NCBI RefSeq assembly: GCF_900115085.1
Contig: NZ_FOVF01000002.1
Coordinates: 124,001 to 188,000, forward strand
Direction: 5' to 3'
From: Dokdonella immobilis
GTDB taxonomy: Bacteria; Pseudomonadota; Gammaproteobacteria; Xanthomonadales; Rhodanobacteraceae
DNA length: 64,000 nucleotides
Shown: positions 1 to 64,000 of the stretch, piece by piece
Position numbering within the stretch: the stretch's first letter is position 1
Layout of the letters: each line of letters begins with the position of its first letter
The notes under the pieces: generated by a model
Told to the model about the DNA's origin: nothing
What the model saw: only the letters and a program-made list of their open reading frames with translations
Database searches by the model: none
Translations under genes and position numbers: made by a program

Positions 1-903
1 ACTGTCCATGCGCGGCAGCAGGTTTCCAGCTTCCGCCAGCCGGGTTGCTTCGCGCAGGATCGCGCCGTGATGCGCACGGCCCTCGCCGGTAAGCATGGGC
101 AGCAACGAGAAGACACCCGAATAAGTCGCGGCACGAAACGAGAGCGGCGCCAGTGCATGCGTGCCCCAACCAAGGCAGCTGACCACGTGTCCAAATCGCC
201 GTACGGCATGGAACGCGGCATCCAAGGTTGCGCCGCCGACCGTGTCGTAGACGATGTCGAAACCCAGGCCGCCGGTGTGATCGGCAACATATTCCTCAAC
301 GGTCGATTGACCGTAGTCGATCGCGGTCGCACCCTGTTGCTCGATCGCTTGCTGCGATCGGCCTGAGCCTGTCGCAAAAACTTCCGCGCCGAACGCCAGG
401 GCAATCTGTATGGCCATCTGCCCGACGCCCCCCGCGCCTTGGACCAGCACCCTCTCGCGCGCCTTGATATCCGCACGATCGACAAGCCCCTCCCATGCGG
501 TGATGAATGCGAGGGGCAGCGCTGCGGCCTCCCGCATGCCCAGGTTCGCCGGCATGGGGGCCAGAAGCTCGGCGTCCACTGACGCGTATTCCGCGAGTGA
601 TCCCTGTAGTCCAGCCACGCCCCCGGTGAGTCCATAGACCTTGTCGCCACGCTCGAACGTGGTGACACCGGCACCGACGGATTCGACGACCCCGGCCAGA
701 TCCATGCCCAGGACAGCGGGCAGCGGATGCCTTGCGTGCGCTGCGTTGCCGCGGCGGATCTTGATATCGAGGGGATTCACGCCGCTGGCCATGATCCGGA
801 CCAATACCTGGCCGACACCCGGAACGGGTCGATCGAGCGAGACGTGGCGCAATGGCGCATTCGCCCCGTCGACAAGAACAGCACGCATCTGCGTCTTGGT
901 CAT
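1..903 (-). CDS. NADPH:quinone oxidoreductase-like MDR protein (3' end outside window)
   Basis: Medium-chain dehydrogenase/reductase of the zeta-crystallin/quinone oxidoreductase type; such enzymes reduce quinones or enones with NADPH in the cytosol. The frame opens with ATG at 903 (MTKTQMRAVLV) and stays open for 301 codons to the window edge. The nucleotide-binding motif GAGGVGQMA is seen about halfway, and the N-terminal half has GMDLAGVV in place of the GHE zinc motif, so this is the zinc-free branch. About 30 C-terminal residues are probably missing. It lies 158 bp downstream of a large regulator on the same strand, so it could be its target or share its transcript; that is inference. 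Function class is confident, substrate unknown. Confidence 0.85.
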   Translation of the reverse strand, partial: MTKTQMRAVLVDGANAPLRHVSLDRPVPGVGQVLVRIMASGVNPLDIKIRRGNAAHARHPLPAVLGMDLAGVVESVGAGVTTFERGDKVYGLTGGVAGLQGSLAEYASVDAELLAPMPANLGMREAAALPLAFITAWEGLVDRADIKARERVLVQGAGGVGQMAIQIALAFGAEVFATGSGRSQQAIEQQGATAIDYGQSTVEEYVADHTGGLGFDIVYDTVGGATLDAAFHAVRRFGHVVSCLGWGTHALAPLSFRAATYSGVFSLLPMLTGEGRAHHGAILREATRLAEAGNLLPRMDS

Positions 904-1061
904 GATCTCCTACCGGCGCGTGGCGCCAGCCGTCCGAATTGAGCCGTGAGCCCGCACGCTACGCCCTGGTTTCACCTGGCGGCCAGAGAATTGCGGTGAA
1001 TTCTCGTGAAACGGAAGGAAAAGCCAGGACCTGCGATCGAGGCGGTGAGGATGTCGATGGT

Positions 1062-3923
1062 CTAAGACAGTTCGTCCATGAGTGTCTTTGCCGCTCTCAG
1101 GTCGCCTGTCGCGAAGCCCTCGCGGAAGCGGACGTAGGTAGCCGCCAGACCAGCCCTGGCCTCGGTGGGACGGCCTTGCCGGCACCGGAGCCGGGCGATG
1201 CTCGTGACCGCGCGCAGTTCCCATGAAAGCGCGCGCTGCCGACGGGCATGCGTGAGCGATCGATTGAACAGCGATTCGGCGTCCGCAAGCCGCGGGTCAG
1301 CACCTTGCAATACGATCTCGCCCTTGACGCGCAACAGCTCCGCGACGCACCACAAGTCTTCTCGTCGAGCGCAAAGCTGCAGGGCTTCGTCAATCGCGCG
1401 CAACCCCTGAGCGAACCTTCCAGCCATGGCCAAACCCTCTGCCAACGTGGCCAGGAAGCCGGCGTGGAAGAGAGCGAACCGGACCTGGCGGAGATTGTTC
1501 AGACCATCGGCCAGCCTAGTCAGCCCTGGGTCGAACTCCCCACGCTTGACCTGAACCGCCGCGCTCCAGCATTGCCCAAGAATTTCCCAGGGTACGAGTG
1601 CGGCGCGGTCGGCTTCATCCAATAATTCCACGATCGCTTGTTCGGCGAGCGACCATTCCCCGGTGAACATTGCCAGCGGACACTGAGCCTGGGCGAGCGC
1701 ATCGCATACCGATATTGCGTGTCCGCCGAGACGAGCCTCCCGGACGCAAAGATGGGCTTCTTCCATGGCCTGCTCCGGCGACCCTTCGAGCCACAACATC
1801 TGGGCCAGCATGGCGCGTGCCGCGAGCGGCTGGTTGAATCGGAACCGGATGCTCGTGGAAGACTCGACCGAAGCTGCGTTTCGCCTCAAGGAACTGGCGA
1901 TATGGCGACGTGCTTCTGCCCCATGCCCAAGGCAGTGCAGCGGCACACCGATCAGGCGGTCGCCGAGAGCGCGATCGTAGGGCGACTCAGAGTTTTTGCG
2001 GAACTCGCGCGCCGCGTCCAGCGCCAAACGGTATTCGCCCAGCCCGATGTGGCAGAGCCAGAGGCCCCAAAGCGCTTCCAGTCGAAATTCCTGGTCGGCC
2101 AGGCTGTGGGCAATGTCGAGCGCCTTGGCCCAGGCCGCCGAGGCCTGCGGCGCCAGTCCGATCGTGAAGGTCTGGGACAAACCCAGCGCCGCATAGAGCT
2201 GCATGACGTTCCGGGCATGGAGCGTACCGCTTGCCGTCGCCCCCGCCTTGGCAAGTGCGTGCCCGACCCGACTCCTGCACTCCTCGGTGGAGGAAAGCCG
2301 AAACCACAATGGAATGGCAGCGACGGTCATCGAGATGCCGATGGCTATGTCCCCCGCCGGCGAAAAGGCCCAGTCCAGGGCCAACCGGACATTGTCGATC
2401 TCCGGCCGGTAGCGCCCCAGCCATTCCTCGGGAAGGTGCGATTCCCACTCGGCAAGCGAGCGGGCGAGGAGGTCGCGAAAACATTCTGCGTGCCGCCGCT
2501 GGACGTCCGAGAACTCACTGGTCTCCGCCAGCTTGGCCGACGCGTAGGCGCGTGTCGTATCGAGCAAGCGATAGCGCGCCAGACGCCCACCTGCTTCCAG
2601 GGCTACCAGCGATTTTTCAACCAGATTGCCGAGAAGGTCCGGAATGGTGCTGGCGGAGAGCTGTTTGTCCGCTGCCACGCGGCACGCGGATTCCAGCGTG
2701 AAGCCGCCGGCGAAAACGCCGAGGCGACGAAGCAGGGCCCGCTGTTCTTCCGCCAGCAATGCGTGGCTCCAATCGAGCGTGGCGAGAAGGGTCTGGTGCC
2801 GGGGCAGTGCGGTCCGGCGAGCGCCCACCAATATCCGGAAACGATCACCCAGTCGCTCGGCGACACCGCGCATTCCAAATGCCCCCACGCGTGCCGCCGC
2901 GAGTTCGATTGCCAGTGCAATGCCATCGAGCTGACGACAGATATCGGCCGCGACGGGCGCGTCGCCATCGCTCAACCGGAATCCGTCCATGCTGGAGGCC
3001 ACGCGCTCGACGAAAAGCGCCACCGAGGAGTAGTGCAGCGCCGAGGCGGCCGTCAGCCCGGGCGTCGCGGGCGGTATCTGCAACGGCGATAGGCGATGGA
3101 CGCTCTCACCCTCGGCACGAAGTGGTTCCCGGCTTGTAGCCAGGATGGTCGCGCTCGGCGCGCCCTTGATGATGGCCTCGACCAGTATGGTCGCCGCCTC
3201 GATTACCCTCTCGCAATTGTCGAAAACTAGAAGGATGTGCTTGTCCCGCAATACACTGAGCAGCTCAGCCATCGGATCGTGGGAGGTGAGCGGCAGCCCA
3301 ATCGTTGTCGCCAGCACGCAAGGGAGGAGCGTCGCGTCGGCAATCGGCGCCAGATCCATGAGCCACACACCGTCGCGGTAGGAGGCCAGCAGCGCGGTCG
3401 CGGCTGCCACTGCAACCGTAGTCTTGCCGACCCCTCCGGTCCCGACCACCGTGACCAGACGTTGACGGCGCAGTCGGGCCGCAAGAATGTCCACGACATC
3501 GTCGCGCCCAATAACCGGATTCAGACGCAGTGGAAGATTGTTGGTGCGCACGTCGGTGCCGAATCCCGCATGTCGCGCCTCGGTGCAGGTCGTCGCTGGG
3601 GCGAAACGGTAACCGTGCCCTGGCACGGCAACCACGTATTCGTTGCCATCCCGGCGATCATCCAGCGCCTTGCGCAGCAGCGCCACCTGCACCCGGAGAT
3701 TGGAATCCTCGACTACCCGGTTTGGCCACGCCCTCGCGATCAGCCTGTCCTTTGGCACTGGCTCGCCCGCATGCTCCAGCAAGGCGATGAGAAGGCCGAA
3801 TGCCCGGCTGCCAATCGGGACCCGCCGGCCTTCCTTGAGCAGCAGCTGACGCGCAGGGTACACGCTGAAAGGTCCAAAGGTGATCGCTCGGTCGTCTGGC
3901 TTGGCCATTGCAGATGTCGGCAT
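1062..3923 (-). CDS. OmpR-type DNA-binding / NB-ARC-like ATPase / TPR transcriptional regulator
   Basis: A 953-residue cytosolic regulator. Residues ~12-108 form an OmpR/PhoB-type winged helix (ITFGPFSVYPARQLLLKEG ... GHGYRF). They are followed by a STAND/AAA-like ATPase with Walker A GTGGVGKTT near residue 161 and Walker B LLVFDNCE near 231. The long alpha-helical C-terminal half is typical of TPR repeats. Proteins of this design (COG3903-type predicted ATPase regulators, related to AfsR/SARP regulators) are thought to integrate a ligand or protein signal with ATP binding before activating promoters. The frame extends upstream to 4052, but ATG 3923 has a GGAG six bases ahead and immediately precedes the conserved fold, so it is preferred; ATG 3908 is a second option. 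Target genes are unknown; the downstream quinone reductase is a candidate. Confidence 0.85.
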   Translation of the reverse strand: MPTSAMAKPDDRAITFGPFSVYPARQLLLKEGRRVPIGSRAFGLLIALLEHAGEPVPKDRLIARAWPNRVVEDSNLRVQVALLRKALDDRRDGNEYVVAVPGHGYRFAPATTCTEARHAGFGTDVRTNNLPLRLNPVIGRDDVVDILAARLRRQRLVTVVGTGGVGKTTVAVAAATALLASYRDGVWLMDLAPIADATLLPCVLATTIGLPLTSHDPMAELLSVLRDKHILLVFDNCERVIEAATILVEAIIKGAPSATILATSREPLRAEGESVHRLSPLQIPPATPGLTAASALHYSSVALFVERVASSMDGFRLSDGDAPVAADICRQLDGIALAIELAAARVGAFGMRGVAERLGDRFRILVGARRTALPRHQTLLATLDWSHALLAEEQRALLRRLGVFAGGFTLESACRVAADKQLSASTIPDLLGNLVEKSLVALEAGGRLARYRLLDTTRAYASAKLAETSEFSDVQRRHAECFRDLLARSLAEWESHLPEEWLGRYRPEIDNVRLALDWAFSPAGDIAIGISMTVAAIPLWFRLSSTEECRSRVGHALAKAGATASGTLHARNVMQLYAALGLSQTFTIGLAPQASAAWAKALDIAHSLADQEFRLEALWGLWLCHIGLGEYRLALDAAREFRKNSESPYDRALGDRLIGVPLHCLGHGAEARRHIASSLRRNAASVESSTSIRFRFNQPLAARAMLAQMLWLEGSPEQAMEEAHLCVREARLGGHAISVCDALAQAQCPLAMFTGEWSLAEQAIVELLDEADRAALVPWEILGQCWSAAVQVKRGEFDPGLTRLADGLNNLRQVRFALFHAGFLATLAEGLAMAGRFAQGLRAIDEALQLCARREDLWCVAELLRVKGEIVLQGADPRLADAESLFNRSLTHARRQRALSWELRAVTSIARLRCRQGRPTEARAGLAATYVRFREGFATGDLRAAKTLMDELS

Positions 3924-4299
3924 CTCAGGCTCCGGTTTTTTGGAACAGTGGCTCGTACCCAGGTTGGTGAGGGCGGCTATTGCAGCGGGCACCGCTGGAC
4001 AGGGGTCTAATCCGATCTCGAGCTTGCTTGAGTGGCTTCCGTGCGCGAGCACCGCTCTGGAAAGCGCAAATGCCCCACAGCGTCGTTGAACTTTCCGGAA
4101 CCCATCCTGGGTCCTGCAACGGGACGGTCATGGGTTGGGCGCGGTCCGACCTGCAAATCGATATGACGCAGCAGGCTCCTGCGGCCGTGTGCCCTCCCGG
4201 CGGTGATATTCCGATAGTGCGCAGCTGTGCACGGGCAGGCCGAGCCCGCGGTGTGCACGAGGGAACCTGCGAGGTTCAGCTGCATTGAGATGGCCTCCA

Positions 4300-4498
4300 G
4301 TGCGCACCCCACGGCGGCCGGGTCCTGCGGCGCGGACCGGCGATGCTGCACCTCCAGGCTTGCGGTCGGCGCCTTAGGCCATGCGTTGTCCCGTTCGGCC
4401 ACCACCGAAAGTTCCAGCCCGGTCCCCTTGGCGCCGCGGCGGCCATGCATCCGGTGAGTCCGGGTGCCCTGCAGAACATCATTTTCGCCATGGTGCAC
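4300..4498 (-). pseudogene. possible OsmC-family remnant
   Basis: A minus-strand frame over this stretch reads LELSVVAERDNAWPKAPTA followed by DPAAVGCALEAI. The spacing and pattern resemble the middle of OsmC/YhfA peroxiredoxin-like proteins (VxxER...PK.FT...DPAxVxxAIxLS). No start, no N-terminal half and no conserved cysteines in context are visible, and upstream and downstream codons look random. It sits in a patch of decaying genes, which makes a remnant plausible, but the resemblance is short. The rest of 3924-4510 shows nothing I recognise. Confidence 0.25.
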
Positions 4499-4510
4499 GC
4501 CTCATCGCGC

Positions 4511-4864
4511 TCATTCGAGCTGGGCGTCAATGCGGGAAATGCGACCTTGCGAATCCACTGCCACGTCAAGCAGCCCGATCTCGTGGCCGAAATCGCCGGT
4601 GAAATCGATGCGCGCGCGCACCCGTGCATCGCCAAGGTCTTCCACCGACAGCAGACGGGAAACCGTGTGGTAACCCACGAAATAGCGCTCCAGGTAGTCG
4701 CGTACGCCAGCATGGGCTTTGAACGTGTGCCCCGTGGTGGGGTCGTCAATCACGGCCGCAGGTGCGAACAATGCCAGTGCCGCTTGGATATCGAAAGCGT
4801 TCGCGGCCGCGACGAAGGCTGCCACCGTTGCCTGGAGCGGGCGCGGCTGGGTCGTGTCATTCAT
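4511..4864 (-). CDS. SnoaL-like / NTF2-fold protein
   Basis: A 117-residue protein of the NTF2-like SnoaL superfamily: an N-terminal helical pair (ATVAAFVAAANAFDIQAALALF), then the strand-rich cone with DDPTTGHTFKAH and an ending beta sheet (ARIDFTGDFGHEIGLLDVAVD). This fold serves as a small-molecule binding pocket or cyclase/isomerase; no substrate can be named. The start at 4864 overlaps the stop of the preceding 65-residue ORF as ATGA, suggesting translational coupling. The family is usually ~110-150 residues, so this copy looks complete although its neighbours are degraded. Confidence 0.7.
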   Translation of the reverse strand: MNDTTQPRPLQATVAAFVAAANAFDIQAALALFAPAAVIDDPTTGHTFKAHAGVRDYLERYFVGYHTVSRLLSVEDLGDARVRARIDFTGDFGHEIGLLDVAVDSQGRISRIDAQLE

Positions 4865-5058
4865 GGCCGTGTCGCCGGCGCTTGCAAGCGAATGCCACAC
4901 ATGCCGCCATGTGGGTCGCGAACCTGCACGGCGCAGCGACCCGGGTCGTAGTCCGGGCCGGGGCGATGGAACGCATCGGCCGCGTCGGCGATCGCGGCGG
5001 TATGGAAGGCAACCGCGCGCATGGGGTCCGATACGGCGGGGAAGTCGTGATCCAGCAT
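4861..5058 (-). CDS. 65-residue ORF, possible VOC/glyoxalase fragment
   Basis: A short frame beginning MLDHDFPAVSDPMRAVAFH and ending VRDPHGGMCGIRLQAPATRP. The VRDPHGGMCGIRL stretch recalls the 'FxDPxGxxxEL' end of vicinal-oxygen-chelate (glyoxalase/bleomycin resistance) domains, but a whole domain needs ~110 residues, so this would be a shortened or decayed copy. Its TGA overlaps the ATG of the SnoaL-like gene, and its start follows the stop of the short-chain dehydrogenase remnant by ~19 bases. That operon-like packing is the main reason to list it. Function unknown. Confidence 0.4.
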   Translation of the reverse strand: MLDHDFPAVSDPMRAVAFHTAAIADAADAFHRPGPDYDPGRCAVQVRDPHGGMCGIRLQAPATRP

Positions 5059-5077
5059 GTCGTACTCCAATTGCGAA

Positions 5078-5575
5078 TCAGATGTTGTAGCCGCCGGCCA
5101 CTGCAATGGTCTGCGCATTCACCCAGGCCAGCTCACCGGAGAGCAGCGCGGCCATCACCCGACCCACATCCTCCGGCTCGCCGACCCGGCCCAGTGCCGT
5201 CTGCGAGGCCAGATGGGCTTCGAACTCAACGTTGAGCCCGCCGCCCAGCTCGGTGCAGATCGCACCCGGTGCCACCGCCATTGACCCGGATGCGGCGTCC
5301 ACCGAACGCCTTGGCCCTGTAGCGCGTCGGCACCTCGAGTCCGTCCTTGAAGGCCGCATAGGGGGCCGCCTGCCGTTGCCACACGGCAGACCTGGGTTGG
5401 CTGACCGCTTGTGGCGGGCCTACTGAACGCCACCTTTTTCCAATGAAGTCCGACTGTTGGGCGGCGCCTGCCTGCGCGGAGCGCCTTGTTGTGCCGACGT
5501 GAAAGACGGCCAGTCCGTCTGCGTCGACGCGCCGCGATCCGCACGCAGGCAGGGATCGTGACGGTTGCGCCACCT
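5078..5575 (-). pseudogene. frameshifted short-chain dehydrogenase/reductase remnant
   Basis: The last ~60 codons read as a clear SDR C-terminus: APGAICTELGGG, then ALGRVGEPEDVGRVMAALL and NAQTIAVAGGYNI. The active-site region is found only after shifting frame upstream (PYAAFKDGLEVPTRYRAKA...RIRVN), matching the SDR YxxxK block and the following GIRVN strand. At least one frameshift therefore separates the YxxxK motif from the C-terminus, and the N-terminal Rossmann half (TGxxxGxG) is absent. The gene is both 5'-truncated and frameshifted and cannot make a working enzyme. It lies just downstream of the twin-transmembrane gene pair. Confidence 0.75.
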
Positions 5576-5577
5576 GT

Positions 5578-5787
5578 TCAGGGGCTCCCCAGGCCGTGCG
5601 GCTGGATGTAACCGGTCTTGATGCCGGCAGCGATCAAGAGGATGAACAGCACGGACAGGGCGATTCGTCTGGTCAGCGCATTGACGGTGCGATTGCTTGC
5701 TCCCTTGTCGGTCAGCATGTAGTAGAGCCCCGCGCCGAGGTTGTAGACGATGAGAGCGAGGAAGCTCAGGATCAGCACTGTTTTCAT
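5578..5787 (-). CDS. DUF2909-like twin-transmembrane protein
   Basis: A 69-residue inner-membrane protein with two hydrophobic segments, residues ~2-24 (VLILSFLALIVYNLGAGLYYM) and ~43-61 (IALSVLFILLIAAGIKTG), separated by a basic DKGASNRTVNALTRR loop and ending IQPHGLGSP. This matches the DUF2909/'twin transmembrane protein' family, often encoded near cytochrome c oxidase assembly genes; no such genes are present here. The ATG overlaps the stop of the upstream membrane-protein gene by four bases (ATGA), so the two are co-translated. The biochemical role is not established. Confidence 0.75.
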   Translation of the reverse strand: MKTVLILSFLALIVYNLGAGLYYMLTDKGASNRTVNALTRRIALSVLFILLIAAGIKTGYIQPHGLGSP

Positions 5788-6149
5788 GAGGTTGCTCCAG
5801 GAAAAGATTCAGTGAGGCTGTCGGTCGGCACTCGAGCCTGATGGCGCGCAACGATGAGTCGACGCCGGATGAAGTAGGCGGCGGTCATGATGCCGAGGAA
5901 GACGCCGTACGAAACCGAGGTGGCAAGCACCTGCGGCCATATGGCATCGATCGCCTTGTCCGCGGAGCGATAGCTCCACTGCATGCTCGCCACGGTCGCC
6001 AACGCGGCCGCGGTGAGGCTGCCCATGTCGAACCACCAGCGCAGCAAGGTGCGGGGCTGCCGGGGATACACCCAGTAGAGAACCGCAAGGATCGCGTACC
6101 AGGGCAAGAAGAGGATGAAAGCGAGATTGAGCTGGATTGTTTCGTTCAC
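5784..6149 (-). CDS. putative inner-membrane protein, partner of the DUF2909 gene
   Basis: About 121 residues with three likely membrane helices: LNLAFILFLPWYAILAVLYWV, MGSLTAAALATVASMQW and ATSVSYGVFLGIMTAAYFI, with a basic end (RRRLIVARHQ). No family recognised. No ATG is available near the 5' end; a GTG at 6149 has GGA seven bases upstream, and a TTG at 6161 is an alternative four codons longer. It is the first gene of a two-gene operon transcribed away from the MocR-type regulator, with the shared 110-bp gap holding a palindrome, so that regulator may control it. Confidence 0.6.
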   Translation of the reverse strand: MNETIQLNLAFILFLPWYAILAVLYWVYPRQPRTLLRWWFDMGSLTAAALATVASMQWSYRSADKAIDAIWPQVLATSVSYGVFLGIMTAAYFIRRRLIVARHQARVPTDSLTESFPGATS

Positions 6150-6201
6150 CGGGAATTCCAAACGTAATCAGGCCAGGTGCTAGCCTAGGCTCTGCACTTC
6201 A

Positions 6202-6243
6202 GTTTTTCCCGGATCAGTTCTTGTGGGAAAAACCAGATCAGTT
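6202..6243. promoter_or_regulatory. palindrome plus direct repeat between divergent genes (candidate MocR operator)
   Basis: GTTTTTCCC (6202-6210) and its exact reverse complement GGGAAAAAC (6225-6233) are 14 bases apart. GGATCAGTT (6211-6219) recurs as AGATCAGTT (6235-6243), 24 bases on. MocR/PdxR-type regulators typically bind such paired direct and inverted repeats upstream of their own gene and of a divergent target. The element ends 16 bases before the regulator's ATG. Confidence 0.55.
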
Positions 6244-6259
6244 AACCCAGCGCCCGCCC

Positions 6260-7678
6260 ATGAAACGCTACGAAGCCCTCGCGGCCGACATTGCTGCCTC
6301 GATCCAGAACGGGACACTCAAGCCTGGCGACAAATTGCCGTCCGTCCGGCAGGCCAGCATCAGCCGGCACGTAAGTCCGGCCACCATCTTCGAGGCGTAC
6401 TACCTGCTCGAGGCCAAGGGCCTGGTCCGCTCGAAAGACCGCTCCGGCCACTATGTTGCCGCTGGAGTGGCAAGGCTGCCGCCCGAACCGGAATCGGTTT
6501 CCAGGCCCGATGGAGAGGCGCGGCCGGTCGTCATCAGCGAGCTGGTCCTTGGGATCCTGGAGTCGACGATGTCACGCGACGTCGTGCCCTTGGGATCCGC
6601 CTTTCCCAGCCCACTTCTATTCCCGTTCGACCGCCTCGGTCGCGCCACCTCGGTCGCCATTTCCAGACTGGACCCATGGACAACGGTGGACAATCTGACT
6701 CTTGGCAGTCAGGCGCTTCGCCAGCAGATCGCGCTGCGCTACCTCATCGACGGCGTACAGGTCGGACCGGATCAAATCGTCATTACCAACGGTGCGATGG
6801 AGGCACTCAACCTGTGCCTGAGTGCGGTCTGCAAGGCCGGCGATGCTGTGCTGGTCGAGTCACCCTGCTTCTACGCCTGCCTGCAGGCACTGGAACGGCT
6901 CGGCCTGCATGCCGTCGAAGTCGCGACCGATCCGCGCACAGGAATCGACGTGGACGCGCTCGAAGCCGCAATTCTTCGCCATCGTCCAAAGGCATGCTGG
7001 GTGATGACGAACTTCCAGAACCCGCTCGGAAGTTCGATGCCCGAGGCGAAAAAGCAAGCGCTGGTCGAGTTGATCACGCGCCATCGACTGCCGATGGTGG
7101 AGGACGACGTATACGGCGAGCTGTATTGCGGGAGTCACAGGCCGGCCCCTACCAAGCGATTCGATGGCGAAGGCTGGGTCATGCATTGCAGCTCGTTTTC
7201 CAAGACGCTGGCGCCCGGGTATCGCGTCGGGTGGGTAAGCCCCGGCCGCTTCCTGCGAGAGGTGACCTACCAGAAGCTCACGACGTCGCTGGCCACCTCC
7301 ATCCCGGCGCAACTGGGCATCGCGCGCTACCTCGAACGGGGCAGTCTTGAACGGCACTTGCGGGCTCTGCGACTCGATCTGCAAAGGAATCGCGATCAAT
7401 ACATCGAGGCAATCAGCCAGCACTTTCCTTCCGGCACGAAAGTAAGCCGTCCTGCAGGCGGCTACTTCCTGTGGATCGTGCTGCCCGGCGCCATCGATGC
7501 GCTTCTCCTTCACCGAAAGGCAATGCAGGCAGGCATCAGCATTGCGCCAGGCCCGATGTTCTCCACTTCACCCGGGTTCGGTTCCTGCGTGCGCATCAAC
7601 TTTGGCCATCCCTTGACGACTCGGGTTGAAGCGGCGCTTCAGGCGCTCGGACGAACCGCGCTGAGGATGGGCAAGTAG
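6260..7678 (+). CDS. MocR/PdxR-type GntR-aminotransferase transcriptional regulator
   Basis: A 472-residue fusion of an N-terminal GntR winged helix (residues ~1-70: MKRYEALAADIAASIQNG, KPGDKLPSVRQ, VSPATIFEAYYLLEAKGLV) and a fold-type I aminotransferase domain (~100-470). The PLP lysine is seen in SSFSKTLAPGYRVGW near residue 315, and the NPxG-type loop in NFQNPLGSSM. MocR proteins sense PLP or an amino compound and control, for example, pyridoxal synthesis or amino-acid use. The effector here is not evident. The frame extends upstream to 6137, but ATG 6260 begins the GntR domain exactly. Divergent from a two-gene membrane operon across a palindromic site. Confidence 0.9.
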   Translation: MKRYEALAADIAASIQNGTLKPGDKLPSVRQASISRHVSPATIFEAYYLLEAKGLVRSKDRSGHYVAAGVARLPPEPESVSRPDGEARPVVISELVLGILESTMSRDVVPLGSAFPSPLLFPFDRLGRATSVAISRLDPWTTVDNLTLGSQALRQQIALRYLIDGVQVGPDQIVITNGAMEALNLCLSAVCKAGDAVLVESPCFYACLQALERLGLHAVEVATDPRTGIDVDALEAAILRHRPKACWVMTNFQNPLGSSMPEAKKQALVELITRHRLPMVEDDVYGELYCGSHRPAPTKRFDGEGWVMHCSSFSKTLAPGYRVGWVSPGRFLREVTYQKLTTSLATSIPAQLGIARYLERGSLERHLRALRLDLQRNRDQYIEAISQHFPSGTKVSRPAGGYFLWIVLPGAIDALLLHRKAMQAGISIAPGPMFSTSPGFGSCVRINFGHPLTTRVEAALQALGRTALRMGK

Positions 7679-8122
7679 AAAATCCTGATGTCCGTTCTGG
7701 GCAGGAAGCGATCGCGCAACCAACCACGCGCCCAACCCGTCTCGATGGTCGGCCCAGGCCTGCAACATCCTGCTCCTCTCTTCGGTGAGAGGAGTTCCAT
7801 TGCAAACGCGCCCAAGGGGATCTCGGTGCATGGGCCAACCTGGGCTTGATGAGGACGGGCCTGAGTCCGGGCACCTCATCCCGAAGGATGCGTGCGCGCC
7901 ATGGCGTAGAGCCCGCCGGACGCAAATCGATATGCATGTGCTTGGTATCGGCGACGCCGGAGACGGGCGATCTGGACTTTGCCCGGCGGATCCTGGTTTC
8001 GCTGTGCATGCGTGCGAGCGAGCCGAATGTCATCAGCCGGATACCGCCGAGATGCTTGTACGCCGTATGCGTACATTTTCAGCCGGCTTGCGCGCTTCGT
8101 CGGACTGGCCAGAACTTCAAAG
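7679..8122. other. intergenic region, nothing recognised
   Basis: About 440 bases between the MocR gene stop and the 3' end of the intron-containing tRNA. Open frames exist on both strands but show no family pattern or plausible ribosome sites. No T-run terminator is seen at the tRNA 3' end. Confidence 0.4.
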
Positions 8123-8444
8123 TGGTGGGCCCACCAGGACTCGAACCTGGAACCAAGGGATTCGCTTGTTCCGATCGTTTCCGATCGGCGCGGACTATCT
8201 CTTCACCCTTCGCCGAGACGAGTGGGGTGCGGGACGCTCGAGCCTGTGATCAAGGGCGCTGCAGCCCTCAGGTAGTCTCTGCACCTTCCGACGGTGTACC
8301 GCCAGCTTGGCTCAGGGTTGCCACCGGCCACGCAATACGCGCCGCTGAGGTTTCCCTGAATTCATCCCGATCCCGTCCACGCATTACGGCGCGGCGGCAC
8401 CTGTTCGATGAGTCCCCTGCTCTAACCAATTGAGCTATAGGCCC
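8123..8444 (-). tRNA. ileX: tRNA-Ile2 (anticodon CAU) interrupted by a group I intron
   Basis: Exon 1 (8408-8444, 37 nt) starts GGGCCTATAGCTC and ends in the anticodon (GGGGACTCAT). Exon 2 (8123-8162, 40 nt) starts AATCCC and ends GGGCCCACCA with encoded CCA. Joined they fold as a perfect 77-nt cloverleaf: acceptor GGGCCTA/TGGGCCC, D stem GCTC/GAGC, anticodon stem GGGGA/TCCCT, T stem CCAGG/CCTGG. The body resembles the minor isoleucine tRNA (lysidine-modified CAU, TilS substrate, reads AUA) more than elongator or initiator Met. The break is directly after anticodon position 36. As in many relatives the gene follows rpoD. Which CAU tRNA it is should be confirmed by identity elements. Confidence 0.93.
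8163..8407 (-). ncRNA. group I self-splicing intron in tRNA-Ile2(CAU)
   Basis: A 245-nt insertion in the anticodon loop. Group I hallmarks on the minus strand: exon 1 ends CAU, which pairs with GUG of the intron (8398-8400) leaving a U.G wobble at the 5' splice site; the last intron base is G (8163). P3 is TTCAGG with CCTGAG, P4 CTCAG with CTGAG, and P7 GACTA (8273-8277) with TAGTC (8193-8197). A P9 hairpin CCGATCG-GAAA-CGATCGG spans 8171-8188. GAGCCAAGC, AGAGACTA and ATAGTCC blocks match the small Azoarcus tRNA-Ile(CAU) intron, the known IC3-type model ribozyme of ~205 nt, as I remember it. No endonuclease ORF fits. Splicing is predicted, not shown. Confidence 0.92.
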
Positions 8445-8452
8445 GTGCGTGG

Positions 8453-8460
8453 ATTCTATA
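8453..8460 (-). promoter_or_regulatory. -10 element of the tRNA-Ile2 promoter
   Basis: TATAGAAT lies 9 bases upstream of the mature tRNA 5' end, followed by a GC-rich discriminator (CCACGCAC). No good -35 is seen at 16-18 bases. The GC-rich discriminator is typical of stringently controlled stable-RNA promoters. Confidence 0.5.
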
Positions 8461-8572
8461 ACGAAGGTTGCGCGCAACGCGACGATCATTTCGCCTTCCT
8501 GCGTCGGCGTAAACGGGGGCATCTGCCTGGCGTGTGGCCGATTCGCGCCGCGCCGCACTGCGCGCAAGAACG

Positions 8573-8595
8573 AAAAAGGCCGCAAGCGCGGCCGT
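8573..8595 (-). terminator. rho-independent terminator of rpoD
   Basis: On the minus strand a GGCCGC-GCTT-GCGGCC hairpin (8578-8593) is followed by TTTTTC, 25-50 bases past the rpoD stop codon. Confidence 0.8.
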
Positions 8596-8619
8596 TTTCG
8601 CCGTATCCGTCCCCCGCGC

Positions 8620-10491
<1,872 letters not shown>

Positions 10492-10603
10492 GTAGGTTCT
10501 GCTGTGCCTTAAACAAAGACTCGGAAGTATAGGCGGCCCGTCAAGGGCGACCCAAGTTATTGAAAATATTGAGTTGATCGTCCGACTGCCCAACAACGAA
10601 CGG

Positions 10604-11050
10604 TCAGTCCGGGGCCACCCGCAAATGAAAGGTGACCGGGCCGTCATTGACGAGCTGGACTTTCATATGGGTACGGAAGCGCCCCGTTTCCACCTTCCCA
10701 TGCTCGGATCGTGCCAGATCGACGAGGCGAGAGAACAGCCGTTCACCCTCCGCGGGGCTGGCCGCGCCACTGAATCCAGCCCGCATGCCGCTGCGCGTGT
10801 CGGCAGCGAGGGTGAACTGCGAGACCAGCAGCAGTTCGCCGGCGACCTCCCGCAGCGAGCGGTTCATGCGCCCCTGGTCGTCGGCGAACACCCGGTAGCC
10901 GAGCAGGCGATCGAGCATTCGCCGCACCTGGGCCTCGCCATCGCCGCGCTCGACCGCGACGAAGGCCAGCAGGCCCGGACCAATTCGGCCGACGGTCTCG
11001 CCATCGACGCTGACGCTGGCTTCACTGACGCGCTGGATCAGGGCGATCAT
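10604..11050 (-). CDS. dtd: D-aminoacyl-tRNA deacylase
   Basis: A 148-residue cytosolic editing enzyme that hydrolyses D-aminoacyl-tRNA (D-Tyr and others, also Gly-tRNA-Ala), preventing D-amino acid use in translation. Family blocks: [18 protein letters not shown] at the start, the catalytic [17 protein letters not shown] region and the cross-subunit NDGPVTFHL near the C-terminus (canonical NxGPVTF). Length matches the ~145-residue family. Start ATG 11050 fits the conserved MxxxIQRV opening; an upstream extension to 11188 is not conserved. Divergent from the lpxL-like gene with a 107-bp gap. Confidence 0.96.
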
Positions 11051-11157
11051 GTCGGGCTCCGTTGCAGGGCGGTCACATGCTCGCCTTTGCCGGCGCGGTC
11101 GGTCAAACACGGCGAAGCCGCTAGAATCGGGATATCCCCTTACCTGCATCTGGCGCA

Positions 11158-12054
11158 ATGACCTGGCCGATCCGACTGCTCTATGCACTGCTCTGGCTGG
11201 CCGGGTTCCTGCCCCTGCGCGTCCTCCACGGGCTCGGCAGCCTGGTCGGTGATTTCGCCTGGTGGGCGCGCCTGCGCGAACGGCGCATCACCGAAATCAA
11301 CGTGACCCTGCTCGAAGCACGGCCCGAGGCCGATCTCGGTCCCATCGATGCGCGCGCGGTGCTGCGCGAGGCCGGCAAGTCGGCCCTCGAAGTCGCCCGG
11401 ATCTGGTGCGCCAGACCGCAACGTGCGCTCGAGCTGGTCCGCGAAGTGCGCGGCGGAGACCTTTTCGAACAGGCTCTGGCCAGCGGCAACGGCATCCTGA
11501 TCGCCGCGCCGCACCTCGGTTGCTGGGAACTGTTGAGCTACTGGCTGGCGGCGCGCACGCCGCTGGCGATCGTCTATCGGCCACCGCGCAACGCGGACCT
11601 CGAGCCCTTGCTGATCAAGGCCCGCGGTTCCAGCCGTATCGAGCAGGTGCGGGCCGAAGGAGCCGGGGTGCGCACGCTCTACCGCCGGCTCGCCGCGGGC
11701 GGCGTGGTCGGCATCCTGCCCGACCAGCAGCCCAGGCAGGGCGATGGCGAGTTCGCGCCGTTCTTCGGCATCGAGGCATTGACCATGGTCCTGCTGCCGC
11801 GCCTGGCCGAACGCACCGGCGCCACGGTCCTGTTCGCCTTCGCCGAACGCCTGCCTCGCGGCGCCGGATTCCGCATCCACCTGCAAGCCGCGCCGCCGCG
11901 CATCGCCGACACCGACCTCAAGGCCGCATGCACGGCGCTGAACAAAGGTGTCGAACAGTGCGTGCGCATTGCGCCGAACCAGTATCAGTGGCACTACAAG
12001 CGTTACTCGATCCGGCCAACAAGTACCGATCGCAATCCGTACTCGCGCCGCTGA
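11158..12054 (+). CDS. lipid A biosynthesis (lauroyl/myristoyl) acyltransferase
   Basis: A 298-residue LpxL/HtrB-family acyltransferase of the inner membrane that adds a secondary acyl chain to Kdo-lipid A precursor from acyl-ACP. It has an N-terminal hydrophobic anchor (LLYALLWLAGFLPL), the HX4E catalytic motif in APHLGCWELLS, the later VYRPPRN block, GILPDQQPRQGDG and a C-terminal YQWHYKRY. The ~300-residue length is normal. A TAGAAT -10-like element lies at 11122-11127. Whether it is the laurate or myristate transferase cannot be told, so no symbol is given. Convergent with rho. Confidence 0.9.
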   Translation: MTWPIRLLYALLWLAGFLPLRVLHGLGSLVGDFAWWARLRERRITEINVTLLEARPEADLGPIDARAVLREAGKSALEVARIWCARPQRALELVREVRGGDLFEQALASGNGILIAAPHLGCWELLSYWLAARTPLAIVYRPPRNADLEPLLIKARGSSRIEQVRAEGAGVRTLYRRLAAGGVVGILPDQQPRQGDGEFAPFFGIEALTMVLLPRLAERTGATVLFAFAERLPRGAGFRIHLQAAPPRIADTDLKAACTALNKGVEQCVRIAPNQYQWHYKRYSIRPTSTDRNPYSRR

Positions 12055-12102
12055 GCAAAGCCCTGAAGCGCCGGGCGCTGCTTCTCGTTGTCAGTCCCCG
12101 AA

Positions 12103-12127
12103 AGCAAAAGGCCGCCTCACGGCGGCC
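12103..12127 (-). terminator. rho-independent terminator downstream of rho
   Basis: Minus strand: perfect 7-bp stem GGCCGCC-GTGA-GGCGGCC (12110-12127) followed by TTTTGC, 26-50 bases after the rho stop codon. Confidence 0.8.
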
Positions 12128-12152
12128 CCTCGCTTCGACCAAGGCGCAATGA

Positions 12153-13946
12153 TCAGCCACGCTTCATCGAATTGAAGAACTCGTCGTTGGACTTGGTGTT
12201 CTTCATCTTGTCGAGCATGAATTCCATGGCCGCAAGCTCGTCCATTGGATGCAGCAGCTTTCTGAGAATCCAGATCTTCTGCAGCATGTCCGGCTCGATC
12301 AGCAGTTCCTCGCGACGCGTGCCGGAACGGTTGATGTCGATGGCCGGATAGACGCGCTTTTCGGAGATACGCCGGCTCAGGTGCACTTCCATGTTGCCGG
12401 TGCCCTTGAACTCCTCGTAGATGACCTCGTCCATCTTCGAACCGGTCTCGACGAGAGCGGTGGCGATGATGGTCAGCGAACCACCTTCCTCGAGGTTGCG
12501 CGCGGCGCCGAAGAAGCGCTTCGGCCGCTGCAGGGCATTGGCGTCGACACCACCGGTCAGGACCTTGCCCGAGGACGGAATCACCGTGTTGTAGGCGCGC
12601 GCGAGGCGGGTGATCGAGTCGAGCAGGATGACCACGTCCTTCTTGTGCTCGACCAGGCGCTTGGCCCGCTCGATGACCATCTCGGCCACCTGCACATGGC
12701 GCGTGGCCGGTTCGTCGAAGGTCGAGCTGATCACCTCGGCGCGCACGCTGCGCTGCATTTCGGTGACTTCCTCGGGGCGCTCGTCGATCAGCAGGATGAT
12801 CAGGTGCACGTCCGGGTGGTTGTGCACGATTGCCTGGGCGACGTTCTGCAGCATCATCGTCTTGCCGGCCTTGGGCTGCGAGACGATCAGGCCACGCTGG
12901 CCACGACCGATCGGCGCGACCAGGTCGAGGATGCGACCGGTGATGTCCTCGGTCGAACCGTTGCCGCGTTCGAGACGGAACGACTTGCGCGGGAACAGCG
13001 CGGTCAGGTTCTCGAACAGGGCCTTGTTCTTGGAGGCCTCCGGTGGTTCGCCGTTGATGTGGTCGACCTTGAGCAGGGCGAAGTAGCGCTCGCCTTCCTT
13101 GGGAGGGCGGATGCGACCGGCGATGTAGTCGCCGGTGCGCAGGTTGAAGCGACGCGTCTGCGAAGGCGAAACGTAGATATCGTCGGGTCCGGCCAGGTAG
13201 GACTGGTCGGGGCCGCGCAGGAAGCCAAAGCCGTCCTGCAGGATCTCGAGCACGCCCTCGCCATAGATGCCGCCGCCGGCCTTGGCGTGCGCCTTGAGGA
13301 TGTTGAAGATCACATCCTGCTTGCGTGCACGGGCCACGCCCTCCTGGATGCCGAGGGTCTCGGCCAGGGCGATCAGGTCGTTGGCGTTCTTGCGCTTGAG
13401 CTCGTTGAGGTCGATCAACGGGCCGTTGTCGCGGCTCGGATCGTATTCCTCGTCATCCCGGGGCAGGCCGCGATGGGCATGGTTCTGCTGGCGGTTGGCG
13501 CCGCCACCGCCGCCGCGGTTGCGGTCACGGTCGCGTCGTCCGCGCGGGCCCTGGCGCTGCTGGCCCTGCTGCTGGTTTCGCTGCGGCTGGTTGCCGCCCT
13601 GGCGCTGACCGGCGTTGCCGCCGTCCTGGTTGGAGCCTTCGGCGTTGGCGCCGGATGATTCGCCGCCACCCTGGTTGCCGTTCTCGGCGTTGCTGTCGGC
13701 ACGGTCATTCGAGAATCGCTCGGAGATCGAGCGGTTGTCGGAAGCGCTGTCGTCCTGGCGATTGCCGTCGGCGACGGCGGCAGGCTTCTCCGAGCGCGGC
13801 GGCGAGGGCTCGGACGCCGAGTCGGCGTCGCCGGACTTGCTCTCGGCCTTGGCGGCACGCGGCGCCCGCGGCTGCCGCTGGCGCGGCTCCGGACGAGTTT
13901 GAGGCGTGGCGGATTCGCCACTTTCTGGATTATCGATATCGGACAC
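12153..13946 (-). CDS. rho: transcription termination factor Rho with long N/Q/G-rich N-terminal extension
   Basis: A 597-residue hexameric RNA-DNA helicase ending factor-dependent transcripts; E. coli Rho has 419. The conserved part starts near residue 170 ([22 protein letters not shown]), continues with the cold-shock RNA-binding domain ([22 protein letters not shown]), Walker A ([10 protein letters not shown]), Walker B-like [16 protein letters not shown], and the Q/R-loop region through [26 protein letters not shown]. Residues ~1-165 are low complexity: acidic/basic at first, then rich in N, Q, G ([20 protein letters not shown]). The start is GTG at 13946 with AGAGG eight bases upstream. 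Neighbours trxA and rhlB keep the ancient rhlB/trxA/rho arrangement. Confidence 0.97.
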
Positions 13947-14076
13947 GGACGGACCTCTTGGGTGCCGTAGGAGAAAAAAGGGATTCCGGGGGGTGCTGCG
14001 GAAGGCGGAGCGGCTGCGCTCCTGATCACCATGGTTAACTTAGCACCGCGAATTGCGGGCGTCTAGCTTTTAAGCA

Positions 14077-14268
14077 GGGATTGGGGATTGGGGATTCGGG
14101 ATTGGAATGGAGCGGCGGGATTCGAGATTCGGGATTCGGGATTCGTAAACGCAAGCCTCGCAATTCTGGGGGCTCCGCATATTTCAGGTCACCAGCGCGG
14201 CAAACCCATACCTCTCGGCTGCCTCATTCAGCTGTTGCGAATCCCCAATCTCGAATCCCGAATCCCGG
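14077..14268. repeat. GGGATTGGGGATTCGGG-type intergenic repeat pair
   Basis: 14077-14145 holds tandem GGGATT(G/C)GG units, about nine in all. An inverted counterpart (AATCCCCAATCTCGAATCCC, 14241-14260) follows, so the ~190-bp stretch could form a large hairpin between rho and trxA. The same unit recurs at 17754-17788, 58031-58059 and inside aceE. Such repeats are common between genes of Xanthomonadaceae and relatives; their function is unknown. Confidence 0.8.
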
Positions 14269-14272
14269 CCGT

Positions 14273-14602
14273 TCACGCAATCGCACTATCGATCAGCTGG
14301 GTCAGCTGGGTCTTGCTGACGGCGCCGATCTGGGTCGCCTCGACCTTGCCGTCCTTGAAGATCATCAGGGTCGGGATGCCGCGCACATTGTAGTTGCGCG
14401 GGGTCTTCTGGTTGTGGTCGATGTTGATCTTGGCGACCTTGAGGCGGCCGTCGTAGGTGGCGGCGAGCTCGTCGAGGATCGGGGCGATCATCTTGCACGG
14501 GCCGCACCACTCGGCCCAGAAGTCGACCAAGACCGGTTCGGTTGATTGCAGGACTTCAGCATCGAACTGTTCGTCGCTGACGTGGGCGATTTGCTGGCTC
14601 AC
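14273..14602 (-). CDS. trxA: thioredoxin 1
   Basis: A 109-residue cytosolic dithiol reductant with the classical WCGPCK active site (VLVDFWAEWCGPCKMIAP), cis-Pro loop RGIPTLMIF and normal family length. It is transcribed toward rho, with rhlB divergent, matching the E. coli rhlB-trxA-rho order. A good GGAGG ribosome site lies ahead of ATG 14602. Confidence 0.98.
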   Translation of the reverse strand: MSQQIAHVSDEQFDAEVLQSTEPVLVDFWAEWCGPCKMIAPILDELAATYDGRLKVAKINIDHNQKTPRNYNVRGIPTLMIFKDGKVEATQIGAVSKTQLTQLIDSAIA

Positions 14603-14987
14603 GCGGAACCTCCAGGAAAAATATGGTTAAGGAACATGCCGCTTTCAAGCGTACGGAAGCGCGTTCCGCTACAATTGCCCGGCTTGACGGCGTGGACTGC
14701 ATCATGAGCCTGCGCCCATTCCGGTCCATTTCAGCCCAATCGGCTGCCCTGCGCAAGTTGGGGGCGGATCGGTTCCGCACAAGGAGCCTTGGCGGCAGCA
14801 ATTTCGATTCGCGAGACTCGCCGTTCGCACTTTCACCGGCCATTCGCGGGGTTCTGCAGGCATTCCTGCACTTCCGCGAGCGGTATTCCGGAGTGGGACG
14901 AAGGCTTCCCGATCGTCGCGAGATTGCTGCCGCCAGGGCGCCTGATCCGCAGTCCAAAGCACTGCGCCTTGACGAGATACCCACTGA
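14603..14987. other. intergenic region between trxA and rhlB
   Basis: The 385-bp divergent gap has a TACAAT -10-like hexamer at ~14674-14679 on the plus strand, giving an untranslated leader of ~300 bases for rhlB. No conserved ORF is seen. A long leader would fit autoregulation of a DEAD-box helicase, but that is inference. Confidence 0.35.
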
Positions 14988-16709
14988 ATGTCACACCAAC
15001 AACCGCTTACCGACACCGTTTTTGAGAGCTTCGACCTGCATCCGAGCCTGCTGGCCGGACTCAACGACACCGGCTTCGTGCGCTGCACGCCGATCCAGGC
15101 GCTGACCCTGCCGATTGCCCTCAAGGGCAGCGATATCGCCGGCCAGGCCCAGACCGGCACCGGCAAGACCGCCGCCTTCCTCGTCGCCGTGCTCAACCGC
15201 CTGCTGACCCGCCCGGCCCTGGTCGAGCGCAAGTCGGGCGATCCGCGCGCAGTGATCCTCGCGCCGACCCGCGAGCTGGCGATCCAGATCGAGAAGGATT
15301 TCCGCAATATCGGCCGGCATACCGGGTTGACCTCGGCCCTGGTCTACGGTGGCGTCGATTACGACAAGCAGCGTGAAATGCTCAAGGAGGGCGTCGACAT
15401 CGTCATCGCCACGCCGGGACGGATCATCGACTACCTCAAGCAGCACGTGGTCTCGTTCCGCGCCGTCGACGTCTGCGTGCTCGACGAGGCCGACCGCATG
15501 TTCGACCTTGGCTTCATCAAGGACGTGCGCTTCCTGATGCGAAGGATGCCGCCCCGCGAGCAGCGCCAGGGCATGCTGTTTTCCGCGACGCTCAGCCATC
15601 GGGTCCTCGAACTCGCCTACGAGCACATGAACAGTCCCGAGAAGGTGACTGCGGAAACCGAGTCGGTCACGGCATCCCGGGTCCGCCAGGTCGTCTACTT
15701 CCCGGCCAACGAAGAGAAGATCCCGCTGTTGCTGAACCTGCTCGACAAGGTCCAGGAGCACCGCAGCATCGTCTTCATCAACACCAAGGTCATGGCCGAG
15801 CGTGTCACCCGCGCCCTCGAGCGCCACGGCCATCGCGTGGCCACGCTCTCGGGCGACGTGCCGCAGGCCAAGCGTGAACGCCTGCTGGCGCGATTCCAGA
15901 AGGGCGACATCGAAATTCTCGTGGCCACCGACGTGGCCGCGCGCGGCTTGCATATCCCGGCGGTTTCGCACGTGTTCAATTTCGACCTGCCGCAGGACGC
16001 CGAGGACTACGTGCATCGCATCGGCCGCACCGCACGCCTCGGCGCCGAGGGCGATGCGATCAGCTTCGCCTGTGACCGTTATGCCATGGGTTTGCCCGAC
16101 ATCGAAGCCTATATCGAGCAGAAGATCCCGACCGCCACGGTGGATCCCGAAATGCTCGTGGTGCCGCCGCCGCGCGTGCGCGAGCGGCCGGCGTATTCGG
16201 AGGAAGACGCCGCGGCCAATGCCGCGGATGATCTGCGCAATACGGCCGGCGCACCGCCGAAGGAACAGAAGCCACGACAGGGCGGGCCGCGCACTTCGGG
16301 CCGGCCGGTCCGCGGTCGCGACGGCGAACGTCGTCCCGGTCGCGAATCGCCACGCGGCGAACCTCGGGTTGCCAGCGCACCGGCCCGCGAAGCCGCGGCA
16401 CAGGAAGCACCAGCGCCAGCACCAGCCCAGGCTGCGGACACGCCCAAGAAGCGTCGTCGTCGCGGTGGTCGGGGTCGCAATCGCAACGGCAGCGGCAATG
16501 GCACCGTCGAAGCGGCAACCCCGTCAATTCCGGAATCGCAATCGGGCCAGGCTCGCGCCGAGGGCAAGAAGGCCGAGCGCAAGCCGCGCCGCGAACGCGG
16601 CCCGCACGCCGAGAATCCGGCCAGCACGTCCGCGCCGGAGCCGAGTGCCGGCCTGCACAAGAAGCAGGGTTTCTTCAATCGCATTGCCAGCTTTTTCGGC
16701 CGCCACTGA
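14988..16709 (+). CDS. rhlB: DEAD-box RNA helicase RhlB with basic RGR-rich tail
   Basis: A 573-residue ATP-dependent RNA helicase, the degradosome-associated RhlB type. Motifs in order: Q motif ([13 protein letters not shown]), I (AQTGTGKT), Ia (PTRELAIQ), II (DEAD in [13 protein letters not shown]), III (SAT), IV/V ([13 protein letters not shown]) and VI ([10 protein letters not shown]). After residue ~400 comes a disordered tail rich in P, A, R, G ([28 protein letters not shown]) of ~170 residues, longer than E. coli RhlB (421 total). The tail is probably an RNA or RNase E contact region. Divergent from trxA. Confidence 0.93.
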
Positions 16710-16811
16710 GCAGGGTCCGGACCGGCCCCTGAGCGGGCCGGGCTTACCGCGCGATGACGTCCTGGGCCTGTTGCATGGGTCGATTTGCTAGAGTCCGCCT
16801 CGTTGCCTGTC

Positions 16812-17750
16812 ATGGAAATCGTGCCGATGCTGAGTCGCCTGAAAGGGACCGGATTGACCGGGGCCGATCGTGACCGCTGGTCCGAGCGGTCGGCGCTGAT
16901 CTGCACCTTCGTGCTGGCCTTGCTGCTGGTCTGGTTGCTGGCGAGGACGTTCTGGATGCTGGTCCCGCGCGACGAGGGGCTGGCCGGCGTGCCGGGCCAG
17001 GCCGTGGTCACGGTCGGCGACCGGCCGGCCATTTCGATTTCCAAATGGCATCTGTTCGGCAATGCGCCGCAGCGCCCGCGTGCGCAGGGCAATGCACCGG
17101 CGACGACCCTGGACCTGAGCCTGCGCGGAACCCTGGCCGACGCCGATCCGCATCAGGGCATTGCCGTGATCGCCGACGCCCAGGGCGTCGAACGGGCCTG
17201 GCGCGCCGGCGAACAGATCTCGATCGGCGTCAGCGTCGACGAGGTCTACGCCGATCGCGTAGTCCTGCTCCACGACGGCGTCCAGGAGGTGCTGACCCTG
17301 AGCCGGGACGAGCAGTCGGGCCGGGTCGCGCCAATTCCGCCGGACCAGCGCGGCGGCGCGCCGCTGCGCAACACTGCACCTGCTCCGAAGCCCGGTACGA
17401 TCACGAACTTTGCACCGATCAACGTACCGCAGGGCTCGCTCAACTGGCAGCAGGCCATGGACAAGGTCGGCGGCAGTCCGGCCGAACTGGCCAAGAACGT
17501 CCGCGTCGACCCGGTCATCGACGATGGCCGCATCGCCGGCGTGCGTGTCTCCGCCATGAATGGCGATGCCGCCCTGCTGGGTCGGCTGGGCCTGCGTCCC
17601 AGCGACATCGTGACCGCCGTCAACGGCGTGCCGGTCGATTCGGTCGCGCGCGGCCAGCAGATCCTCGAAAGCCTGCGCGACGCCAACAGCGTGCGCGTCA
17701 CGGTCACCCGCGATGGGCTGCCGACCGAAATCAATGTGCAGTTGCGTTAG
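16812..17750 (+). CDS. gspC: type II secretion system inner-membrane protein GspC
   Basis: About 312 residues; links the inner-membrane platform to the secretin. Residues ~30-55 form one membrane helix (ALICTFVLALLLVWLLARTF). The periplasmic HR domain follows (ISKWHLFG ... LDLSLRGTLADADPHQGIAVI, then RAGEQI and VLLHDGVQEVLTL). The C-terminal PDZ domain covers ~215-310 (GLRPSDIVTAVNGVPV). ATG 16812 is chosen; ATG 16827 and an upstream TTG 16785 are alternatives, none with a clear ribosome site. First gene of gspC-D-E; a repeat cluster and 220 bp separate it from gspD. Confidence 0.85.
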   Translation: MEIVPMLSRLKGTGLTGADRDRWSERSALICTFVLALLLVWLLARTFWMLVPRDEGLAGVPGQAVVTVGDRPAISISKWHLFGNAPQRPRAQGNAPATTLDLSLRGTLADADPHQGIAVIADAQGVERAWRAGEQISIGVSVDEVYADRVVLLHDGVQEVLTLSRDEQSGRVAPIPPDQRGGAPLRNTAPAPKPGTITNFAPINVPQGSLNWQQAMDKVGGSPAELAKNVRVDPVIDDGRIAGVRVSAMNGDAALLGRLGLRPSDIVTAVNGVPVDSVARGQQILESLRDANSVRVTVTRDGLPTEINVQLR

Positions 17751-17753
17751 AGC

Positions 17754-17788
17754 CGGGATTGGGGATTGGGGATTCGGGATTCGGAAGG
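17754..17788. repeat. GGGATTGGGGATTCGGG repeat between gspC and gspD
   Basis: Four to five tandem GGGATT(G/C)GG units start within five bases of the gspC stop codon, the same family as at 14077 and 58031. Confidence 0.8.
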
Positions 17789-17970
17789 AGGGTGGCGGTG
17801 GATGGTGGACTGCCGCCATATGGGATTGAAACAACCCACTCACTGGCGCGCTTTGCTACGCTTGGACGGCCGTCATCACGGGGCTGCCGGGGATGGCGGG
17901 GAATCAACGCATTGGCGTGTGTCGCGATGATGGCGCACGTCCGCAAAAACCTTAGCGAGAGTCCAGATCG

Positions 17971-20025
17971 ATGAAGCATGCATGCCTGTTCCGAATGGTC
18001 TTCACGGCAGCGTGCCTGCTGGCAATGAGTACGCATGCGCAGAGCCCGCAGTCCGCGGTGTCGGCGAATGCCGACGGCCGGCATACGCTGAACCTCAAGG
18101 ATGCCGACATCCAGGCGCTGATCGCCACGGTCTCCGAGATCACCGGCAAGAACTTCATTCTGGGTCCGAACGTGCAGGGCAAGGTCACGGTCATTTCGGC
18201 CAAGCCGATGAAGCCGGACGAGATCTACGACGTGTTCCTCTCGGTGCTGCGCGTGCACGGTTATGCCGCGATCGAGCAGGGCAGCATGATCAAGATCGTG
18301 CCCGAGGCGATGGCCCAGCAGGATGGCTCGGCGGCGCTCAATGGCGACCGCGAGCATTCCGCCGACGAACTGATCACCCAGATCGTTCCGGTCAAGCACG
18401 TCTCGGCCAACGAGCTGATCCAGATCCTGCGCCCGCTGATGCCGCAGGGCGGCCAGTTGATCGCGCATGCCTCGTCGAACTCGCTGGTCATTTCCGATCG
18501 GGCCGGCAACGTCACCCGCCTGGTCAACATCATCCACCGCATCGATACCGTCTCCGACGCCGAAGTCGAAGTGATTCCGCTGGCCCATGCGAATGCCGCC
18601 GAGATGGCGCGCACGCTGACCTCGCTGGCCGAGGACAAGGCGGCCCAGGCGAATGCCGAGGCGCCCCGCGTGTTCGCCGATACGCGAACCAACTCGATCC
18701 TGCTGGCCGGGGCCAAGAACGCCCGCCTCAAGTTGCGTGCGCTGATCGCGCACCTCGACACACCGCTCGAAAACGGCGGCGACACCCAGGTCATCTACCT
18801 GCGCAACGCCAATGCCAAGGATCTCGTGCCGATCCTGCAGGGCGTGGCCGCGACCCTGACCGGGATCGCTCCACCGACGGCGGCCAAGCCCGGTGAAGCG
18901 GCCGGACCTGCCAGTGCCTCGACGGCGACCATCCAGGCCCATGAGCAGACCAACTCGCTGATCATCAGTGCACCGCCGGCCGTGTTCCGCTCGCTGGCCT
19001 CGGTCGTGCGCCAGCTCGATGTGCGCCGCGCCCAGGTGCTGATCGAGGCGATCATCGCCGAAGTCGCCGACTCGACCGCGAGCGAAATCGGCGTGCAATG
19101 GTTCACGGCGCCGCAGACCGATGGCGACAACATCGGCCAGGGCATCATCGGCGGCACCAACTTCCCCGGACCGAACGGCAACTCGAGCCTGACCGGACTG
19201 GCGACCAATCCGCTCGGCCTGTCCGGTCTCGGCGGCCTCTCGCTCGGCTATGTCGACGGCACGATCAAGATCCCGGGCACGGACAAGGAGATCCTCAACC
19301 TCGGTGCCCTCGTGCGCGCCCTGCGTGGCGACGGCAAGACCAACATCCTGTCGACACCGTCGATCCTCACCCTCGACAACCAGGAAGCCGAGATCAAGGT
19401 CGCCCAGGAGGTTCCTTTCCTGACCGGCTCGTACACGAATACGGCCAGCAGCGGCCAGAACGGCCAGGTGACCAATCCGTTCCAGACCATCGAGCGCAAG
19501 GACGTCGGCATCGTTCTCAAGGTCACGCCGCACGTCAACGAAGGCGACGCCGTGCGCCTGGAACTGCATCAGGAGATCTCGTCGCTGGCCCCACCGGTCA
19601 CGGGTGCGGTCGATCTCGTCACCAACAAACGCGAGTTGACGACGAGTGCGCTGGTGTCGGATCGCGCCCTGCTCGTGCTCGGCGGTCTCCTCGACAGCAA
19701 CGTCAGCGACACGAACAGCAAGGTGCCGGGCCTCGGCAGCATTCCGCTGATCGGCAACCTGTTCCGCTATCGCTCGAACAAGAACGAGAAGCGCGACCTC
19801 ATGATCTTCATGCGCCCGCAGATCCTGCGCGATGCGGCCACCGAGCAGGCCGTCTCGACCGAGAAGTACAACTACATGCGCACCGAACAGCTGCGCCTGC
19901 GCGAGGATGCCGCGCCGTTGACGCCGCGCAGCGAACGCCCGCTGCTGCCCGAAACGCACGATTTCCTGCGGGATCCCGCGCTCGGCGCGAGCACCGACAA
20001 GCCGGCAGGCCAGGGTCAGCGATGA
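17971..20025 (+). CDS. gspD: type II secretion system outer-membrane secretin GspD
   Basis: A 684-residue outer-membrane channel. Signal peptide residues 1-24 (MVFTAACLLAMSTHAQ). N0 domain: LKDADIQALIATVSEITGKN. N1-N3 domains contain repeated KHVSANELIQILRPLMP, HANAAEMARTLTSL and LRNANAKDLVPILQG blocks. The secretin domain from ~350 has VLIEAIIAEV, the NILSTPSILTLDNQEAEI signature, VPFLTGSYTNT and VPGLGSIPLIGNLFRYRS. The C-terminal tail (~40 residues) may be the S-domain/pilotin contact. ATG 17971 follows GCGAGAG. Its TGA overlaps gspE's ATG (ATGA). Confidence 0.96.
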   Translation: MKHACLFRMVFTAACLLAMSTHAQSPQSAVSANADGRHTLNLKDADIQALIATVSEITGKNFILGPNVQGKVTVISAKPMKPDEIYDVFLSVLRVHGYAAIEQGSMIKIVPEAMAQQDGSAALNGDREHSADELITQIVPVKHVSANELIQILRPLMPQGGQLIAHASSNSLVISDRAGNVTRLVNIIHRIDTVSDAEVEVIPLAHANAAEMARTLTSLAEDKAAQANAEAPRVFADTRTNSILLAGAKNARLKLRALIAHLDTPLENGGDTQVIYLRNANAKDLVPILQGVAATLTGIAPPTAAKPGEAAGPASASTATIQAHEQTNSLIISAPPAVFRSLASVVRQLDVRRAQVLIEAIIAEVADSTASEIGVQWFTAPQTDGDNIGQGIIGGTNFPGPNGNSSLTGLATNPLGLSGLGGLSLGYVDGTIKIPGTDKEILNLGALVRALRGDGKTNILSTPSILTLDNQEAEIKVAQEVPFLTGSYTNTASSGQNGQVTNPFQTIERKDVGIVLKVTPHVNEGDAVRLELHQEISSLAPPVTGAVDLVTNKRELTTSALVSDRALLVLGGLLDSNVSDTNSKVPGLGSIPLIGNLFRYRSNKNEKRDLMIFMRPQILRDAATEQAVSTEKYNYMRTEQLRLREDAAPLTPRSERPLLPETHDFLRDPALGASTDKPAGQGQR

Positions 20026-21515
20026 GCGAGACGGTACGCGCCGAGACGCGCCCGGCGCGGCCCGGCTTCGGCTTCGCGCGGCGCCATGGCGCCACCCTGA
20101 CCGCCTGGCATGCCGATTCGGCCGAGATCGCCTGTCGCCAGGGCGTGCGTCCCGAAGTGCTGGCCGAACTACGCCGCCATCTCGGCGTCGAACTGCACCT
20201 GACGCCTTACGAGCCGGTCGCCTTCGAGCGGCTCCTGCGTGACCTCTACGAACAGGGCGACGATGCGCGCGCGATGGTCTCCGATCTCGACGAGCGGCTC
20301 GACCTGAAGACCCTGGCCGATGAGCTGCCCGAGCCCGAGGACCTGCTCGAAAGCGAGGACGATGCGCCGATCATCCGCCTGATCAACGCGCTGCTGACCG
20401 AGGCGGTCAAGGAAGGCGCCTCGGACATCCACGTCGAACCGTTCGAGAGCCGCCTCGTCGTGCGCTTCCGCATCGACGGCGTGCTGCGAGAAGTACTGGC
20501 GCCGCAGAAGGGCATCGCCAATGCCGTGGTCAGTCGCATCAAGGTCATGGCCAAGCTCGACATCGCCGAGAAGCGCCTGCCGCAGGACGGTCGCATCGGC
20601 CTGCGCATCGCCGGCCGTCCGGTCGACGTACGTGTGTCGACGATTCCGGCCGGTCATGGCGAACGTGTCGTGCTGCGTCTTCTCGACAAGCAGGCCGGAC
20701 GCCTCGATCTCGCCCAGCTCGGCATGGACACCGATTCGCGCACCCGCCTCGAGTCGATGATCGCGCGCCCGCACGGGATCCTGCTCGTGACCGGCCCGAC
20801 CGGATCGGGCAAGACCACCACGCTGTACGGCGCGCTGCTCAAGCTCAATGATTCCTCGCGCAACATCATGACCGTCGAGGATCCGATCGAGTACTACATC
20901 GACGGCATCGGCCAGACCCAGGTCAACACGCGCGTCGACATGACATTCGCGCGCGGTCTGCGCGCGATCCTGCGCCAGGATCCGGACGTGGTCATGGTCG
21001 GCGAGATCCGCGATCTCGACACCGCCGAGACGGCCGTGCAGGCCTCGCTGACCGGCCATCTCGTGCTGTCGACCCTGCATACCAATTCCGCGGTCGGCGC
21101 GGTCGCGCGCCTGCGCGACATGGGGGTCGAACCATTCCTGCTTTCCTCGAGCCTGGTCGGCGTGCTCGCCCAGCGTCTCGTGCGCGCGCTCGACCCGGCC
21201 CTGCGCGAGGCCTACCAGGCCACGCCGGCCGAACTGGCCGCATTCGGCCAGCCTGCCGATGCGGTCGTCACCCTGTACCGGCCGCGCGCCGACGCCGGCA
21301 ATCGTCATGCCGGCTACAAGGGCCGCACCGGCATCTACGAACTCGTCCCGGTCGACGAGACGATGCGCCGACTGATCCACGAAGGCGCCTCCGAGGCCGA
21401 ACTCGAACGCCATGCCCGCAGTCGCGCGCCGAGCATCCTCGAAGACGGTTGGCGCAAGTGCATGGCCGGCCTGACCACGACCGAGGAAGTATTGCGGGTT
21501 ACCCGCGAGGACTGA
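20022..21515 (+). CDS. gspE: type II secretion system ATPase GspE (tetracysteine zinc motif lost)
   Basis: A 497-residue cytoplasmic ATPase powering pseudopilus assembly. N1E/N2E domain ~1-110, then the CTE core: EGASDIHVEPFESRLVVRFR, Walker A GPTGSGKTTT, Asp box TVEDPIEYY, Walker B MVGEIRDLDTAETA and His box STLHTNSAVGAVARL. In most GspE proteins a CxxC(~29)CxxC zinc subdomain follows 'LVR'; here the corresponding sequence is VRALDPALREAYQ ... RPRADAGNRHAGYKGRTG, with all four cysteines gone while flanks are intact. The start overlaps the gspD stop. No gspF-N follows; they must lie elsewhere if the system works. Confidence 0.93.
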   Translation: MSETVRAETRPARPGFGFARRHGATLTAWHADSAEIACRQGVRPEVLAELRRHLGVELHLTPYEPVAFERLLRDLYEQGDDARAMVSDLDERLDLKTLADELPEPEDLLESEDDAPIIRLINALLTEAVKEGASDIHVEPFESRLVVRFRIDGVLREVLAPQKGIANAVVSRIKVMAKLDIAEKRLPQDGRIGLRIAGRPVDVRVSTIPAGHGERVVLRLLDKQAGRLDLAQLGMDTDSRTRLESMIARPHGILLVTGPTGSGKTTTLYGALLKLNDSSRNIMTVEDPIEYYIDGIGQTQVNTRVDMTFARGLRAILRQDPDVVMVGEIRDLDTAETAVQASLTGHLVLSTLHTNSAVGAVARLRDMGVEPFLLSSSLVGVLAQRLVRALDPALREAYQATPAELAAFGQPADAVVTLYRPRADAGNRHAGYKGRTGIYELVPVDETMRRLIHEGASEAELERHARSRAPSILEDGWRKCMAGLTTTEEVLRVTRED

Positions 21516-21661
21516 AGGGACACCGCGGCACGTCGGTCGCGCGTGCTGCGCGATTTTCCCGAAATCGACGCCCGCCCCCGCGTGGCCAGGAAGGTCCCGA
21601 CCCGTCCGTGTTGCTCCGGAGCAGCGCCTGGCATCGCAGCCAGGCGCAGCCCTGGGTGAAC

Positions 21662-22315
21662 TCAGCGCTTGTTGAATGCCCCGAGCAACCCGGCGCCGGC
21701 CTGCAGCATTTCACCCATGCTGACTTCGCCGTCGCCATCGGCGTCGAGCACGCCACTGAGCAGGCCGCCGACGCTGCCTTGCTGCAGGCGGTTGTGCTCC
21801 TGGCCGAGCATGCCGCTGAGTCCGTTTGCATCGAGACCCTGCTTGCGGGTCATGTTGCCGAGCGCCGCCATGACCAGGGGTGCGAGCATTGCCAGCAGTT
21901 GCGAGGCGCCCTGGTTGCCGAGGCCGCTGGTCTGGCCAAGTCCCTGCGCGGCCTGTTCGCGCCGGCCGCCGAAGATATGGCCGAGGATCGCGCCCCCCAT
22001 GCCACTGCCGCCATTGCCGCCGCCAAGCACCGAGCCGAGCACGTCCCCGATGCCACCACCGCTGCCGCCACCACCCAGCACCGAGCCCAGCAGGCCGCCG
22101 ATGTCGACGCCCGCATGGTCCCGCTCGAGCGCGGTGTGCAGGGCGCTGGCGCCCTGCGGCGAACTCGCGTTGCGCGCCAGCCCGCCCATCAGCAGGGGCA
22201 GGGCCTGCTGTACGGCATTGCTGGCCTGGGCCGGATCAATCCCGAGCTGGTGGGCAATCGATTCAATATGCGATTGATCCAGTTGTTCAAAAACCTTCGA
22301 AGTCAGGTCGCTCAT
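21662..22315 (-). CDS. DUF937 (YidB-like) protein with EF-hand-like loop
   Basis: A 217-residue protein of the DUF937/YidB family. The N-terminal helical part reads DQSHIESIAHQLGIDPAQASNAVQ and LPLLMGGLARNA. A glycine-rich linker holds GGLLGSVLGGGG and GDVLGSVLGGGN repeats, then LAPLVMAALGNM. Near the C-terminus DADGDGEVSMGEM matches a canonical calcium-binding EF-hand loop (D-x-D-x-D-G-x-(V)-x-x-x-E), so calcium binding is plausible. Function of the family is not established. It is convergent with gspE and divergent from the Hpt gene. Confidence 0.8.
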   Translation of the reverse strand: MSDLTSKVFEQLDQSHIESIAHQLGIDPAQASNAVQQALPLLMGGLARNASSPQGASALHTALERDHAGVDIGGLLGSVLGGGGSGGGIGDVLGSVLGGGNGGSGMGGAILGHIFGGRREQAAQGLGQTSGLGNQGASQLLAMLAPLVMAALGNMTRKQGLDANGLSGMLGQEHNRLQQGSVGGLLSGVLDADGDGEVSMGEMLQAGAGLLGAFNKR

Positions 22316-22485
22316 GTGGTGTTCCCTCCGGTTCGGAGCGCCAACTTAGCACGCTGCAGGGGTCGCGCCAGCGCCACCGCGCATGGATTCGTCAAACTTC
22401 GTTACGCCGGCCTGGGTCCGTCCTTTCTGCGCTAGGCTGGGTCCGAAGTTCCGAGCCGTGGAGGCGACGTGGAGGAGAAGCTGCC

Positions 22486-22860
22486 ATGAACGGAGTCGAT
22501 AGCCGACTGGCCGAACTCGGCGCACGCTACCAGGCCTCACTGCCGATCAAGCGCGCCAGCGTGGAGCTGGCTTGGCAGTCACTGCGCGCGGAGGCTTCCG
22601 ATCCGGTCAGGCTCGAGAGCCTGCAGCGCGTCGTGCATCGCATCGCGGGCTCCGCGGCCTCCTATGGCTACGAGGAAATCGGCGCGCTGGCGAGCCAGGT
22701 CGATGAGGGCCTCGAAGCGCTGCGCCATCTCGATGTGGCCCGGCGGAACGTCGCTTCCATCGACGCAACCCTGTCCGCGCTGGCGCCACTTTTCGAACGC
22801 CTGATCGACGCGCTCGCTCGCGGCTGCGGCCCCTCGCCGCCCATCAAGCGGACACACTGA
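22486..22860 (+). CDS. orphan histidine phosphotransfer (Hpt) domain protein
   Basis: A 124-residue all-helical protein with an Hpt signature: VVHRIAGSAASYGYEEIGALA, where H is the likely phospho-accepting histidine, then ASQVDEGLEAL. Free-standing Hpt proteins relay phosphate between a hybrid histidine kinase and response regulators. No kinase or receiver gene is adjacent, so the partners are elsewhere. ATG 22486 has GGAGGAG nine bases upstream. Only 128 bp separate it from the arginase gene, so co-transcription is possible. Confidence 0.8.
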   Translation: MNGVDSRLAELGARYQASLPIKRASVELAWQSLRAEASDPVRLESLQRVVHRIAGSAASYGYEEIGALASQVDEGLEALRHLDVARRNVASIDATLSALAPLFERLIDALARGCGPSPPIKRTH

Positions 22861-22988
22861 AACCGCAGTCGGGCACCGCGCTTTCGCCCCATCCTGTATT
22901 TCCGTGCGCGTTGTTTGCGCGCAGCCTCATTTGGCCTGCGCGGGCGCGGAGCGTTATCCTGCGCACCCCGAGCGAGGACATTCAGACC

Positions 22989-23909
22989 ATGCAGCGCACT
23001 ACCCAGGTTTCCCTTATCGGCGCACCCACCGACATCGGTGCCGGGCATCGTGGTGCCTCGATGGGACCCGAGGCGCTGCGCGTGGCAGGAATCGGCCAGG
23101 CGCTGACCCAGCGCGGAATCAGGGTCGTCGATCGTGGCAACCTGGGCGGTCCGATGAATCCGTGGACCGGCCCGGTCGATGGCTATCGACATCTGGCCGA
23201 AGTGGTGGCGTGGAATCGTTCGGTGATGGAGGCCGTCGCCGCCGAACTCGGCCAGGGCCATCTGCCTGTGCTGCTCGGTGGCGACCATTGCCTGGCGATC
23301 GGTTCGATCACGGCCGTTGCCCGGCATTGCCAGGCGACCAAGAAGCGGCTGCTGGTTCTCTGGCTCGACGCGCATGCCGACTACAACACCAGTTCAGTGA
23401 CGCCCTCCGGCAACATCCACGGCATGCCCGTAGCCTGTCTTTGCGGCTTGGGGCCGCCTGAGCTGACCGAGCTTGGCGGAACGGCGCCGGCCATCTCTCC
23501 GGACTGCGTCCGGCAGATCGGCATCCGTTCGGTCGATACCGGCGAGAAGAAGCTGGTCCGCGACGCCGGGCTCGATATCTACGACATGCGCTACATCGAC
23601 GAAATCGGCATGAAACGCGTCATGGAGGAGGCACTGTCCGACATCGACGAAAATACCCATGTGCACGTGAGCTTCGACGTCGATTTTCTCGACCCTGAAA
23701 TTGCGCCGGGCGTCGGCACTACCATTCCCGGCGGACCGAACTATCGTGAAGCACAGCTGTGCATGGAAATGATCGCCGACCGGGGCGGGCTCGGCTCGCT
23801 CGACATCATGGAACTCAATCCGGCGTTCGACGAACACAACAAGACCGCCGTGCTGGCGGTCGATCTGGTCGAGAGCCTGTTCGGCAAGAGCACCCTGATG
23901 CGGGACTGA
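22989..23909 (+). CDS. rocF: arginase
   Basis: A 306-residue binuclear manganese ureohydrolase converting L-arginine to ornithine and urea. Metal-binding motifs are GGDHCLAIGS, WLDAHADYNT and SFDVDFLDPEIAPGVGT; the N-terminus (VSLIGAPTDIGAGHRGASMG) and ELNPAFDEHNKTA near the end match arginase rather than agmatinase. ATG 22989 starts at the conserved strand; an in-frame extension to 22911 lacks conservation. No urease, ornithine aminotransferase or arginine transport genes are nearby. Confidence 0.93.
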   Translation: MQRTTQVSLIGAPTDIGAGHRGASMGPEALRVAGIGQALTQRGIRVVDRGNLGGPMNPWTGPVDGYRHLAEVVAWNRSVMEAVAAELGQGHLPVLLGGDHCLAIGSITAVARHCQATKKRLLVLWLDAHADYNTSSVTPSGNIHGMPVACLCGLGPPELTELGGTAPAISPDCVRQIGIRSVDTGEKKLVRDAGLDIYDMRYIDEIGMKRVMEEALSDIDENTHVHVSFDVDFLDPEIAPGVGTTIPGGPNYREAQLCMEMIADRGGLGSLDIMELNPAFDEHNKTAVLAVDLVESLFGKSTLMRD

Positions 23910-24345
23910 TGCGCCGCAGGCGCGCGCCGGCTGGCACGTCGGACAGCGCGGAGCCCGCGCGGCGTCGATCCTGTCGGCGTACTGCCGCCGCTGGCTGCTT
24001 GAATGTGACAACCATCGTTCATTGCGCTTGACCGCTCCCTCCGGGCCGGCTCGCCGAAGCCCAGGCGCTGCCGGCCCCATCGCAGAACAACGGATGGACC
24101 GCCCGGCCCGGGTCGCTGTCCCAGGACCGCCACGTGGCATGTTGCTTGCTTGCTGAATGGGGACAAGTGCAGCGCCCTTGACCATCGCCGGTGCCAGCGT
24201 CGGCGACCACCGCAGTGCAGGTTTAATTGCTGCGAGGGGTATCCGCAAGCCGCTCCCGGCCGGCGGGTATGGACGAAAGCCGGAACTCCCCGAATCCCGG
24301 GTCCGTTCTGGAGCACGCACGACGAAACACGCACAGGCAACCCGC
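23910..24345. other. intergenic region between arginase and diguanylate cyclase genes
   Basis: 436 bases with no recognised gene. The cyclase frame stays open back to 24157 but its codons there show no domain. No clear terminator with a T-run follows the arginase stop. Confidence 0.4.
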
Positions 24346-25911
24346 ATGTTCGCTCGCAAGCAAAACGATCAGCCTCGACTGGTGACTCTGCTGGAGCCAC
24401 CCGAGCGCAGCTCGTTGCTCGGTCGTTCAATGGCGATCTCCATCCTGGCGTTGATCGCGGTCGTCACCCTCGGCACCAACACCCATCTCTTCGCTCCGCC
24501 GTTGCTGGCCCTGTTGCTGACCGCTGCGGTCGCCGCCGTGCTCGTGTCGATGCGAAGGGCTTCCGTCGGCGGCCGCGGGCAAAGCGTCGCCCAGGGGTTT
24601 GCCGATCGCGAATGCGCTGAAGCCGGCGTCGTCGGAGAATCGCTGTTCGTCGCGACACCGATACCCACCCTGCTCGTCGATTGCGAATTTCACGAGATCG
24701 TCGCGGCCAATTCCGCGGTCGCCAACCTGTATGGATTCACCCTTCGCGACTTGCGCGGGTTGCGCATCTCGAACCTGCAGCAATCGACGTCAGGAAGTTC
24801 CCATGGCGAAGACGTCGTACCGGTCAGCGGACTGGTTCGTCATCGCCGCGCCGATGGCAGTCTGCTTTGGGTCGAGCTGAATGTGCAGAAGATCAGTCAC
24901 GCCGGGCGTGAAGTCTGGCTCATCGTCGTCGTCGATGTCACTGCGCGCCTGCAGCTCGTGCGCGGCCTCGAGGAGAGCGAGCGCCACTATCGGGAATTGA
25001 TCGACCTGAGTCTCGGCATCGTCTTTACCCATGATCTCAACGGATCGCTGACCTTGGTCAATCCGGCGTTCGCCCGCGCCCTCGATCTTCCCGTCGAGGC
25101 CATCGTCGGCAGGAACCTCTCCGAATTCGTTGTGCCACGCCAGCACGACGCGTTCTCGCAGTACCTGCTCAATGTCGGTCGCAACGGCACCGATTCTGGA
25201 GCGGTCCATATGCTCAGGCGCGACGGTGGCGAGCTGGTCTGGGAATTCCGCAACCAGATACGCACCCTGGCCGACGGCAGCCGCGAAGTGCTGTGTTGCG
25301 CCATCGACATCAGCGAACGCAGTCGCAACGAGCACCGGTTGCTTGAGAAAAGTCGCAAGGACCCGCTTACCGGCTGCTACAACCGGCGCCACCTCGCCGC
25401 CTTCCAGGCCGATGCCAGCCCCGGTGCCTGCTGGGCCAGCGTGGTCATCGACATCGATCACCTCAAACGCTACAACGATACCTATGGGCATCGCGCGGGT
25501 GACCAGGCCATCGTCCGCGTGGCCCGTTTCCTCGAGCGGATCGTGCGCAAGGATGATTCGATCGTTCGCCTCGGTGGCGACGAATTCGTCATCCTGCTTC
25601 GGCAGTGCGACCAGGCTACGCTCGAATCGTTTGCCGCGCGCCTGCAGGGCGCACTGGCGACGCAGGAAACCGTACCGTTTTCATACGGCCTCGCGATGCG
25701 CAAGAACGACGAGGACCTCGAGCAGACCATTCACCGCGCCGATCGCCAGATGATCGAGCGCCGCGTCATCGAACGCAGCAGCATCCGCCTCGACGTACCG
25801 CGCGAGCCACGTCGCCGCGAGGCACGCCGTTCGGTCATCCGTATCCATCCCGCGGTCGGCGCAGTCGAACCGGCACCGGCGGTGCCGATCTCGCTGGAAG
25901 CCGAGGGCTGA
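24346..25911 (+). CDS. membrane-anchored PAS-PAS-GGDEF diguanylate cyclase
   Basis: A 521-residue inner-membrane enzyme predicted to make cyclic di-GMP from two GTP. Two close membrane helices (residues ~28-67, SMAISILALIAVVTLGTNTH, LLALLLTAAVAAVLVSM). PAS 1 (~105-210: ATPIPTLLVDCEFHEIVAAN) with PAC-like VWLIVVVDVTARLQ, PAS 2 (~215-330: DLSLGIVFTHDLNGSLTLVN), then the GGDEF domain from DPLTGCYNRRHL. The active site is intact GGDEF at residues 410-414. RKDD, five residues upstream, is a full RxxD inhibitory site, so product feedback inhibition is expected. A basic tail follows. Confidence 0.93.
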   Translation: MFARKQNDQPRLVTLLEPPERSSLLGRSMAISILALIAVVTLGTNTHLFAPPLLALLLTAAVAAVLVSMRRASVGGRGQSVAQGFADRECAEAGVVGESLFVATPIPTLLVDCEFHEIVAANSAVANLYGFTLRDLRGLRISNLQQSTSGSSHGEDVVPVSGLVRHRRADGSLLWVELNVQKISHAGREVWLIVVVDVTARLQLVRGLEESERHYRELIDLSLGIVFTHDLNGSLTLVNPAFARALDLPVEAIVGRNLSEFVVPRQHDAFSQYLLNVGRNGTDSGAVHMLRRDGGELVWEFRNQIRTLADGSREVLCCAIDISERSRNEHRLLEKSRKDPLTGCYNRRHLAAFQADASPGACWASVVIDIDHLKRYNDTYGHRAGDQAIVRVARFLERIVRKDDSIVRLGGDEFVILLRQCDQATLESFAARLQGALATQETVPFSYGLAMRKNDEDLEQTIHRADRQMIERRVIERSSIRLDVPREPRRREARRSVIRIHPAVGAVEPAPAVPISLEAEG

Positions 25912-25932
25912 GTCGGGCCTGCGACGGCGCGG

Positions 25933-27267
25933 CTACTGGAAACCGTTGGCGAAGATCAGATCCACGCTGGTCGTCAGGCAACTCGGGGTGTTCGCGGCGA
26001 CGCGGTTGCGGATGACCGTGATGTGGGTCGGATGGAAGACCTGTACATTTTGCCCGCAGCTCGCGCTACTGACATGGCAGTAGCTCATCACGGTGCCTTT
26101 CGGCGCCTCAGGCGTGCCTGTCGGACAGCTGACCGGCCCTGAATAGCACCCGCTCTCGCCCGAATAGCACTGGTCGATGGTGTTCGAGCCCGTCGGCGCG
26201 CTTCCCGAGCTCGAATTCGTGCAGTGCGTATGCGACGCGCCGAAGTTGTGGCCCAGTTCGTGGCCGACGATGAATGCACTCAAGGCAACGCCAATCGCCG
26301 GATTGGTGAATATCTGGTTGGTGCTGTAGCTGCCGCCGCTGCTGTTGGTCCGGCAGTAGGCGTTGACCCAGGCGATCCCCGAGGCCGAATTGCCCGATGA
26401 GGAGTTGCCCGAGAGCAGCATCGCGAAGGCCCGGCCGACGGTGCCGCTGCCGCTGCTGTAGTTGTTCTGCCAGTAGGTGCCGAACTCGTTGAGCATGGCC
26501 GAAGTGGCGGAACTGTCGTTATTGGCGAACGGATCCGATGCCGTGCGCAGGAAGGTCGTTCCCTGCTGCAGGTGCACGTCGAGGTCGCGCTCGTACATCA
26601 CGTTCATCTGCGCGAACAGGTCGGCGATCCAGGCCGTCGCCTGCGTAGTGTTGCCAGCAAAGCGCTTGCTCATGAAGGTCGTGTCGGTGTCTACGGCGAC
26701 CACGGCATTGCGCAATGTTCCGCTCGGGCTCTGCAAGTCGATGAGATGATCGAGGGTTGCCGGTGCGGCGTCAGGATTCGGCAGGGAATCCTCGTTTGCG
26801 GTGAATTCGGGGGTCGTACCCGCCGGCAGGGCAGACTCGGCACTGACGGCATGGAAGCGCCAGCCGCCCGACACGTGTTCGCTGCGCAGGACAAATGCGC
26901 CACTCGGACCGGAGCCGGCGCCATAGGGCTCGCTCAGCAGATCAGGATCGTAGGAGAGGCCTACGCGTGATCTGCCGTCCTTGCTGTAGCCGAGCAAGTG
27001 AACGCGCTGGCTACGCGGGACCTCGTGTTGACCGTGGGCATCGACGACGATGATGCGGGTTCCCGGGGCGTAGACATCGATGCGCTTGAACTCGAAATCG
27101 GCCAGTACGCCAGGATCCGCAGGAAAGTCCCGGATGGTGGTCGTAGCGCCGGGTGACAAGCGCGCCAAGCGCGACAGCTCCGATCCATCCAGGGTCATTG
27201 CCCCGGTCGCTGCCATGGCCGCCGGCGCGACTGCCAGCCACGCACCGAAAAGAAGAAATACCCGCAT
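25933..27267 (-). CDS. secreted reprolysin-like (metzincin) zinc metalloprotease
   Basis: A 444-residue exported protease. Signal peptide MRVFLLFGAWLAVAPAAMA; a ~170-residue propeptide-like region; catalytic domain from AVVAVDTDTTFMSKRFAGN with the zinc motif HELGHNFGASHTH (HExxHxxGxxH) and Met-turn GTVMSYCH, typical of M12B/reprolysin-like metzincins. Eight or so cysteines near the active site suggest disulfides. The C-terminus VDLIFANGFQ is a short motif also present in the esterase at 30858. GTG 27273 is possible, but ATG 27267 has a GAGG at better spacing. A type II secretion substrate is plausible; inference. Confidence 0.88.
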   Translation of the reverse strand: MRVFLLFGAWLAVAPAAMAATGAMTLDGSELSRLARLSPGATTTIRDFPADPGVLADFEFKRIDVYAPGTRIIVVDAHGQHEVPRSQRVHLLGYSKDGRSRVGLSYDPDLLSEPYGAGSGPSGAFVLRSEHVSGGWRFHAVSAESALPAGTTPEFTANEDSLPNPDAAPATLDHLIDLQSPSGTLRNAVVAVDTDTTFMSKRFAGNTTQATAWIADLFAQMNVMYERDLDVHLQQGTTFLRTASDPFANNDSSATSAMLNEFGTYWQNNYSSGSGTVGRAFAMLLSGNSSSGNSASGIAWVNAYCRTNSSGGSYSTNQIFTNPAIGVALSAFIVGHELGHNFGASHTHCTNSSSGSAPTGSNTIDQCYSGESGCYSGPVSCPTGTPEAPKGTVMSYCHVSSASCGQNVQVFHPTHITVIRNRVAANTPSCLTTSVDLIFANGFQ

Positions 27268-27804
27268 CCTCACCGACCTCGATACACGCGATTCATAGAA
27301 GCGCAGCGTCGCGGAAACGGTCGTCGCTTATCGAGGTTTGGCTCACGAAACGACAGATCGGGGCCCCCGCTCGAGCGTTCGTCCGCGCCGATCGACGGAC
27401 AGGCGAGGGCAAGTGGCGGAAGCCGTTCCGCGAGGTCCGCCCGCTTGATCCGGCCATCTGCGTGCACCCGGATCCGCTTGCTCCACCGGTATACGCGGAG
27501 CCGACCGGTCGCTCCTGCACGCAGCCTAGCCAACCCGGATACTCACTCTGGCGGGGGGAGGGTCGCACCAACGTGTGAACTGTCCTGGCCTGGTTTCGCG
27601 TGCCGGACCCGCCTTGGAGAATACAAACTGCGGATGACTCGCAGCGGCGGCGCGAATCCCGCCGCCGACGGCGAAAAGCCTGGCGGCACGCCACGCGCCT
27701 TGTGTCTGCCGCGGCCGGTGCCGAAAGACGGTCCACGGAACTGGCCCCACGGCTGCTGGATGGTTCGGACCATCGGTGTCGGCGGAAACCGATCCGGGAA
27801 AATA
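27268..27804. other. intergenic region upstream of metalloprotease gene
   Basis: ~540 bases without a recognisable gene on either strand. It should contain the protease promoter; no consensus -35/-10 pair stands out. Confidence 0.35.
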
Positions 27805-27828
27805 GAAGGGCGCCTTTCGGCGCCCTTC
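27805..27828 (-). terminator. strong hairpin terminator of the remnant secreted-protein frame
   Basis: Perfect 10-bp stem GAAGGGCGCC-GAAA-GGCGCCCTTC followed on the minus strand by TATTTTC; on the plus strand it is followed by AAAAAAA. It lies just past the recognisable end of the remnant ORF at 27830-28234. Confidence 0.7.
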
Positions 27829-27829
27829 A

Positions 27830-28234
27830 AAAAAACCGTCGCCGCACGAAGCGGACGACACAATCGCCGGATATTGCGGCGTACAAGTCGGCGGGGTGTT
27901 GGTATCGCCGAATGTCAGGTCATCGACCTCCATCGTGTTGCCGGCCGTCGTGGAGGTTGCAGCCGTCTGTTTTGCGACCACGTTGCCGATATACACCGAG
28001 GAAACCGCATTCGCTCCGTTGTAGATGGGTGCGAGCTCGACATCGAGGTGCCGTTGAGCAGGAGCCATGGCGGGCGAATACAGTGACCTCGTGACCGGCT
28101 CCGGATGCGCGGCCAGGACCCATGTTCCTGCGACTTCAGACCTTGCCGTATTCCGCCTGACTACGTTGCCGGGGTGGGCGGCACGGGCTTGATCACGAGC
28201 GACCGCCCCCGCAACGTGCGGGGGCGGTCAGGGT
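27830..28234 (-). pseudogene. C-terminal remnant of an exported protein
   Basis: The minus-strand frame lacks a start but reads as plausible protein: AGTWVLAAHPEPVTRSLYSP, then HLDVELAPIYNGANAVSSVY, IGNVVAKQTAATST and NTMEVDDLTFGDT, rich in small and polar residues as in extracellular beta domains. It is cut off upstream by a TGA and by a hairpin at 28201 and ends near a strong terminator. It looks like the tail of a larger secreted protein whose 5' part has been lost. Family not recognised. Confidence 0.4.
28201..28229. terminator. 13-bp perfect hairpin downstream of the exported-protein gene
   Basis: GACCGCCCCCGCA and its exact complement enclose a 3-base loop, 17 bases past the stop at 28246. 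There is no T-run on either side, so it may act as an mRNA-stabilising hairpin or a Rho-type end rather than a classic intrinsic terminator. Confidence 0.5.
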
Positions 28235-28245
28235 CCGTTGGCGAC

Positions 28246-29085
28246 TTAGCGATAGCGGCCCGGCGGATCCGGGACGAAGCCGTTCGGAAACGGCTCCGGT
28301 TCGCGGCTGGCCAGTGGACGGCGCGGAATGATGCCGCGGGCGGCCAGGTTGCGGTAGCTGTCGTACCAGATCGCCACGGTTTCGGCCGGTCGAGCGCTGG
28401 CCCGTTCGAAGCGCGTCGTGCCGACCTGCGACCATTCGCGTTCGCCATGGCCGGTGCCAAGCCGCTCGCGCCGTGGCTGACTTTGCGCTATCGCGTCGGC
28501 CGAGCGCGACTTCGAGGCCATGCCGGCGGCCGGCGCCTCATTCGCGGCAGCAGCTTCCGCCGATTCGGAATCCTTGGCCCATGGACGGGTAGCCGGCGGA
28601 GCGGACGGCGGCGTGCGGTTGTCACGCTCCTCGGCGATCCAGCGCTGGCTGCGTTCGGTGAACACGGCCACGCCGATCACGCCGACGTTCATCGGGCGCC
28701 CGGTCTGGGCCGCATAGCTGTCCGGCAATGCGGTGAAATTGAACTGGGCGATCTCGTTGAGGTTCTTGCGCCAGCCGTTGATCTCGGTCGATTCCCAGGG
28801 GCCGAGCACGTAGCCGCTCTGGTTGGCGTTGGCAGTTTCACCGCTGACCGCGTTGACACCATCGACCGAAAGCACGGCCAGCACCCGGCCGCCGGTCCGG
28901 TTGACCAGGCGCACGGCGTAGCGATGACCTGGCTTGCCGGCGACGTACAGGCGACCGTCGCTCATGTAGGTGCGCAGGGTCGTTCCGGTGTCGCGGTCGA
29001 CCACGTCGAGATCGAGCAGGTTGCCGGCAAAGGCCGGCGAGGCGGCGCTCAGGGCAAGCAAGGCAGAACAGAGCAGGGCACGCAT
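28246..29085 (-). CDS. conserved exported protein of unknown function
   Basis: A 279-residue protein with a signal peptide (MRALLCSALLALSAASPAFA) and an N-terminal beta-rich domain of ~130 residues (LDVVDRDTGTTLRTYMSDGR, YAVRLVNRTGGRVLAVLSVD, GVNAV, NVGVIGVAVFTE). Then comes a low-complexity A/P/S/E linker and a basic C-terminus with AIWYDSYRNLAARGIIPR. The N-terminal pattern resembles uncharacterised exported proteins of Xanthomonadaceae, but I cannot name the family. AGGAG nine bases before ATG 29085 supports the start. Divergent from trpS by 185 bp. Confidence 0.65.
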   Translation of the reverse strand: MRALLCSALLALSAASPAFAGNLLDLDVVDRDTGTTLRTYMSDGRLYVAGKPGHRYAVRLVNRTGGRVLAVLSVDGVNAVSGETANANQSGYVLGPWESTEINGWRKNLNEIAQFNFTALPDSYAAQTGRPMNVGVIGVAVFTERSQRWIAEERDNRTPPSAPPATRPWAKDSESAEAAAANEAPAAGMASKSRSADAIAQSQPRRERLGTGHGEREWSQVGTTRFERASARPAETVAIWYDSYRNLAARGIIPRRPLASREPEPFPNGFVPDPPGRYR

Positions 29086-29270
29086 GGGGCAACTCCTGTT
29101 GCGGGTGGGTGAAGGGTTCAACGTGGGCCTGGAGCCGCCGGGGTTGGTCCGCTCCGACCTGTTTGGCTGCGGTTTATGTCGGCGGCGGCCCCGCTCAGGG
29201 CTGCGCCAAGCGGATGCAGCGCCCGGATTCGCTAGACTGGGCGACCTGATTCACCGTCCCGACCTGGAAA

Positions 29271-30635
29271 ATGACCGACAAGATACGCACCCTGACCGGC
29301 ATCACCACGACCGGCACCCCGCACCTCGGCAACTACGTCGGGGCGATCCGGCCGGCCATCGAGGCCAGCCGCCGCGACGACGTCGAGTCGTTCTATTTCC
29401 TCGCCGACTACCACGCCCTGATCAAGTGCGAGGATCCGGCCCGCATCGCCCAATCGCGCCTCGAGATCGCCGCGACCTGGCTGGCCCTCGGCCTCGATAC
29501 GGACCGGGCTTTCTTCTATCGTCAGTCCGATATCCCCGAGATACCCGAGCTGACCTGGCTGCTGACCTGCGTCACCGCGAAGGGGCTGTTGAACCGGGCG
29601 CACGCCTACAAGGCCGCGGTCGATCGCAATGTCGCAGACAATGAGGACGGCGATGCCGGCGTCACGGCCGGCCTGTTCATGTACCCGGTGCTGATGGCCG
29701 CCGACATCCTGATCTTCAATGCGCATCGCGTCCCGGTCGGCCGCGACCAGGTCCAGCACATCGAGATGGCCCGTGACATTGGCCAGCGTTTCAATCATCT
29801 CTACGGTGGCGCCTTTCGGGCGGTCACGGGATCAAAGGACGATCCGTTCGTCCTGCCGGAAGCGGTCACCGACGACAACGTGGCAACCTTGCCCGGCCTC
29901 GACGGGCGCAAGATGTCCAAGAGCTACAACAACACGATTCCGTTGTGGTTGCCGGCGAAGCAGATGAAGAAGGCCATCCTCGGCATCGTCACTGATTCGC
30001 GCGCGCCCGGTGAAGCCAAGGATCCCGAGGGATCGAATGTGTTCGCCCTCTATCAGGCATTCGCTACTGAGGACGAAACCTGGTCGATGCGTGAGGCATT
30101 CGCGGATGGTATCGGCTGGGGCGACGCCAAGCAGAAACTGTTCGAGCGCATTGACTGCGAGCTCGCAGAGTCCAGGGAGCGATACAACGATCTCATGGCT
30201 CGGCCGCACGACATCGAGACGATTCTCCGTGACGGGGCACGAAAGGCGCGCGAACGTAGCGTGCCCCTGCTTCGTGCTTTGCGGGAAGCCGTGGGCCTAG
30301 GCAGCGAGCAACCGTTCGGTGCGCGTGTCCCGAAAGGCGAAATCTCCAGTCCCAAGGCGTTGCCACAATGGAAGCGATACGTCGAAAGTGGATTGCACTT
30401 TGCGAAGCTGGTCGATTCCGAGGGAAACCTGCTTTTCCAGAGCAAGGGACTCGCTGATGCGCGGCAGGCCAGCGCCATCGTGGACGTTGTGATGAGCTAT
30501 GCGTCGCGCCCGAATTTCGACGGCATCGCGCCTGAGCATGTTGAATTCAGTGGCGATACAGAGCGAATTGCCGAGGCTGTGCGCCTGATCGCAGCGGCGA
30601 AAGAAGAGAAGAAGCGAAGGAACACCCAGTCTTAG
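29271..30635 (+). CDS. trpS: tryptophanyl-tRNA synthetase with C-terminal extension
   Basis: A 454-residue class I synthetase charging tRNA-Trp. HIGH-like motif TPHLGNYVG, tryptophan-pocket [17 protein letters not shown] and KMSKS in [15 protein letters not shown]. Typical bacterial TrpS has ~330 residues. Here ~100 extra residues follow ([36 protein letters not shown]), an extension I associate with xanthomonad-type TrpS. Codon use in the last third looks less GC-biased than the start of the gene. No trp operon genes are near. Confidence 0.95.
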
Positions 30636-30857
30636 CGTCAATGGTTGGATCGATCGACGAAGTCCGGATACGCATCTCGAGAGTAATTACGCTTATGGAA
30701 CAGGGGTCACGGATTTGATCAGGCTCACCTGCCGGAGTCGGTAGCGACCGAACAGCTCTGCCATTTGCGGCGCGTTCGAGCGCCGCTGCCGACGCTTGCC
30801 GATGTTGAGGGCAGAGGTGGGCGAAGAGGGCCGCGAGCGACTGACGGGGGGTGGTAC

Positions 30858-31781
30858 ATGTCTTCCATTGATACGGGATGCGCGATGCCAGAGAACGCTC
30901 GCCGCGTCATTGCGCTGATCGCGCTCGCGTTCGGCCAGTCAGCGTTTGCCATGAATGTCGGCGTGCTGCCATCCTGGGTCTGCGCCCATCCCGATGCGCT
31001 GTTCGTGAACGGCTTCCAGTCGGCAACGGCCATAACCCGGCTACCCTCGAACGGCAGTGGCGGGGCGACCGGCAGCATTGCGCGGGCGATCAATGTCCCC
31101 GGATACGGAACGCATACCGTGTACCTCTCCGTTCCCGCGTCCTATTCGCCGGCGCATCCGGTGCCGCTGGTCCTCGCTCTGCACGGTCAGGCCGGCCCGG
31201 GCCAGGGCGATGCCGCGGCGCAGACGGCACGCAACACCTGGGCTCCGATCGCCAGCGCAAACGGGTTCATCGTCATCGCGCCGATCGGTACAGAGGCGCT
31301 CGGCGGTTGGACACCGCCGCCACCGAATCCAAGCGACTACGACATCTTTGCCGCGGCCATTGCCGACGCCGAGGCGGCCTACAACATCGACCGGACCCGA
31401 CGCGTCGGCTGGGGATTCTCGGCCGGCGGACATGTCATGTATGACATCGTCTTCAACGATTTCGGCGCGCCGGTCTCGATCGACACGTTTGCCGCTTTCG
31501 CGGTCAGCGCCGGTGCGCTGAGTTCGTTCGCCTGCGGCAGTCCTGCCGAGTGCGATGCGATCGTTGCCGCGGCGCCACGCCACATTCCGATCGACATCCA
31601 TGTCGGCAACGGCGACCCATTGGCAAACTCCGCAATCAGCGACTACAACCGGTTCCGGGACCACGGCTGGGTCCGCTACAGCGATCTCTGGTTCACCCTG
31701 TTCGTCGGCACCCACAACTATACGACGCCGCAACTCGGGGAGATCTGGTCACATCTGTGCCCGTTTCAGGCCTTGCCCTGA
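30858..31781 (+). CDS. exported alpha/beta-hydrolase esterase (PHB depolymerase/LpqC-like)
   Basis: About 307 residues. A hydrophobic signal segment (RRVIALIALAFGQSAFA) is followed by DALFVNGFQ and a catalytic domain: VPLVLALHGQAGPGQG (oxyanion region), the nucleophile in GFSAGGHVMYD (GxSxG), an acidic VGNGDPL and a final histidine in THNYTT. This resembles the polyhydroxybutyrate depolymerase/feruloyl esterase superfamily. The natural ester is unknown. ATG 30858 is preceded by a G-rich GGGGGTGG; ATG 30885 would start right at the signal peptide. The LFVNGFQ motif recalls the C-terminus of the metalloprotease at 25933. Confidence 0.75.
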   Translation: MSSIDTGCAMPENARRVIALIALAFGQSAFAMNVGVLPSWVCAHPDALFVNGFQSATAITRLPSNGSGGATGSIARAINVPGYGTHTVYLSVPASYSPAHPVPLVLALHGQAGPGQGDAAAQTARNTWAPIASANGFIVIAPIGTEALGGWTPPPPNPSDYDIFAAAIADAEAAYNIDRTRRVGWGFSAGGHVMYDIVFNDFGAPVSIDTFAAFAVSAGALSSFACGSPAECDAIVAAAPRHIPIDIHVGNGDPLANSAISDYNRFRDHGWVRYSDLWFTLFVGTHNYTTPQLGEIWSHLCPFQALP

Positions 31782-31812
31782 GCACGCCGGTGGGCCGAGC
31801 GGAGTGATCGGT

Positions 31813-32799
31813 TCAGGCCGCCAGAGGCTGACCTTCGGCGAGACGGTCGAAATAGTCGCGGGTCAGGCGCATTTGGGTCGCGGCGCAATCGGTGCCATTG
31901 ACGACCGTGCGGAATGCGGCGTTTTCGGCCCGATCCTTCGCGTACCAGCCGAGATGCTTGCGCGCGATGCGAACGCCGGCTTGTTCGCCGTATAAAGCGT
32001 ACAGCGCTTCGAGATGGCCGATCAGGATGTCGCGCACCGCGGCGGGCGATGGCGCAGCGAGGTGTTCGCCGGTGCGCAGGAAATGCGCGATTTCGCCGAA
32101 AATCCATGGTCGTCCCTGCGCCGCACGTCCGATCATGACCGCGTCGGCGCCGGTCCGCGCGAGGACCTGCGCGGCCTTTTGCGGCGAGTCGATGTCGCCA
32201 TTGGCCATCAGCGGAATCCGGATCGCATCACGGATCGCCGCGATCGTCTCGTATTCGGCCTCGCCCTGGTAAAGGTCGGCGCGGGTGCGCCCGTGCACGG
32301 CCAGGGCGGCGATACCGGCATCCTCGGCGATGCGCGCGATGGCGACGCCATTGCGGTTGTCGCGGTTCCAGCCGGTGCGGATCTTCAGCGTAACCGGCAC
32401 CTCGACGGCCTTGACCACCGCGGCGACGATGCGGGCGACGAGCCCTTCGTCCTGCAACAGGGCCGAGCCTGAATAGACGTTGCAGACCTTTTTCGCCGGG
32501 CAGCCCATATTGATGTCGATGATCTGCGCACCGAGACCGACGTTGTAGCGAGCCGCCTCGGCCAGCATCTGTGGGTCGTAGCCGGCGATCTGCACGCTGA
32601 TCGGATCGGGCTCGCCGGCATGGTCGGCACGCCGCTGCGACTTCGCCGTGTGCCACAGGCGTGGATCAGCCGTCGTCATTTCGGATACGGCCAGACCCGC
32701 GCCGAGTCGCTTGCACAACTGGCGGAACGGCTTGTCGGTGACCCCGGCCATCGGCGCGAGGACGACGGGTGGGTCGATCTGGAAGGATCCGATGCGCAT
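31813..32799 (-). CDS. dusB: tRNA-dihydrouridine synthase B
   Basis: A 329-residue flavoenzyme reducing uridine to dihydrouridine in tRNA D-loops (U17 in E. coli). N-terminal VLAPMAGVTDKPFRQLCKRL, the catalytic cysteine in IIDINMGCPAKKVCNV, FMN-binding VTLKIRTGW, AVHGRTR and MANGDIDSPQKA, and MIGRAAQGRPWIF are all present. ATG 32799 begins at MRIGSFQI; the upstream frame is not conserved. In many gammaproteobacteria dusB is followed by fis; here fis is absent downstream. Confidence 0.95.
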   Translation of the reverse strand: MRIGSFQIDPPVVLAPMAGVTDKPFRQLCKRLGAGLAVSEMTTADPRLWHTAKSQRRADHAGEPDPISVQIAGYDPQMLAEAARYNVGLGAQIIDINMGCPAKKVCNVYSGSALLQDEGLVARIVAAVVKAVEVPVTLKIRTGWNRDNRNGVAIARIAEDAGIAALAVHGRTRADLYQGEAEYETIAAIRDAIRIPLMANGDIDSPQKAAQVLARTGADAVMIGRAAQGRPWIFGEIAHFLRTGEHLAAPSPAAVRDILIGHLEALYALYGEQAGVRIARKHLGWYAKDRAENAAFRTVVNGTDCAATQMRLTRDYFDRLAEGQPLAA

Positions 32800-32993
32800 G
32801 GCCCGCCATTTTAGCCGGAGATCGCCCCAGGCCGCAGCGCACCGGGTCGCGCGGCAATCGGCCACGGGGGTTGCGGGCCGGGGTCGCCTGCTAAACTTCG
32901 ATGGCCCCCGCTGCCGTTCCAGAACCGCTTGAACCCGAATCCGCGCCGAAATCCAGGAACCTTTTGCCGGCGCCCGTTGCAGCGGGTGCGCTG

Positions 32994-33656
32994 ATGGAGC
33001 TGCTCAACACCCTGATCGGCTTCTTCACCGAGAACGGCTATGTCGCCGTCCTCATCGTGCTGATGATCTGCGGATTCGGCTTGCCGATTCCGGAGGACAT
33101 CACCCTGGTCGCGGGGGGCGTCATCGCCGGTCTCGGTTATGCGAACGTGCATGTCATGGTCGCGGTTGGCATTACCGGTGTCCTCGCCGGGGATGCGATC
33201 ATGTTCGTCATCGGTCGCGTGTTCGGCGAACGTGCGCTGCGCGTACGCTGGGTGGCCTATCTGCTGACCCCGCGCCGCTATGCCCTGGTCCAGGCGAAAT
33301 TCAGTCGTTATGGCAATCGCCTGATGTTCGTAGCGCGCTTCCTGCCTGGATTGCGCTCCCCGATCTTCCTGACCGCGGGGATGACCCGACGGGTATCGTT
33401 CCTGCGCTTTTTCCTGCTCGATGGTTTCGCCGCTCTTATCAGCGTGCCGGTCTGGGTCTATCTGGGCTACTACGGGGCGCAGAACCACGAATGGCTGCTG
33501 ACCTGGCTAGGTCGCGGCAAGGTGATCCTGTCCATCGTGGCCTTCGTCGTCGTGATGCTTGTCGTGCGCTACTTCTGGCGACGCTCGGCGCGCATGCGTG
33601 CGCTGATGCACATTCGCGATCGCCGGCGCCGGCGATCGCGCCTCTCCGGGCCCTGA
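32994..33656 (+). CDS. DedA-family inner-membrane protein
   Basis: About 220 residues with several hydrophobic segments: GYVAVLIVLMICGFGLPIPED, VMVAVGITGVLAGDAIMFVIG, FFLLDGFAALISVPVWVYLGY and VILSIVAFVVVMLVVRYFW. The DedA/SNARE-associated signature is GFGLPIPEDITLVAGG and the FGRYGxRxxFxxRFxPGxR-like FSRYGNRLMFVARFLPGLR. DedA proteins act in undecaprenyl-phosphate or phospholipid flipping and membrane homeostasis. ATG 32994 is preferred because family members start near the first helix; ATG 32901 would add 31 uncommon Pro/Ala-rich residues. A strongly basic tail ends the protein. Confidence 0.88.
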   Translation: MELLNTLIGFFTENGYVAVLIVLMICGFGLPIPEDITLVAGGVIAGLGYANVHVMVAVGITGVLAGDAIMFVIGRVFGERALRVRWVAYLLTPRRYALVQAKFSRYGNRLMFVARFLPGLRSPIFLTAGMTRRVSFLRFFLLDGFAALISVPVWVYLGYYGAQNHEWLLTWLGRGKVILSIVAFVVVMLVVRYFWRRSARMRALMHIRDRRRRRSRLSGP

Positions 33657-33674
33657 GCCGCGCTCTGCCGCCGT

Positions 33675-34673
33675 TCAATCCGCACCGAATCGATCGTGCA
33701 CTTCGGAGAGGGTCGGCATGGCCAGCGAGGCGCCGATCTTCTCGGTGCTGAGGGCAGCGACGCGATTGGCGTGGACCACCGCATCGCGGAACGTCCCGGC
33801 CTCGGGATCTGCGAGTGCGGCGGCCAGTGCGCCGTTGAACGCATCGCCGGCGCCGACGGTGTCGATCGCGCGCACCCTTTCGGCAGGGATCCGGTAATGG
33901 CTGCCGGCTTCGAAGCGCGCCCCGGCGCCGTGCGAGACGAAACAGCCGGCCGCGCCGAGCGTGATCACGACGCTGCCAACATCGAGCCGGCGGCACAGTG
34001 CATGCAGCTGCTCGTCGGCCTGGGTGGCAAGGCCCGAGTGATCGACCTTCTCGCCGCTGATCCGCTCGAGCAAGAGGGCGAATTCGAGTTCATTGGGCGT
34101 GATCAGGTCGCACAGAGCAAGCAGGCCTGCGTCGATGTCGGCGTGCACCGGAGCCGGGTTGAGCAGGGTCACCAGACCGTGTCGCCGGCCGAGGGCCAGC
34201 GCCGCGCGCACCGTGTCAAGGGAGTTTTCCAGTTGTGCGAGAAGGACGCGGGCGCCTGAAAACGACGCTACATGGGCCTGCAGGAAGTCGACCTCGAGCA
34301 ACTCGTTGGCAGCCAGGTTGACGAGGATGCGATTGGCGCCGTCGGCGTCGACGACGATGCTGGCGGCAGCCGTCGGGGTGCCTGTGCAGATCTGCCACCG
34401 GCAGTCCAGGCCCTCCTGCTCGGCGAACGCCCGCGCGGCTTGCGCCAGAGCGTCGTCACCGAGGGCGCCGATGAAGACGACCTCTCCCCCCTGACGCCGG
34501 CAGGCCACCGCCTGGTTGAATCCCTTGCCGCCAGGACCGGTGCTGAAGCCGAGGGCCCGGCGCGTTTCGCCGGTCTCCGGGAAGCGGTCGGTCAGCCAGA
34601 CATGATCGTGCACGTAGCTGCCGACGACGACGGTCGAAAAATGTAGGTTGTTTGAGGAACCGGGGCTGTCCAT
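33675..34673 (-). CDS. PfkB-family carbohydrate kinase (ribokinase-like)
   Basis: A 332-residue kinase. PfkB signature 1 is seen as GPGGKGFNQAVACRRQGG, a ribokinase-type GGKGxNQA motif, and signature 2 as DTVGAGDAFNGALAAAL with the catalytic Asp. A substrate-side TPNELEFALLLE and nucleotide ITLGAAGC are present. These fit D-ribose phosphorylation to ribose-5-phosphate. No ribose transporter or rbsD is nearby, and related sugar/nucleoside kinases share the motifs, so no symbol is assigned. ATG 34673 begins MDSPGSSN; the longer frame to 34757 is unlikely. Confidence 0.85.
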   Translation of the reverse strand: MDSPGSSNNLHFSTVVVGSYVHDHVWLTDRFPETGETRRALGFSTGPGGKGFNQAVACRRQGGEVVFIGALGDDALAQAARAFAEQEGLDCRWQICTGTPTAAASIVVDADGANRILVNLAANELLEVDFLQAHVASFSGARVLLAQLENSLDTVRAALALGRRHGLVTLLNPAPVHADIDAGLLALCDLITPNELEFALLLERISGEKVDHSGLATQADEQLHALCRRLDVGSVVITLGAAGCFVSHGAGARFEAGSHYRIPAERVRAIDTVGAGDAFNGALAAALADPEAGTFRDAVVHANRVAALSTEKIGASLAMPTLSEVHDRFGAD

Positions 34674-34793
34674 CGTCTCGTGTTGTGTGGCAGGAATCGA
34701 CTTCAAGTATACGGGCGTCGTATCGTCGCGGCGGCCCAGGCCAACGGGCCCGGACAAGGCCTCGCGGCAGGGCGGGCGCGGTTGCGCGAGCGA

Positions 34794-35228
34794 CTACTGG
34801 CCGACGATCTCGGGCTTCATCGGACCGAACAGGCCGAGCACCTGCTCCTGCGTCGAAGCAGCGAGCGCGACTTCATTCATGGCTGCAACGAGGTCCTCGA
34901 CGAAGGCATTGAAGTCCTCGTCGATGAGGTTCATGCCCGAGTGCGCTTCTTCCATGCTGCGGCCGGTGTAGACGCAGGGTCCGCCGCTCGCGGCACAGAT
35001 CTGCTCGATCAGCAGGCGGCGCAGGTCGGCCAGGTCGGTATTCTCGAAAAACAGGTTGATGCGCAGGTCGGCGTGGACCCTGGCCAGGCTCGCATCGACC
35101 AGTCGCTCGATTCCCGGCGTGCCTCCGAGCGAGCGGTACAGGGCGTCGGATGGCGGCGCCGGCGATGGTGGTGCCGAGGCACATCCGCCGACTATTGCGG
35201 CGAGCATCACGGATAGAAGGCGTTTCAT
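34794..35228 (-). CDS. lipoprotein-anchored group I truncated hemoglobin
   Basis: A 144-residue protein with a lipoprotein signal (MKRLLSVMLAAIVGGCAS, lipobox VGGC) followed by a group I truncated globin: LYRSLGGTPGIERLVDASL, NLFFENTDLADLRRLL, then GGPCVYTGRSMEEAHSGMNL, where the H of EAH is the proximal heme ligand, and DFNAFVEDLVAAM. Truncated globins bind O2 or NO. A lipidated, periplasm-facing form is less common than the cytosolic one and suggests NO detoxification or electron transfer at the envelope; inference. ATG 35228 gives a complete lipoprotein signal. Confidence 0.88.
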   Translation of the reverse strand: MKRLLSVMLAAIVGGCASAPPSPAPPSDALYRSLGGTPGIERLVDASLARVHADLRINLFFENTDLADLRRLLIEQICAASGGPCVYTGRSMEEAHSGMNLIDEDFNAFVEDLVAAMNEVALAASTQEQVLGLFGPMKPEIVGQ

Positions 35229-35385
35229 CGAAACCTCCCGCGCGGGACGCGACCCTCGGTCGGTCACTGACGTTCACTATCGTCCAAACATGGGCGGTTT
35301 GCCAACGGCTCCGGGCCCATCGAACTCGCGACCGGTATCGTCCTCTATAGTGGCGGGCGCGCCAGCGCCCTGACGAGGATGAGCG

Positions 35386-36297
35386 ATGCCGGTCGTTTCG
35401 ACCTTTGCCCTGATTCTGGCCCTGATCGCCATCGGGCGGGTCCTGCACTGGCGGGGCTGGGTGCCCGGCAACGCCGCCGATACGCTCAATCTCGTGGTGC
35501 TCTACGTCTGCCTACCGGCGGCCATCCTCCTGTACGCACCGCGCCTCGAATTCGAGCGCGAGCTGATTGGCCTGATTGCGATTCCGTGGATCATCCTGCT
35601 GGCGTCGATCGTGCTGGTCCTGCCGCTGGCCAGGCAGGTGTCGCTTCCGCGCGAGGTCACGGCCAATCTGTTGCTGCAGATCCCTCTCGGCAACACGTCC
35701 TTCATCGGCTATGCACTGATACCGGTTCTGGTCGGTGCGGATTCGCTGCGCTATGCCGTGGTCTATGACCAGCTCGGTTCATTCCTGATCCTGGCCAGTT
35801 GGGGATTGTTCGTCGTTGCCTTGTACGGTGGCGGCGCACGCCCGAGGTTGTCGACCATTGCCCGCCGGGTGCTGGTCTTTCCGCCGTTCATTGCCCTGGT
35901 CGTGGCCCTGACCGTGATGCCGGCCGATCCACCGGAGGTTCTCGGCCATGGCTTGCGCCTGCTCGCCGATGCGTTGCTGCCGATCGTCGTGCTCGCCCTC
36001 GGCATGCAACTGCGGCTGCGGCTTCCACGCCATCATGTTCTGCCCTTGGCGTTCGGATTGAGCGCAAAATTGCTGCTGATGCCGGCGCTCGCCTGGGCGC
36101 TGTGCCGTCTATTTGGACTCTCACCGGAACTGACCCTGGTCGCCGTCTACCTGACCGCAATGCCGCCGATGATGACCTCGGGCGCCTTGCTCGCGAGCGC
36201 CGGTCTTGCGCCGGAACTGGCTGCGGCCCTGATTGGCTACGGGACCTTGTTCTCGATGGCGACCTTGCCGGCCTGGCACGCCATTCTCGGTCATTGA
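35386..36297 (+). CDS. AEC-family transporter (auxin efflux carrier fold)
   Basis: A 303-residue inner-membrane protein with about ten hydrophobic helices (FALILALIAIGRVLHWRGW, LVVLYVCLPAAILLY, WIILLASIVLVLPLA, GNTSFIGYALIPVLVG, LLPIVVLALGMQL, AVYLTAMPPMMTSGALL). The GNTSFIGYALI and MPPMMTSG blocks match AEC permeases (malonate/malate-type carriers). Substrate unknown; no metabolic neighbours point to one. Start ATG 35386 follows GACGAGGATGAGCG. Divergent from the truncated globin gene by 157 bp. Confidence 0.88.
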   Translation: MPVVSTFALILALIAIGRVLHWRGWVPGNAADTLNLVVLYVCLPAAILLYAPRLEFERELIGLIAIPWIILLASIVLVLPLARQVSLPREVTANLLLQIPLGNTSFIGYALIPVLVGADSLRYAVVYDQLGSFLILASWGLFVVALYGGGARPRLSTIARRVLVFPPFIALVVALTVMPADPPEVLGHGLRLLADALLPIVVLALGMQLRLRLPRHHVLPLAFGLSAKLLLMPALAWALCRLFGLSPELTLVAVYLTAMPPMMTSGALLASAGLAPELAAALIGYGTLFSMATLPAWHAILGH

Positions 36298-36563
36298 GCC
36301 GTGCTCCATGTGCGGGAAACATTTGTCCCGGAGGCAGGCAGCCAGCGCGCAGACAGGCCGGAAGTCGGCTGTCGCCGGCAAGCTGGCCGGAGCGATCGGG
36401 ACAGATCGCCTGCCGATCACGGGGGGCAAGGCCATCCCCGAAAGGTGCCGGCCACATCTTTCGCTGGCGCACCCGTCATGCGGACGCGCCGCCGCCGTCG
36501 TTCAAGCCGGGTTGCGATCATTCGTGTAGCGTTCGCTGCAATGACCCGATCGGAGCCACCCTC

Positions 36564-37019
36564 ATGCGCGGATGGAAAAGCCTGGCTGTCTTCTTCCTGC
36601 TGGTCGCGGCCGCCGCGGGTGCCGGCGCAATGGCTGCTCCGGACACGTGGTATGCCGCGCTCACCAAACCCGCGTTCAATCCGCCGGCGTGGCTATTCGG
36701 GCCGGTCTGGACGCTGCTCTATGTCTTCATGGCGATCGCTGCGTGGCGGGTCTATCGGCGCCAAGGCGTCGACCTATCGATCGGCGCATGGCTCGTGCAG
36801 CTGGTCGTCAATGCAGCCTGGTCGCCGCTGTTTTTTGGTGCGCACCGCATCGACCTGGCGCTGATCGATATCCTCGTTCTTGATCTGGTCGTCATCGTCA
36901 CGATCGCGCTGTTCTTCCGGCGTGACCGCATCTCCGGGTGGCTGATGCTCCCGTATCTCGCCTGGATCGGTTTTGCCACCGTGCTCAACGCGAGCCTGTG
37001 GACGCTCAATCCGGGGTGA
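36564..37019 (+). CDS. tspO: TspO/MBR (tryptophan-rich sensory) family membrane protein
   Basis: A 151-residue five-helix membrane protein. Family signature residues are seen in TWYAALTKPAFNPPAWLFGPVWTLLY, WLVQLVVNAAWSPLFFG and MLPYLAWIGFATVLNASLW. TspO binds porphyrins and cholesterol-like ligands and modulates tetrapyrrole or stress responses. ATG 36564 has GGAG about nine bases ahead. Its 3' end overlaps the convergent methyltransferase gene by 14 bases. Confidence 0.93.
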   Translation: MRGWKSLAVFFLLVAAAAGAGAMAAPDTWYAALTKPAFNPPAWLFGPVWTLLYVFMAIAAWRVYRRQGVDLSIGAWLVQLVVNAAWSPLFFGAHRIDLALIDILVLDLVVIVTIALFFRRDRISGWLMLPYLAWIGFATVLNASLWTLNPG

Positions 37020-37707
37020 GCGCGGGCGATGGCCGGGCGGACCTCGTCTGACCTGGGCCGAGGGCCGCGCAGATCAGCCAGTTCTCGAACGGCATTCGTC
37101 CGTGCAGGGGGCGGAACGTGGCGGTGAGGCCGCGCTCGGCGAATCTTCGTTCGAGCGCTGAGCGATCGGGGTAACGCTGCGGACCGATGTTCATCCAGCC
37201 GACCAGGCGCGCCAGCCGGTCGACGCCGCGTGTGAATGCGAGCCGCCAGCCGGGAAGGGCGAGTCCGCTGCGGATGACCAGGCGCGACCCCGGAACCAGG
37301 CAATCCATGGCGCGTTCGAGCACGGCATCCTGGGCGGTCGGTGCGAGAAACTGGAGGATGTCGAGCAGGGCGACACTGCCCTCGTGGTCGGGAAATCCGT
37401 TCTCGAGATCGAAGCACGTGAAGGCCACCGCAGCCAGTTCGGCGCGACCGCCCGCGGCGCGGGCGGCATCGATCTTTCGGGCATCGCTGTCCACCCCGAG
37501 ATAGGGCCCGGAAAATCCCTGTGCGCGCAAGGCATGGGCGAGCAATCCGATGCCGCAGCCGAGATCGAGCAGCGGCGCCGAGGTGCCAGCGAGGACCTCG
37601 CCGACGCCGGCGTAGAGCGGGTCGGTGGCGAGCTTGATGCGCGCGTAGTAATAGTGGGGCCTGAGCGGAAGAAACTGCCTGGCGATGTCGTGGATTGCGC
37701 TGCCCAT
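37006..37707 (-). CDS. class I SAM-dependent methyltransferase
   Basis: A 233-residue Rossmann-like methyltransferase: motif I LLDLGCGIGLLAHALRA, GVDSDARKIDAA, FTCFDLENGFPD (motif II/III) and VALLDILQFL. The N-terminal ARQFLPLRPHYYYARIKLATD resembles small-molecule or lipid/polyketide-associated methyltransferases, but no substrate can be given. It ends 14 bases inside the convergent tspO gene. Sixty-nine bases upstream is the aceE stop, so it could be read through from aceE. Confidence 0.8.
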   Translation of the reverse strand: MGSAIHDIARQFLPLRPHYYYARIKLATDPLYAGVGEVLAGTSAPLLDLGCGIGLLAHALRAQGFSGPYLGVDSDARKIDAARAAGGRAELAAVAFTCFDLENGFPDHEGSVALLDILQFLAPTAQDAVLERAMDCLVPGSRLVIRSGLALPGWRLAFTRGVDRLARLVGWMNIGPQRYPDRSALERRFAERGLTATFRPLHGRMPFENWLICAALGPGQTRSARPSPALTPD

Positions 37708-37777
37708 CGAAGCCGCCTAACCCGGCAGCCAGTGTGCGAAGATGAGCATGATCCCGCCTCCGCGCATCGGCGGAGCC

Positions 37778-40501
37778 TCAGACCGTGGTCGGATTGGGCT
37801 TCTCCGGATCGAGCTTCCATTGCTTGATCGCCCGCGCGACATCCTCGGGATTCATCTTGCCTTCCTCGGCCAGGGCGGCGATCGCCGCGTGCGCGACCCA
37901 GTAGCGGTCGACCTCGAAGAAGCCACGCAGGGCCTCGCGTGAATCGCTGCGGCCATATCCGTCGGTACCGAGGGCGATGAACTTGCGGCCATCCGGGATG
38001 AAGGCGCGGATCTGGTCGGCGTAGGCGCGTACGTAGTCGGTCGCCGCGACCACCGGCCCGGCGTGGCCCTCGAGGCATTCGGCCACCCAGGATTTGCGCG
38101 GCTTCTTGCTCATCGGGTGCAGGCGGTTCCAGCGTTCGACGTCGAAGCCGTCGCGGCGCAGTTCGTTGAAGCTCGGGCAAGACCAGATCGTGCTGGCGAC
38201 GCCGAATTCTTCTTCAAGCAGTTCCGCGGCAGCGATGACTTCGCGCAGGATCGTGCCACTGCCCATCAACTGCACCTGCGGCACGTTCTTCGCCTTGCTC
38301 TTTGCTTTCCCGTTCTCCCCATTGCCCATTCCCGATTCCCGCAACAGGTACATGCCCTTGACGATGCCGGGCTCGGCACCCTTCGGCATGTCGGGATGGG
38401 CATAGTTCTCGTTCATCAGCGTGATGTAGTAGTAGGTGTCCTCCTGCTCGGTCAGCATGCGGCGTACGCCGTCCTGCAGGATCACCGCGACCTCGAACGA
38501 AAAGGTCGGATCGTAGCTGCGGCAGTTCGGGACCGCGCCGGCAAGCAGGTGCGAGTGGCCATCCTCGTGTTGCAGGCCTTCGCCGTTGAGGGTGGTGCGA
38601 CCGGCCGTGCCGCCGAGCAGGAAGCCGCGCGCGCGCATGTCGCCGGCGGCCCAGGCGAGGTCGCCGATGCGCTGGAAGCCGAACATCGAGTAATAGATGT
38701 AGAACGGCAGCATCGGCACGTTGCTGATCGAGTAGCTCGTCGCCGCGGCCATCCACGAGGAGAACGCGCCCGGTTCGCTGATGCCCTGCTGCAGCACCTG
38801 GCCCGATTCGTCCTCGCGGTAGTACATGAGCTGGTCGGCGTCCATCGGCTTGTACTTCTGGCCGAACGGCGCGTAGATGCCGATCTGGCGGAACATACCC
38901 TCCATGCCGAAGGTGCGTGCTTCGTCGGCCACGATCGGCACGATGCGCGGGCCGATGACCTTGTCACGCAGGAGCAGGTTCATGCCGCGCACGAAGGCCA
39001 TGGTGGTCGAGATCTCGCGTTCGCCGGTCCCCTTGGTCAGCTGTTCGAGCGCGGACAGTTCGGGCGTCGCCAGCGCTTCGGACTTCATGCGCCGCTGCGG
39101 CAGGAAGCCGCCGAGCGCCTTGCGCCGTTCGAGCATGTACTGCACCTCCGGCGAATCCTTGCCCGGGTGGTAGTACGGCACGCTCGGCAGGTCTTCGTCG
39201 GAGATCGGGATGTTGAAGCGGTCGCGGAAGGCGCGCACGGCGGCATCGTCCATCTTCTTCTGCTGATGGGTGATGTTCTGCGACTCGCCGGCGCTGCCCA
39301 TGCCGTAGCCCTTGACGGTCTTGGCCAGGATCACGGTCGGCATGCCCTTGGTATTGACGGCCCTGTGGTAGGCCGCATAGACCTTGTGCGGATCGTGACC
39401 GCCGCGATTCAGGCGCCAGATGTCGTCGTCGGACAGGTTGGCGACGAGCTGGGCGGTTTCCGGGTACTTGCCGAAGAAATGCTCGCGCGTGTACTTGCCG
39501 CCGAAGGCCTTGCAGTTCTGGTATTCGCCGTCGACGGTTTCCATCATCAGCTTGCGCAGCATGCCCTTGGTGTCGCGGGCCAGGAGCGGATCCCAGTAGC
39601 TGCCCCAGCACAGCTTGATCGCGTTCCAGCCGGCACCGCGGAACACGCCCTCGAGTTCCTGGATGATCTTGCCATTGCCGCGGACCGGGCCGTCGAGGCG
39701 TTGCAGGTTGCAGTTGACGACGAAAATGAGATTGTCGAGGCCTTCGCGCCCGGCCAGCGAGATCGCGCCGAGGGTCTCAGGTTCGTCCGACTCACCGTCG
39801 CCGATGAAGCACCAGACCTTGCGGTCGCTCGGCGCGATCAGGCCGCGGTGCTCGAGGTATTTCATGAACTGGGCCTGGTAGATCGCCTGCAGCGGGCCGA
39901 GGCCCATCGAGACGGTCGGTACCTGCCAGTAGTCGGGCATCAGCCACGGGTGAGGGTACGAGGACAGGCCCTTGCCGTTGCCCTGCACCTCCATGCGGAA
40001 ATGGTCGAGCTGTTCGGCGCTGATGCGACCTTCGAGGAACGAGCGCGCATAGACGCCCGGGCTCGAGTGGCCCTGGTGGAAGATCAGGTCGCCCGGGTGC
40101 TCGTCGCTCGGCGCCCGCCAGAAGTGGTTGAAGCCGACGTCGTAGAGGGTCGCGCTCGAGGCGAAGCTGGCGATATGGCCGCCGAGGTCACCGGGTTTGC
40201 GGTTGGCGCGGATGACCATGGCCATCGCGTTCCAGCGCACCAATGAACGGATCCGCCATTCCATGGCCGGGTCGCCCGGCGACTTCGCCTCCATGTGCGG
40301 CGGGATCGTGTTGATGTACTCGGTGGTCGGCTGGAACGGCAGGTGGCCGCCGGCGCGCCGGGTCTCCTCGACCATGCGCTCGAGCAGGTAATGCGCGCGC
40401 TCGGGGCCGTCGGACTGGATGATCGCCTGCAGCGATTCGGTCCATTCCTGCGTTTCGACCGGGTCGAGGTCCTGGTCGAGGATGTCGTTTAGCTGGTTCA
40501 T
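37778..40501 (-). CDS. aceE: pyruvate dehydrogenase E1 component, homodimeric
   Basis: A 907-residue thiamine-diphosphate enzyme decarboxylating pyruvate and acetylating the lipoyl domain of E2. Seen: NDILDQDLDPVETQEW start, YSHPW-like GLSSYPHPWLMPDYWQ, the ThDP motif WCFIGDGESDEPETLG, KTVKGYGMGSAGE, PFYIYYSMFGFQRIGDL and the C-terminal GTDGYGRSD. ATG 40501 has GGAG eight bases ahead. A low-complexity insert (RESGMGNGENGKAKSKAK) near residue 725 coincides with genomic repeat sequence. No aceF or lpd follows, so the E2/E3 genes are elsewhere. Confidence 0.96.
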   Translation of the reverse strand: MNQLNDILDQDLDPVETQEWTESLQAIIQSDGPERAHYLLERMVEETRRAGGHLPFQPTTEYINTIPPHMEAKSPGDPAMEWRIRSLVRWNAMAMVIRANRKPGDLGGHIASFASSATLYDVGFNHFWRAPSDEHPGDLIFHQGHSSPGVYARSFLEGRISAEQLDHFRMEVQGNGKGLSSYPHPWLMPDYWQVPTVSMGLGPLQAIYQAQFMKYLEHRGLIAPSDRKVWCFIGDGESDEPETLGAISLAGREGLDNLIFVVNCNLQRLDGPVRGNGKIIQELEGVFRGAGWNAIKLCWGSYWDPLLARDTKGMLRKLMMETVDGEYQNCKAFGGKYTREHFFGKYPETAQLVANLSDDDIWRLNRGGHDPHKVYAAYHRAVNTKGMPTVILAKTVKGYGMGSAGESQNITHQQKKMDDAAVRAFRDRFNIPISDEDLPSVPYYHPGKDSPEVQYMLERRKALGGFLPQRRMKSEALATPELSALEQLTKGTGEREISTTMAFVRGMNLLLRDKVIGPRIVPIVADEARTFGMEGMFRQIGIYAPFGQKYKPMDADQLMYYREDESGQVLQQGISEPGAFSSWMAAATSYSISNVPMLPFYIYYSMFGFQRIGDLAWAAGDMRARGFLLGGTAGRTTLNGEGLQHEDGHSHLLAGAVPNCRSYDPTFSFEVAVILQDGVRRMLTEQEDTYYYITLMNENYAHPDMPKGAEPGIVKGMYLLRESGMGNGENGKAKSKAKNVPQVQLMGSGTILREVIAAAELLEEEFGVASTIWSCPSFNELRRDGFDVERWNRLHPMSKKPRKSWVAECLEGHAGPVVAATDYVRAYADQIRAFIPDGRKFIALGTDGYGRSDSREALRGFFEVDRYWVAHAAIAALAEEGKMNPEDVARAIKQWKLDPEKPNPTTV
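38304..38342. repeat. GGGAATCGGGAATGGG-type repeat inside the aceE reading frame
   Basis: On the minus strand the aceE coding sequence contains GGGAATCGGGAATGGGCAAT followed by GGGGAGAACGGGAAAGC, closely resembling the intergenic GGGATTGGG units elsewhere in the window. It is in frame and encodes ESGMGNGENGKA between KGMYLLR and the conserved VQLMGSGTI. Confidence 0.6.
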
Positions 40502-40864
40502 TGCGAATTCTCCGGGCGCCGCGGCCACGCCGATGCGTAGCCACTCGATATCCGGCCAGTTTAAGGCAACGGGCCGTAGGTGGCACATCGGCGGGGCGAA
40601 TTCGCGAGATGGGCTGATTGAACGACTCGTCGAGGCGGACGCGATCGGCCGCACTGCCGGCTCACGTCGAAGGCGATCGCTCCTGGGGTTGCCCATTCTC
40701 GGCGCCATCGTGAATCGGCCCCTGTTCATTCGCCATCTTTGTCTCTGCTGGCGAGCCAGAGTCAGCTTGGTCAGGGTGCTCCGCATCCGGACCGCGCGAA
40801 GGTCACAAGTCCCGTCGCAAACATGTCGACGGCGCCGTGCCCACGCCGCGCAAGACGCGGCGCG
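40502..40864. other. intergenic region upstream of aceE
   Basis: ~360 bases that should include the aceE promoter. No convincing gene, operator palindrome or consensus promoter is seen by eye. Confidence 0.35.
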
Positions 40865-41280
40865 TGCCCGCTCAGGGACCGCCAGAGGTACGACGGAGAC
40901 GAGGTCTTCGCTGATCCCCTCATTGCGAAGCTGGAGGAAGGTGCATTACTGGTCGGCAACCGCCCAAGTCCTTGCGGCCGCATGTCAAGGCCCGCCGCGA
41001 TAGGGGGCAGGCTATCGCGGCTGTCTACGCAATCGGTGGATACAGCATGAAAGCGATCGCCGATCACTTCGGGCTGCGCTATTCGATGGTCAGAAGGAGT
41101 ATCAAGAAGATTCGGGACCCAGGGCATGACTCCCTTCTTGTGATCGCGAAGAAAATCAAGGACAGTAGCGAGGTCATTCGCGCAGCGTGGGCTTCCGCCG
41201 AAAACAGCTACTCGCAGATTGCCGATCATTTCGGGCTTTTCTTCGCGACGGTAAGGCGCATCGTTCGCCAGCGGCGATGA
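40865..41280 (+). pseudogene. degraded RAYT-type transposase, C-terminal relic
   Basis: In two frames this stretch matches the C-terminal third of the intact transposase at 52202. YDGDEVFADPLIAKLEEGAL parallels LGDEAFVDRMIATLEGDAL, and, after a frameshift near 40975, AIAAVYAIGGYSMKAIADHF and LRYSMVRRSIKK parallel AIAAAYASGGYSMKTIGDHF and LHYSMVSRVIKK. The HUH catalytic domain is missing. After the match the frame runs on with a second related helix-turn-helix-like unit ([19 protein letters not shown]) to 41280. It marks the left side of the island. Confidence 0.75.
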
Positions 41281-41325
41281 CCACGCCATCAGCGGGCGTG
41301 TCGAAGTAGCGCCTCGTCTCGCGAA

Positions 41326-41873
41326 CTAGCGCTCGATGATATTGACGGCGAGACCGTCGTGCGAGGTCTCCTTGCGCTTGTCCTGCATGTCGCGGCCGGT
41401 GTCGCGCTTGGTCTTGATGACCTTGTCGAACGAGACGCGGTGCTTGTCGTGCCCACCCCATGGCCATGCGTGGGGCGTCGATCGCATTGACCGATCTCAT
41501 TGCGTTGCGTTCAATGCAGGGGATCTGGGCGAGGCCGCCGATCGGATTGCAGGTCAGGTCGAGGTTGTGCTCCATGCCGATCTCGCGGCCTTCTCGATCT
41601 GGTAGATGCTGCCGCCGGGCGCAGCCGTGAGTTCGCCAGCGGCCATCGAGCAGGTCACGCCGACCCCGCCCTGGCAGCCGACTTCGGCGCCCGAGATCGA
41701 GGCGTACTCCTTGTACTGGACGCCGATCGCGCCCGAGGTCAGCAGGAAGTCGATGATGCCCTGCTCGTCGGCCTTCGGGCAGAGAAGTGGTCGTAGTAGT
41801 GCATGACCGTCAGCATGATCCCGGCGGCGCCGTTGGTCGGGGCGGTAATGGCGTGCCCGCCGGCTGGGTCGAG
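41326..41873 (-). pseudogene. L-serine dehydratase (SdaA-type) 3' remnant with frameshifts
   Basis: Reading three frames in turn gives the C-terminal half of an iron-sulfur L-serine ammonia-lyase: [38 protein letters not shown] (conserved cysteines), [39 protein letters not shown] and, after another shift, [17 protein letters not shown] to LAVNIIER-stop. Frameshifts occur near 41785, 41590 and 41455. The N-terminal half is absent beyond ~41873, where sequence of different character begins. It is a dead gene cut by the island boundary. Confidence 0.85.
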
Positions 41874-41991
41874 TTACTTAGGTCGGCTTTCCAGGTGCTC
41901 CTGGAGACTTTCTGCCCATGCTTGTATCCAGTCGGTTGCGTTCGTTAACATTCGCGGCTGGACTGAAGCGCTGCTTAAGGACAAGTGGGCC

Positions 41992-42426
41992 TTGAAAAAG
42001 AATCCAAGTTCAGCTAACGGAACTCTCCAGGAATCACTGGCAGATCGGGTACGCTCCGCTCGCAGGAAAGCCGCGATATCGCAGACCGAACTGGCAAGGC
42101 GTATTGGCGTAAGCGCAAGCGCAGTGGCCCAATGGGAACATCCGAGCGGCACCCAACCCTCGTTGCAGAGCCTAATCCGAATACTCGAAATTACCGGGGT
42201 TTCACCGGACTGGCTGGTCATGGGTAGAATCGCACATGGAGGCGGGGTGGGTGCACCTGCTTCCGAGGTGCCGGCGATTTCCCTTGAGATCTACGCGCAC
42301 TCCGTGCAGGAAGAGAACCTGCTCACCGTTTTCCGGGAAATTCCGACTCGCAAACGGTCGCTCCTGATAAGCCTGGCCGAGGAGTTTGCCGCCCAGAACG
42401 TGTCCCCCGGACGTAAGCGTCGCTAA
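41992..42426 (+). CDS. XRE-family helix-turn-helix regulator
   Basis: About 144 residues. The N-terminal Cro/CI-type HTH spans ~15-75 (LADRVRSARRKAAISQTELA, RRIGVSASAVAQWE, then LIRILEITGVSPDWLVMG), followed by a C-terminal region without known domain (LTVFREIPTRKRSLLISLAE). No ATG is available in a sensible place; TTG 41992 has AAGGA ten bases upstream. It precedes the giant RHS gene by 73 bp on the same strand, in lower-GC sequence, and is probably the local regulator of the toxin module. Confidence 0.75.
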   Translation: MKKNPSSANGTLQESLADRVRSARRKAAISQTELARRIGVSASAVAQWEHPSGTQPSLQSLIRILEITGVSPDWLVMGRIAHGGGVGAPASEVPAISLEIYAHSVQEENLLTVFREIPTRKRSLLISLAEEFAAQNVSPGRKRR

Positions 42427-42498
42427 GATTCAGATCCGCAATTGCGTTGCCCGGGCTTTCGTATGCTCGGCGAATCTCTAACGCAATGGGAGCGGATC

Positions 42499-45400
42499 AT
42501 GGAGCGGGAACGTCAGGGACGGCATGCGCCGTTCGCATTCGTCTGCGCAATGTTGATGACGCTGGGTGCGGGAGTCTCGTCCCTGTATCCGCAACGCGAG
42601 GCCCTTGCTTCGGGCGTGACGACCTTGCCGCCGAACGTCACTCTCGATGCCGCGCCGAACCACGATGCCTCAACAGGCACGATGGCCGATCAGGCTGGAA
42701 CGGATGGTGGCGCGTCCACTTACCGCGTTCCGATCGTCGTGCCGCCCGGTCGTGCCGGCATGCAGCCCTCCCTGGCCCTGGTCTACAACAGTCGCAGTGG
42801 CGACGGCGTGGCTGGACTGGGTTGGTCGATTTCCGGTCTCAGTTCGATCCACCGTTGCCCACAGACGCCCGAACAGGACGGGCAAACACGCGGTGTCTCC
42901 TACACCCTGAATGACCGTCTATGCCTGGACGGCCAGCGCCTGGTCAAAGTCGGTGGCAGCTATGGTCAGCTCAATGCGACCTACAAGACCGAAATCGACA
43001 GTTACGCGCGCATCACGCAACTGGGCGGCAATATCGACGGTGCCTCTGCGTACTTCAAGGTTGAGCAGAAGGATGGCCGCATCCTGTATTACGGCACGAC
43101 AACCAACTCCCGAGTAGCGCCGAGCGGAACGAACAACAAACCATTGAGCTGGCTGGTCGACAAGATCGAGGATCGGATTGGCAACTTCCAGAGCTACAGC
43201 TACGACGTCAGCAATGGCTATGGCGAGGTCCTGCTCGATACGGTGACCTATACGGGCCTCAATGGTGTTGCGGGCAATCGCACGGTCACGTTCCACTACA
43301 AGACGCGCACGGACGCCGCCAGTGGTGCCAAGGACGTCGCTTCGAGTGCATTAGCAGGCGGTATGTCGATGCAAACCCAAGCGCTCGATTGGATCAGGAC
43401 AGCTGTCGGAGGCGTGACCGTTCTTCGATACGAACCGAACTACGCAGTGTCGAAATACAGCGGCCGACTCCTGCTGACATCCATGAAGGAGTGTGCGGGT
43501 GAGACCGCCACCTGTCATCCTCCATCGCGCTTTGTCTACAACGACGAATGGCTCGACCCAGCATCTGCTAGCGAACCGACATTTCAGCTGAAGTCTTTGT
43601 CGGCGTTAGGGCTGCCGTCGCCACCCACGCCGACTCCCGGTCTCGATGGCCAGGCCCACAGCGATGTCTATCGCGTCCGCGTTGGCGGCGACTACGACGG
43701 AGACGGTACACGAGAAACAGTGGTGAGCATTACCAATGGAGTGGCCGGTAGCGCGTATCTAGCGCAATTTACGGCCGACAGGCGCGTTCACAATCCGTTA
43801 CTCATTCCATCGGACTACAATCTCCTGCAAGCCCTGGATGCCGACATAGACGGAAGCGGCCGTTCGACACTGGTCGGCACGATGCAGACGGGACTCAACG
43901 TCGCGTTCGGCATGTGGGACATCGAGCGGTTTCCGCGGGGGCTCCCTCCAGGTCAGAATCCGTTTGTTGCGATTCAATCGGATATTGCACTGTCTTCCGC
44001 TTTTCCCATTGGTCACATCCATAATGTGTATCCGGGCGACTTCGACGGCGATGGACATACCGACATTCTCGTCGTCCGTCCTGAACCGGCATGCGGTTCC
44101 ATCGGCCCCGGCACGATAAACGGCCTCTCCTTCTACAAAAATCAAATCACTGGCGCGCTTAGCTCGACCGACACGGCGCATTTTGGTGGGAGGAATTTTC
44201 TCACCTGTTTACCTCGTATTGTTTCCGGCGGTGTCTACGTCGAGGCGGTCGTCGATCATATTGGGGATTTCAATGGCGACGGGCTTGCGGACGTTTTTCT
44301 GACTTATGCGGGGGGGGGTGAAGAGAAAGGGGACTTTGCGGGAATAGCGATTACTCAGCTAGGCGCCAATTCCGCGAATATTGGTTCGTGTGCACAGATC
44401 GGCCTTGCCAGCGATGATTGTACGTGGGGCAACGGCTATGTATCACGCTGGATGGATGTCAATGCCGATGGCCTTGAGGATCTGGTGCTCGCCAAGCCGG
44501 TCGCGGTCCAGGGGAAATGGCATATCCGTCTGAACAACGGCAATGGTCAACTCGGTGTCGATATCGACACCGGCAGCAGTGCCGGATTGCAGACCTACAC
44601 CACTGGCGGGTTAGTGCCGGTAAATTTTCGATATGCCGATCGACTTCCGTCGATGGACGTCGACAGCGATGGAAGGGCGGACATTCTCATTCCATCGCAA
44701 AAGCCCGGCAAGGCGGCGTTTGCGCTGAGAATGTGCACGCTAAAAAAAGTTCGACAAATTGGCACTGAAGGTTGTCCGACGCCTGGGAGTGCGCCACCGT
44801 CGAGTGGAGGAGAAGATCCAGAAGTGGGGGAGGTCTGCGCGGCGTACGCGTGTCCGCCCTATCCGGAAAGCCTCGAAACCGATTCCGGCGATCCCGATGA
44901 CGATCCGGATTTTCTCGACGACATGCCGCAAAACCCTCGTCAGCCCGGCTATAGATGGTCGTGGTTTGATCCACAAGGTCAACCCGTTCCCGCATTCAAT
45001 TCCTACTCAAGCAGCAGCATTCACGGCGGCACATTCGACGACAACAGTGTCTACCACTTGGCGCAGGTCAAGTTCGTGCAGACAGGGCCTGCGTCATTTA
45101 CCGCCAGTGTCACCGAAACGCCTCTGGTTTCCCGATTGTCCGACTACTACGGTGGCAACGACGATCTGTTCGGCGACGGGTTGCAGGATCTCACGACGTC
45201 TGTCGGTTGCTTGGATATACAGGTATTTCATGGGGATCCCAATAGTCCCGTTTGGATTCATCAGCTATGCTCTCCAGTCGATGATCCAGACTTTGGTCCC
45301 GCGACTATTCCGGACGGAACACCTGTCTCAGCGCTTGCAGCTCAGTTGGTGCTGTACGCCAATGTCAATCAGGGAATCCCCGCGCCCGGAGGATCACCCG

Positions 45401-48400
45401 ACGCTACTACCATTCCCGGCTCGCCGCGACCCTCGGCGCCGACCCTGAACGCCACCGGCGGCATCAATCTCTCTTTGCCGATACCGCATCTACCGGGTCT
45501 GATGGATCGTGCCGTAGGTGGGGTCGGTGATTTTGCGGTTTGGGGCTACTACCCGCTGTCGGTTCCGGCCAAAGATCGATACAACAAGATATTCTATACG
45601 GTGCTTCCTGATCAGTCGCAGGATCCCAACGGATATGCGGATGAAAGGCACTACTACTTCCAGAGTTCAATGCCGACTGTTTACGGTATGGCGCAGAACA
45701 ACGGACTGGGAAGCGCTAGCGGATATCGTAGCGCCACCTATACGTATCGAGAGGCGATGTATCACCACCTTGGCCGTGGCTTTCAGGGCTTTCGCTCGAT
45801 CAGCTCCACAATCGATGACCCAAGCGATCGCGCGCTGCGCACGACAACGACCTTTCATCAGAAGTTTCCGTTGACGGGACGGATTGAGGAGGTAGATACA
45901 GAAGTCCCCTCAAGCGGCCGGCTGCTCAAACACGAAACCGACACCTGGATATGCGATCTCGCGAGAGGATCATGTCCGCAAGGCGGCGACATTCCGGGCT
46001 TGCCATCCTCCACGAACGGTGGAGTCGTATTTGCGCCGCTATTGGACAAGCAACTTGTTGAGAATTTCGATCTTGTTTCGGGGGCTCGCTACAACTATTC
46101 CGAGACAGTCAACGCTGAGGGCGATTCTTCATCTGGATGGGATCTCTATGGAAACCTCAAGAATCAAGTCATAACAAGCGTCGAAGAAGGAGCCAACGCT
46201 GTCTTCAGCCAGCACGGAGTTGTGAATGAAAATGTATACGCAAATGATCTTGGAAGCTGGTGGCTGGGCCAGCTTTCAAGCAGCACGGTAACGACATCAC
46301 TGAGCTATTCGAGCAATCATCCGCTGCCTAACGGGGTGAATTTGCCCCCTGCCCGCAAGATAAGAACCGAGTACAGCTGGAACCCTGATCGTACCCCGCT
46401 TTCAACCAAGGTCCATGACGAACTGGAGTCGACGTGGGTTGAAACCACCTACGACTATAGTGAGACCAATGCGAAGGGCCTTCCCAATGCGGTCACTATC
46501 GATGCTTCCAATCTCGAAGCTTCTCGAAGAACCACGTTTGACTATACAAAGGATGGAACAACAAGTGCCGGAGCGGGCATGGCCGCCATGGATGGATACT
46601 TCGTCCTCAATACGAAGAACCCCGCGGGGCATTCAACAAGGACGACACACGAACTTGGATACGGCCAAGTCCTGGACACGGTGGATCCCAATCAACTGAC
46701 GACGAGCAACGAATACGACGGATTTGGTCGGTTGAAGAGCATGAGCTTCATGGATGCCAACAACAACGTCATGCTGCCGCCCGTCAACATCGGATATTTC
46801 CCATGTAGCGGTGGATACGACAGTAGTTGTGGGAACGGTTTCGGTGACAGCAACACGGACAATCAACATTACGCCGCCTGGCGTGTGGTACGTGTGCAAA
46901 GCGGGCATCCGACAGCGGTGGATTGGTTCGATCCGTTGGGCCGCACCATCAAACATGTCGAACGTGGTTTCAGTGACGCAGATTTTGTCGAGACTTTTAC
47001 CGAGTATGAAGCGATGGGAACGGTGTATCAGCAGAGCGCGCCGTTCTACCGCCTCGACGGAAACGGATCGCTTACCGCATGGACATATGATCCGTTGGGT
47101 CGACCGCTCACGAAGCGCGTCTATGTAGGGGACCTCGGTGCCTCATCTGGCGACGTATTGACGACCTACGCCTATGAGGGAAACAAGACCTCGATCAACG
47201 TCCGCGTGGTCGGGTTTACCGGCAGCTGCAATAACCTGAACAACCAGTGCATGAACATGAGCCGGACCTACGACATGCTGGGGCGGCTGGCCCAGACTGT
47301 CCAGGGAAATGGCACGAACCCCACCTATTCCGCGGCCGACTACTGGTATGACGGAACGGGAAATCCTATTGCTGCCAGAGATGCCGGGGGATCGGTCATC
47401 AAGGGTATGTACAATGATTTCGGTCAGCGTACCGACCTCTATGATCCCGATGCTGGGCATCGGCACTTCATCTATGACGGCTTGGGCGAGTTGGTAACGC
47501 AGACCGATGCCCGCGGTGTATCGACAACGCAGCGATATGATTCGCTGGGTCGAGTCTTTGAAAGGACGGCCACCGACAGTAGTGCGGCTTCTCCAGTTCC
47601 CAAGGTCATTTTCGATGAATGGTCATATGACCCGAAGGGATTCAGTGGGGGCAAGGGCCTGCTCGCCTATTCGCAACGTCGAACCGGTGCCAGCCTGGCG
47701 ACTCTGGGATCGTCGCCAATCTGGAAAGAATCGTACCTGTACGAAACAAATACCAAGCGCCCCTCTACCGTCACCACGGAGTTTGAAGGCCAAAATCCAC
47801 TATTGACCGGTTATGCATATGACGCCGCAGGGCATGTTGACAGGGTGGACTATCCAAGTGGCTTAACAGTAGAAAGGGCCTATACAGGCTACGGATTGCT
47901 CAATAGGCTCAGCAACTTCATCGATGGCACGGAATACTGGAGGGGGGAGTCACAAGACGCCTGGGGCAACACCACCAGAGAAACCTATCTCGACAGTATC
48001 AACGGCGTCCACTCAAGCTATCCATCTACCGGACAGGCCGCGCTCAAGACCTGGACTCAGGACTCTGCTCTGCTAAATCAGCTTGACTACAAGTACGACA
48101 GCTTTGGCAACCTGAAATTCCAGGGCGCCGTGCTCAGTGGCGTCGCTGCTAGTGAATCCTATGTTTACGACGGACTGCAGCGGCTGACCCAGACCACGCG
48201 AATCGGCGTGCCAGGCAATCCGGCTCCAATTAATTACAAGTACAAGCCCAATGGCAATCTGGAAGCCAAAAGCGACTTCAGTTCATTTAGCGACAACGCA
48301 TATACCTACGATGCCGGTACCTGCGGCCCGCACGCTGTTACAGGCGTGGCGAATAGCGGCATAACGCGGACGTACACATGCGACGCGAACGGCAATGTGA

Positions 48401-51400
48401 TCGGTGGATCTGAGATCACCTTTGCAAACTACGATTTCAACAATCAGCCCTGGAAGGTAAGCCGCTCAGGCGCAGGGACAGCGCTGTTTGCGTATACGCC
48501 AAACGGTGATCTGTTCAGGACCATTGCCGGTGATCAAAGCACCTGGATTGGGCCGGAAGGCTACGAGACAAGCGTAGTAGCGGGCGTTACGGTTTATCGT
48601 CATGAGTTGGGGCCCGTTCTCGTGCTGCGAGAAAACGGAGCTGATACCGCCAAGGCAGTCTTACGGGATCGCTTGGGCTCGCAAGTCATGCTGGTGAGCA
48701 GGAGCGGTGGCGGTGGAGGCGGACCACCAGCGTTGCCTGCTCCAACGAGTAATGCCAATCCCAGCCTGGATGGCCATTACACGATCAGCTGGCAGACGGT
48801 CACTGGCGCCACGCGCTATGAATTGTTCGAGCAAGTTGGTGATGGAAAAGAAATGCTCGTATATGCGGGGGCAGACACGCACTGGTCGCCAGCGGCACCG
48901 CGACCCGTGGGCACTTACAACTACCGCTGGCACGCATGTGATGTTGCCTGCGGCGAATTCAGTGGAATTCTCATTCAGAAGGTCGCTCCACTTCCCGCCA
49001 GCATAACGCTGAGCCCAAACCCCAGCACCGGGACCTATTCGGTGAGTTGGACGCATCCAGACGGCGCCCAAACGTTTCGTTTGGAGGAGCAAGTCGTCAC
49101 CGGCGCGAGGACTTCGCCATGGGTAGTCTTGCTTGACCAGTCCTCCGCCACTCATTGGGATGCGCTCGGAAAGGCGGCAGGGAAATACAACTACCGTGTG
49201 CTTGCCTGCTCGGATGTCTGCGGTGGCTTCAGCACCGTTGTTACGGAAACCGTTAACTCCGCCGTCAACGTGCCACAGCCTCCGGCCTGGCTGACTGCAA
49301 CCTTTGAAGCGGGGTCCACGACAAGCTATCGAGTAAATTGGGCCTCTTCAGCCTCTGCCAGCTACTACCTGCTTGAGGAAAAAATCGGATTGGGCAACTT
49401 TACTCCTGTCAATGGTGTCACTGGCACTTTCCATCTGTTTTCCAATAGACCACCAGGGACGTACACCTACCGGGCAAGGGCGTGCAATTCTATCGGGTGC
49501 AGTGTCGGTTACAGTCCGACCGCGACAATAACTGTTGATGCGCTTGCCGTCTGCAATCCGCAGAACCTTGTGATCGCGCCGGACAATAGCCTCGACGGAA
49601 ACTTCCGGTTGACATGGGATCCAGTCCCAGGAACCGGCATTCGCTACAGCGTAGAAGAATCAACGACTGCCAGCACGCCGTATCAGTGGCACGTAGTGTC
49701 CGATCAGACAGCAACGCTGTTTGATGTCACCGGAAAACCGGACGGTTCGTACCCCTATCGTGTGAGGGCCTACAGTACAACTTGTAGCGGCTACAGTGCT
49801 GTCTATATTGAGACGGTGCGTTTGGTGCCCGATGTCCCGACGATGCACCCGCCCAGCCCGACAAGCAGCAACGGGCAGTTCGAGCTTTCCTGGAGCCCTT
49901 CACCCACCGCCACCTACTACAGGCTGTCCGAGCAGGTCAACGGCGTTTGGTCGGAAATTGGCGATGACAACGGGCAGGGCATCCATGGAACATCTGTGGT
50001 TCTGCATCGCGGTGATGGGGATTACCACTACAAGGTGCGCGGATGCTTTATCGGATCCCAGGTCCGGTGCAGTGGCGAGTCAAATGTTGTCGCGGAGCAT
50101 GTCTCGGGAAGCGGGCTCCCGATCATGCCTCCTACGATCACCAGTTCCCTGGGGGACAACTGCGGGCATGTAAGTGCAGGACATCCGGCGTCCTACACCA
50201 TCAGCTGGTCGCTCACGAACGGAACGGAGTACGAAGTCCTTGAGAGCAACGCTGATGTCCCCGGGCCCAGCACTTACTTCACGACCGCGGACCACATGGC
50301 ATTCACCCATGGGCTGCCCGGAAGCCCTCCAGGAGGAACCAGGCCGGATTCCACGACATACGACTATTTTGTGCGCGCGTGTATCGGAACCGGCAGCAAC
50401 AGACCCTGTTCAATCTGGAAGGGCGGCGCCCATGCCTGCGTCGGCGACGGCCTGAACCGCCCGGGCGCCGAAAACTCGGCGACGGCCTATGACGCTTTTG
50501 GCAAGGTGCGAAACGGCGACTACTCGGACAAGGCCAACGGCACCTTGAATCTGCTGCCCGATACGGTTCGCGGGTTCACCGGGCACCAGCATGTCGATGA
50601 CGTGCGCCTGATTCATATGAACGGGCGGGTTTACGACTATCAGCTGGGGCGGTTTTTGAGTGTGGATCCGGTGATTCAGTTTCCGACGAATACGCAGTCG
50701 ATGAATCCGTATTCGTACATTATGAATAACCCGTTGTCGGGGAGGGATCCGACGGGGTATCAGTCTTGCTCAACCGGGACGCACATTGAAGGAAGCAGTG
50801 GGCCAGATTGCGACAGCATTGGAGTTGCGCAGATTCAAGTTGGCCAGAGGAGTGAAGGTCCCAAACAGAAGAGCAGTGGGAGTCAATCACAGTCTGTGAA
50901 AGTGGCTCCAGTGAGCGCGGCGGATGCCACTTCTGCCACCAAGCAGCCAGCGTTGGACAATCCAGGCGCACCAACCAAGCCACAAGATCATGGCAACCAA
51001 GATGGAATGCTTGGCGCAGTGGTAGTCACCGCAACGGCAGCCGTCAGATTTGGCGAAATGGTCAGTCCGTTCCCTTGGGGGTTCAGTGGTACTAGCGGGC
51101 GGATTCCCTGGGCAGGAAGGGGTGGCCTAGCCGGTATCGCTACCGCGCTGATACTTTATTCACCAAACGCAGGTGATCCAAACGAGTGTATGTGTGGTTG
51201 CGGAAATACGTGTGGCGCGCTAACTGGGGCTGCTGGATTGGAGGGTTTACGTGGTTCTACTATGTCGAATGAGGCTGGGGAGAATGCTGATTCAGGAGAA
51301 ACCGCTCCACCTGTGCCAGGCGCAAAGCCGGGACGAGAAACGAGAGGTCGAACTACTCAATGGGAAGCGCCGGGCGGGATGACCGAGGCCGATCGAGACT

Positions 51401-51570
51401 TTGACGGAAAACAACCTACCGGAGTAAGGACCCTTCCCAACGGTGGCCGGGTCGGAAAATTGCCCGACGGTTCGACAATTGTAGTGAGGCCAAACAGTAG
51501 CGACGGTAGGCCTACTCTGGAGATTCAGCACGGGAAGACCAGTGACAAAGTCAGATACGGCAACAAGTGA
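42499..51570 (+). CDS. giant exported SpvB/FG-GAP/RHS polymorphic toxin with inserted FN3-like array
   Basis: A protein of ~3,023 residues. Order: N-terminal export signal (~10-35, FAFVCAMLMTLGAGVSS). SpvB-type domain (from ~74, TYRVPIVVPPGRAGMQPSLA). FG-GAP/VCBS calcium-type repeats (~394-735: GDYDGDGTRE, DGDGHTDILVV, GDFNGDGLADVFL, DVDSDGRADILI). YD/RHS repeats (~1400-1700: YDGFGRLKS, YDPLGRPLTKR, YDSLGRVFER). RHS core split by six FN3-like units (~2074-2656). Core end YDYQLGRFLSVDP ... SGRDPTGYQ near 2750. Variable C-terminus to 3023. ATG 42499 has GGAG ahead. TcdB/SpvB-RHS shells encapsulate and release a C-terminal toxin. GC is visibly lower than in the flanks. Confidence 0.9.
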   Translation: MERERQGRHAPFAFVCAMLMTLGAGVSSLYPQREALASGVTTLPPNVTLDAAPNHDASTGTMADQAGTDGGASTYRVPIVVPPGRAGMQPSLALVYNSRSGDGVAGLGWSISGLSSIHRCPQTPEQDGQTRGVSYTLNDRLCLDGQRLVKVGGSYGQLNATYKTEIDSYARITQLGGNIDGASAYFKVEQKDGRILYYGTTTNSRVAPSGTNNKPLSWLVDKIEDRIGNFQSYSYDVSNGYGEVLLDTVTYTGLNGVAGNRTVTFHYKTRTDAASGAKDVASSALAGGMSMQTQALDWIRTAVGGVTVLRYEPNYAVSKYSGRLLLTSMKECAGETATCHPPSRFVYNDEWLDPASASEPTFQLKSLSALGLPSPPTPTPGLDGQAHSDVYRVRVGGDYDGDGTRETVVSITNGVAGSAYLAQFTADRRVHNPLLIPSDYNLLQALDADIDGSGRSTLVGTMQTGLNVAFGMWDIERFPRGLPPGQNPFVAIQSDIALSSAFPIGHIHNVYPGDFDGDGHTDILVVRPEPACGSIGPGTINGLSFYKNQITGALSSTDTAHFGGRNFLTCLPRIVSGGVYVEAVVDHIGDFNGDGLADVFLTYAGGGEEKGDFAGIAITQLGANSANIGSCAQIGLASDDCTWGNGYVSRWMDVNADGLEDLVLAKPVAVQGKWHIRLNNGNGQLGVDIDTGSSAGLQTYTTGGLVPVNFRYADRLPSMDVDSDGRADILIPSQKPGKAAFALRMCTLKKVRQIGTEGCPTPGSAPPSSGGEDPEVGEVCAAYACPPYPESLETDSGDPDDDPDFLDDMPQNPRQPGYRWSWFDPQGQPVPAFNSYSSSSIHGGTFDDNSVYHLAQVKFVQTGPASFTASVTETPLVSRLSDYYGGNDDLFGDGLQDLTTSVGCLDIQVFHGDPNSPVWIHQLCSPVDDPDFGPATIPDGTPVSALAAQLVLYANVNQGIPAPGGSPDATTIPGSPRPSAPTLNATGGINLSLPIPHLPGLMDRAVGGVGDFAVWGYYPLSVPAKDRYNKIFYTVLPDQSQDPNGYADERHYYFQSSMPTVYGMAQNNGLGSASGYRSATYTYREAMYHHLGRGFQGFRSISSTIDDPSDRALRTTTTFHQKFPLTGRIEEVDTEVPSSGRLLKHETDTWICDLARGSCPQGGDIPGLPSSTNGGVVFAPLLDKQLVENFDLVSGARYNYSETVNAEGDSSSGWDLYGNLKNQVITSVEEGANAVFSQHGVVNENVYANDLGSWWLGQLSSSTVTTSLSYSSNHPLPNGVNLPPARKIRTEYSWNPDRTPLSTKVHDELESTWVETTYDYSETNAKGLPNAVTIDASNLEASRRTTFDYTKDGTTSAGAGMAAMDGYFVLNTKNPAGHSTRTTHELGYGQVLDTVDPNQLTTSNEYDGFGRLKSMSFMDANNNVMLPPVNIGYFPCSGGYDSSCGNGFGDSNTDNQHYAAWRVVRVQSGHPTAVDWFDPLGRTIKHVERGFSDADFVETFTEYEAMGTVYQQSAPFYRLDGNGSLTAWTYDPLGRPLTKRVYVGDLGASSGDVLTTYAYEGNKTSINVRVVGFTGSCNNLNNQCMNMSRTYDMLGRLAQTVQGNGTNPTYSAADYWYDGTGNPIAARDAGGSVIKGMYNDFGQRTDLYDPDAGHRHFIYDGLGELVTQTDARGVSTTQRYDSLGRVFERTATDSSAASPVPKVIFDEWSYDPKGFSGGKGLLAYSQRRTGASLATLGSSPIWKESYLYETNTKRPSTVTTEFEGQNPLLTGYAYDAAGHVDRVDYPSGLTVERAYTGYGLLNRLSNFIDGTEYWRGESQDAWGNTTRETYLDSINGVHSSYPSTGQAALKTWTQDSALLNQLDYKYDSFGNLKFQGAVLSGVAASESYVYDGLQRLTQTTRIGVPGNPAPINYKYKPNGNLEAKSDFSSFSDNAYTYDAGTCGPHAVTGVANSGITRTYTCDANGNVIGGSEITFANYDFNNQPWKVSRSGAGTALFAYTPNGDLFRTIAGDQSTWIGPEGYETSVVAGVTVYRHELGPVLVLRENGADTAKAVLRDRLGSQVMLVSRSGGGGGGPPALPAPTSNANPSLDGHYTISWQTVTGATRYELFEQVGDGKEMLVYAGADTHWSPAAPRPVGTYNYRWHACDVACGEFSGILIQKVAPLPASITLSPNPSTGTYSVSWTHPDGAQTFRLEEQVVTGARTSPWVVLLDQSSATHWDALGKAAGKYNYRVLACSDVCGGFSTVVTETVNSAVNVPQPPAWLTATFEAGSTTSYRVNWASSASASYYLLEEKIGLGNFTPVNGVTGTFHLFSNRPPGTYTYRARACNSIGCSVGYSPTATITVDALAVCNPQNLVIAPDNSLDGNFRLTWDPVPGTGIRYSVEESTTASTPYQWHVVSDQTATLFDVTGKPDGSYPYRVRAYSTTCSGYSAVYIETVRLVPDVPTMHPPSPTSSNGQFELSWSPSPTATYYRLSEQVNGVWSEIGDDNGQGIHGTSVVLHRGDGDYHYKVRGCFIGSQVRCSGESNVVAEHVSGSGLPIMPPTITSSLGDNCGHVSAGHPASYTISWSLTNGTEYEVLESNADVPGPSTYFTTADHMAFTHGLPGSPPGGTRPDSTTYDYFVRACIGTGSNRPCSIWKGGAHACVGDGLNRPGAENSATAYDAFGKVRNGDYSDKANGTLNLLPDTVRGFTGHQHVDDVRLIHMNGRVYDYQLGRFLSVDPVIQFPTNTQSMNPYSYIMNNPLSGRDPTGYQSCSTGTHIEGSSGPDCDSIGVAQIQVGQRSEGPKQKSSGSQSQSVKVAPVSAADATSATKQPALDNPGAPTKPQDHGNQDGMLGAVVVTATAAVRFGEMVSPFPWGFSGTSGRIPWAGRGGLAGIATALILYSPNAGDPNECMCGCGNTCGALTGAAGLEGLRGSTMSNEAGENADSGETAPPVPGAKPGRETRGRTTQWEAPGGMTEADRDFDGKQPTGVRTLPNGGRVGKLPDGSTIVVRPNSSDGRPTLEIQHGKTSDKVRYGNK
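48720..50465 (+). repeat. six fibronectin-III-like repeats inside the RHS core
   Basis: Six units of ~90-100 residues with the pattern 'P-x-SxNGxYxVSW...YxLEEQ...GTYxYRVRAC...CSGYSxxxxETV'. Examples: DGHYTISWQTVTGATRYELF, TYSVSWTHPDGAQTFRLEEQ, SYRVNWASSASASYYLLEEK, NFRLTWDPVPGTGIRYSVEE, QFELSWSPSPTATYYRLSEQ and SYTISWSLTNGTEYEVLES. A G6 linker (SRSGGGGGGPPALP) opens the array, which sits between LRDRLGSQVML and TAYDAFGKV, normally contiguous in RHS cores. Confidence 0.8.
51340..51570 (+). other. putative C-terminal toxin domain of the RHS protein
   Basis: After the RHS-core terminus and a variable linker, the last ~75 residues form a compact module: RGRTTQWEAPGGMTEADRDF, TGVRTLPNGGRVGKLPDGST, IVVRPNSSDGRPTLEIQHGK and KVRYGNK. 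A similar 'LPDGxxxxVRPxSxDGRPTLEI' ending recurs, as far as I recall, in other polymorphic-toxin C-termini; basic and acidic residues suggest a small nuclease. Activity is inference. Confidence 0.5.
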
Positions 51571-51580
51571 GGTGGCCTAG

Positions 51581-51964
51581 ATGAACACCTATGTCAATAT
51601 TTTTCAGAAGTTCGAGTCTAAGGAGCCATATGTCTTCGACCTGCTATTGGACCGCGGAGGGGTATTAGTTGTTGAGTTGATGGATGTGGATGGTAAGAGA
51701 GTCCGTTGCAAATTCGACAGCTATTTGGCATATCGAAAAGTAGGAGAGAGCGATTCGCTGATTCTCATCAATGAATTACACAAACAGTCTATGCTCGGAA
51801 AATCTTTCTTTAGAGTCAATTCGTCTGACTTTATAAATTGGTTTCAATCGCAGAATCATAGTGTCCGCGAACTTAACTCCCTAGCGCACTACGCGATAGT
51901 AACCCTGGACGACGTAATAGACGTGGTCGCACTCTCTGAGCCAGTGTTTGAGCATGTGCGCTGA
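51581..51964 (+). CDS. small protein, candidate immunity to the RHS C-terminal toxin
   Basis: A 127-residue soluble protein (MNTYVNIFQKFESKEPYVFD, LLDRGGVLVVELMDVDGKRV, SFFRVNSSDFINWFQSQ, HYAIVTLDDVIDVVALSEPV), slightly acidic, no signal peptide, no family recognised. It starts 10 bases after the RHS stop with AGGTGG overlapping that stop, so it is translationally coupled. Its AT-rich codon use sets it apart from all core genes in the window. Gene position, size and composition are those of cognate immunity genes in RHS/CDI systems. That role is inferred, not shown. Confidence 0.65.
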   Translation: MNTYVNIFQKFESKEPYVFDLLLDRGGVLVVELMDVDGKRVRCKFDSYLAYRKVGESDSLILINELHKQSMLGKSFFRVNSSDFINWFQSQNHSVRELNSLAHYAIVTLDDVIDVVALSEPVFEHVR

Positions 51965-52120
51965 GCATAGGTGCAGCGAAGAAAGGAAGGAGGCAGGGAA
52001 GAAAGTGGTCATCATTTCGCCTCCGCTGTCAACCGGGCAACACGCTTCCGTCCGCTGAGCGAGCAGCGGAATGGCGGGTCCCGTTATCGTTGTCGACCGG
52101 CTCCCATCGTGTTTTTGTTG

Positions 52121-53056
52121 CGATGAGAAAGGGGTCACGATGAGAAAGGGGTCAGGTCTTGAATCTTGAATCGCGCCGTTTTTCGGCGTAGGTTCGGATG
52201 CATGGCCCGGCCCCTTCGCATTGAGTTCGCTGGCGCGCTGTACCACGTCACCTCGCGGGGTGACCGACGCGAGGACATCTATCTCGACGATGTCGAACGG
52301 ATGATGTTTCTCGAGGTGCTGGGCGAGGTCTGCGAGCGCTTTCAGTGGGCGTGTCATGCCTACTGCCTGATGAGCAATCACTACCATTTGTTGATCGAAA
52401 CCCGCGATTCGACGCTGGCCAAGGGCATGCGCCACTTGAACGGAGTTTTTACGCAGCGCTCCAACCGCAGGCACCGTCGCGTCGGACACGTGTTTCAAGG
52501 GCGCTACAAGGCCATCCTGATCCAGAAGGAAGCCTATCTGCTGGAGGTGGCTCGCTACGTCGTCCTGAATCCGGTTCGCGCCGGCATGGTCCGATCCGTC
52601 AACGATTGGCCCTGGAGCAGTTATCGCGCGACGGCTGGGTGGGTGGATGTTCCGCCGTGGCTCAGCATCGATTGGCTGCTGTCGGCATTCGGAACCCGAC
52701 GCAAGGCAGCGAGGGAGGCTTATCGTCGGTTTGTGAGCGAGGGACGTGGCGCGGGTTCGATCTGGGACGATCTGAAGCGGCAGATGTATCTCGGCGACGA
52801 GGCCTTCGTCGACCGGATGATTGCGACGCTGGAGGGCGATGCTTTACTGGATGAGGTTCCTACGACCCAGCATCGGCCGCCGCCCATGTCCTTGCAGCAG
52901 TATGCCAAGGCCCACCGCGATCGGGATCACGCTATTGCGGCCGCCTATGCAAGCGGTGGCTACAGCATGAAGACGATCGGTGACCACTTCGGTCTCCACT
53001 ATTCGATGGTCAGCCGAGTTATCAAGAAGAGCCGCGATTCAAGATTCAAGACCTGA
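52121..53056 (+). mobile_element. RAYT (REP-associated tyrosine transposase) element with 24-bp inverted repeats
   Basis: A perfect 24-bp inverted repeat bounds the gene: TCAGGTCTTGAATCTTGAAT + CGCG at 52152-52175 and its complement at 53033-53056, the right copy ending exactly with the transposase TGA. A 17-bp direct repeat CGATGAGAAAGGGGTCA stands twice in tandem just upstream (52121-52137 and 52138-52154). Confidence 0.8.
52202..53056 (+). CDS. REP-associated tyrosine transposase (IS200/Y1 family)
   Basis: A 284-residue HUH single-strand transposase. Typical start MARPLRIEFAGALYHVTSRG, the HUH metal motif in LMSNHYHLLIET, GHVFQGRYKAILI, and the catalytic tyrosine in LLEVARYVVLNPVRAGMV with WPWSSYRA. 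A C-terminal HTH-like region (YSMKTIGDHFGLHYSMVSRV) follows; its degenerate homolog is at 40865. RAYTs are usually single-copy domesticated transposases that move or maintain REP sequences. ATG 52202 matches the family start. All catalytic residues look intact. Confidence 0.93.
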   Translation: MARPLRIEFAGALYHVTSRGDRREDIYLDDVERMMFLEVLGEVCERFQWACHAYCLMSNHYHLLIETRDSTLAKGMRHLNGVFTQRSNRRHRRVGHVFQGRYKAILIQKEAYLLEVARYVVLNPVRAGMVRSVNDWPWSSYRATAGWVDVPPWLSIDWLLSAFGTRRKAAREAYRRFVSEGRGAGSIWDDLKRQMYLGDEAFVDRMIATLEGDALLDEVPTTQHRPPPMSLQQYAKAHRDRDHAIAAAYASGGYSMKTIGDHFGLHYSMVSRVIKKSRDSRFKT

Positions 53057-53081
53057 AGATTCACGTTGAAGCCAGGTCCCT

Positions 53082-55379
53082 CTACCCTGTGCCGCCGCCC
53101 TGGGCGGCGCGAATCTGCGCCTCGACTGCCGCGATCGCGGTCATGTTGACGACGCGCCGTACGGTCGCGGCCGGGGTCAGGATGTGGGCCGGTTTCGATA
53201 CGCCCATCAGGATCGGGCCGAGGGCGACGCCTTCGGTCATGACGCGGGTGATGTTGTAGCCGATGTTGGCGGCATCGAGGTTCGGGCAGACGTAGAGGTT
53301 GGCGCGGCCCTTGAGGCGCGAGTTCGGGAACAGCTTGTCGCGCACGTCTTCATTGAAGGCGGTGTCGGCGTGCATCTCGCCTTCGACTTCCATGTCCGGC
53401 GCGCGTTCGCGGATGATCTCGAGCGCGCGGCGCATCTTGGCCGCCGAGGCGTCCTCGTGGCTGCCGAAGTTCGAGTGCGAGAGCAGGGCGATCTTCGGTT
53501 CGACGCCAAACAGGCGCAGGCGGATCGCACCCTGCAACGTCGCTTCGGCGATCTGCTCCGCGCTCGGGTCGAGCTTCACGTGGGTGTCGAGGAAGAAGAA
53601 GATGCCATTGTTGTTGAGCACGCCGGTCATCGCCGAGGCGGCCTGCACGCCGGGATCGAGCGGCAGGATGTCGAGGATGTAGCGCAGCTTCTTGTGGTAG
53701 CGCCCGACCAGGCCGGTCAGCATCGCGTCGGCTTCGCCGCGATGGACCATCAGGGCGGCGATCACCGATGCGCGCGACCGCACGACGGCCTTGGCGCTGT
53801 CGGGGGTCACGCCGTGGCGTTCGAGCAGGCTGTGGTAGAGCGTCCAGTATTCCTTGAAGCGCGGATCGTTCTCGATATTGCAGATCTCGAAGTGCTCGCC
53901 GGCCTTGATGCGCAGGCACATGCGCTTGATGCGCGCCTCGATCACACCCGGTCGGCCGATGAGGATCGGCCAGGCCAGGTGATCGTCGGCGATGTGCTGG
54001 ATCGCGCGCAGCACGGTTTCCTCCTCGCCCTCGGCGTAGACGACACGCTTGAGGTCGCTGCGCGCGCGGTCGAACACCGGCTTCATGACCAGGCCGGTGC
54101 GGAACACGAAGGTGTTGAGGCGCTCGCGATAGGCTTCGATGTCGGCGATCGGGCGCGTCGCCACGCCCGATTCCATCGCCGCGACGGCAACCGCCGAGGA
54201 CAGTTCGATCAGCAGGCGTGGGTCGAACGGTTGCGGAATCAGGTACTCGGGGCCGAACGAACGGGTCTGGCCACCGTAGGCGCGCGCGGCGACGTCGGAC
54301 ATTTCGCGCCGGGCCAGGTCGGCGATGGCCTTGACGCAGGCGATCTTCATCGCCTCGTTGATCACCGTGGCGCCGACGTCGAGGGCGCCGCGGAACAGGT
54401 AAGGGAAACACAGGGCGTTGTTGACCTGGTTCGGGTAGTCCGAACGTCCGGTCGCGACGATCGCCTCGGGGCGAACCTCCTTGACCAGCTCGGGCAGGAT
54501 CTCCGGGGTCGGGTTGGCCAGGGCGAAGATGATCGGCCGATCGACCATGCGCTCGACCATGGCCTGGGTCAGTGCGCCCGGGCCGGACAGGCCGACGAAC
54601 ATGTCGGCGCCCTCGATGATGTCATCGAGCGTGCGTGCATCGGTATCGCGCGCGTAGCGGCGCTTGTTTTCGTCGAGGTCGTCGCGGCCGCTGTGGATCA
54701 CGCCGTGACGGTCGGCCACCCAGATGTTTTCCTTCGGCACGCCGAGATGGACCAGCATGTCCATGCACGAGATGCCGGCGGCGCCGGCGCCGGTGTGCAC
54801 GATCTTGACCTGGTCGGGTTTCTTGCCGATCACCGAAAGCGCATTGATGAAGGCCGCGCCGAGGATGATCGCGGTGCCATGCTGGTCGTCATGGAAGACC
54901 GGGATCTTCATGCGCTCGCGCAGCGTGCGCTCGACGATGAAGCATTCCGGGGCCTTGATGTCCTCGAGGTTGATGCCGCCGAAACTCGGTTCGAGGCTGG
55001 CGATGATGTCGATCAGCTTTTGCGGATCCGATTCGTTGATCTCGATGTCGAAGACATCGATGCCGGCAAACTTCTGGAACAGCATGCCCTTGCCTTCCAT
55101 GACCGGCTTGGCCGCGAGCGGGCCGATGTCGCCGAGGCCGAGCACGGCAGTGCCGTTGGTGATGACCGCGACCAGGTTGCCGCGTGAGGTCATTTCGGCG
55201 GCCGTGGTCGGGTCGCGGACGATCTCCTCGCAGGCATAGGCGACGCCGGGCGAATAGGCCAGCGAAAGTTCGCGCTGGGTCACCACCGACTTGGTCGGCA
55301 CGACCTTGATCTTGCCCGCCGGAGCGCGTCGGTGATAGTCGAGCGCTGCTTGCTTGAGGAGTTCGGTTTCGCTGGACAT
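53082..55379 (-). CDS. maeB: NADP-dependent malic enzyme with phosphotransacetylase-like C-terminal domain
   Basis: A 765-residue enzyme making pyruvate, CO2 and NADPH from malate. The malic domain has AYSPGVAYACEEI, VITNGTAVLGLGDIG, KIPVFHDDQHGTAIILGAA and the dinucleotide site VHTGAGAAGISCMDM. From ~430 a PTA-like domain follows (RVVYAEGEEETVLRAIQ, LTGLVGRYHKKLRYILDILP, VLNNNGIFFFLDTHV), a regulatory acetyl-CoA-binding module in MaeB. Length matches E. coli MaeB (759). With aceE nearby, pyruvate metabolism flanks the island on both sides, probably by chance. Confidence 0.97.
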   Translation of the reverse strand: MSSETELLKQAALDYHRRAPAGKIKVVPTKSVVTQRELSLAYSPGVAYACEEIVRDPTTAAEMTSRGNLVAVITNGTAVLGLGDIGPLAAKPVMEGKGMLFQKFAGIDVFDIEINESDPQKLIDIIASLEPSFGGINLEDIKAPECFIVERTLRERMKIPVFHDDQHGTAIILGAAFINALSVIGKKPDQVKIVHTGAGAAGISCMDMLVHLGVPKENIWVADRHGVIHSGRDDLDENKRRYARDTDARTLDDIIEGADMFVGLSGPGALTQAMVERMVDRPIIFALANPTPEILPELVKEVRPEAIVATGRSDYPNQVNNALCFPYLFRGALDVGATVINEAMKIACVKAIADLARREMSDVAARAYGGQTRSFGPEYLIPQPFDPRLLIELSSAVAVAAMESGVATRPIADIEAYRERLNTFVFRTGLVMKPVFDRARSDLKRVVYAEGEEETVLRAIQHIADDHLAWPILIGRPGVIEARIKRMCLRIKAGEHFEICNIENDPRFKEYWTLYHSLLERHGVTPDSAKAVVRSRASVIAALMVHRGEADAMLTGLVGRYHKKLRYILDILPLDPGVQAASAMTGVLNNNGIFFFLDTHVKLDPSAEQIAEATLQGAIRLRLFGVEPKIALLSHSNFGSHEDASAAKMRRALEIIRERAPDMEVEGEMHADTAFNEDVRDKLFPNSRLKGRANLYVCPNLDAANIGYNITRVMTEGVALGPILMGVSKPAHILTPAATVRRVVNMTAIAAVEAQIRAAQGGGTG

Positions 55380-55490
55380 GGTGCGGGCGCGGACCTCTAA
55401 GTTGGCGGTATCACAGGGTTTTCCACTATATCACGCGGGTTCGATGGCACTCTGCCAAGCGGATACTGTCTTCTCGGCCCGACTCGACTG

Positions 55491-56753
55491 CTACAGGGCC
55501 AGCACGAGATCCTCCGCCTCGACGCGATCAAGGCGGATCTGATTGGCGAACAGCGAGAAGGCGAGCATCGCGGCCAGGCCGTTGGCGTGCTGGATCCAGC
55601 GCGGCAGCCAGTTCGCCGCGACGATGAAGCCGGAGTCGAACTCCCCTTCGAGCGAGACCACGTCGTGCAAGCTCATCTTGCCGGCGAACAGGTTGCGACA
55701 GAGGTTGAGCTTGCGGTTCTTCAGGGCCCAGCGGAAAAACGTGTGCACCGAGAGCAGGCCATGCAGGTAGACCGTGTCCTTGGTGAAGGCGTATCCGCCG
55801 GTCGTCGGTGAGCCGCGAAAGACACGCTGCGCCGAAGAGAAGCTGTCGCTCTCGGTCTGCCCGGCATCGAGGAAGAAGCGGAATACCTCGATGAAGTCGG
55901 CGCCATGCAGGGCCTTGTCGATGGCCAGGATGCGCAGGCTGATTCGCTTGAAGCGCTCGATGTCGAGCGATCCGGTCATCAGCTCGGCGAACACGGCCAG
56001 GCCTTCCTGGGTCGCGGTAATGCGCGGTGAGCTCAGGCCCAGTGAGGGCAGGCTGGGCTGGCGCCTGCCGTTCAATGCCGTCAGCGTATGCACGAAGGCC
56101 TCGTGCTCGAGCAACTGGTTGCGATCGTATTCGCTGAAACAGGTGGCCGAGCGCAGGCGGATGCGCGTGGCGCCGGCGGCGGCCTTGGAAATCAGCTGGT
56201 CATCCACTTCCACGCGCACGGTAGCCTTGCCGAAGAACGCGTCGAGCTGGGCCTGCAATTCGTCGCGCAGGACCGAGGCGGGGATGCAGTAGTCCGCCTC
56301 GCTGGTCAGCACCTCGTTGTCGAGCTCGTCGGCCAGGCTGATGAAGTGGCGCGCGGCGTCGAGGTTGCTGAGCTGGCTGCCGGGCACGCGCGAGCCGGGG
56401 CGTCCGTAGAGCTGGATGGAATGCGCGCAGAATTCGGCGCTGCCGACTGCGTCGAGCATTTCAGTCGCTACGCGCCAGGACTCGGTGCTTCGGCGGATGT
56501 AGTCGCCGACCGGATGCTGCGGATCGGCCTTTGCCTGCACGGCAAGAATTTCCGCTCGCGCGGCGGCGTAGTCGGGTTGGACGTAGTCGATCTGCGGAAG
56601 GCTCGGCGCACCGCGTCGCCACTGCGAAAGGAATCTTTCCTGGACGCTGGCCGGCCAGCTGACCGAGGCGAGCAGTCGGATACCCTTGACTGCGGCAACC
56701 AGGCGCCGGTCGAGTTCGGCCAGGTGTTCAAGGCTGTGCGTCATCGTCGGCAT
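55491..56753 (-). CDS. QEGLA-motif protein (DUF1704, flavohemoglobin expression-modulating type)
   Basis: About 420 residues of the DUF1704/KIAA0895-like family, now linked to metallopeptidases of the MATCAP/tyrosine-carboxypeptidase type. The HExxxH-like LLEHEAFVHTLTALNG and the TQEGLAVFAE signature are intact, as are GGYAFTKDTVYLHGL and NLCRNLFAGKMSLHD. The bacterial name comes from an effect on flavohemoglobin expression; the actual substrate is unknown. ATG 56753 (MPTMTHSLEH) is the first sensible start; ATG 56744 is possible. Divergent from a secreted protein gene by 144 bp. Confidence 0.85.
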   Translation of the reverse strand: MPTMTHSLEHLAELDRRLVAAVKGIRLLASVSWPASVQERFLSQWRRGAPSLPQIDYVQPDYAAARAEILAVQAKADPQHPVGDYIRRSTESWRVATEMLDAVGSAEFCAHSIQLYGRPGSRVPGSQLSNLDAARHFISLADELDNEVLTSEADYCIPASVLRDELQAQLDAFFGKATVRVEVDDQLISKAAAGATRIRLRSATCFSEYDRNQLLEHEAFVHTLTALNGRRQPSLPSLGLSSPRITATQEGLAVFAELMTGSLDIERFKRISLRILAIDKALHGADFIEVFRFFLDAGQTESDSFSSAQRVFRGSPTTGGYAFTKDTVYLHGLLSVHTFFRWALKNRKLNLCRNLFAGKMSLHDVVSLEGEFDSGFIVAANWLPRWIQHANGLAAMLAFSLFANQIRLDRVEAEDLVLAL

Positions 56754-56897
56754 GGGCTGCTGGCAAATATAGCCCAGTCCGGCTGACGCGGATCGGCGCT
56801 GCCTCGGTCGACTGGAGGCCATGGCGAGCACTCGCGGTTGGCGCCCGCCCATTCGGCGCGGCAGAATGCCGGCCAGTCCCTGGCCGAGGCTTCCGCC

Positions 56898-57806
56898 ATG
56901 CGTATCCGACTCCCCATGCTTGCGGCCTGTCTCGTTCTGCTGGCGATCTCGATGCCAGCACCGGCCGTCGAATCCTGTCTCTGGCTGCCAGTCGCGCAGG
57001 TCGGACGCGCGCTGCCCGAATTCAAACCCTGGCAGACCATGGCAGGCGGAAAGGTCGGCGCTTGCCAGTTCCTCGGGCGGACGCCTCGCGGGGCGGCGAT
57101 CCTGAGCCTGATCCAACGGGTCGAGGAATCACCGGCCAAGGCCGAGGATTTCGTCGCCAGCCTGCGCAAGAATCTCGGTGGCGAATACCTCGTCGAGCCG
57201 ATGGCCTCGCTCGGGCGGCGCGGTTTCAGCTATCGGCCGAAGGATGCGGCCGCTGGCGATGCGCGCGGCACGCTGTTCCTGGTCGGCCACGAGGGTCGCG
57301 TAGTCGCAATGGGCACGCTGACCGTGCCCGGTGAGGTATCCGCGGACATGCGGGAAGGCTTCCTGGCGCTGAGCCGGCGCGCCTTCGATCTGGCCGGCGA
57401 CAGCGAAAATCTGGCCGCTGCGACGCGTTGTACCTACTTCGACCAGGACCTGCTGGACGAGCTGTTCAAGGGCGCAGGGTTTTCGCAGCAGGTCTATGGC
57501 GCGAACAGCTGCATCGCCAATGCCGGAGCGCGCGTGCTGCTGCTGGCCATCGTCGACAATGTCGGCCCAGCGCTCGCCCAGACGATGGCCGCCAGTGGCG
57601 ACTGCCGATCGACGCCGCTGCCGGCGCTCGGCGCACACGGCAGCATCGGCTTCGCCTGCGCAGAGGGCAATGCGCGGGCGATGGTGCGCTACCTCAAGGG
57701 CGGCAAGCACTTCGAGTTCAGCTGGATTCCCGGCGCCGAACCGAGCCCTGCCGAACGCGAGCTACTGGTCAAACTGGCGCAGTCCGCCTACGACGGAGTT
57801 CACTAG
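56898..57806 (+). CDS. secreted protein with two cysteine-paired repeats, unknown function
   Basis: A 302-residue protein with signal peptide MRIRLPMLAACLVLLAISMPAPA. Two similar halves are visible: VESCLWLPVAQVGRALPEF ... GACQFLGR and, from ~175, TRCTYFDQDLLDELFKGAG ... NSCIANAG, each with a CxW/CxY start and a second cysteine about 30 residues on, so an ancestral duplication with disulfides is likely. Family not recognised. The stop codon TAG (57804-57806) lies inside the left inverted repeat of a MITE-like element, so the gene's 3' end may have been changed by insertion. Confidence 0.65.
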   Translation: MRIRLPMLAACLVLLAISMPAPAVESCLWLPVAQVGRALPEFKPWQTMAGGKVGACQFLGRTPRGAAILSLIQRVEESPAKAEDFVASLRKNLGGEYLVEPMASLGRRGFSYRPKDAAAGDARGTLFLVGHEGRVVAMGTLTVPGEVSADMREGFLALSRRAFDLAGDSENLAAATRCTYFDQDLLDELFKGAGFSQQVYGANSCIANAGARVLLLAIVDNVGPALAQTMAASGDCRSTPLPALGAHGSIGFACAEGNARAMVRYLKGGKHFEFSWIPGAEPSPAERELLVKLAQSAYDGVH

Positions 57807-58002
57807 GGAGGGTCTGATCAAGTAGCAAAGTCGTCACGACGCCTGCCTGATTGATTGGATGCTGAAAAGGTGGCGTCCAGAAGGCTCTCCACATGCACCG
57901 CGCGCCTCGTCAAGGCAACCAGCCTTCACTTCGCCACGCGGCACCTGTGGAAAACCTTCTGAACGCCATGACGACTTTGCTACTTGATCAGACCCTCCCT
58001 AG
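57803..58002. mobile_element. 200-bp MITE-like palindromic element
   Basis: A perfect 34-bp inverted repeat, CTAGGGAGGGTCTGATCAAG + TAGCAAAGTCGTCA, occupies 57803-57836 and 57969-58002. Inside it a second imperfect pair (TGGCGTCCAGAAGG vs TGGCGTTCAGAAGG, then CCACA) extends the stem, offset by ~34 extra bases on the left. No ORF. The ends CTAG/CTAG could include a target duplication. Confidence 0.8.
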
Positions 58003-58030
58003 CTGCCACGAAACCGATGCCGGCATCGCG

Positions 58031-58059
58031 ATCCCGAATCCCCAATCCCCAATCCCGGC
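58031..58059. repeat. GGGATTGGGGATTCGGG repeat next to rsgA
   Basis: GATCCCGAATCCCCAATCCC plus one further CAATCCC unit (inverse orientation) ends two bases before the rsgA stop codon, 28 bases from the MITE-like element. Confidence 0.75.
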
Positions 58060-58061
58060 TC

Positions 58062-59141
58062 TCAATGCCGGCCGTATTTCTCGTCGAGCCGGCGACCGAG
58101 TGCCTTGGTCATCACGCGAGCCTCGCTCTTGCGGCGCAGTTGCGTCTCGAGGCTGTCGGCCGCGGCGGCGAGTTCGTCGCGCAGCTTCAGGTAGTTGTGC
58201 CAGCGGTCGTTGTCGAGGCGGCCGTCCTCGAGTGCAGTGCGTACCGCGCAGCCCGGTTCGCTGAGGTGGCTGCAGTCGCCGAAGCGGCAGTCCTCGGCCA
58301 GTTCCTCGATGTCGCCGAACTGGCTGCCGTCGAGTGATTCCTCGCCGGTCAACTTGATCTCGCGCATGCCCGGAGTGTCGATCAGGCAACCACCGCTCGG
58401 AAGCTGGATCAGGGCCCGGTAGGTCGTGGTATGGCGGCCGCGACTGTCGGTCTCGCGCACTGCATGCGTGGCCTGGCGCGATTCGCCGAGCAGGGTATTG
58501 GTCAGGGTCGACTTGCCAACACCGGACGAGCCGACCAGCACGGTCGACGTGCCGGGGCCGAGCAGGGGCAGCAGCACCGAAACGCTGTCGGCGGATTTCG
58601 CGTTGACGGCGTGGATTGCGGTTTGCACGGGTACGCGCCCGCGCAGCTCGGCCATGGCCGCGTCGGCATCCCCGGCGGTATCGGCTTTGGTCAGGACCAC
58701 CACCGCGCGGGCGCCACTGCCCTCGATGAGCATCAGGTAGCGTTCGATGCGGGCCGGATTGAAATCTCCGTCGAGGCCGCTGATCACCATCACCGTGTCG
58801 ATGTTGGTCGCGATCAGCTGGCGCTGGTGGCGTTCGCCGGCGGCGGCACGTGCCAGCACGCTGCGACGCGGCAGGATCTGCTCTATGGACGGAGGCTTGC
58901 TGCGATTGACGCGGACGAAGTCGCCGACTGCCGGACGCTCGGCCGGGTCCAGGGATGGCTTGAGGAAGCGCGGCGCCGGCTGCGCGTTGAACGCGGAAAC
59001 GCCATCGTGCAGCTCGTAGCCCGCCCGATGCTGGGCAATGACGCGGGCAATGCGCGAGTCGTCGGCGTCATCGTCCGACGACGGCGGCAAGGCGCCATGC
59101 CAGCCGATGCGGGTGAGCGGGGATTCGGTGGGGTCGGCCAT
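58062..59141 (-). CDS. rsgA: ribosome small subunit-dependent GTPase RsgA
   Basis: A 359-residue circularly permuted GTPase for late 30S maturation. OB-fold region VGDFVRVNRSKPPSIEQILP, G4 VVLTKAD, G1 VGSSGVGKSTLTN, G2 region RETDSRGRHTT, G3 LIDTPGMREI, and the zinc knuckle CRFGDCSHLSEPGC. ATG 59141 begins MADPTESP; the longer frame is not conserved. Its 3' end abuts repeat sequence and it lies 44 bp downstream of the RND adaptor stop on the same strand, so co-transcription is likely. Confidence 0.95.
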   Translation of the reverse strand: MADPTESPLTRIGWHGALPPSSDDDADDSRIARVIAQHRAGYELHDGVSAFNAQPAPRFLKPSLDPAERPAVGDFVRVNRSKPPSIEQILPRRSVLARAAAGERHQRQLIATNIDTVMVISGLDGDFNPARIERYLMLIEGSGARAVVVLTKADTAGDADAAMAELRGRVPVQTAIHAVNAKSADSVSVLLPLLGPGTSTVLVGSSGVGKSTLTNTLLGESRQATHAVRETDSRGRHTTTYRALIQLPSGGCLIDTPGMREIKLTGEESLDGSQFGDIEELAEDCRFGDCSHLSEPGCAVRTALEDGRLDNDRWHNYLKLRDELAAAADSLETQLRRKSEARVMTKALGRRLDEKYGRH

Positions 59142-59185
59142 CGCCGGGATTCTACCGGCGATTGCCATTCGCGCGAGGGTTTCGC

Positions 59186-60310
59186 TCAGCTGCCGTTGCT
59201 GGCGGTCGCGGCCAGGGCACGGGCCTGGGCGATCTTGGCATCGTGCGCGGCATTGATCACCTGGACCAGGGCGCCGTCGGTCAGGGCGGCATGGCCGGTC
59301 ACGACCACTTCGGCACCGGCACTGACGCCGTCGAGGACCTGGATGCGCTTGCCGCTTTCGTAGCCGGTTCGGATCGGCGTGCGTTGCGCCTTGCCGTCGA
59401 CGATGACATAGGCGATTTCCGCGTCGCGACTGCCGAGCACGGCGGTCTTGGGAATCAGCACGGCATTGGCGAGATGCAGGAAGGCGATATCCATGCGCGT
59501 GAACAGGCCCGGTCGCAGGCTGCGGTCGCGGTTGTCGACGCGTACGGTGACCTTGACCGTGCCGCTTTCGCGATCGACCACCGGCGCGACGCGTTCGATG
59601 CGCGCATCGAAATGGCGACTGCCGAGCGCGTCGACGGTGAAATCGACCGGCTGTCCGGCGGCCAGGGCGACGGCGTCGCGTTCGGGAACGCGCAGGTCGG
59701 CGCGCAGGTCGGAAAAATCGGCCACGTCGAAAACGGGGTCGTTGGCGGCCAGCAACTGGCCCTGCTTGATCCAGCGCCGCGTCACCACGCCGTCGAACGG
59801 GGCGCGGATTTCGCTCTTGGCGACGACCACGCGGGCCAGGGCCACCTCGGCGCGACGCACGGCGTACTCGGATTCGGCCTGATCATGGCTGGTTGCCGCG
59901 ATCAGCTTGCGGGCAAGCAACTTCTCGCCGCGGTCGACATCGTTCTTGCGGCGTTGCAGGTCGGCCTCGGCTTCGCGCAACTGGAGACGGCTATGGGTCG
60001 CATCGACCCGCGCCAGCAGCTGGCCCTTGCGCACGCTGTCGCCTTCCTCGACCAGCAGTTCGAGCACGGTGCCCGGCACTTCGCTGACGATCTTGGCTTC
60101 GTGTTCGGCCTGCAGTGTGGCGGTGGCCGCATAGCGGGCTGTCAGGTCGCCCTGCTCGACGCGTGCCGTCTCGACCGGCTGACCCTCTTCGGCGGCCGTC
60201 TTTTCAGCGGCGGCCGCAGTCTTGGGGGCGGGCGCGGAGCCACCCGAGCAGCCGGCAAGGGCAGCGATCAGGGCCAGGGACAAGGACAACAAGGGGGTCA
60301 GGCGGGACAT
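59186..60310 (-). CDS. RND efflux periplasmic adaptor (membrane fusion) lipoprotein
   Basis: A 374-residue HlyD/AcrA-type adaptor. The lipoprotein signal ends LAALAGCS; lipoyl/biotinyl half-motifs flank the hairpin (IVSEVPGTVLELLVEEGDSV and SEIRAPFDGVVTRRWIKQG), the alpha-hairpin is LQLREAEADLQRRKNDVDRG..., and the beta-barrel domain includes SGTVKVTVRVDN and LRPGLFTRMDIAF. No RND pump or outer-membrane channel gene follows (rsgA does), so it is an orphan adaptor here. A sigma-70 promoter with an overlapping palindrome lies at 60330-60369. Confidence 0.9.
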   Translation of the reverse strand: MSRLTPLLSLSLALIAALAGCSGGSAPAPKTAAAAEKTAAEEGQPVETARVEQGDLTARYAATATLQAEHEAKIVSEVPGTVLELLVEEGDSVRKGQLLARVDATHSRLQLREAEADLQRRKNDVDRGEKLLARKLIAATSHDQAESEYAVRRAEVALARVVVAKSEIRAPFDGVVTRRWIKQGQLLAANDPVFDVADFSDLRADLRVPERDAVALAAGQPVDFTVDALGSRHFDARIERVAPVVDRESGTVKVTVRVDNRDRSLRPGLFTRMDIAFLHLANAVLIPKTAVLGSRDAEIAYVIVDGKAQRTPIRTGYESGKRIQVLDGVSAGAEVVVTGHAALTDGALVQVINAAHDAKIAQARALAATASNGS

Positions 60311-60329
60311 CGCAGTGACTTCTCAAGTA

Positions 60330-60369
60330 GTGTTGTAGGTAACTATAACACCAAAACTCATCGTGTCAA
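60330..60369 (-). promoter_or_regulatory. sigma-70 promoter with overlapping operator-like palindrome for the RND adaptor gene
   Basis: Minus strand: -35 TTGACA (60364-60369), 16-base spacer, -10 TATAGT (60342-60347). Half-sites GTGTTATAG (60343-60351) and CTACAACAC (60330-60338) form an inverted repeat with one mismatch and a 4-base spacer covering the -10. The pattern recalls GntR/YtrA-type operators; no cognate regulator gene lies in the window. Confidence 0.7.
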
Positions 60370-60554
60370 GGGTCGGGCGGGCGGCGAGTCTGGGGGAATG
60401 GTGCCGTGGCCGCGCCTGCCGAAGGTATCGGGTCATGGTGTCGACGATCTGAGATGCACGCGGAGCGGAATAGGTTGCGCCAGGGGCCGATTGTGTGCAG
60501 TGCAGCATTGGATGTTGCTAAGATGCCGCGAATATCTGCCGCGCGTGTCTTTCC

Positions 60555-61802
60555 ATGCCCCATCGCCCCGTGTCGACCAGTTCGCGACTCGCCGAAGTCC
60601 GCTATGAAATTCGTGGGACGCTGAGCCATCGCGCGCGCGACCTCGAAGCCGAAGGCCGGCGGATCGTCCGCCTCAATATCGGCAATCCCGGTGCATTCGG
60701 TTTCGAGGCGCCCAAACACATCCGGGAATCGGTGACACGTTCGCTGCCGAACAGCGAGGCCTACTGCCAGCAACAAGGATTGCCGATGGCCCGCGAAGCC
60801 ATCGCGGCGCAGCAGCGCATGCGCGGCTCGCTGTCGGTCGACGCCGAGCGCGTGTTCATCGGCAATGGCGTCAGCGAGCTGATCGATCTGGCCTTGCGCG
60901 CCCTGCTCGAAGCGGGTGACGAAGTGCTGGTGCCGGCGCCCGACTATCCGTTGTGGACGGCCGCCACCATCCTCAATGGCGGCAAGGCGGTGCACTATCC
61001 CTGTCCGGCCGGTCGTGGCCACTTGCCTGATGTCGAGGAAATGGCGGCCCTGATCACACCGCGCACGCGCGCGATCGTGCTGATCAATCCGAACAATCCG
61101 ACCGGCGCCACGTATCCTCGCGAACTGCTCGGCGCCATCGTCGCCTTGGCCGAGCGCCACCAACTGGTCCTGCTGGCCGACGAGATCTATGACGGCATCC
61201 TCTACGACGGGGCGCGCTTCGAGCCGCTCGCGGCGCTGGCGGGCGACGTGCCATGCCTGAGCTTTGGCGGCCTCAGCAAGGTCCATCGCGCCTGCGGCTA
61301 CCGGGTCGGCTGGTTCAGCGTCTCGGGGTCCAGGGCGCGCGTGGTCGACATGCTGCATGCCTTCGATCTGCTCGCCGCGCTGCGTCTGTGCGGCAACGTG
61401 CCGGGTCAATGGGCCATCGAGCCGGCCCTGCAGGGCGCCGATACGATCTCCGCGCTGACCGCTCCGGGCGGACGCCTGCATGACTCGCGGCGCGCCGTGC
61501 TCGAAGCAGTCGAGCGCAGCCGCTTTCTCCGCGTGGTTGCCCCGGCCGGCGCGCTGTACGCGTTTCCCGGCGTCGACACGGCGCTGATTCCCGACTTCGA
61601 CGACGAAGCGTTCGCGCTGCACCTGCTCGAAACCGAAGACGTGCTGATCGTTCCGGGCTCGAGCTTCAACGTCCGCTACCGCAACCATTTCAGGATCACC
61701 CTGCTGCCACGGGCCGAGGTGATCGCCGACGTGTTCGGACGCATCGAACGGGCCCTCGTGCGTACGGCCGAGGTTCGCTCCACGGCACGCCAGGTCGCCT
61801 GA
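60555..61802 (+). CDS. PLP-dependent aminotransferase, AlaA-like
   Basis: A 415-residue fold-type I aminotransferase resembling glutamate-pyruvate aminotransferase AlaA (YfbQ). N-terminal IVRLNIGNPGAFGFEAPKHI, then SEAYCQQQGLPMAREA, VLVPAPDYPLWTAA, the NPNNPTGATYP motif, DEIYDGILYDG, PLP lysine in SFGGLSKVHRACGYRVGW and the carboxylate-binding Arg in RITLLPRAE. Roles would be alanine synthesis from pyruvate and glutamate; substrate not proven. It precedes the GDSL gene by 11 bp and is divergent from the RND adaptor gene. Confidence 0.88.
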   Translation: MPHRPVSTSSRLAEVRYEIRGTLSHRARDLEAEGRRIVRLNIGNPGAFGFEAPKHIRESVTRSLPNSEAYCQQQGLPMAREAIAAQQRMRGSLSVDAERVFIGNGVSELIDLALRALLEAGDEVLVPAPDYPLWTAATILNGGKAVHYPCPAGRGHLPDVEEMAALITPRTRAIVLINPNNPTGATYPRELLGAIVALAERHQLVLLADEIYDGILYDGARFEPLAALAGDVPCLSFGGLSKVHRACGYRVGWFSVSGSRARVVDMLHAFDLLAALRLCGNVPGQWAIEPALQGADTISALTAPGGRLHDSRRAVLEAVERSRFLRVVAPAGALYAFPGVDTALIPDFDDEAFALHLLETEDVLIVPGSSFNVRYRNHFRITLLPRAEVIADVFGRIERALVRTAEVRSTARQVA

Positions 61803-61813
61803 GGCGGACGAGG

Positions 61814-62449
61814 ATGCCGCAATCGGCGTCAGCCATCCCGGCGCGGTTCCTCGCCCTCGGTGATTCCTACACGATCGGCGAGGGTGTCGCCGCGGGTTTG
61901 CGCTGGCCGGACCAGCTGGTTGCGCGACTGCGCGAAGCTGGCATCGATATCGAAGCCGCCGAGATCATCGCCACCACGGGCTGGACCACGGATGAGCTGC
62001 TCGAAGGAATCGCAGCCGCCAGGCCGGCACCGCCCTATGCGCTGGTCAGTCTGCTGATCGGGGTCAACAACCAATACCGCGGCCGTTCGGCGGATGAGTA
62101 CGGCGAGGAATTCGCCGCATTGCTCGATCGCGCCGTCGGCTTCGCCGGGGGCGAGGCCCGGCGCGTCCTCGTGCTCTCGATTCCGGACTGGAGCGTCACT
62201 CCGTTCGCCGCCGAGCGCGGTACCGATCCGATTGCGGTCGCTGCCGCCATCGATCGATTCAACGCGATCAACCGGGAGCGGGCCGAGAATCGCGGTGCGC
62301 ACTGGATCGACGTCACCGACCTGTCGCGTGACGGCGGCCGCACCCTGCTGGTCGAGGACGGCCTGCATCCCTCGGCCAATCAATACGCCTTGTGGGTCGA
62401 CCGCGTTTTTCCGGTTGCCAGCGCCATCCTCGGCGCACGCGACGCCTGA
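61814..62449 (+). CDS. SGNH/GDSL-family hydrolase
   Basis: A 211-residue esterase-type hydrolase without a signal peptide. Block I ALGDSYTIGEGV (nucleophile Ser), block II glycine near AEIIATTGWTT, block III GVNNQYRGRS (Asn) and block V DGLHPSANQYALW (Asp and His). Probably cytosolic ester hydrolase; substrate unknown. It starts 11 bases after the aminotransferase stop, following GAGG, so the two form an operon. Confidence 0.9.
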   Translation: MPQSASAIPARFLALGDSYTIGEGVAAGLRWPDQLVARLREAGIDIEAAEIIATTGWTTDELLEGIAAARPAPPYALVSLLIGVNNQYRGRSADEYGEEFAALLDRAVGFAGGEARRVLVLSIPDWSVTPFAAERGTDPIAVAAAIDRFNAINRERAENRGAHWIDVTDLSRDGGRTLLVEDGLHPSANQYALWVDRVFPVASAILGARDA

Positions 62450-62500
62450 GCCCTGGCCCGCGCGCCCGCGGCACCCCAAGGGGCACCGCGGTGCTGGTGC

Positions 62501-64000
62501 TCAACCGCCGACGAGTTCGTAGACGACGATCGTCACCGTCGCCTTGGCCGTGCCGCCGCGGCCGTCGGAAACCGTGTACTCGAAGAAGTCGTGCCCGGAA
62601 AAGCCGTGGATCGACTGGTAATGCACGGTGTTGTCCGCGTTGATCGTGATGACTGCATTGCCGGGCCCGGTGTGTTCGACCGAGACGACGCTCAGCGGGT
62701 CGCCATCCGGGTCGCTGTCGTTGGCGAGCACGTCGATATCGGTGTCGTAGCCCTTGAGTACGCCACCGTCGTCGTTGACAGCGACCGGCATCTGGTTCGA
62801 TGCCGAGGCCGGGTTCACGGTCACGCTGACGTTCGCCGTGGCCGTGCCGCCGCGGCCATCGCTGATCGTGTAGGTGAAGCTGTCGCTGCCCGAGTAGCCT
62901 GGCGCGGGCGCGTAGCTGACGCCGCCCGCGCCGATGACGGCCGTCCCGTGCGCAGGCGTGGAGACGGCGGTGATCGTCAGCGTATCGTTGTCCGGGTCGC
63001 TGTCGTTGGCGAGCACGTCGATCACGGTGGCCGCGGATTCGAAGTCGACCGTGACCGCGTCATCGGCGGCCAGCGGAGCACCGTTGAGATACACGCGCGG
63101 CCCCAGTGTGGTCGTCGATGTCTGTTCCTCGAACTTGTACACATCGACCGTGCGCTTGTGCTCGGCCGGGTTGCGCAATGCGCGCTCGATCCAGGCCGGA
63201 TTGGCCTTGACCGGTTCGCGCACCCATTCGACCTTTTCGGCGGCCGGTGCCGGCTCGGGCGCCGGCACCACGGTTTCCTCGATGGTCAGGAACTCGACGT
63301 CGACGCGGCGATTCTTCTGCCGGTTCTCGGCCGTGTCGTTCGGGTGGCCCGGGTTGCGCTCGCCTTCACCGCGGGTGTCGATCTGGTCGGCCGGGATGCC
63401 GCGGCTGACCAGATGCGCCTTGGCGCTTTCGGCGCGGCGTTCGGACAGGCCCTGGTTGTAGGCGTCGGTGCCGATCGAATCGGTATGGCCGACGACGCTG
63501 ACCCGGCTGACCCGGCTCGTCGAATTGAGCTTGTCGACCAGTTCGTCGAGGGCGGCGATCGCATCGGGGCGCAGGTCGGCATGATCGAAACCGAAAAACG
63601 CGTCGCCATCGAGGCGCACTTCGTTACGGATCACCTGAGGTTCGGAGGGCGTCGTTGCCGGCTCGGCCGGGGTCTTCACTTCGACCAGGCGGAACGGTTC
63701 GCGGGCGCGGTAGTTCTGGCCGAAATCGTAGCGGGCCAGCAGCCAACCGCGGGTGTCGGACTTGTCGGTCTCGAAATCGCCGGACTTGCGCGCGAACTCG
63801 CCCTGCAGCGACAGGCTGAACGGGCTGTTGCGGAACAACTTGTCGAGTCCGAGCGAGAAGGTCGTCTGGTCAGAGCTGTACTTGCCCTTCTCGTAGTCGA
63901 AGCCGGCCCGCACGCGCAGCAGGGGTTCGTCGAAATAGGCGCCGAAGCGCAGGCCCGCGCCATTCTCGTAGGGGTGTTCGAAGAAGCGGGTCAGGGTCTC
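62501..64000 (-). CDS. OmpA-like outer-membrane protein with C-terminal Ig-like repeats (5' end outside window)
   Basis: At least 499 residues; the frame is open to the window end. The first part reads as alternating beta strands (LRFGAYFDEPLLRVRAGFDY, YSSDQTTFSLGLDKL, GWLLARYDFGQNY), consistent with an outer-membrane barrel. An OmpA/peptidoglycan-binding domain follows (FFGFDHADLRPDAIAALDEL, VVGHTDSIGTDAYN, AENRQKNRRVDVEFL). After a linker come two cadherin/VCBS-type Ig-like repeats (VIDVLANDSDPDNDTLTITA, DSFTYTISDGRGGTATANVS and IDVLANDSDPDGDPLSVVSV, FFEYTVSDGRGGTAKATVT). Ig-like repeats C-terminal to an OmpA domain are unusual. Probably surface adhesion or envelope anchoring. Confidence 0.85.
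   Translation of the reverse strand, partial: ETLTRFFEHPYENGAGLRFGAYFDEPLLRVRAGFDYEKGKYSSDQTTFSLGLDKLFRNSPFSLSLQGEFARKSGDFETDKSDTRGWLLARYDFGQNYRAREPFRLVEVKTPAEPATTPSEPQVIRNEVRLDGDAFFGFDHADLRPDAIAALDELVDKLNSTSRVSRVSVVGHTDSIGTDAYNQGLSERRAESAKAHLVSRGIPADQIDTRGEGERNPGHPNDTAENRQKNRRVDVEFLTIEETVVPAPEPAPAAEKVEWVREPVKANPAWIERALRNPAEHKRTVDVYKFEEQTSTTTLGPRVYLNGAPLAADDAVTVDFESAATVIDVLANDSDPDNDTLTITAVSTPAHGTAVIGAGGVSYAPAPGYSGSDSFTYTISDGRGGTATANVSVTVNPASASNQMPVAVNDDGGVLKGYDTDIDVLANDSDPDGDPLSVVSVEHTGPGNAVITINADNTVHYQSIHGFSGHDFFEYTVSDGRGGTAKATVTIVVYELVGG

Follow-up and report, generated by a model that had tools for sequence, protein, structure and literature searches.

The split tRNA-Ile2(CAU) gene and its surroundings

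The window, the 64,000-nt stretch of Dokdonella immobilis DNA analyzed here, carries on its minus strand a tRNA-Ile2(CAU) gene (8444-8123) split by a 245-nt group I intron (8163..8407) between tRNA positions 36 and 37. The 5' exon (8408..8444, 37 nt, tRNA positions 1-36) ends with the anticodon CAU, and the 3' exon (8123..8162, 40 nt, positions 37-76) includes an encoded CCA; the limits of the intron rest on the RF00028 match, the exon boundaries, and an alignment of 36 introns. The original prediction of a group I intron in this anticodon loop, made from the sequence alone, was exact in its coordinates: the Rfam scan that it proposed gave 62.9 bits (E 1.4e-13) for the intron over the full RF00028 model, whose gathering score is 50. 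At E <= 0.001, this is the only RF00028 match in the genome (4.64 Mb, 78 contigs). The insert directly follows the anticodon of an Ile2-type CAU tRNA, placing it among the tRNA-Ile2(CAU) introns of site 36/37.

Once joined, the exons form the predicted 77-nt cloverleaf in ARAGORN, which assigns the label tRNA-Met from the CAT anticodon. The best match of the joined exons in E. coli is an annotated tRNA-Ile with CAT (83% over all 77 nt), upholding the predicted Ile2 identity. The gene had also been expected to escape standard callers, and it does so in searches of the window: ARAGORN reported no tRNA there, and RF00005 gave no match at or above its gathering score. Judged by their sequence, the window exons show no decay; the window gene and the intron-bearing gene of another genome of the genus (G005) have 37/37 and 36/37 aligned exon bases in common. 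A search for a homing endonuclease gene in the 245-nt intron returned no Pfam match at E 0.001 for any of the four frames (98-195 aa) that overlap it.

Directly upstream of the split gene lies rpoD (8620..10494, minus strand; NF004208, 883 bits). Among the loci listed, 47 related ones have a long rpoD match, and in 44 of these rpoD likewise precedes the tRNA on its strand; L166, L087, and L127 depart from this arrangement, and the rpoD matches of the latter two are only 43-44% identical and may be paralogues. A weak terminator-like hairpin (8578..8593, minus strand) stands between rpoD and the tRNA, with one found as compared with 0.5 expected in shuffled sequence, and a search of 8050-8640 for a sigma-70 consensus promoter gave none. 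Farther along the window, on the plus strand, a 3042-aa protein (42442-51570) matches the SpvB N-terminal domain and RHS repeats, with a TcdB-region match below the cut-off; just after it lies an IS200-like Y1 transposase (52166-53056, plus strand; PF01797).

Secondary structure of the intron

Helices P1-P9 (66 pairs) were placed by hand on the window intron, using the Rfam alignment as a guide, and the pairs were counted over 36 introns (alignment A1): that of the window and those of 35 of the 102 insert-bearing loci described below. They come from the top 38 blastn hits of the window, leaving out L137, L141, and L185, so the covariation figures apply to that similar set. All 66 pairs are standard in the window intron itself. 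Over the 36 introns, standard pairs fill 97.1% of cells; the corresponding figures are 88.4% after shuffling and 33-43% after sliding. Both-side changes occur in 25 of the 66 pairs, and the covariation score of 0.271 compares with 0.108 for shuffled alignments.

The internal guide GUG (8398..8400), invariant in 36/36 introns, pairs with the exon CAU (8410-8408) and leaves a U.G wobble at the 5' splice site. P2 (8373..8397) carries a GNRA-like GUAA loop and is paired in 89.6% of cells, with both-side changes in eight of its nine pairs. The strands of P3 (8363..8369 and 8230..8236) are paired in 99.6% of cells over the 36 introns, with five of seven pairs never varying; P4 (8359-8354 with 8317-8312, the whole spanning 8312..8359) encloses P5, and these are paired in 100% and 96.5% of cells, respectively. 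The P6/P6a hairpin (8283..8311) is paired throughout (100% of cells), and five of seven P6a pairs change on both sides. The two strands of P7 (8273..8277 and 8193..8197), by homology the putative guanosine-binding helix, are invariant in 36/36. P8 (8205..8228) is paired in 96.5% of cells in its outer part and 90.7% in its inner part, while P9 (8171..8188), capped by a GAAA tetraloop (8181-8178), is paired in 93.9%, with both-side changes in five of seven pairs. The intron ends in a guanosine (8163), and a G precedes the 3' exon in 36/36.

Pairing frequencies of 96.5-100% (36 rows) are found in P3, P4, P5, P6, P7, and outer P8, and the covarying helices are P2, P6a, inner P8, and P9. Since P1, P7, and the outer helix of the insertion described below are invariant, they fit the structure but add no covariation support. 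The above-threshold RF00028 match, the pseudoknotted P3-P7 core with P4-P6 and P8, the U.G pair at the splice site, and the terminal G together characterize a group I intron; the elements named in the original prediction (the P1 wobble of CAU with GUG, P3, P4, P7, a GAAA-capped P9, and the terminal G) were all found. RNAalifold, deriving a structure of its own, recovers most of the hand-placed helices. It omits P7, which forms a pseudoknot that the program cannot draw, as well as three outer P2 pairs and inner P8, and it shifts the short outer P6. It also adds the anticodon stem and a covarying P9.0-like helix at the 3' end of the intron.

Between the 5' strand of P7 and the 3' strand of P3 lie 36 nt (8237..8272) that form a two-part hairpin (8272-8243), with an outer CCTG/CAGG helix invariant in A1 and an inner helix in which two of five pairs are changed on both sides (8 and 11 cells, A1). 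The original prediction had placed the extra length of the intron mostly in P8; this was wrong, as by comparison with the short intron class it resides in this insertion instead. Helices in this position are known as P7.1 and P7.2 in subgroup IA, and the domain resembles these. A regular expression for CCTG...CAGG identified it in 80 of 104 introns (the 102 loci, the window, and G005). The 24 introns without a match comprise nine with no insertion (203-212 nt long), 12 with a different outer helix, paired by eye (GCGG/CCGC, CTGG/CCAG, GGGTG/CACCC, and similar), two (L081, L155) with the same start that are longer than the expression permitted, and one 667-nt intron from Hymenobacter. Subgroup IC3 is not known to have a helical domain between P7 and P3. 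Because of its 36-nt hairpin insertion, the window intron is not filed as IC3 here, and it is predicted to work like an IC3 intron.

AUA decoding in the host genome

All 45 RF00005 matches of the 78-contig genome were read with ARAGORN. Two other tRNAs with a CAT anticodon were identified, typed from their sequences as elongator Met and initiator Met; among the 45, there is neither a second Ile2(CAU) nor an Ile(UAU)/TAT tRNA. Searching the genome with the joined exons returned six matches: the two halves of the split gene at 100%, and four at 75-86% over part of the tRNA. A second intact tRNA-Ile2(CAU) elsewhere in the genome, which the original prediction suggested looking for, was found neither by the joined-exon search nor among the 45 tRNA matches; such a gene may conceivably sit in an assembly gap, despite a stated completeness of 100%.

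The genome encodes TilS (TilS_N domain, 164.5 bits; cut-off 93.6), an enzyme called essential in the title of a reference cited in the tRNAscan-SE 2.0 paper (PMC8450103). AUA itself is very rare, with three occurrences in 6175 codons, stops included, from 11 long ORFs of the window; searches identified just two of these ORFs, rpoD and rho. Given that TilS is present and that no other AUA-reading tRNA was found, decoding of AUA should depend on the split gene and its splicing.

In the proposed mechanism, the precursor would fold so that the guide GUG pairs with the exon CAU; P7 would then bind an exogenous guanosine that cuts after U36, and the freed 5' exon would attack after the terminal G of the intron, joining the exons into tRNA-Ile2. 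TilS would subsequently convert C34 of the joined tRNA to lysidine, allowing AUA to be read. We infer transcription, splicing, and lysidine formation from the intact exons and core, the covarying peripheral helices, the splice-site features, the conservation of the rpoD side, the lack of another AUA tRNA among those found, and the presence of TilS. On these grounds, it is very likely that a self-splicing group I intron interrupts tRNA-Ile2(CAU) and that its splicing would restore an AUA-reading tRNA.

The rarity of AUA, together with the retention of an intron-free gene in close relatives, could also be expected if the intron were decayed and non-splicing and the tRNA gene dead, with AUA read by another tRNA. 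However, no other tRNA for this codon was found, and both exons and the core are intact, with every one of the 66 pairs standard; this explanation is therefore rejected as extremely improbable. Slimmer still is the chance that the tRNA is an elongator Met rather than Ile2. The ARAGORN label would point that way, though it derives from the anticodon, and the genome holds separate elongator-like and initiator-like Met tRNAs, while the closest E. coli counterpart of the joined exons is a tRNA-Ile with CAT.

Under the self-splicing interpretation, the sole tRNA-Ile2 gene found would depend on a ribozyme that has persisted next to rpoD and lacks an endonuclease, while in close relatives the gene is bare; this juxtaposition makes gain, loss, and the cost of a self-splicing intron testable within one genus. 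More broadly, introns passed over by simple tRNA searches would account for the AUA tRNA that many Gamma- and Betaproteobacteria seem to lack.

Distribution, descent, and related introns

When a species-level collection of genomes was scanned for a 5' exon followed by a base other than A, at least 119 loci were recovered; in 102 of them, an insert of 203-667 nt precedes the 3' exon. Another 11 have an intron-like start and probably run beyond the end of the sequence (L096, L097, L116, L147, L149, L151, L172, L178, L183, L188, L197); L158 has no insert, and no 3' exon was obtained for L080, L085, L113, L140, or L162. The 102 listed loci are labeled as 65 Gammaproteobacteria, 17 Betaproteobacteria, 15 Pseudomonadota without a class, one rankless, and four from other phyla, and with the site occupied so widely in both classes, reading the window intron as an Azoarcus intron in the wrong class is too narrow. 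Named hosts among the matches listed include Dokdonella, Rhodanobacter, Dyella, Lysobacter, Luteimonas, Algiphilus, Thiohalobacter, Variovorax, Rugamonas, Limnohabitans, and Azonexus. Not every MAG label can be trusted: an Akkermansia locus (L088) clusters with Limnohabitans (L138), and an Actinomycetes locus (L130) with gammaproteobacteria. In Hymenobacter coccineus (L122:6828-7494, minus strand), the 36/37 site of tRNA-Ile2 holds a 667-nt insert, far above the other lengths.

Within the host's own family, the tRNA pattern matched in 182 of 233 genomes. By hand count, 37 of the 147 listed among these show an intron-type, non-AAT continuation and 110 are intact, with both states occurring inside eight genera; with the exception of the window genome (G000) and G005, where the whole intron was considered, the 37 were classified by the three bases that follow the anticodon. 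The anticodon stem is GGGGA in all 37 intron-type genes of the listed genomes and GGGGA, GAGGA, or GCGGA in the intact ones; the shared GGGGA stem may reflect target preference, co-conversion, or shared descent.

Among ten genomes of the genus, the 36/37 intron is found in the window genome and G005. Five of the nine others (G002, G004, G006, G007, G009) have an intact, intron-free gene, demonstrating the empty site, and two of these, G002 and G009, are the closest to the window genome by RpoD identity (97% and 96%). G001 and G003 carry a different intron, at site 33/34, so that one genus holds all three states of tRNA-Ile2; G008 is uninformative, as neither rpoD nor this tRNA was found there. 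Roughly 1 kb downstream of the intron-bearing gene of G005 is the displaced 3' half of an intron-free tRNA-Ile2 (L032:417-464, minus strand), with a MazE/PemK-like pair (PF04014, PF02452) in the interval, which extends to L032:1456. This displaced half may record an intron-free allele replaced by an intron-bearing one. In G007, a tandem array of truncated intron-free tRNA-Ile2 copies (L051:1501-1971, minus strand) adjoins the intact gene.

A quick tree of 116 introns (L122 and G005 left out; 53 of 113 inner branches open) groups the window intron with those of L163, L139, Rhodanobacter fulvus (L093), and a Rhodanobacteraceae locus (L180) with support of 91. This group nests in a starred set of 14 rows; apart from the window intron itself, 12 of 13 carry a Lysobacterales label. 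The window intron thus stands among those of Dokdonella, Rhodanobacter, Dyella, and Lysobacter, apart from a short betaproteobacterial and viral class; the tree splits the insertion class from the short class and its viral relatives, with support of 88 and 90, neither starred. The nearest intron among the matches listed, identical to that of G005, belongs to a locus labeled Dokdonella sp. (L163; 91% to the window), which is also the nearest by RpoD. These data uphold the predicted Xanthomonadales-like context, as Lysobacterales. RpoD was compared for the 47 loci with a match of at least 470 aa (L095 left out); over 48 sequences, intron and RpoD distances are correlated (Pearson 0.67, Spearman 0.59), with 0 of 2000 permutations as high.

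The original prediction regarded a betaproteobacterial type of intron as oddly placed in a gammaproteobacterium, a view not borne out by its nesting within Lysobacterales introns. Its patchy presence within genus and family, and the related introns in viral tRNA genes, would be in keeping with a recent horizontal transfer of an Azoarcus-type intron from betaproteobacteria into this lineage. However, the window intron shares with the Lysobacterales introns around it a P7/P3 insertion, unlike the short class, and its distances to relatives follow those of RpoD to a degree that none of the permutations reached; such a transfer is accordingly very unlikely. The sequences appear to be best fit by mainly vertical descent with repeated loss, or by loss and regain; these counts do not separate gain from loss. 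Against purely vertical descent, introns of Lysobacter and Luteimonas granuli, from another family, fall inside the same starred set. Among plasmid and phage records, two and 77, respectively, match the window locus; the rows listed are tRNA-sized or short intron pieces, and no plasmid or annotated phage record covers 80% of the locus.

The tRNA-Ile(CAU) intron of Azoarcus sp. BH72 was reportedly described as a group I intron of subgroup IC3 by Reinhold-Hurek and Shub in 1992 and by Tanner and Cech in 1996. It is about 205 nt long, is not known to have a helical insertion between P7 and P3, and presumably belongs to the short class of this analysis. It has the tRNA, insertion site, CAU/GUG P1, core layout, and GNRA loops on P2 and P9 in common with the window intron, which differs in its 245-nt length and P7/P3 insertion. 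The introns of Dokdonella (L163), Rhodanobacter (L093, L193), and Dyella (L099, L105, L119, L157, L192) have the site and insertion domain of the window intron and 9 to 18% sequence difference from it by blastn; rpoD lies upstream in all except L093, whose available sequence does not include rpoD.

Passages of three papers mention or cite the Azoarcus intron (PMC3984707, PMC4033280, PMC12373953). The tRNAscan-SE 2.0 paper, in the part cited here, reports 36 genomes whose fMet or Ile2 gene was missed through group I introns, and names Acidovorax and Burkholderia for Ile2 (PMC8450103). As described there, those introns, like that of the window, are group I introns in Ile2 spotted through a seemingly missing gene, while their hosts, unlike ours, are betaproteobacteria (PMC8450103). 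Group I introns in cyanobacterial tRNA-Leu(UAA) and in tRNA-fMet also interrupt anticodon loops, in different tRNAs (passages of PMC4033280, PMC8450103), and a passage of a 2014 review lists such tRNA introns for cyanobacteria, alphaproteobacteria, and betaproteobacteria (PMC4033280). A literature search, with subscription papers mostly outside it, returned no report of such introns in Lysobacterales, at site 33/34, or in phage tRNA genes. Group I introns in tRNA-Ile2 are already known; the gammaproteobacterial spread and the P7/P3 insertion domain are additions that were not found in print.

The introns at site 33/34, between tRNA positions 33 and 34 of tRNA-Ile2, have inserts of 242 and 245 nt in G001 (L057:1535-1776) and G003 (L058), with a group I-like core; cmscan with E up to 1 gave no RF00028 hit in either locus. 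They occur in five more genomes of two further families (G239, G264, G604, G620, G638); besides L057 and L058, the loci with this split are L211, L213, L229, L230, and L231. The 33/34 pattern was present in 2/233 genomes of the host's family, 3/369 in its class (one of which, L212, is not a tRNA), and 4/119 in the family of G239. The seven introns are alignable, with a change at the P7 position from GACUC/GAGUC to GACUG/CAGUC; judging from the alignment, their invariant GGGUUGC could serve as a guide for the exon GACU. This class is possibly the most novel element of the analysis. A group I intron also occurs in the tRNA-Leu(UAA) of G002 (L033, ~1460-1700, minus strand; RF00028 39.2 bits, below the gathering score). 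In the tree, the Leu intron and the 33/34 class each have a long branch, and the program cautions that such branches may be joined to one another, leaving their position unsettled.

It is conceivable, if somewhat less than an even prospect, that separate ribozyme lineages have repeatedly hit the anticodon loop of tRNA-Ile2: a short one in betaproteobacteria and viral contigs; a large, mainly gammaproteobacterial one with a P7.1/P7.2-like domain, including the window intron; and the 33/34 class, which escaped the Rfam model in both loci to which it was applied. In this scenario, the introns may travel on the tRNA genes of phages, and AUA decoding may be subject to a checkpoint at the splicing step.

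A 2014 review states, in the passage cited, that phage introns seen until then were all in protein genes (PMC3984707). Thirteen viral contigs from IMG/VR (L216-L228) contain CAU-anticodon tRNA genes matching the 36/37 pattern, and eight of them (nine with the doubtful L223) have a P7-like core and then a 3' exon no more than 500 nt away; two of the eight, L216 and L219, resemble each other. An Rfam scan of eight viral contigs placed RF00028 above threshold at the site in five (L217, L221, L222, L224, L227) and not in L216, L218, or L220. Two of the viral loci, searched in annotated phage records, gave partial intron matches only. Of these contigs, L219 has a terminase gene, and phage-type NAD genes are found on L227.
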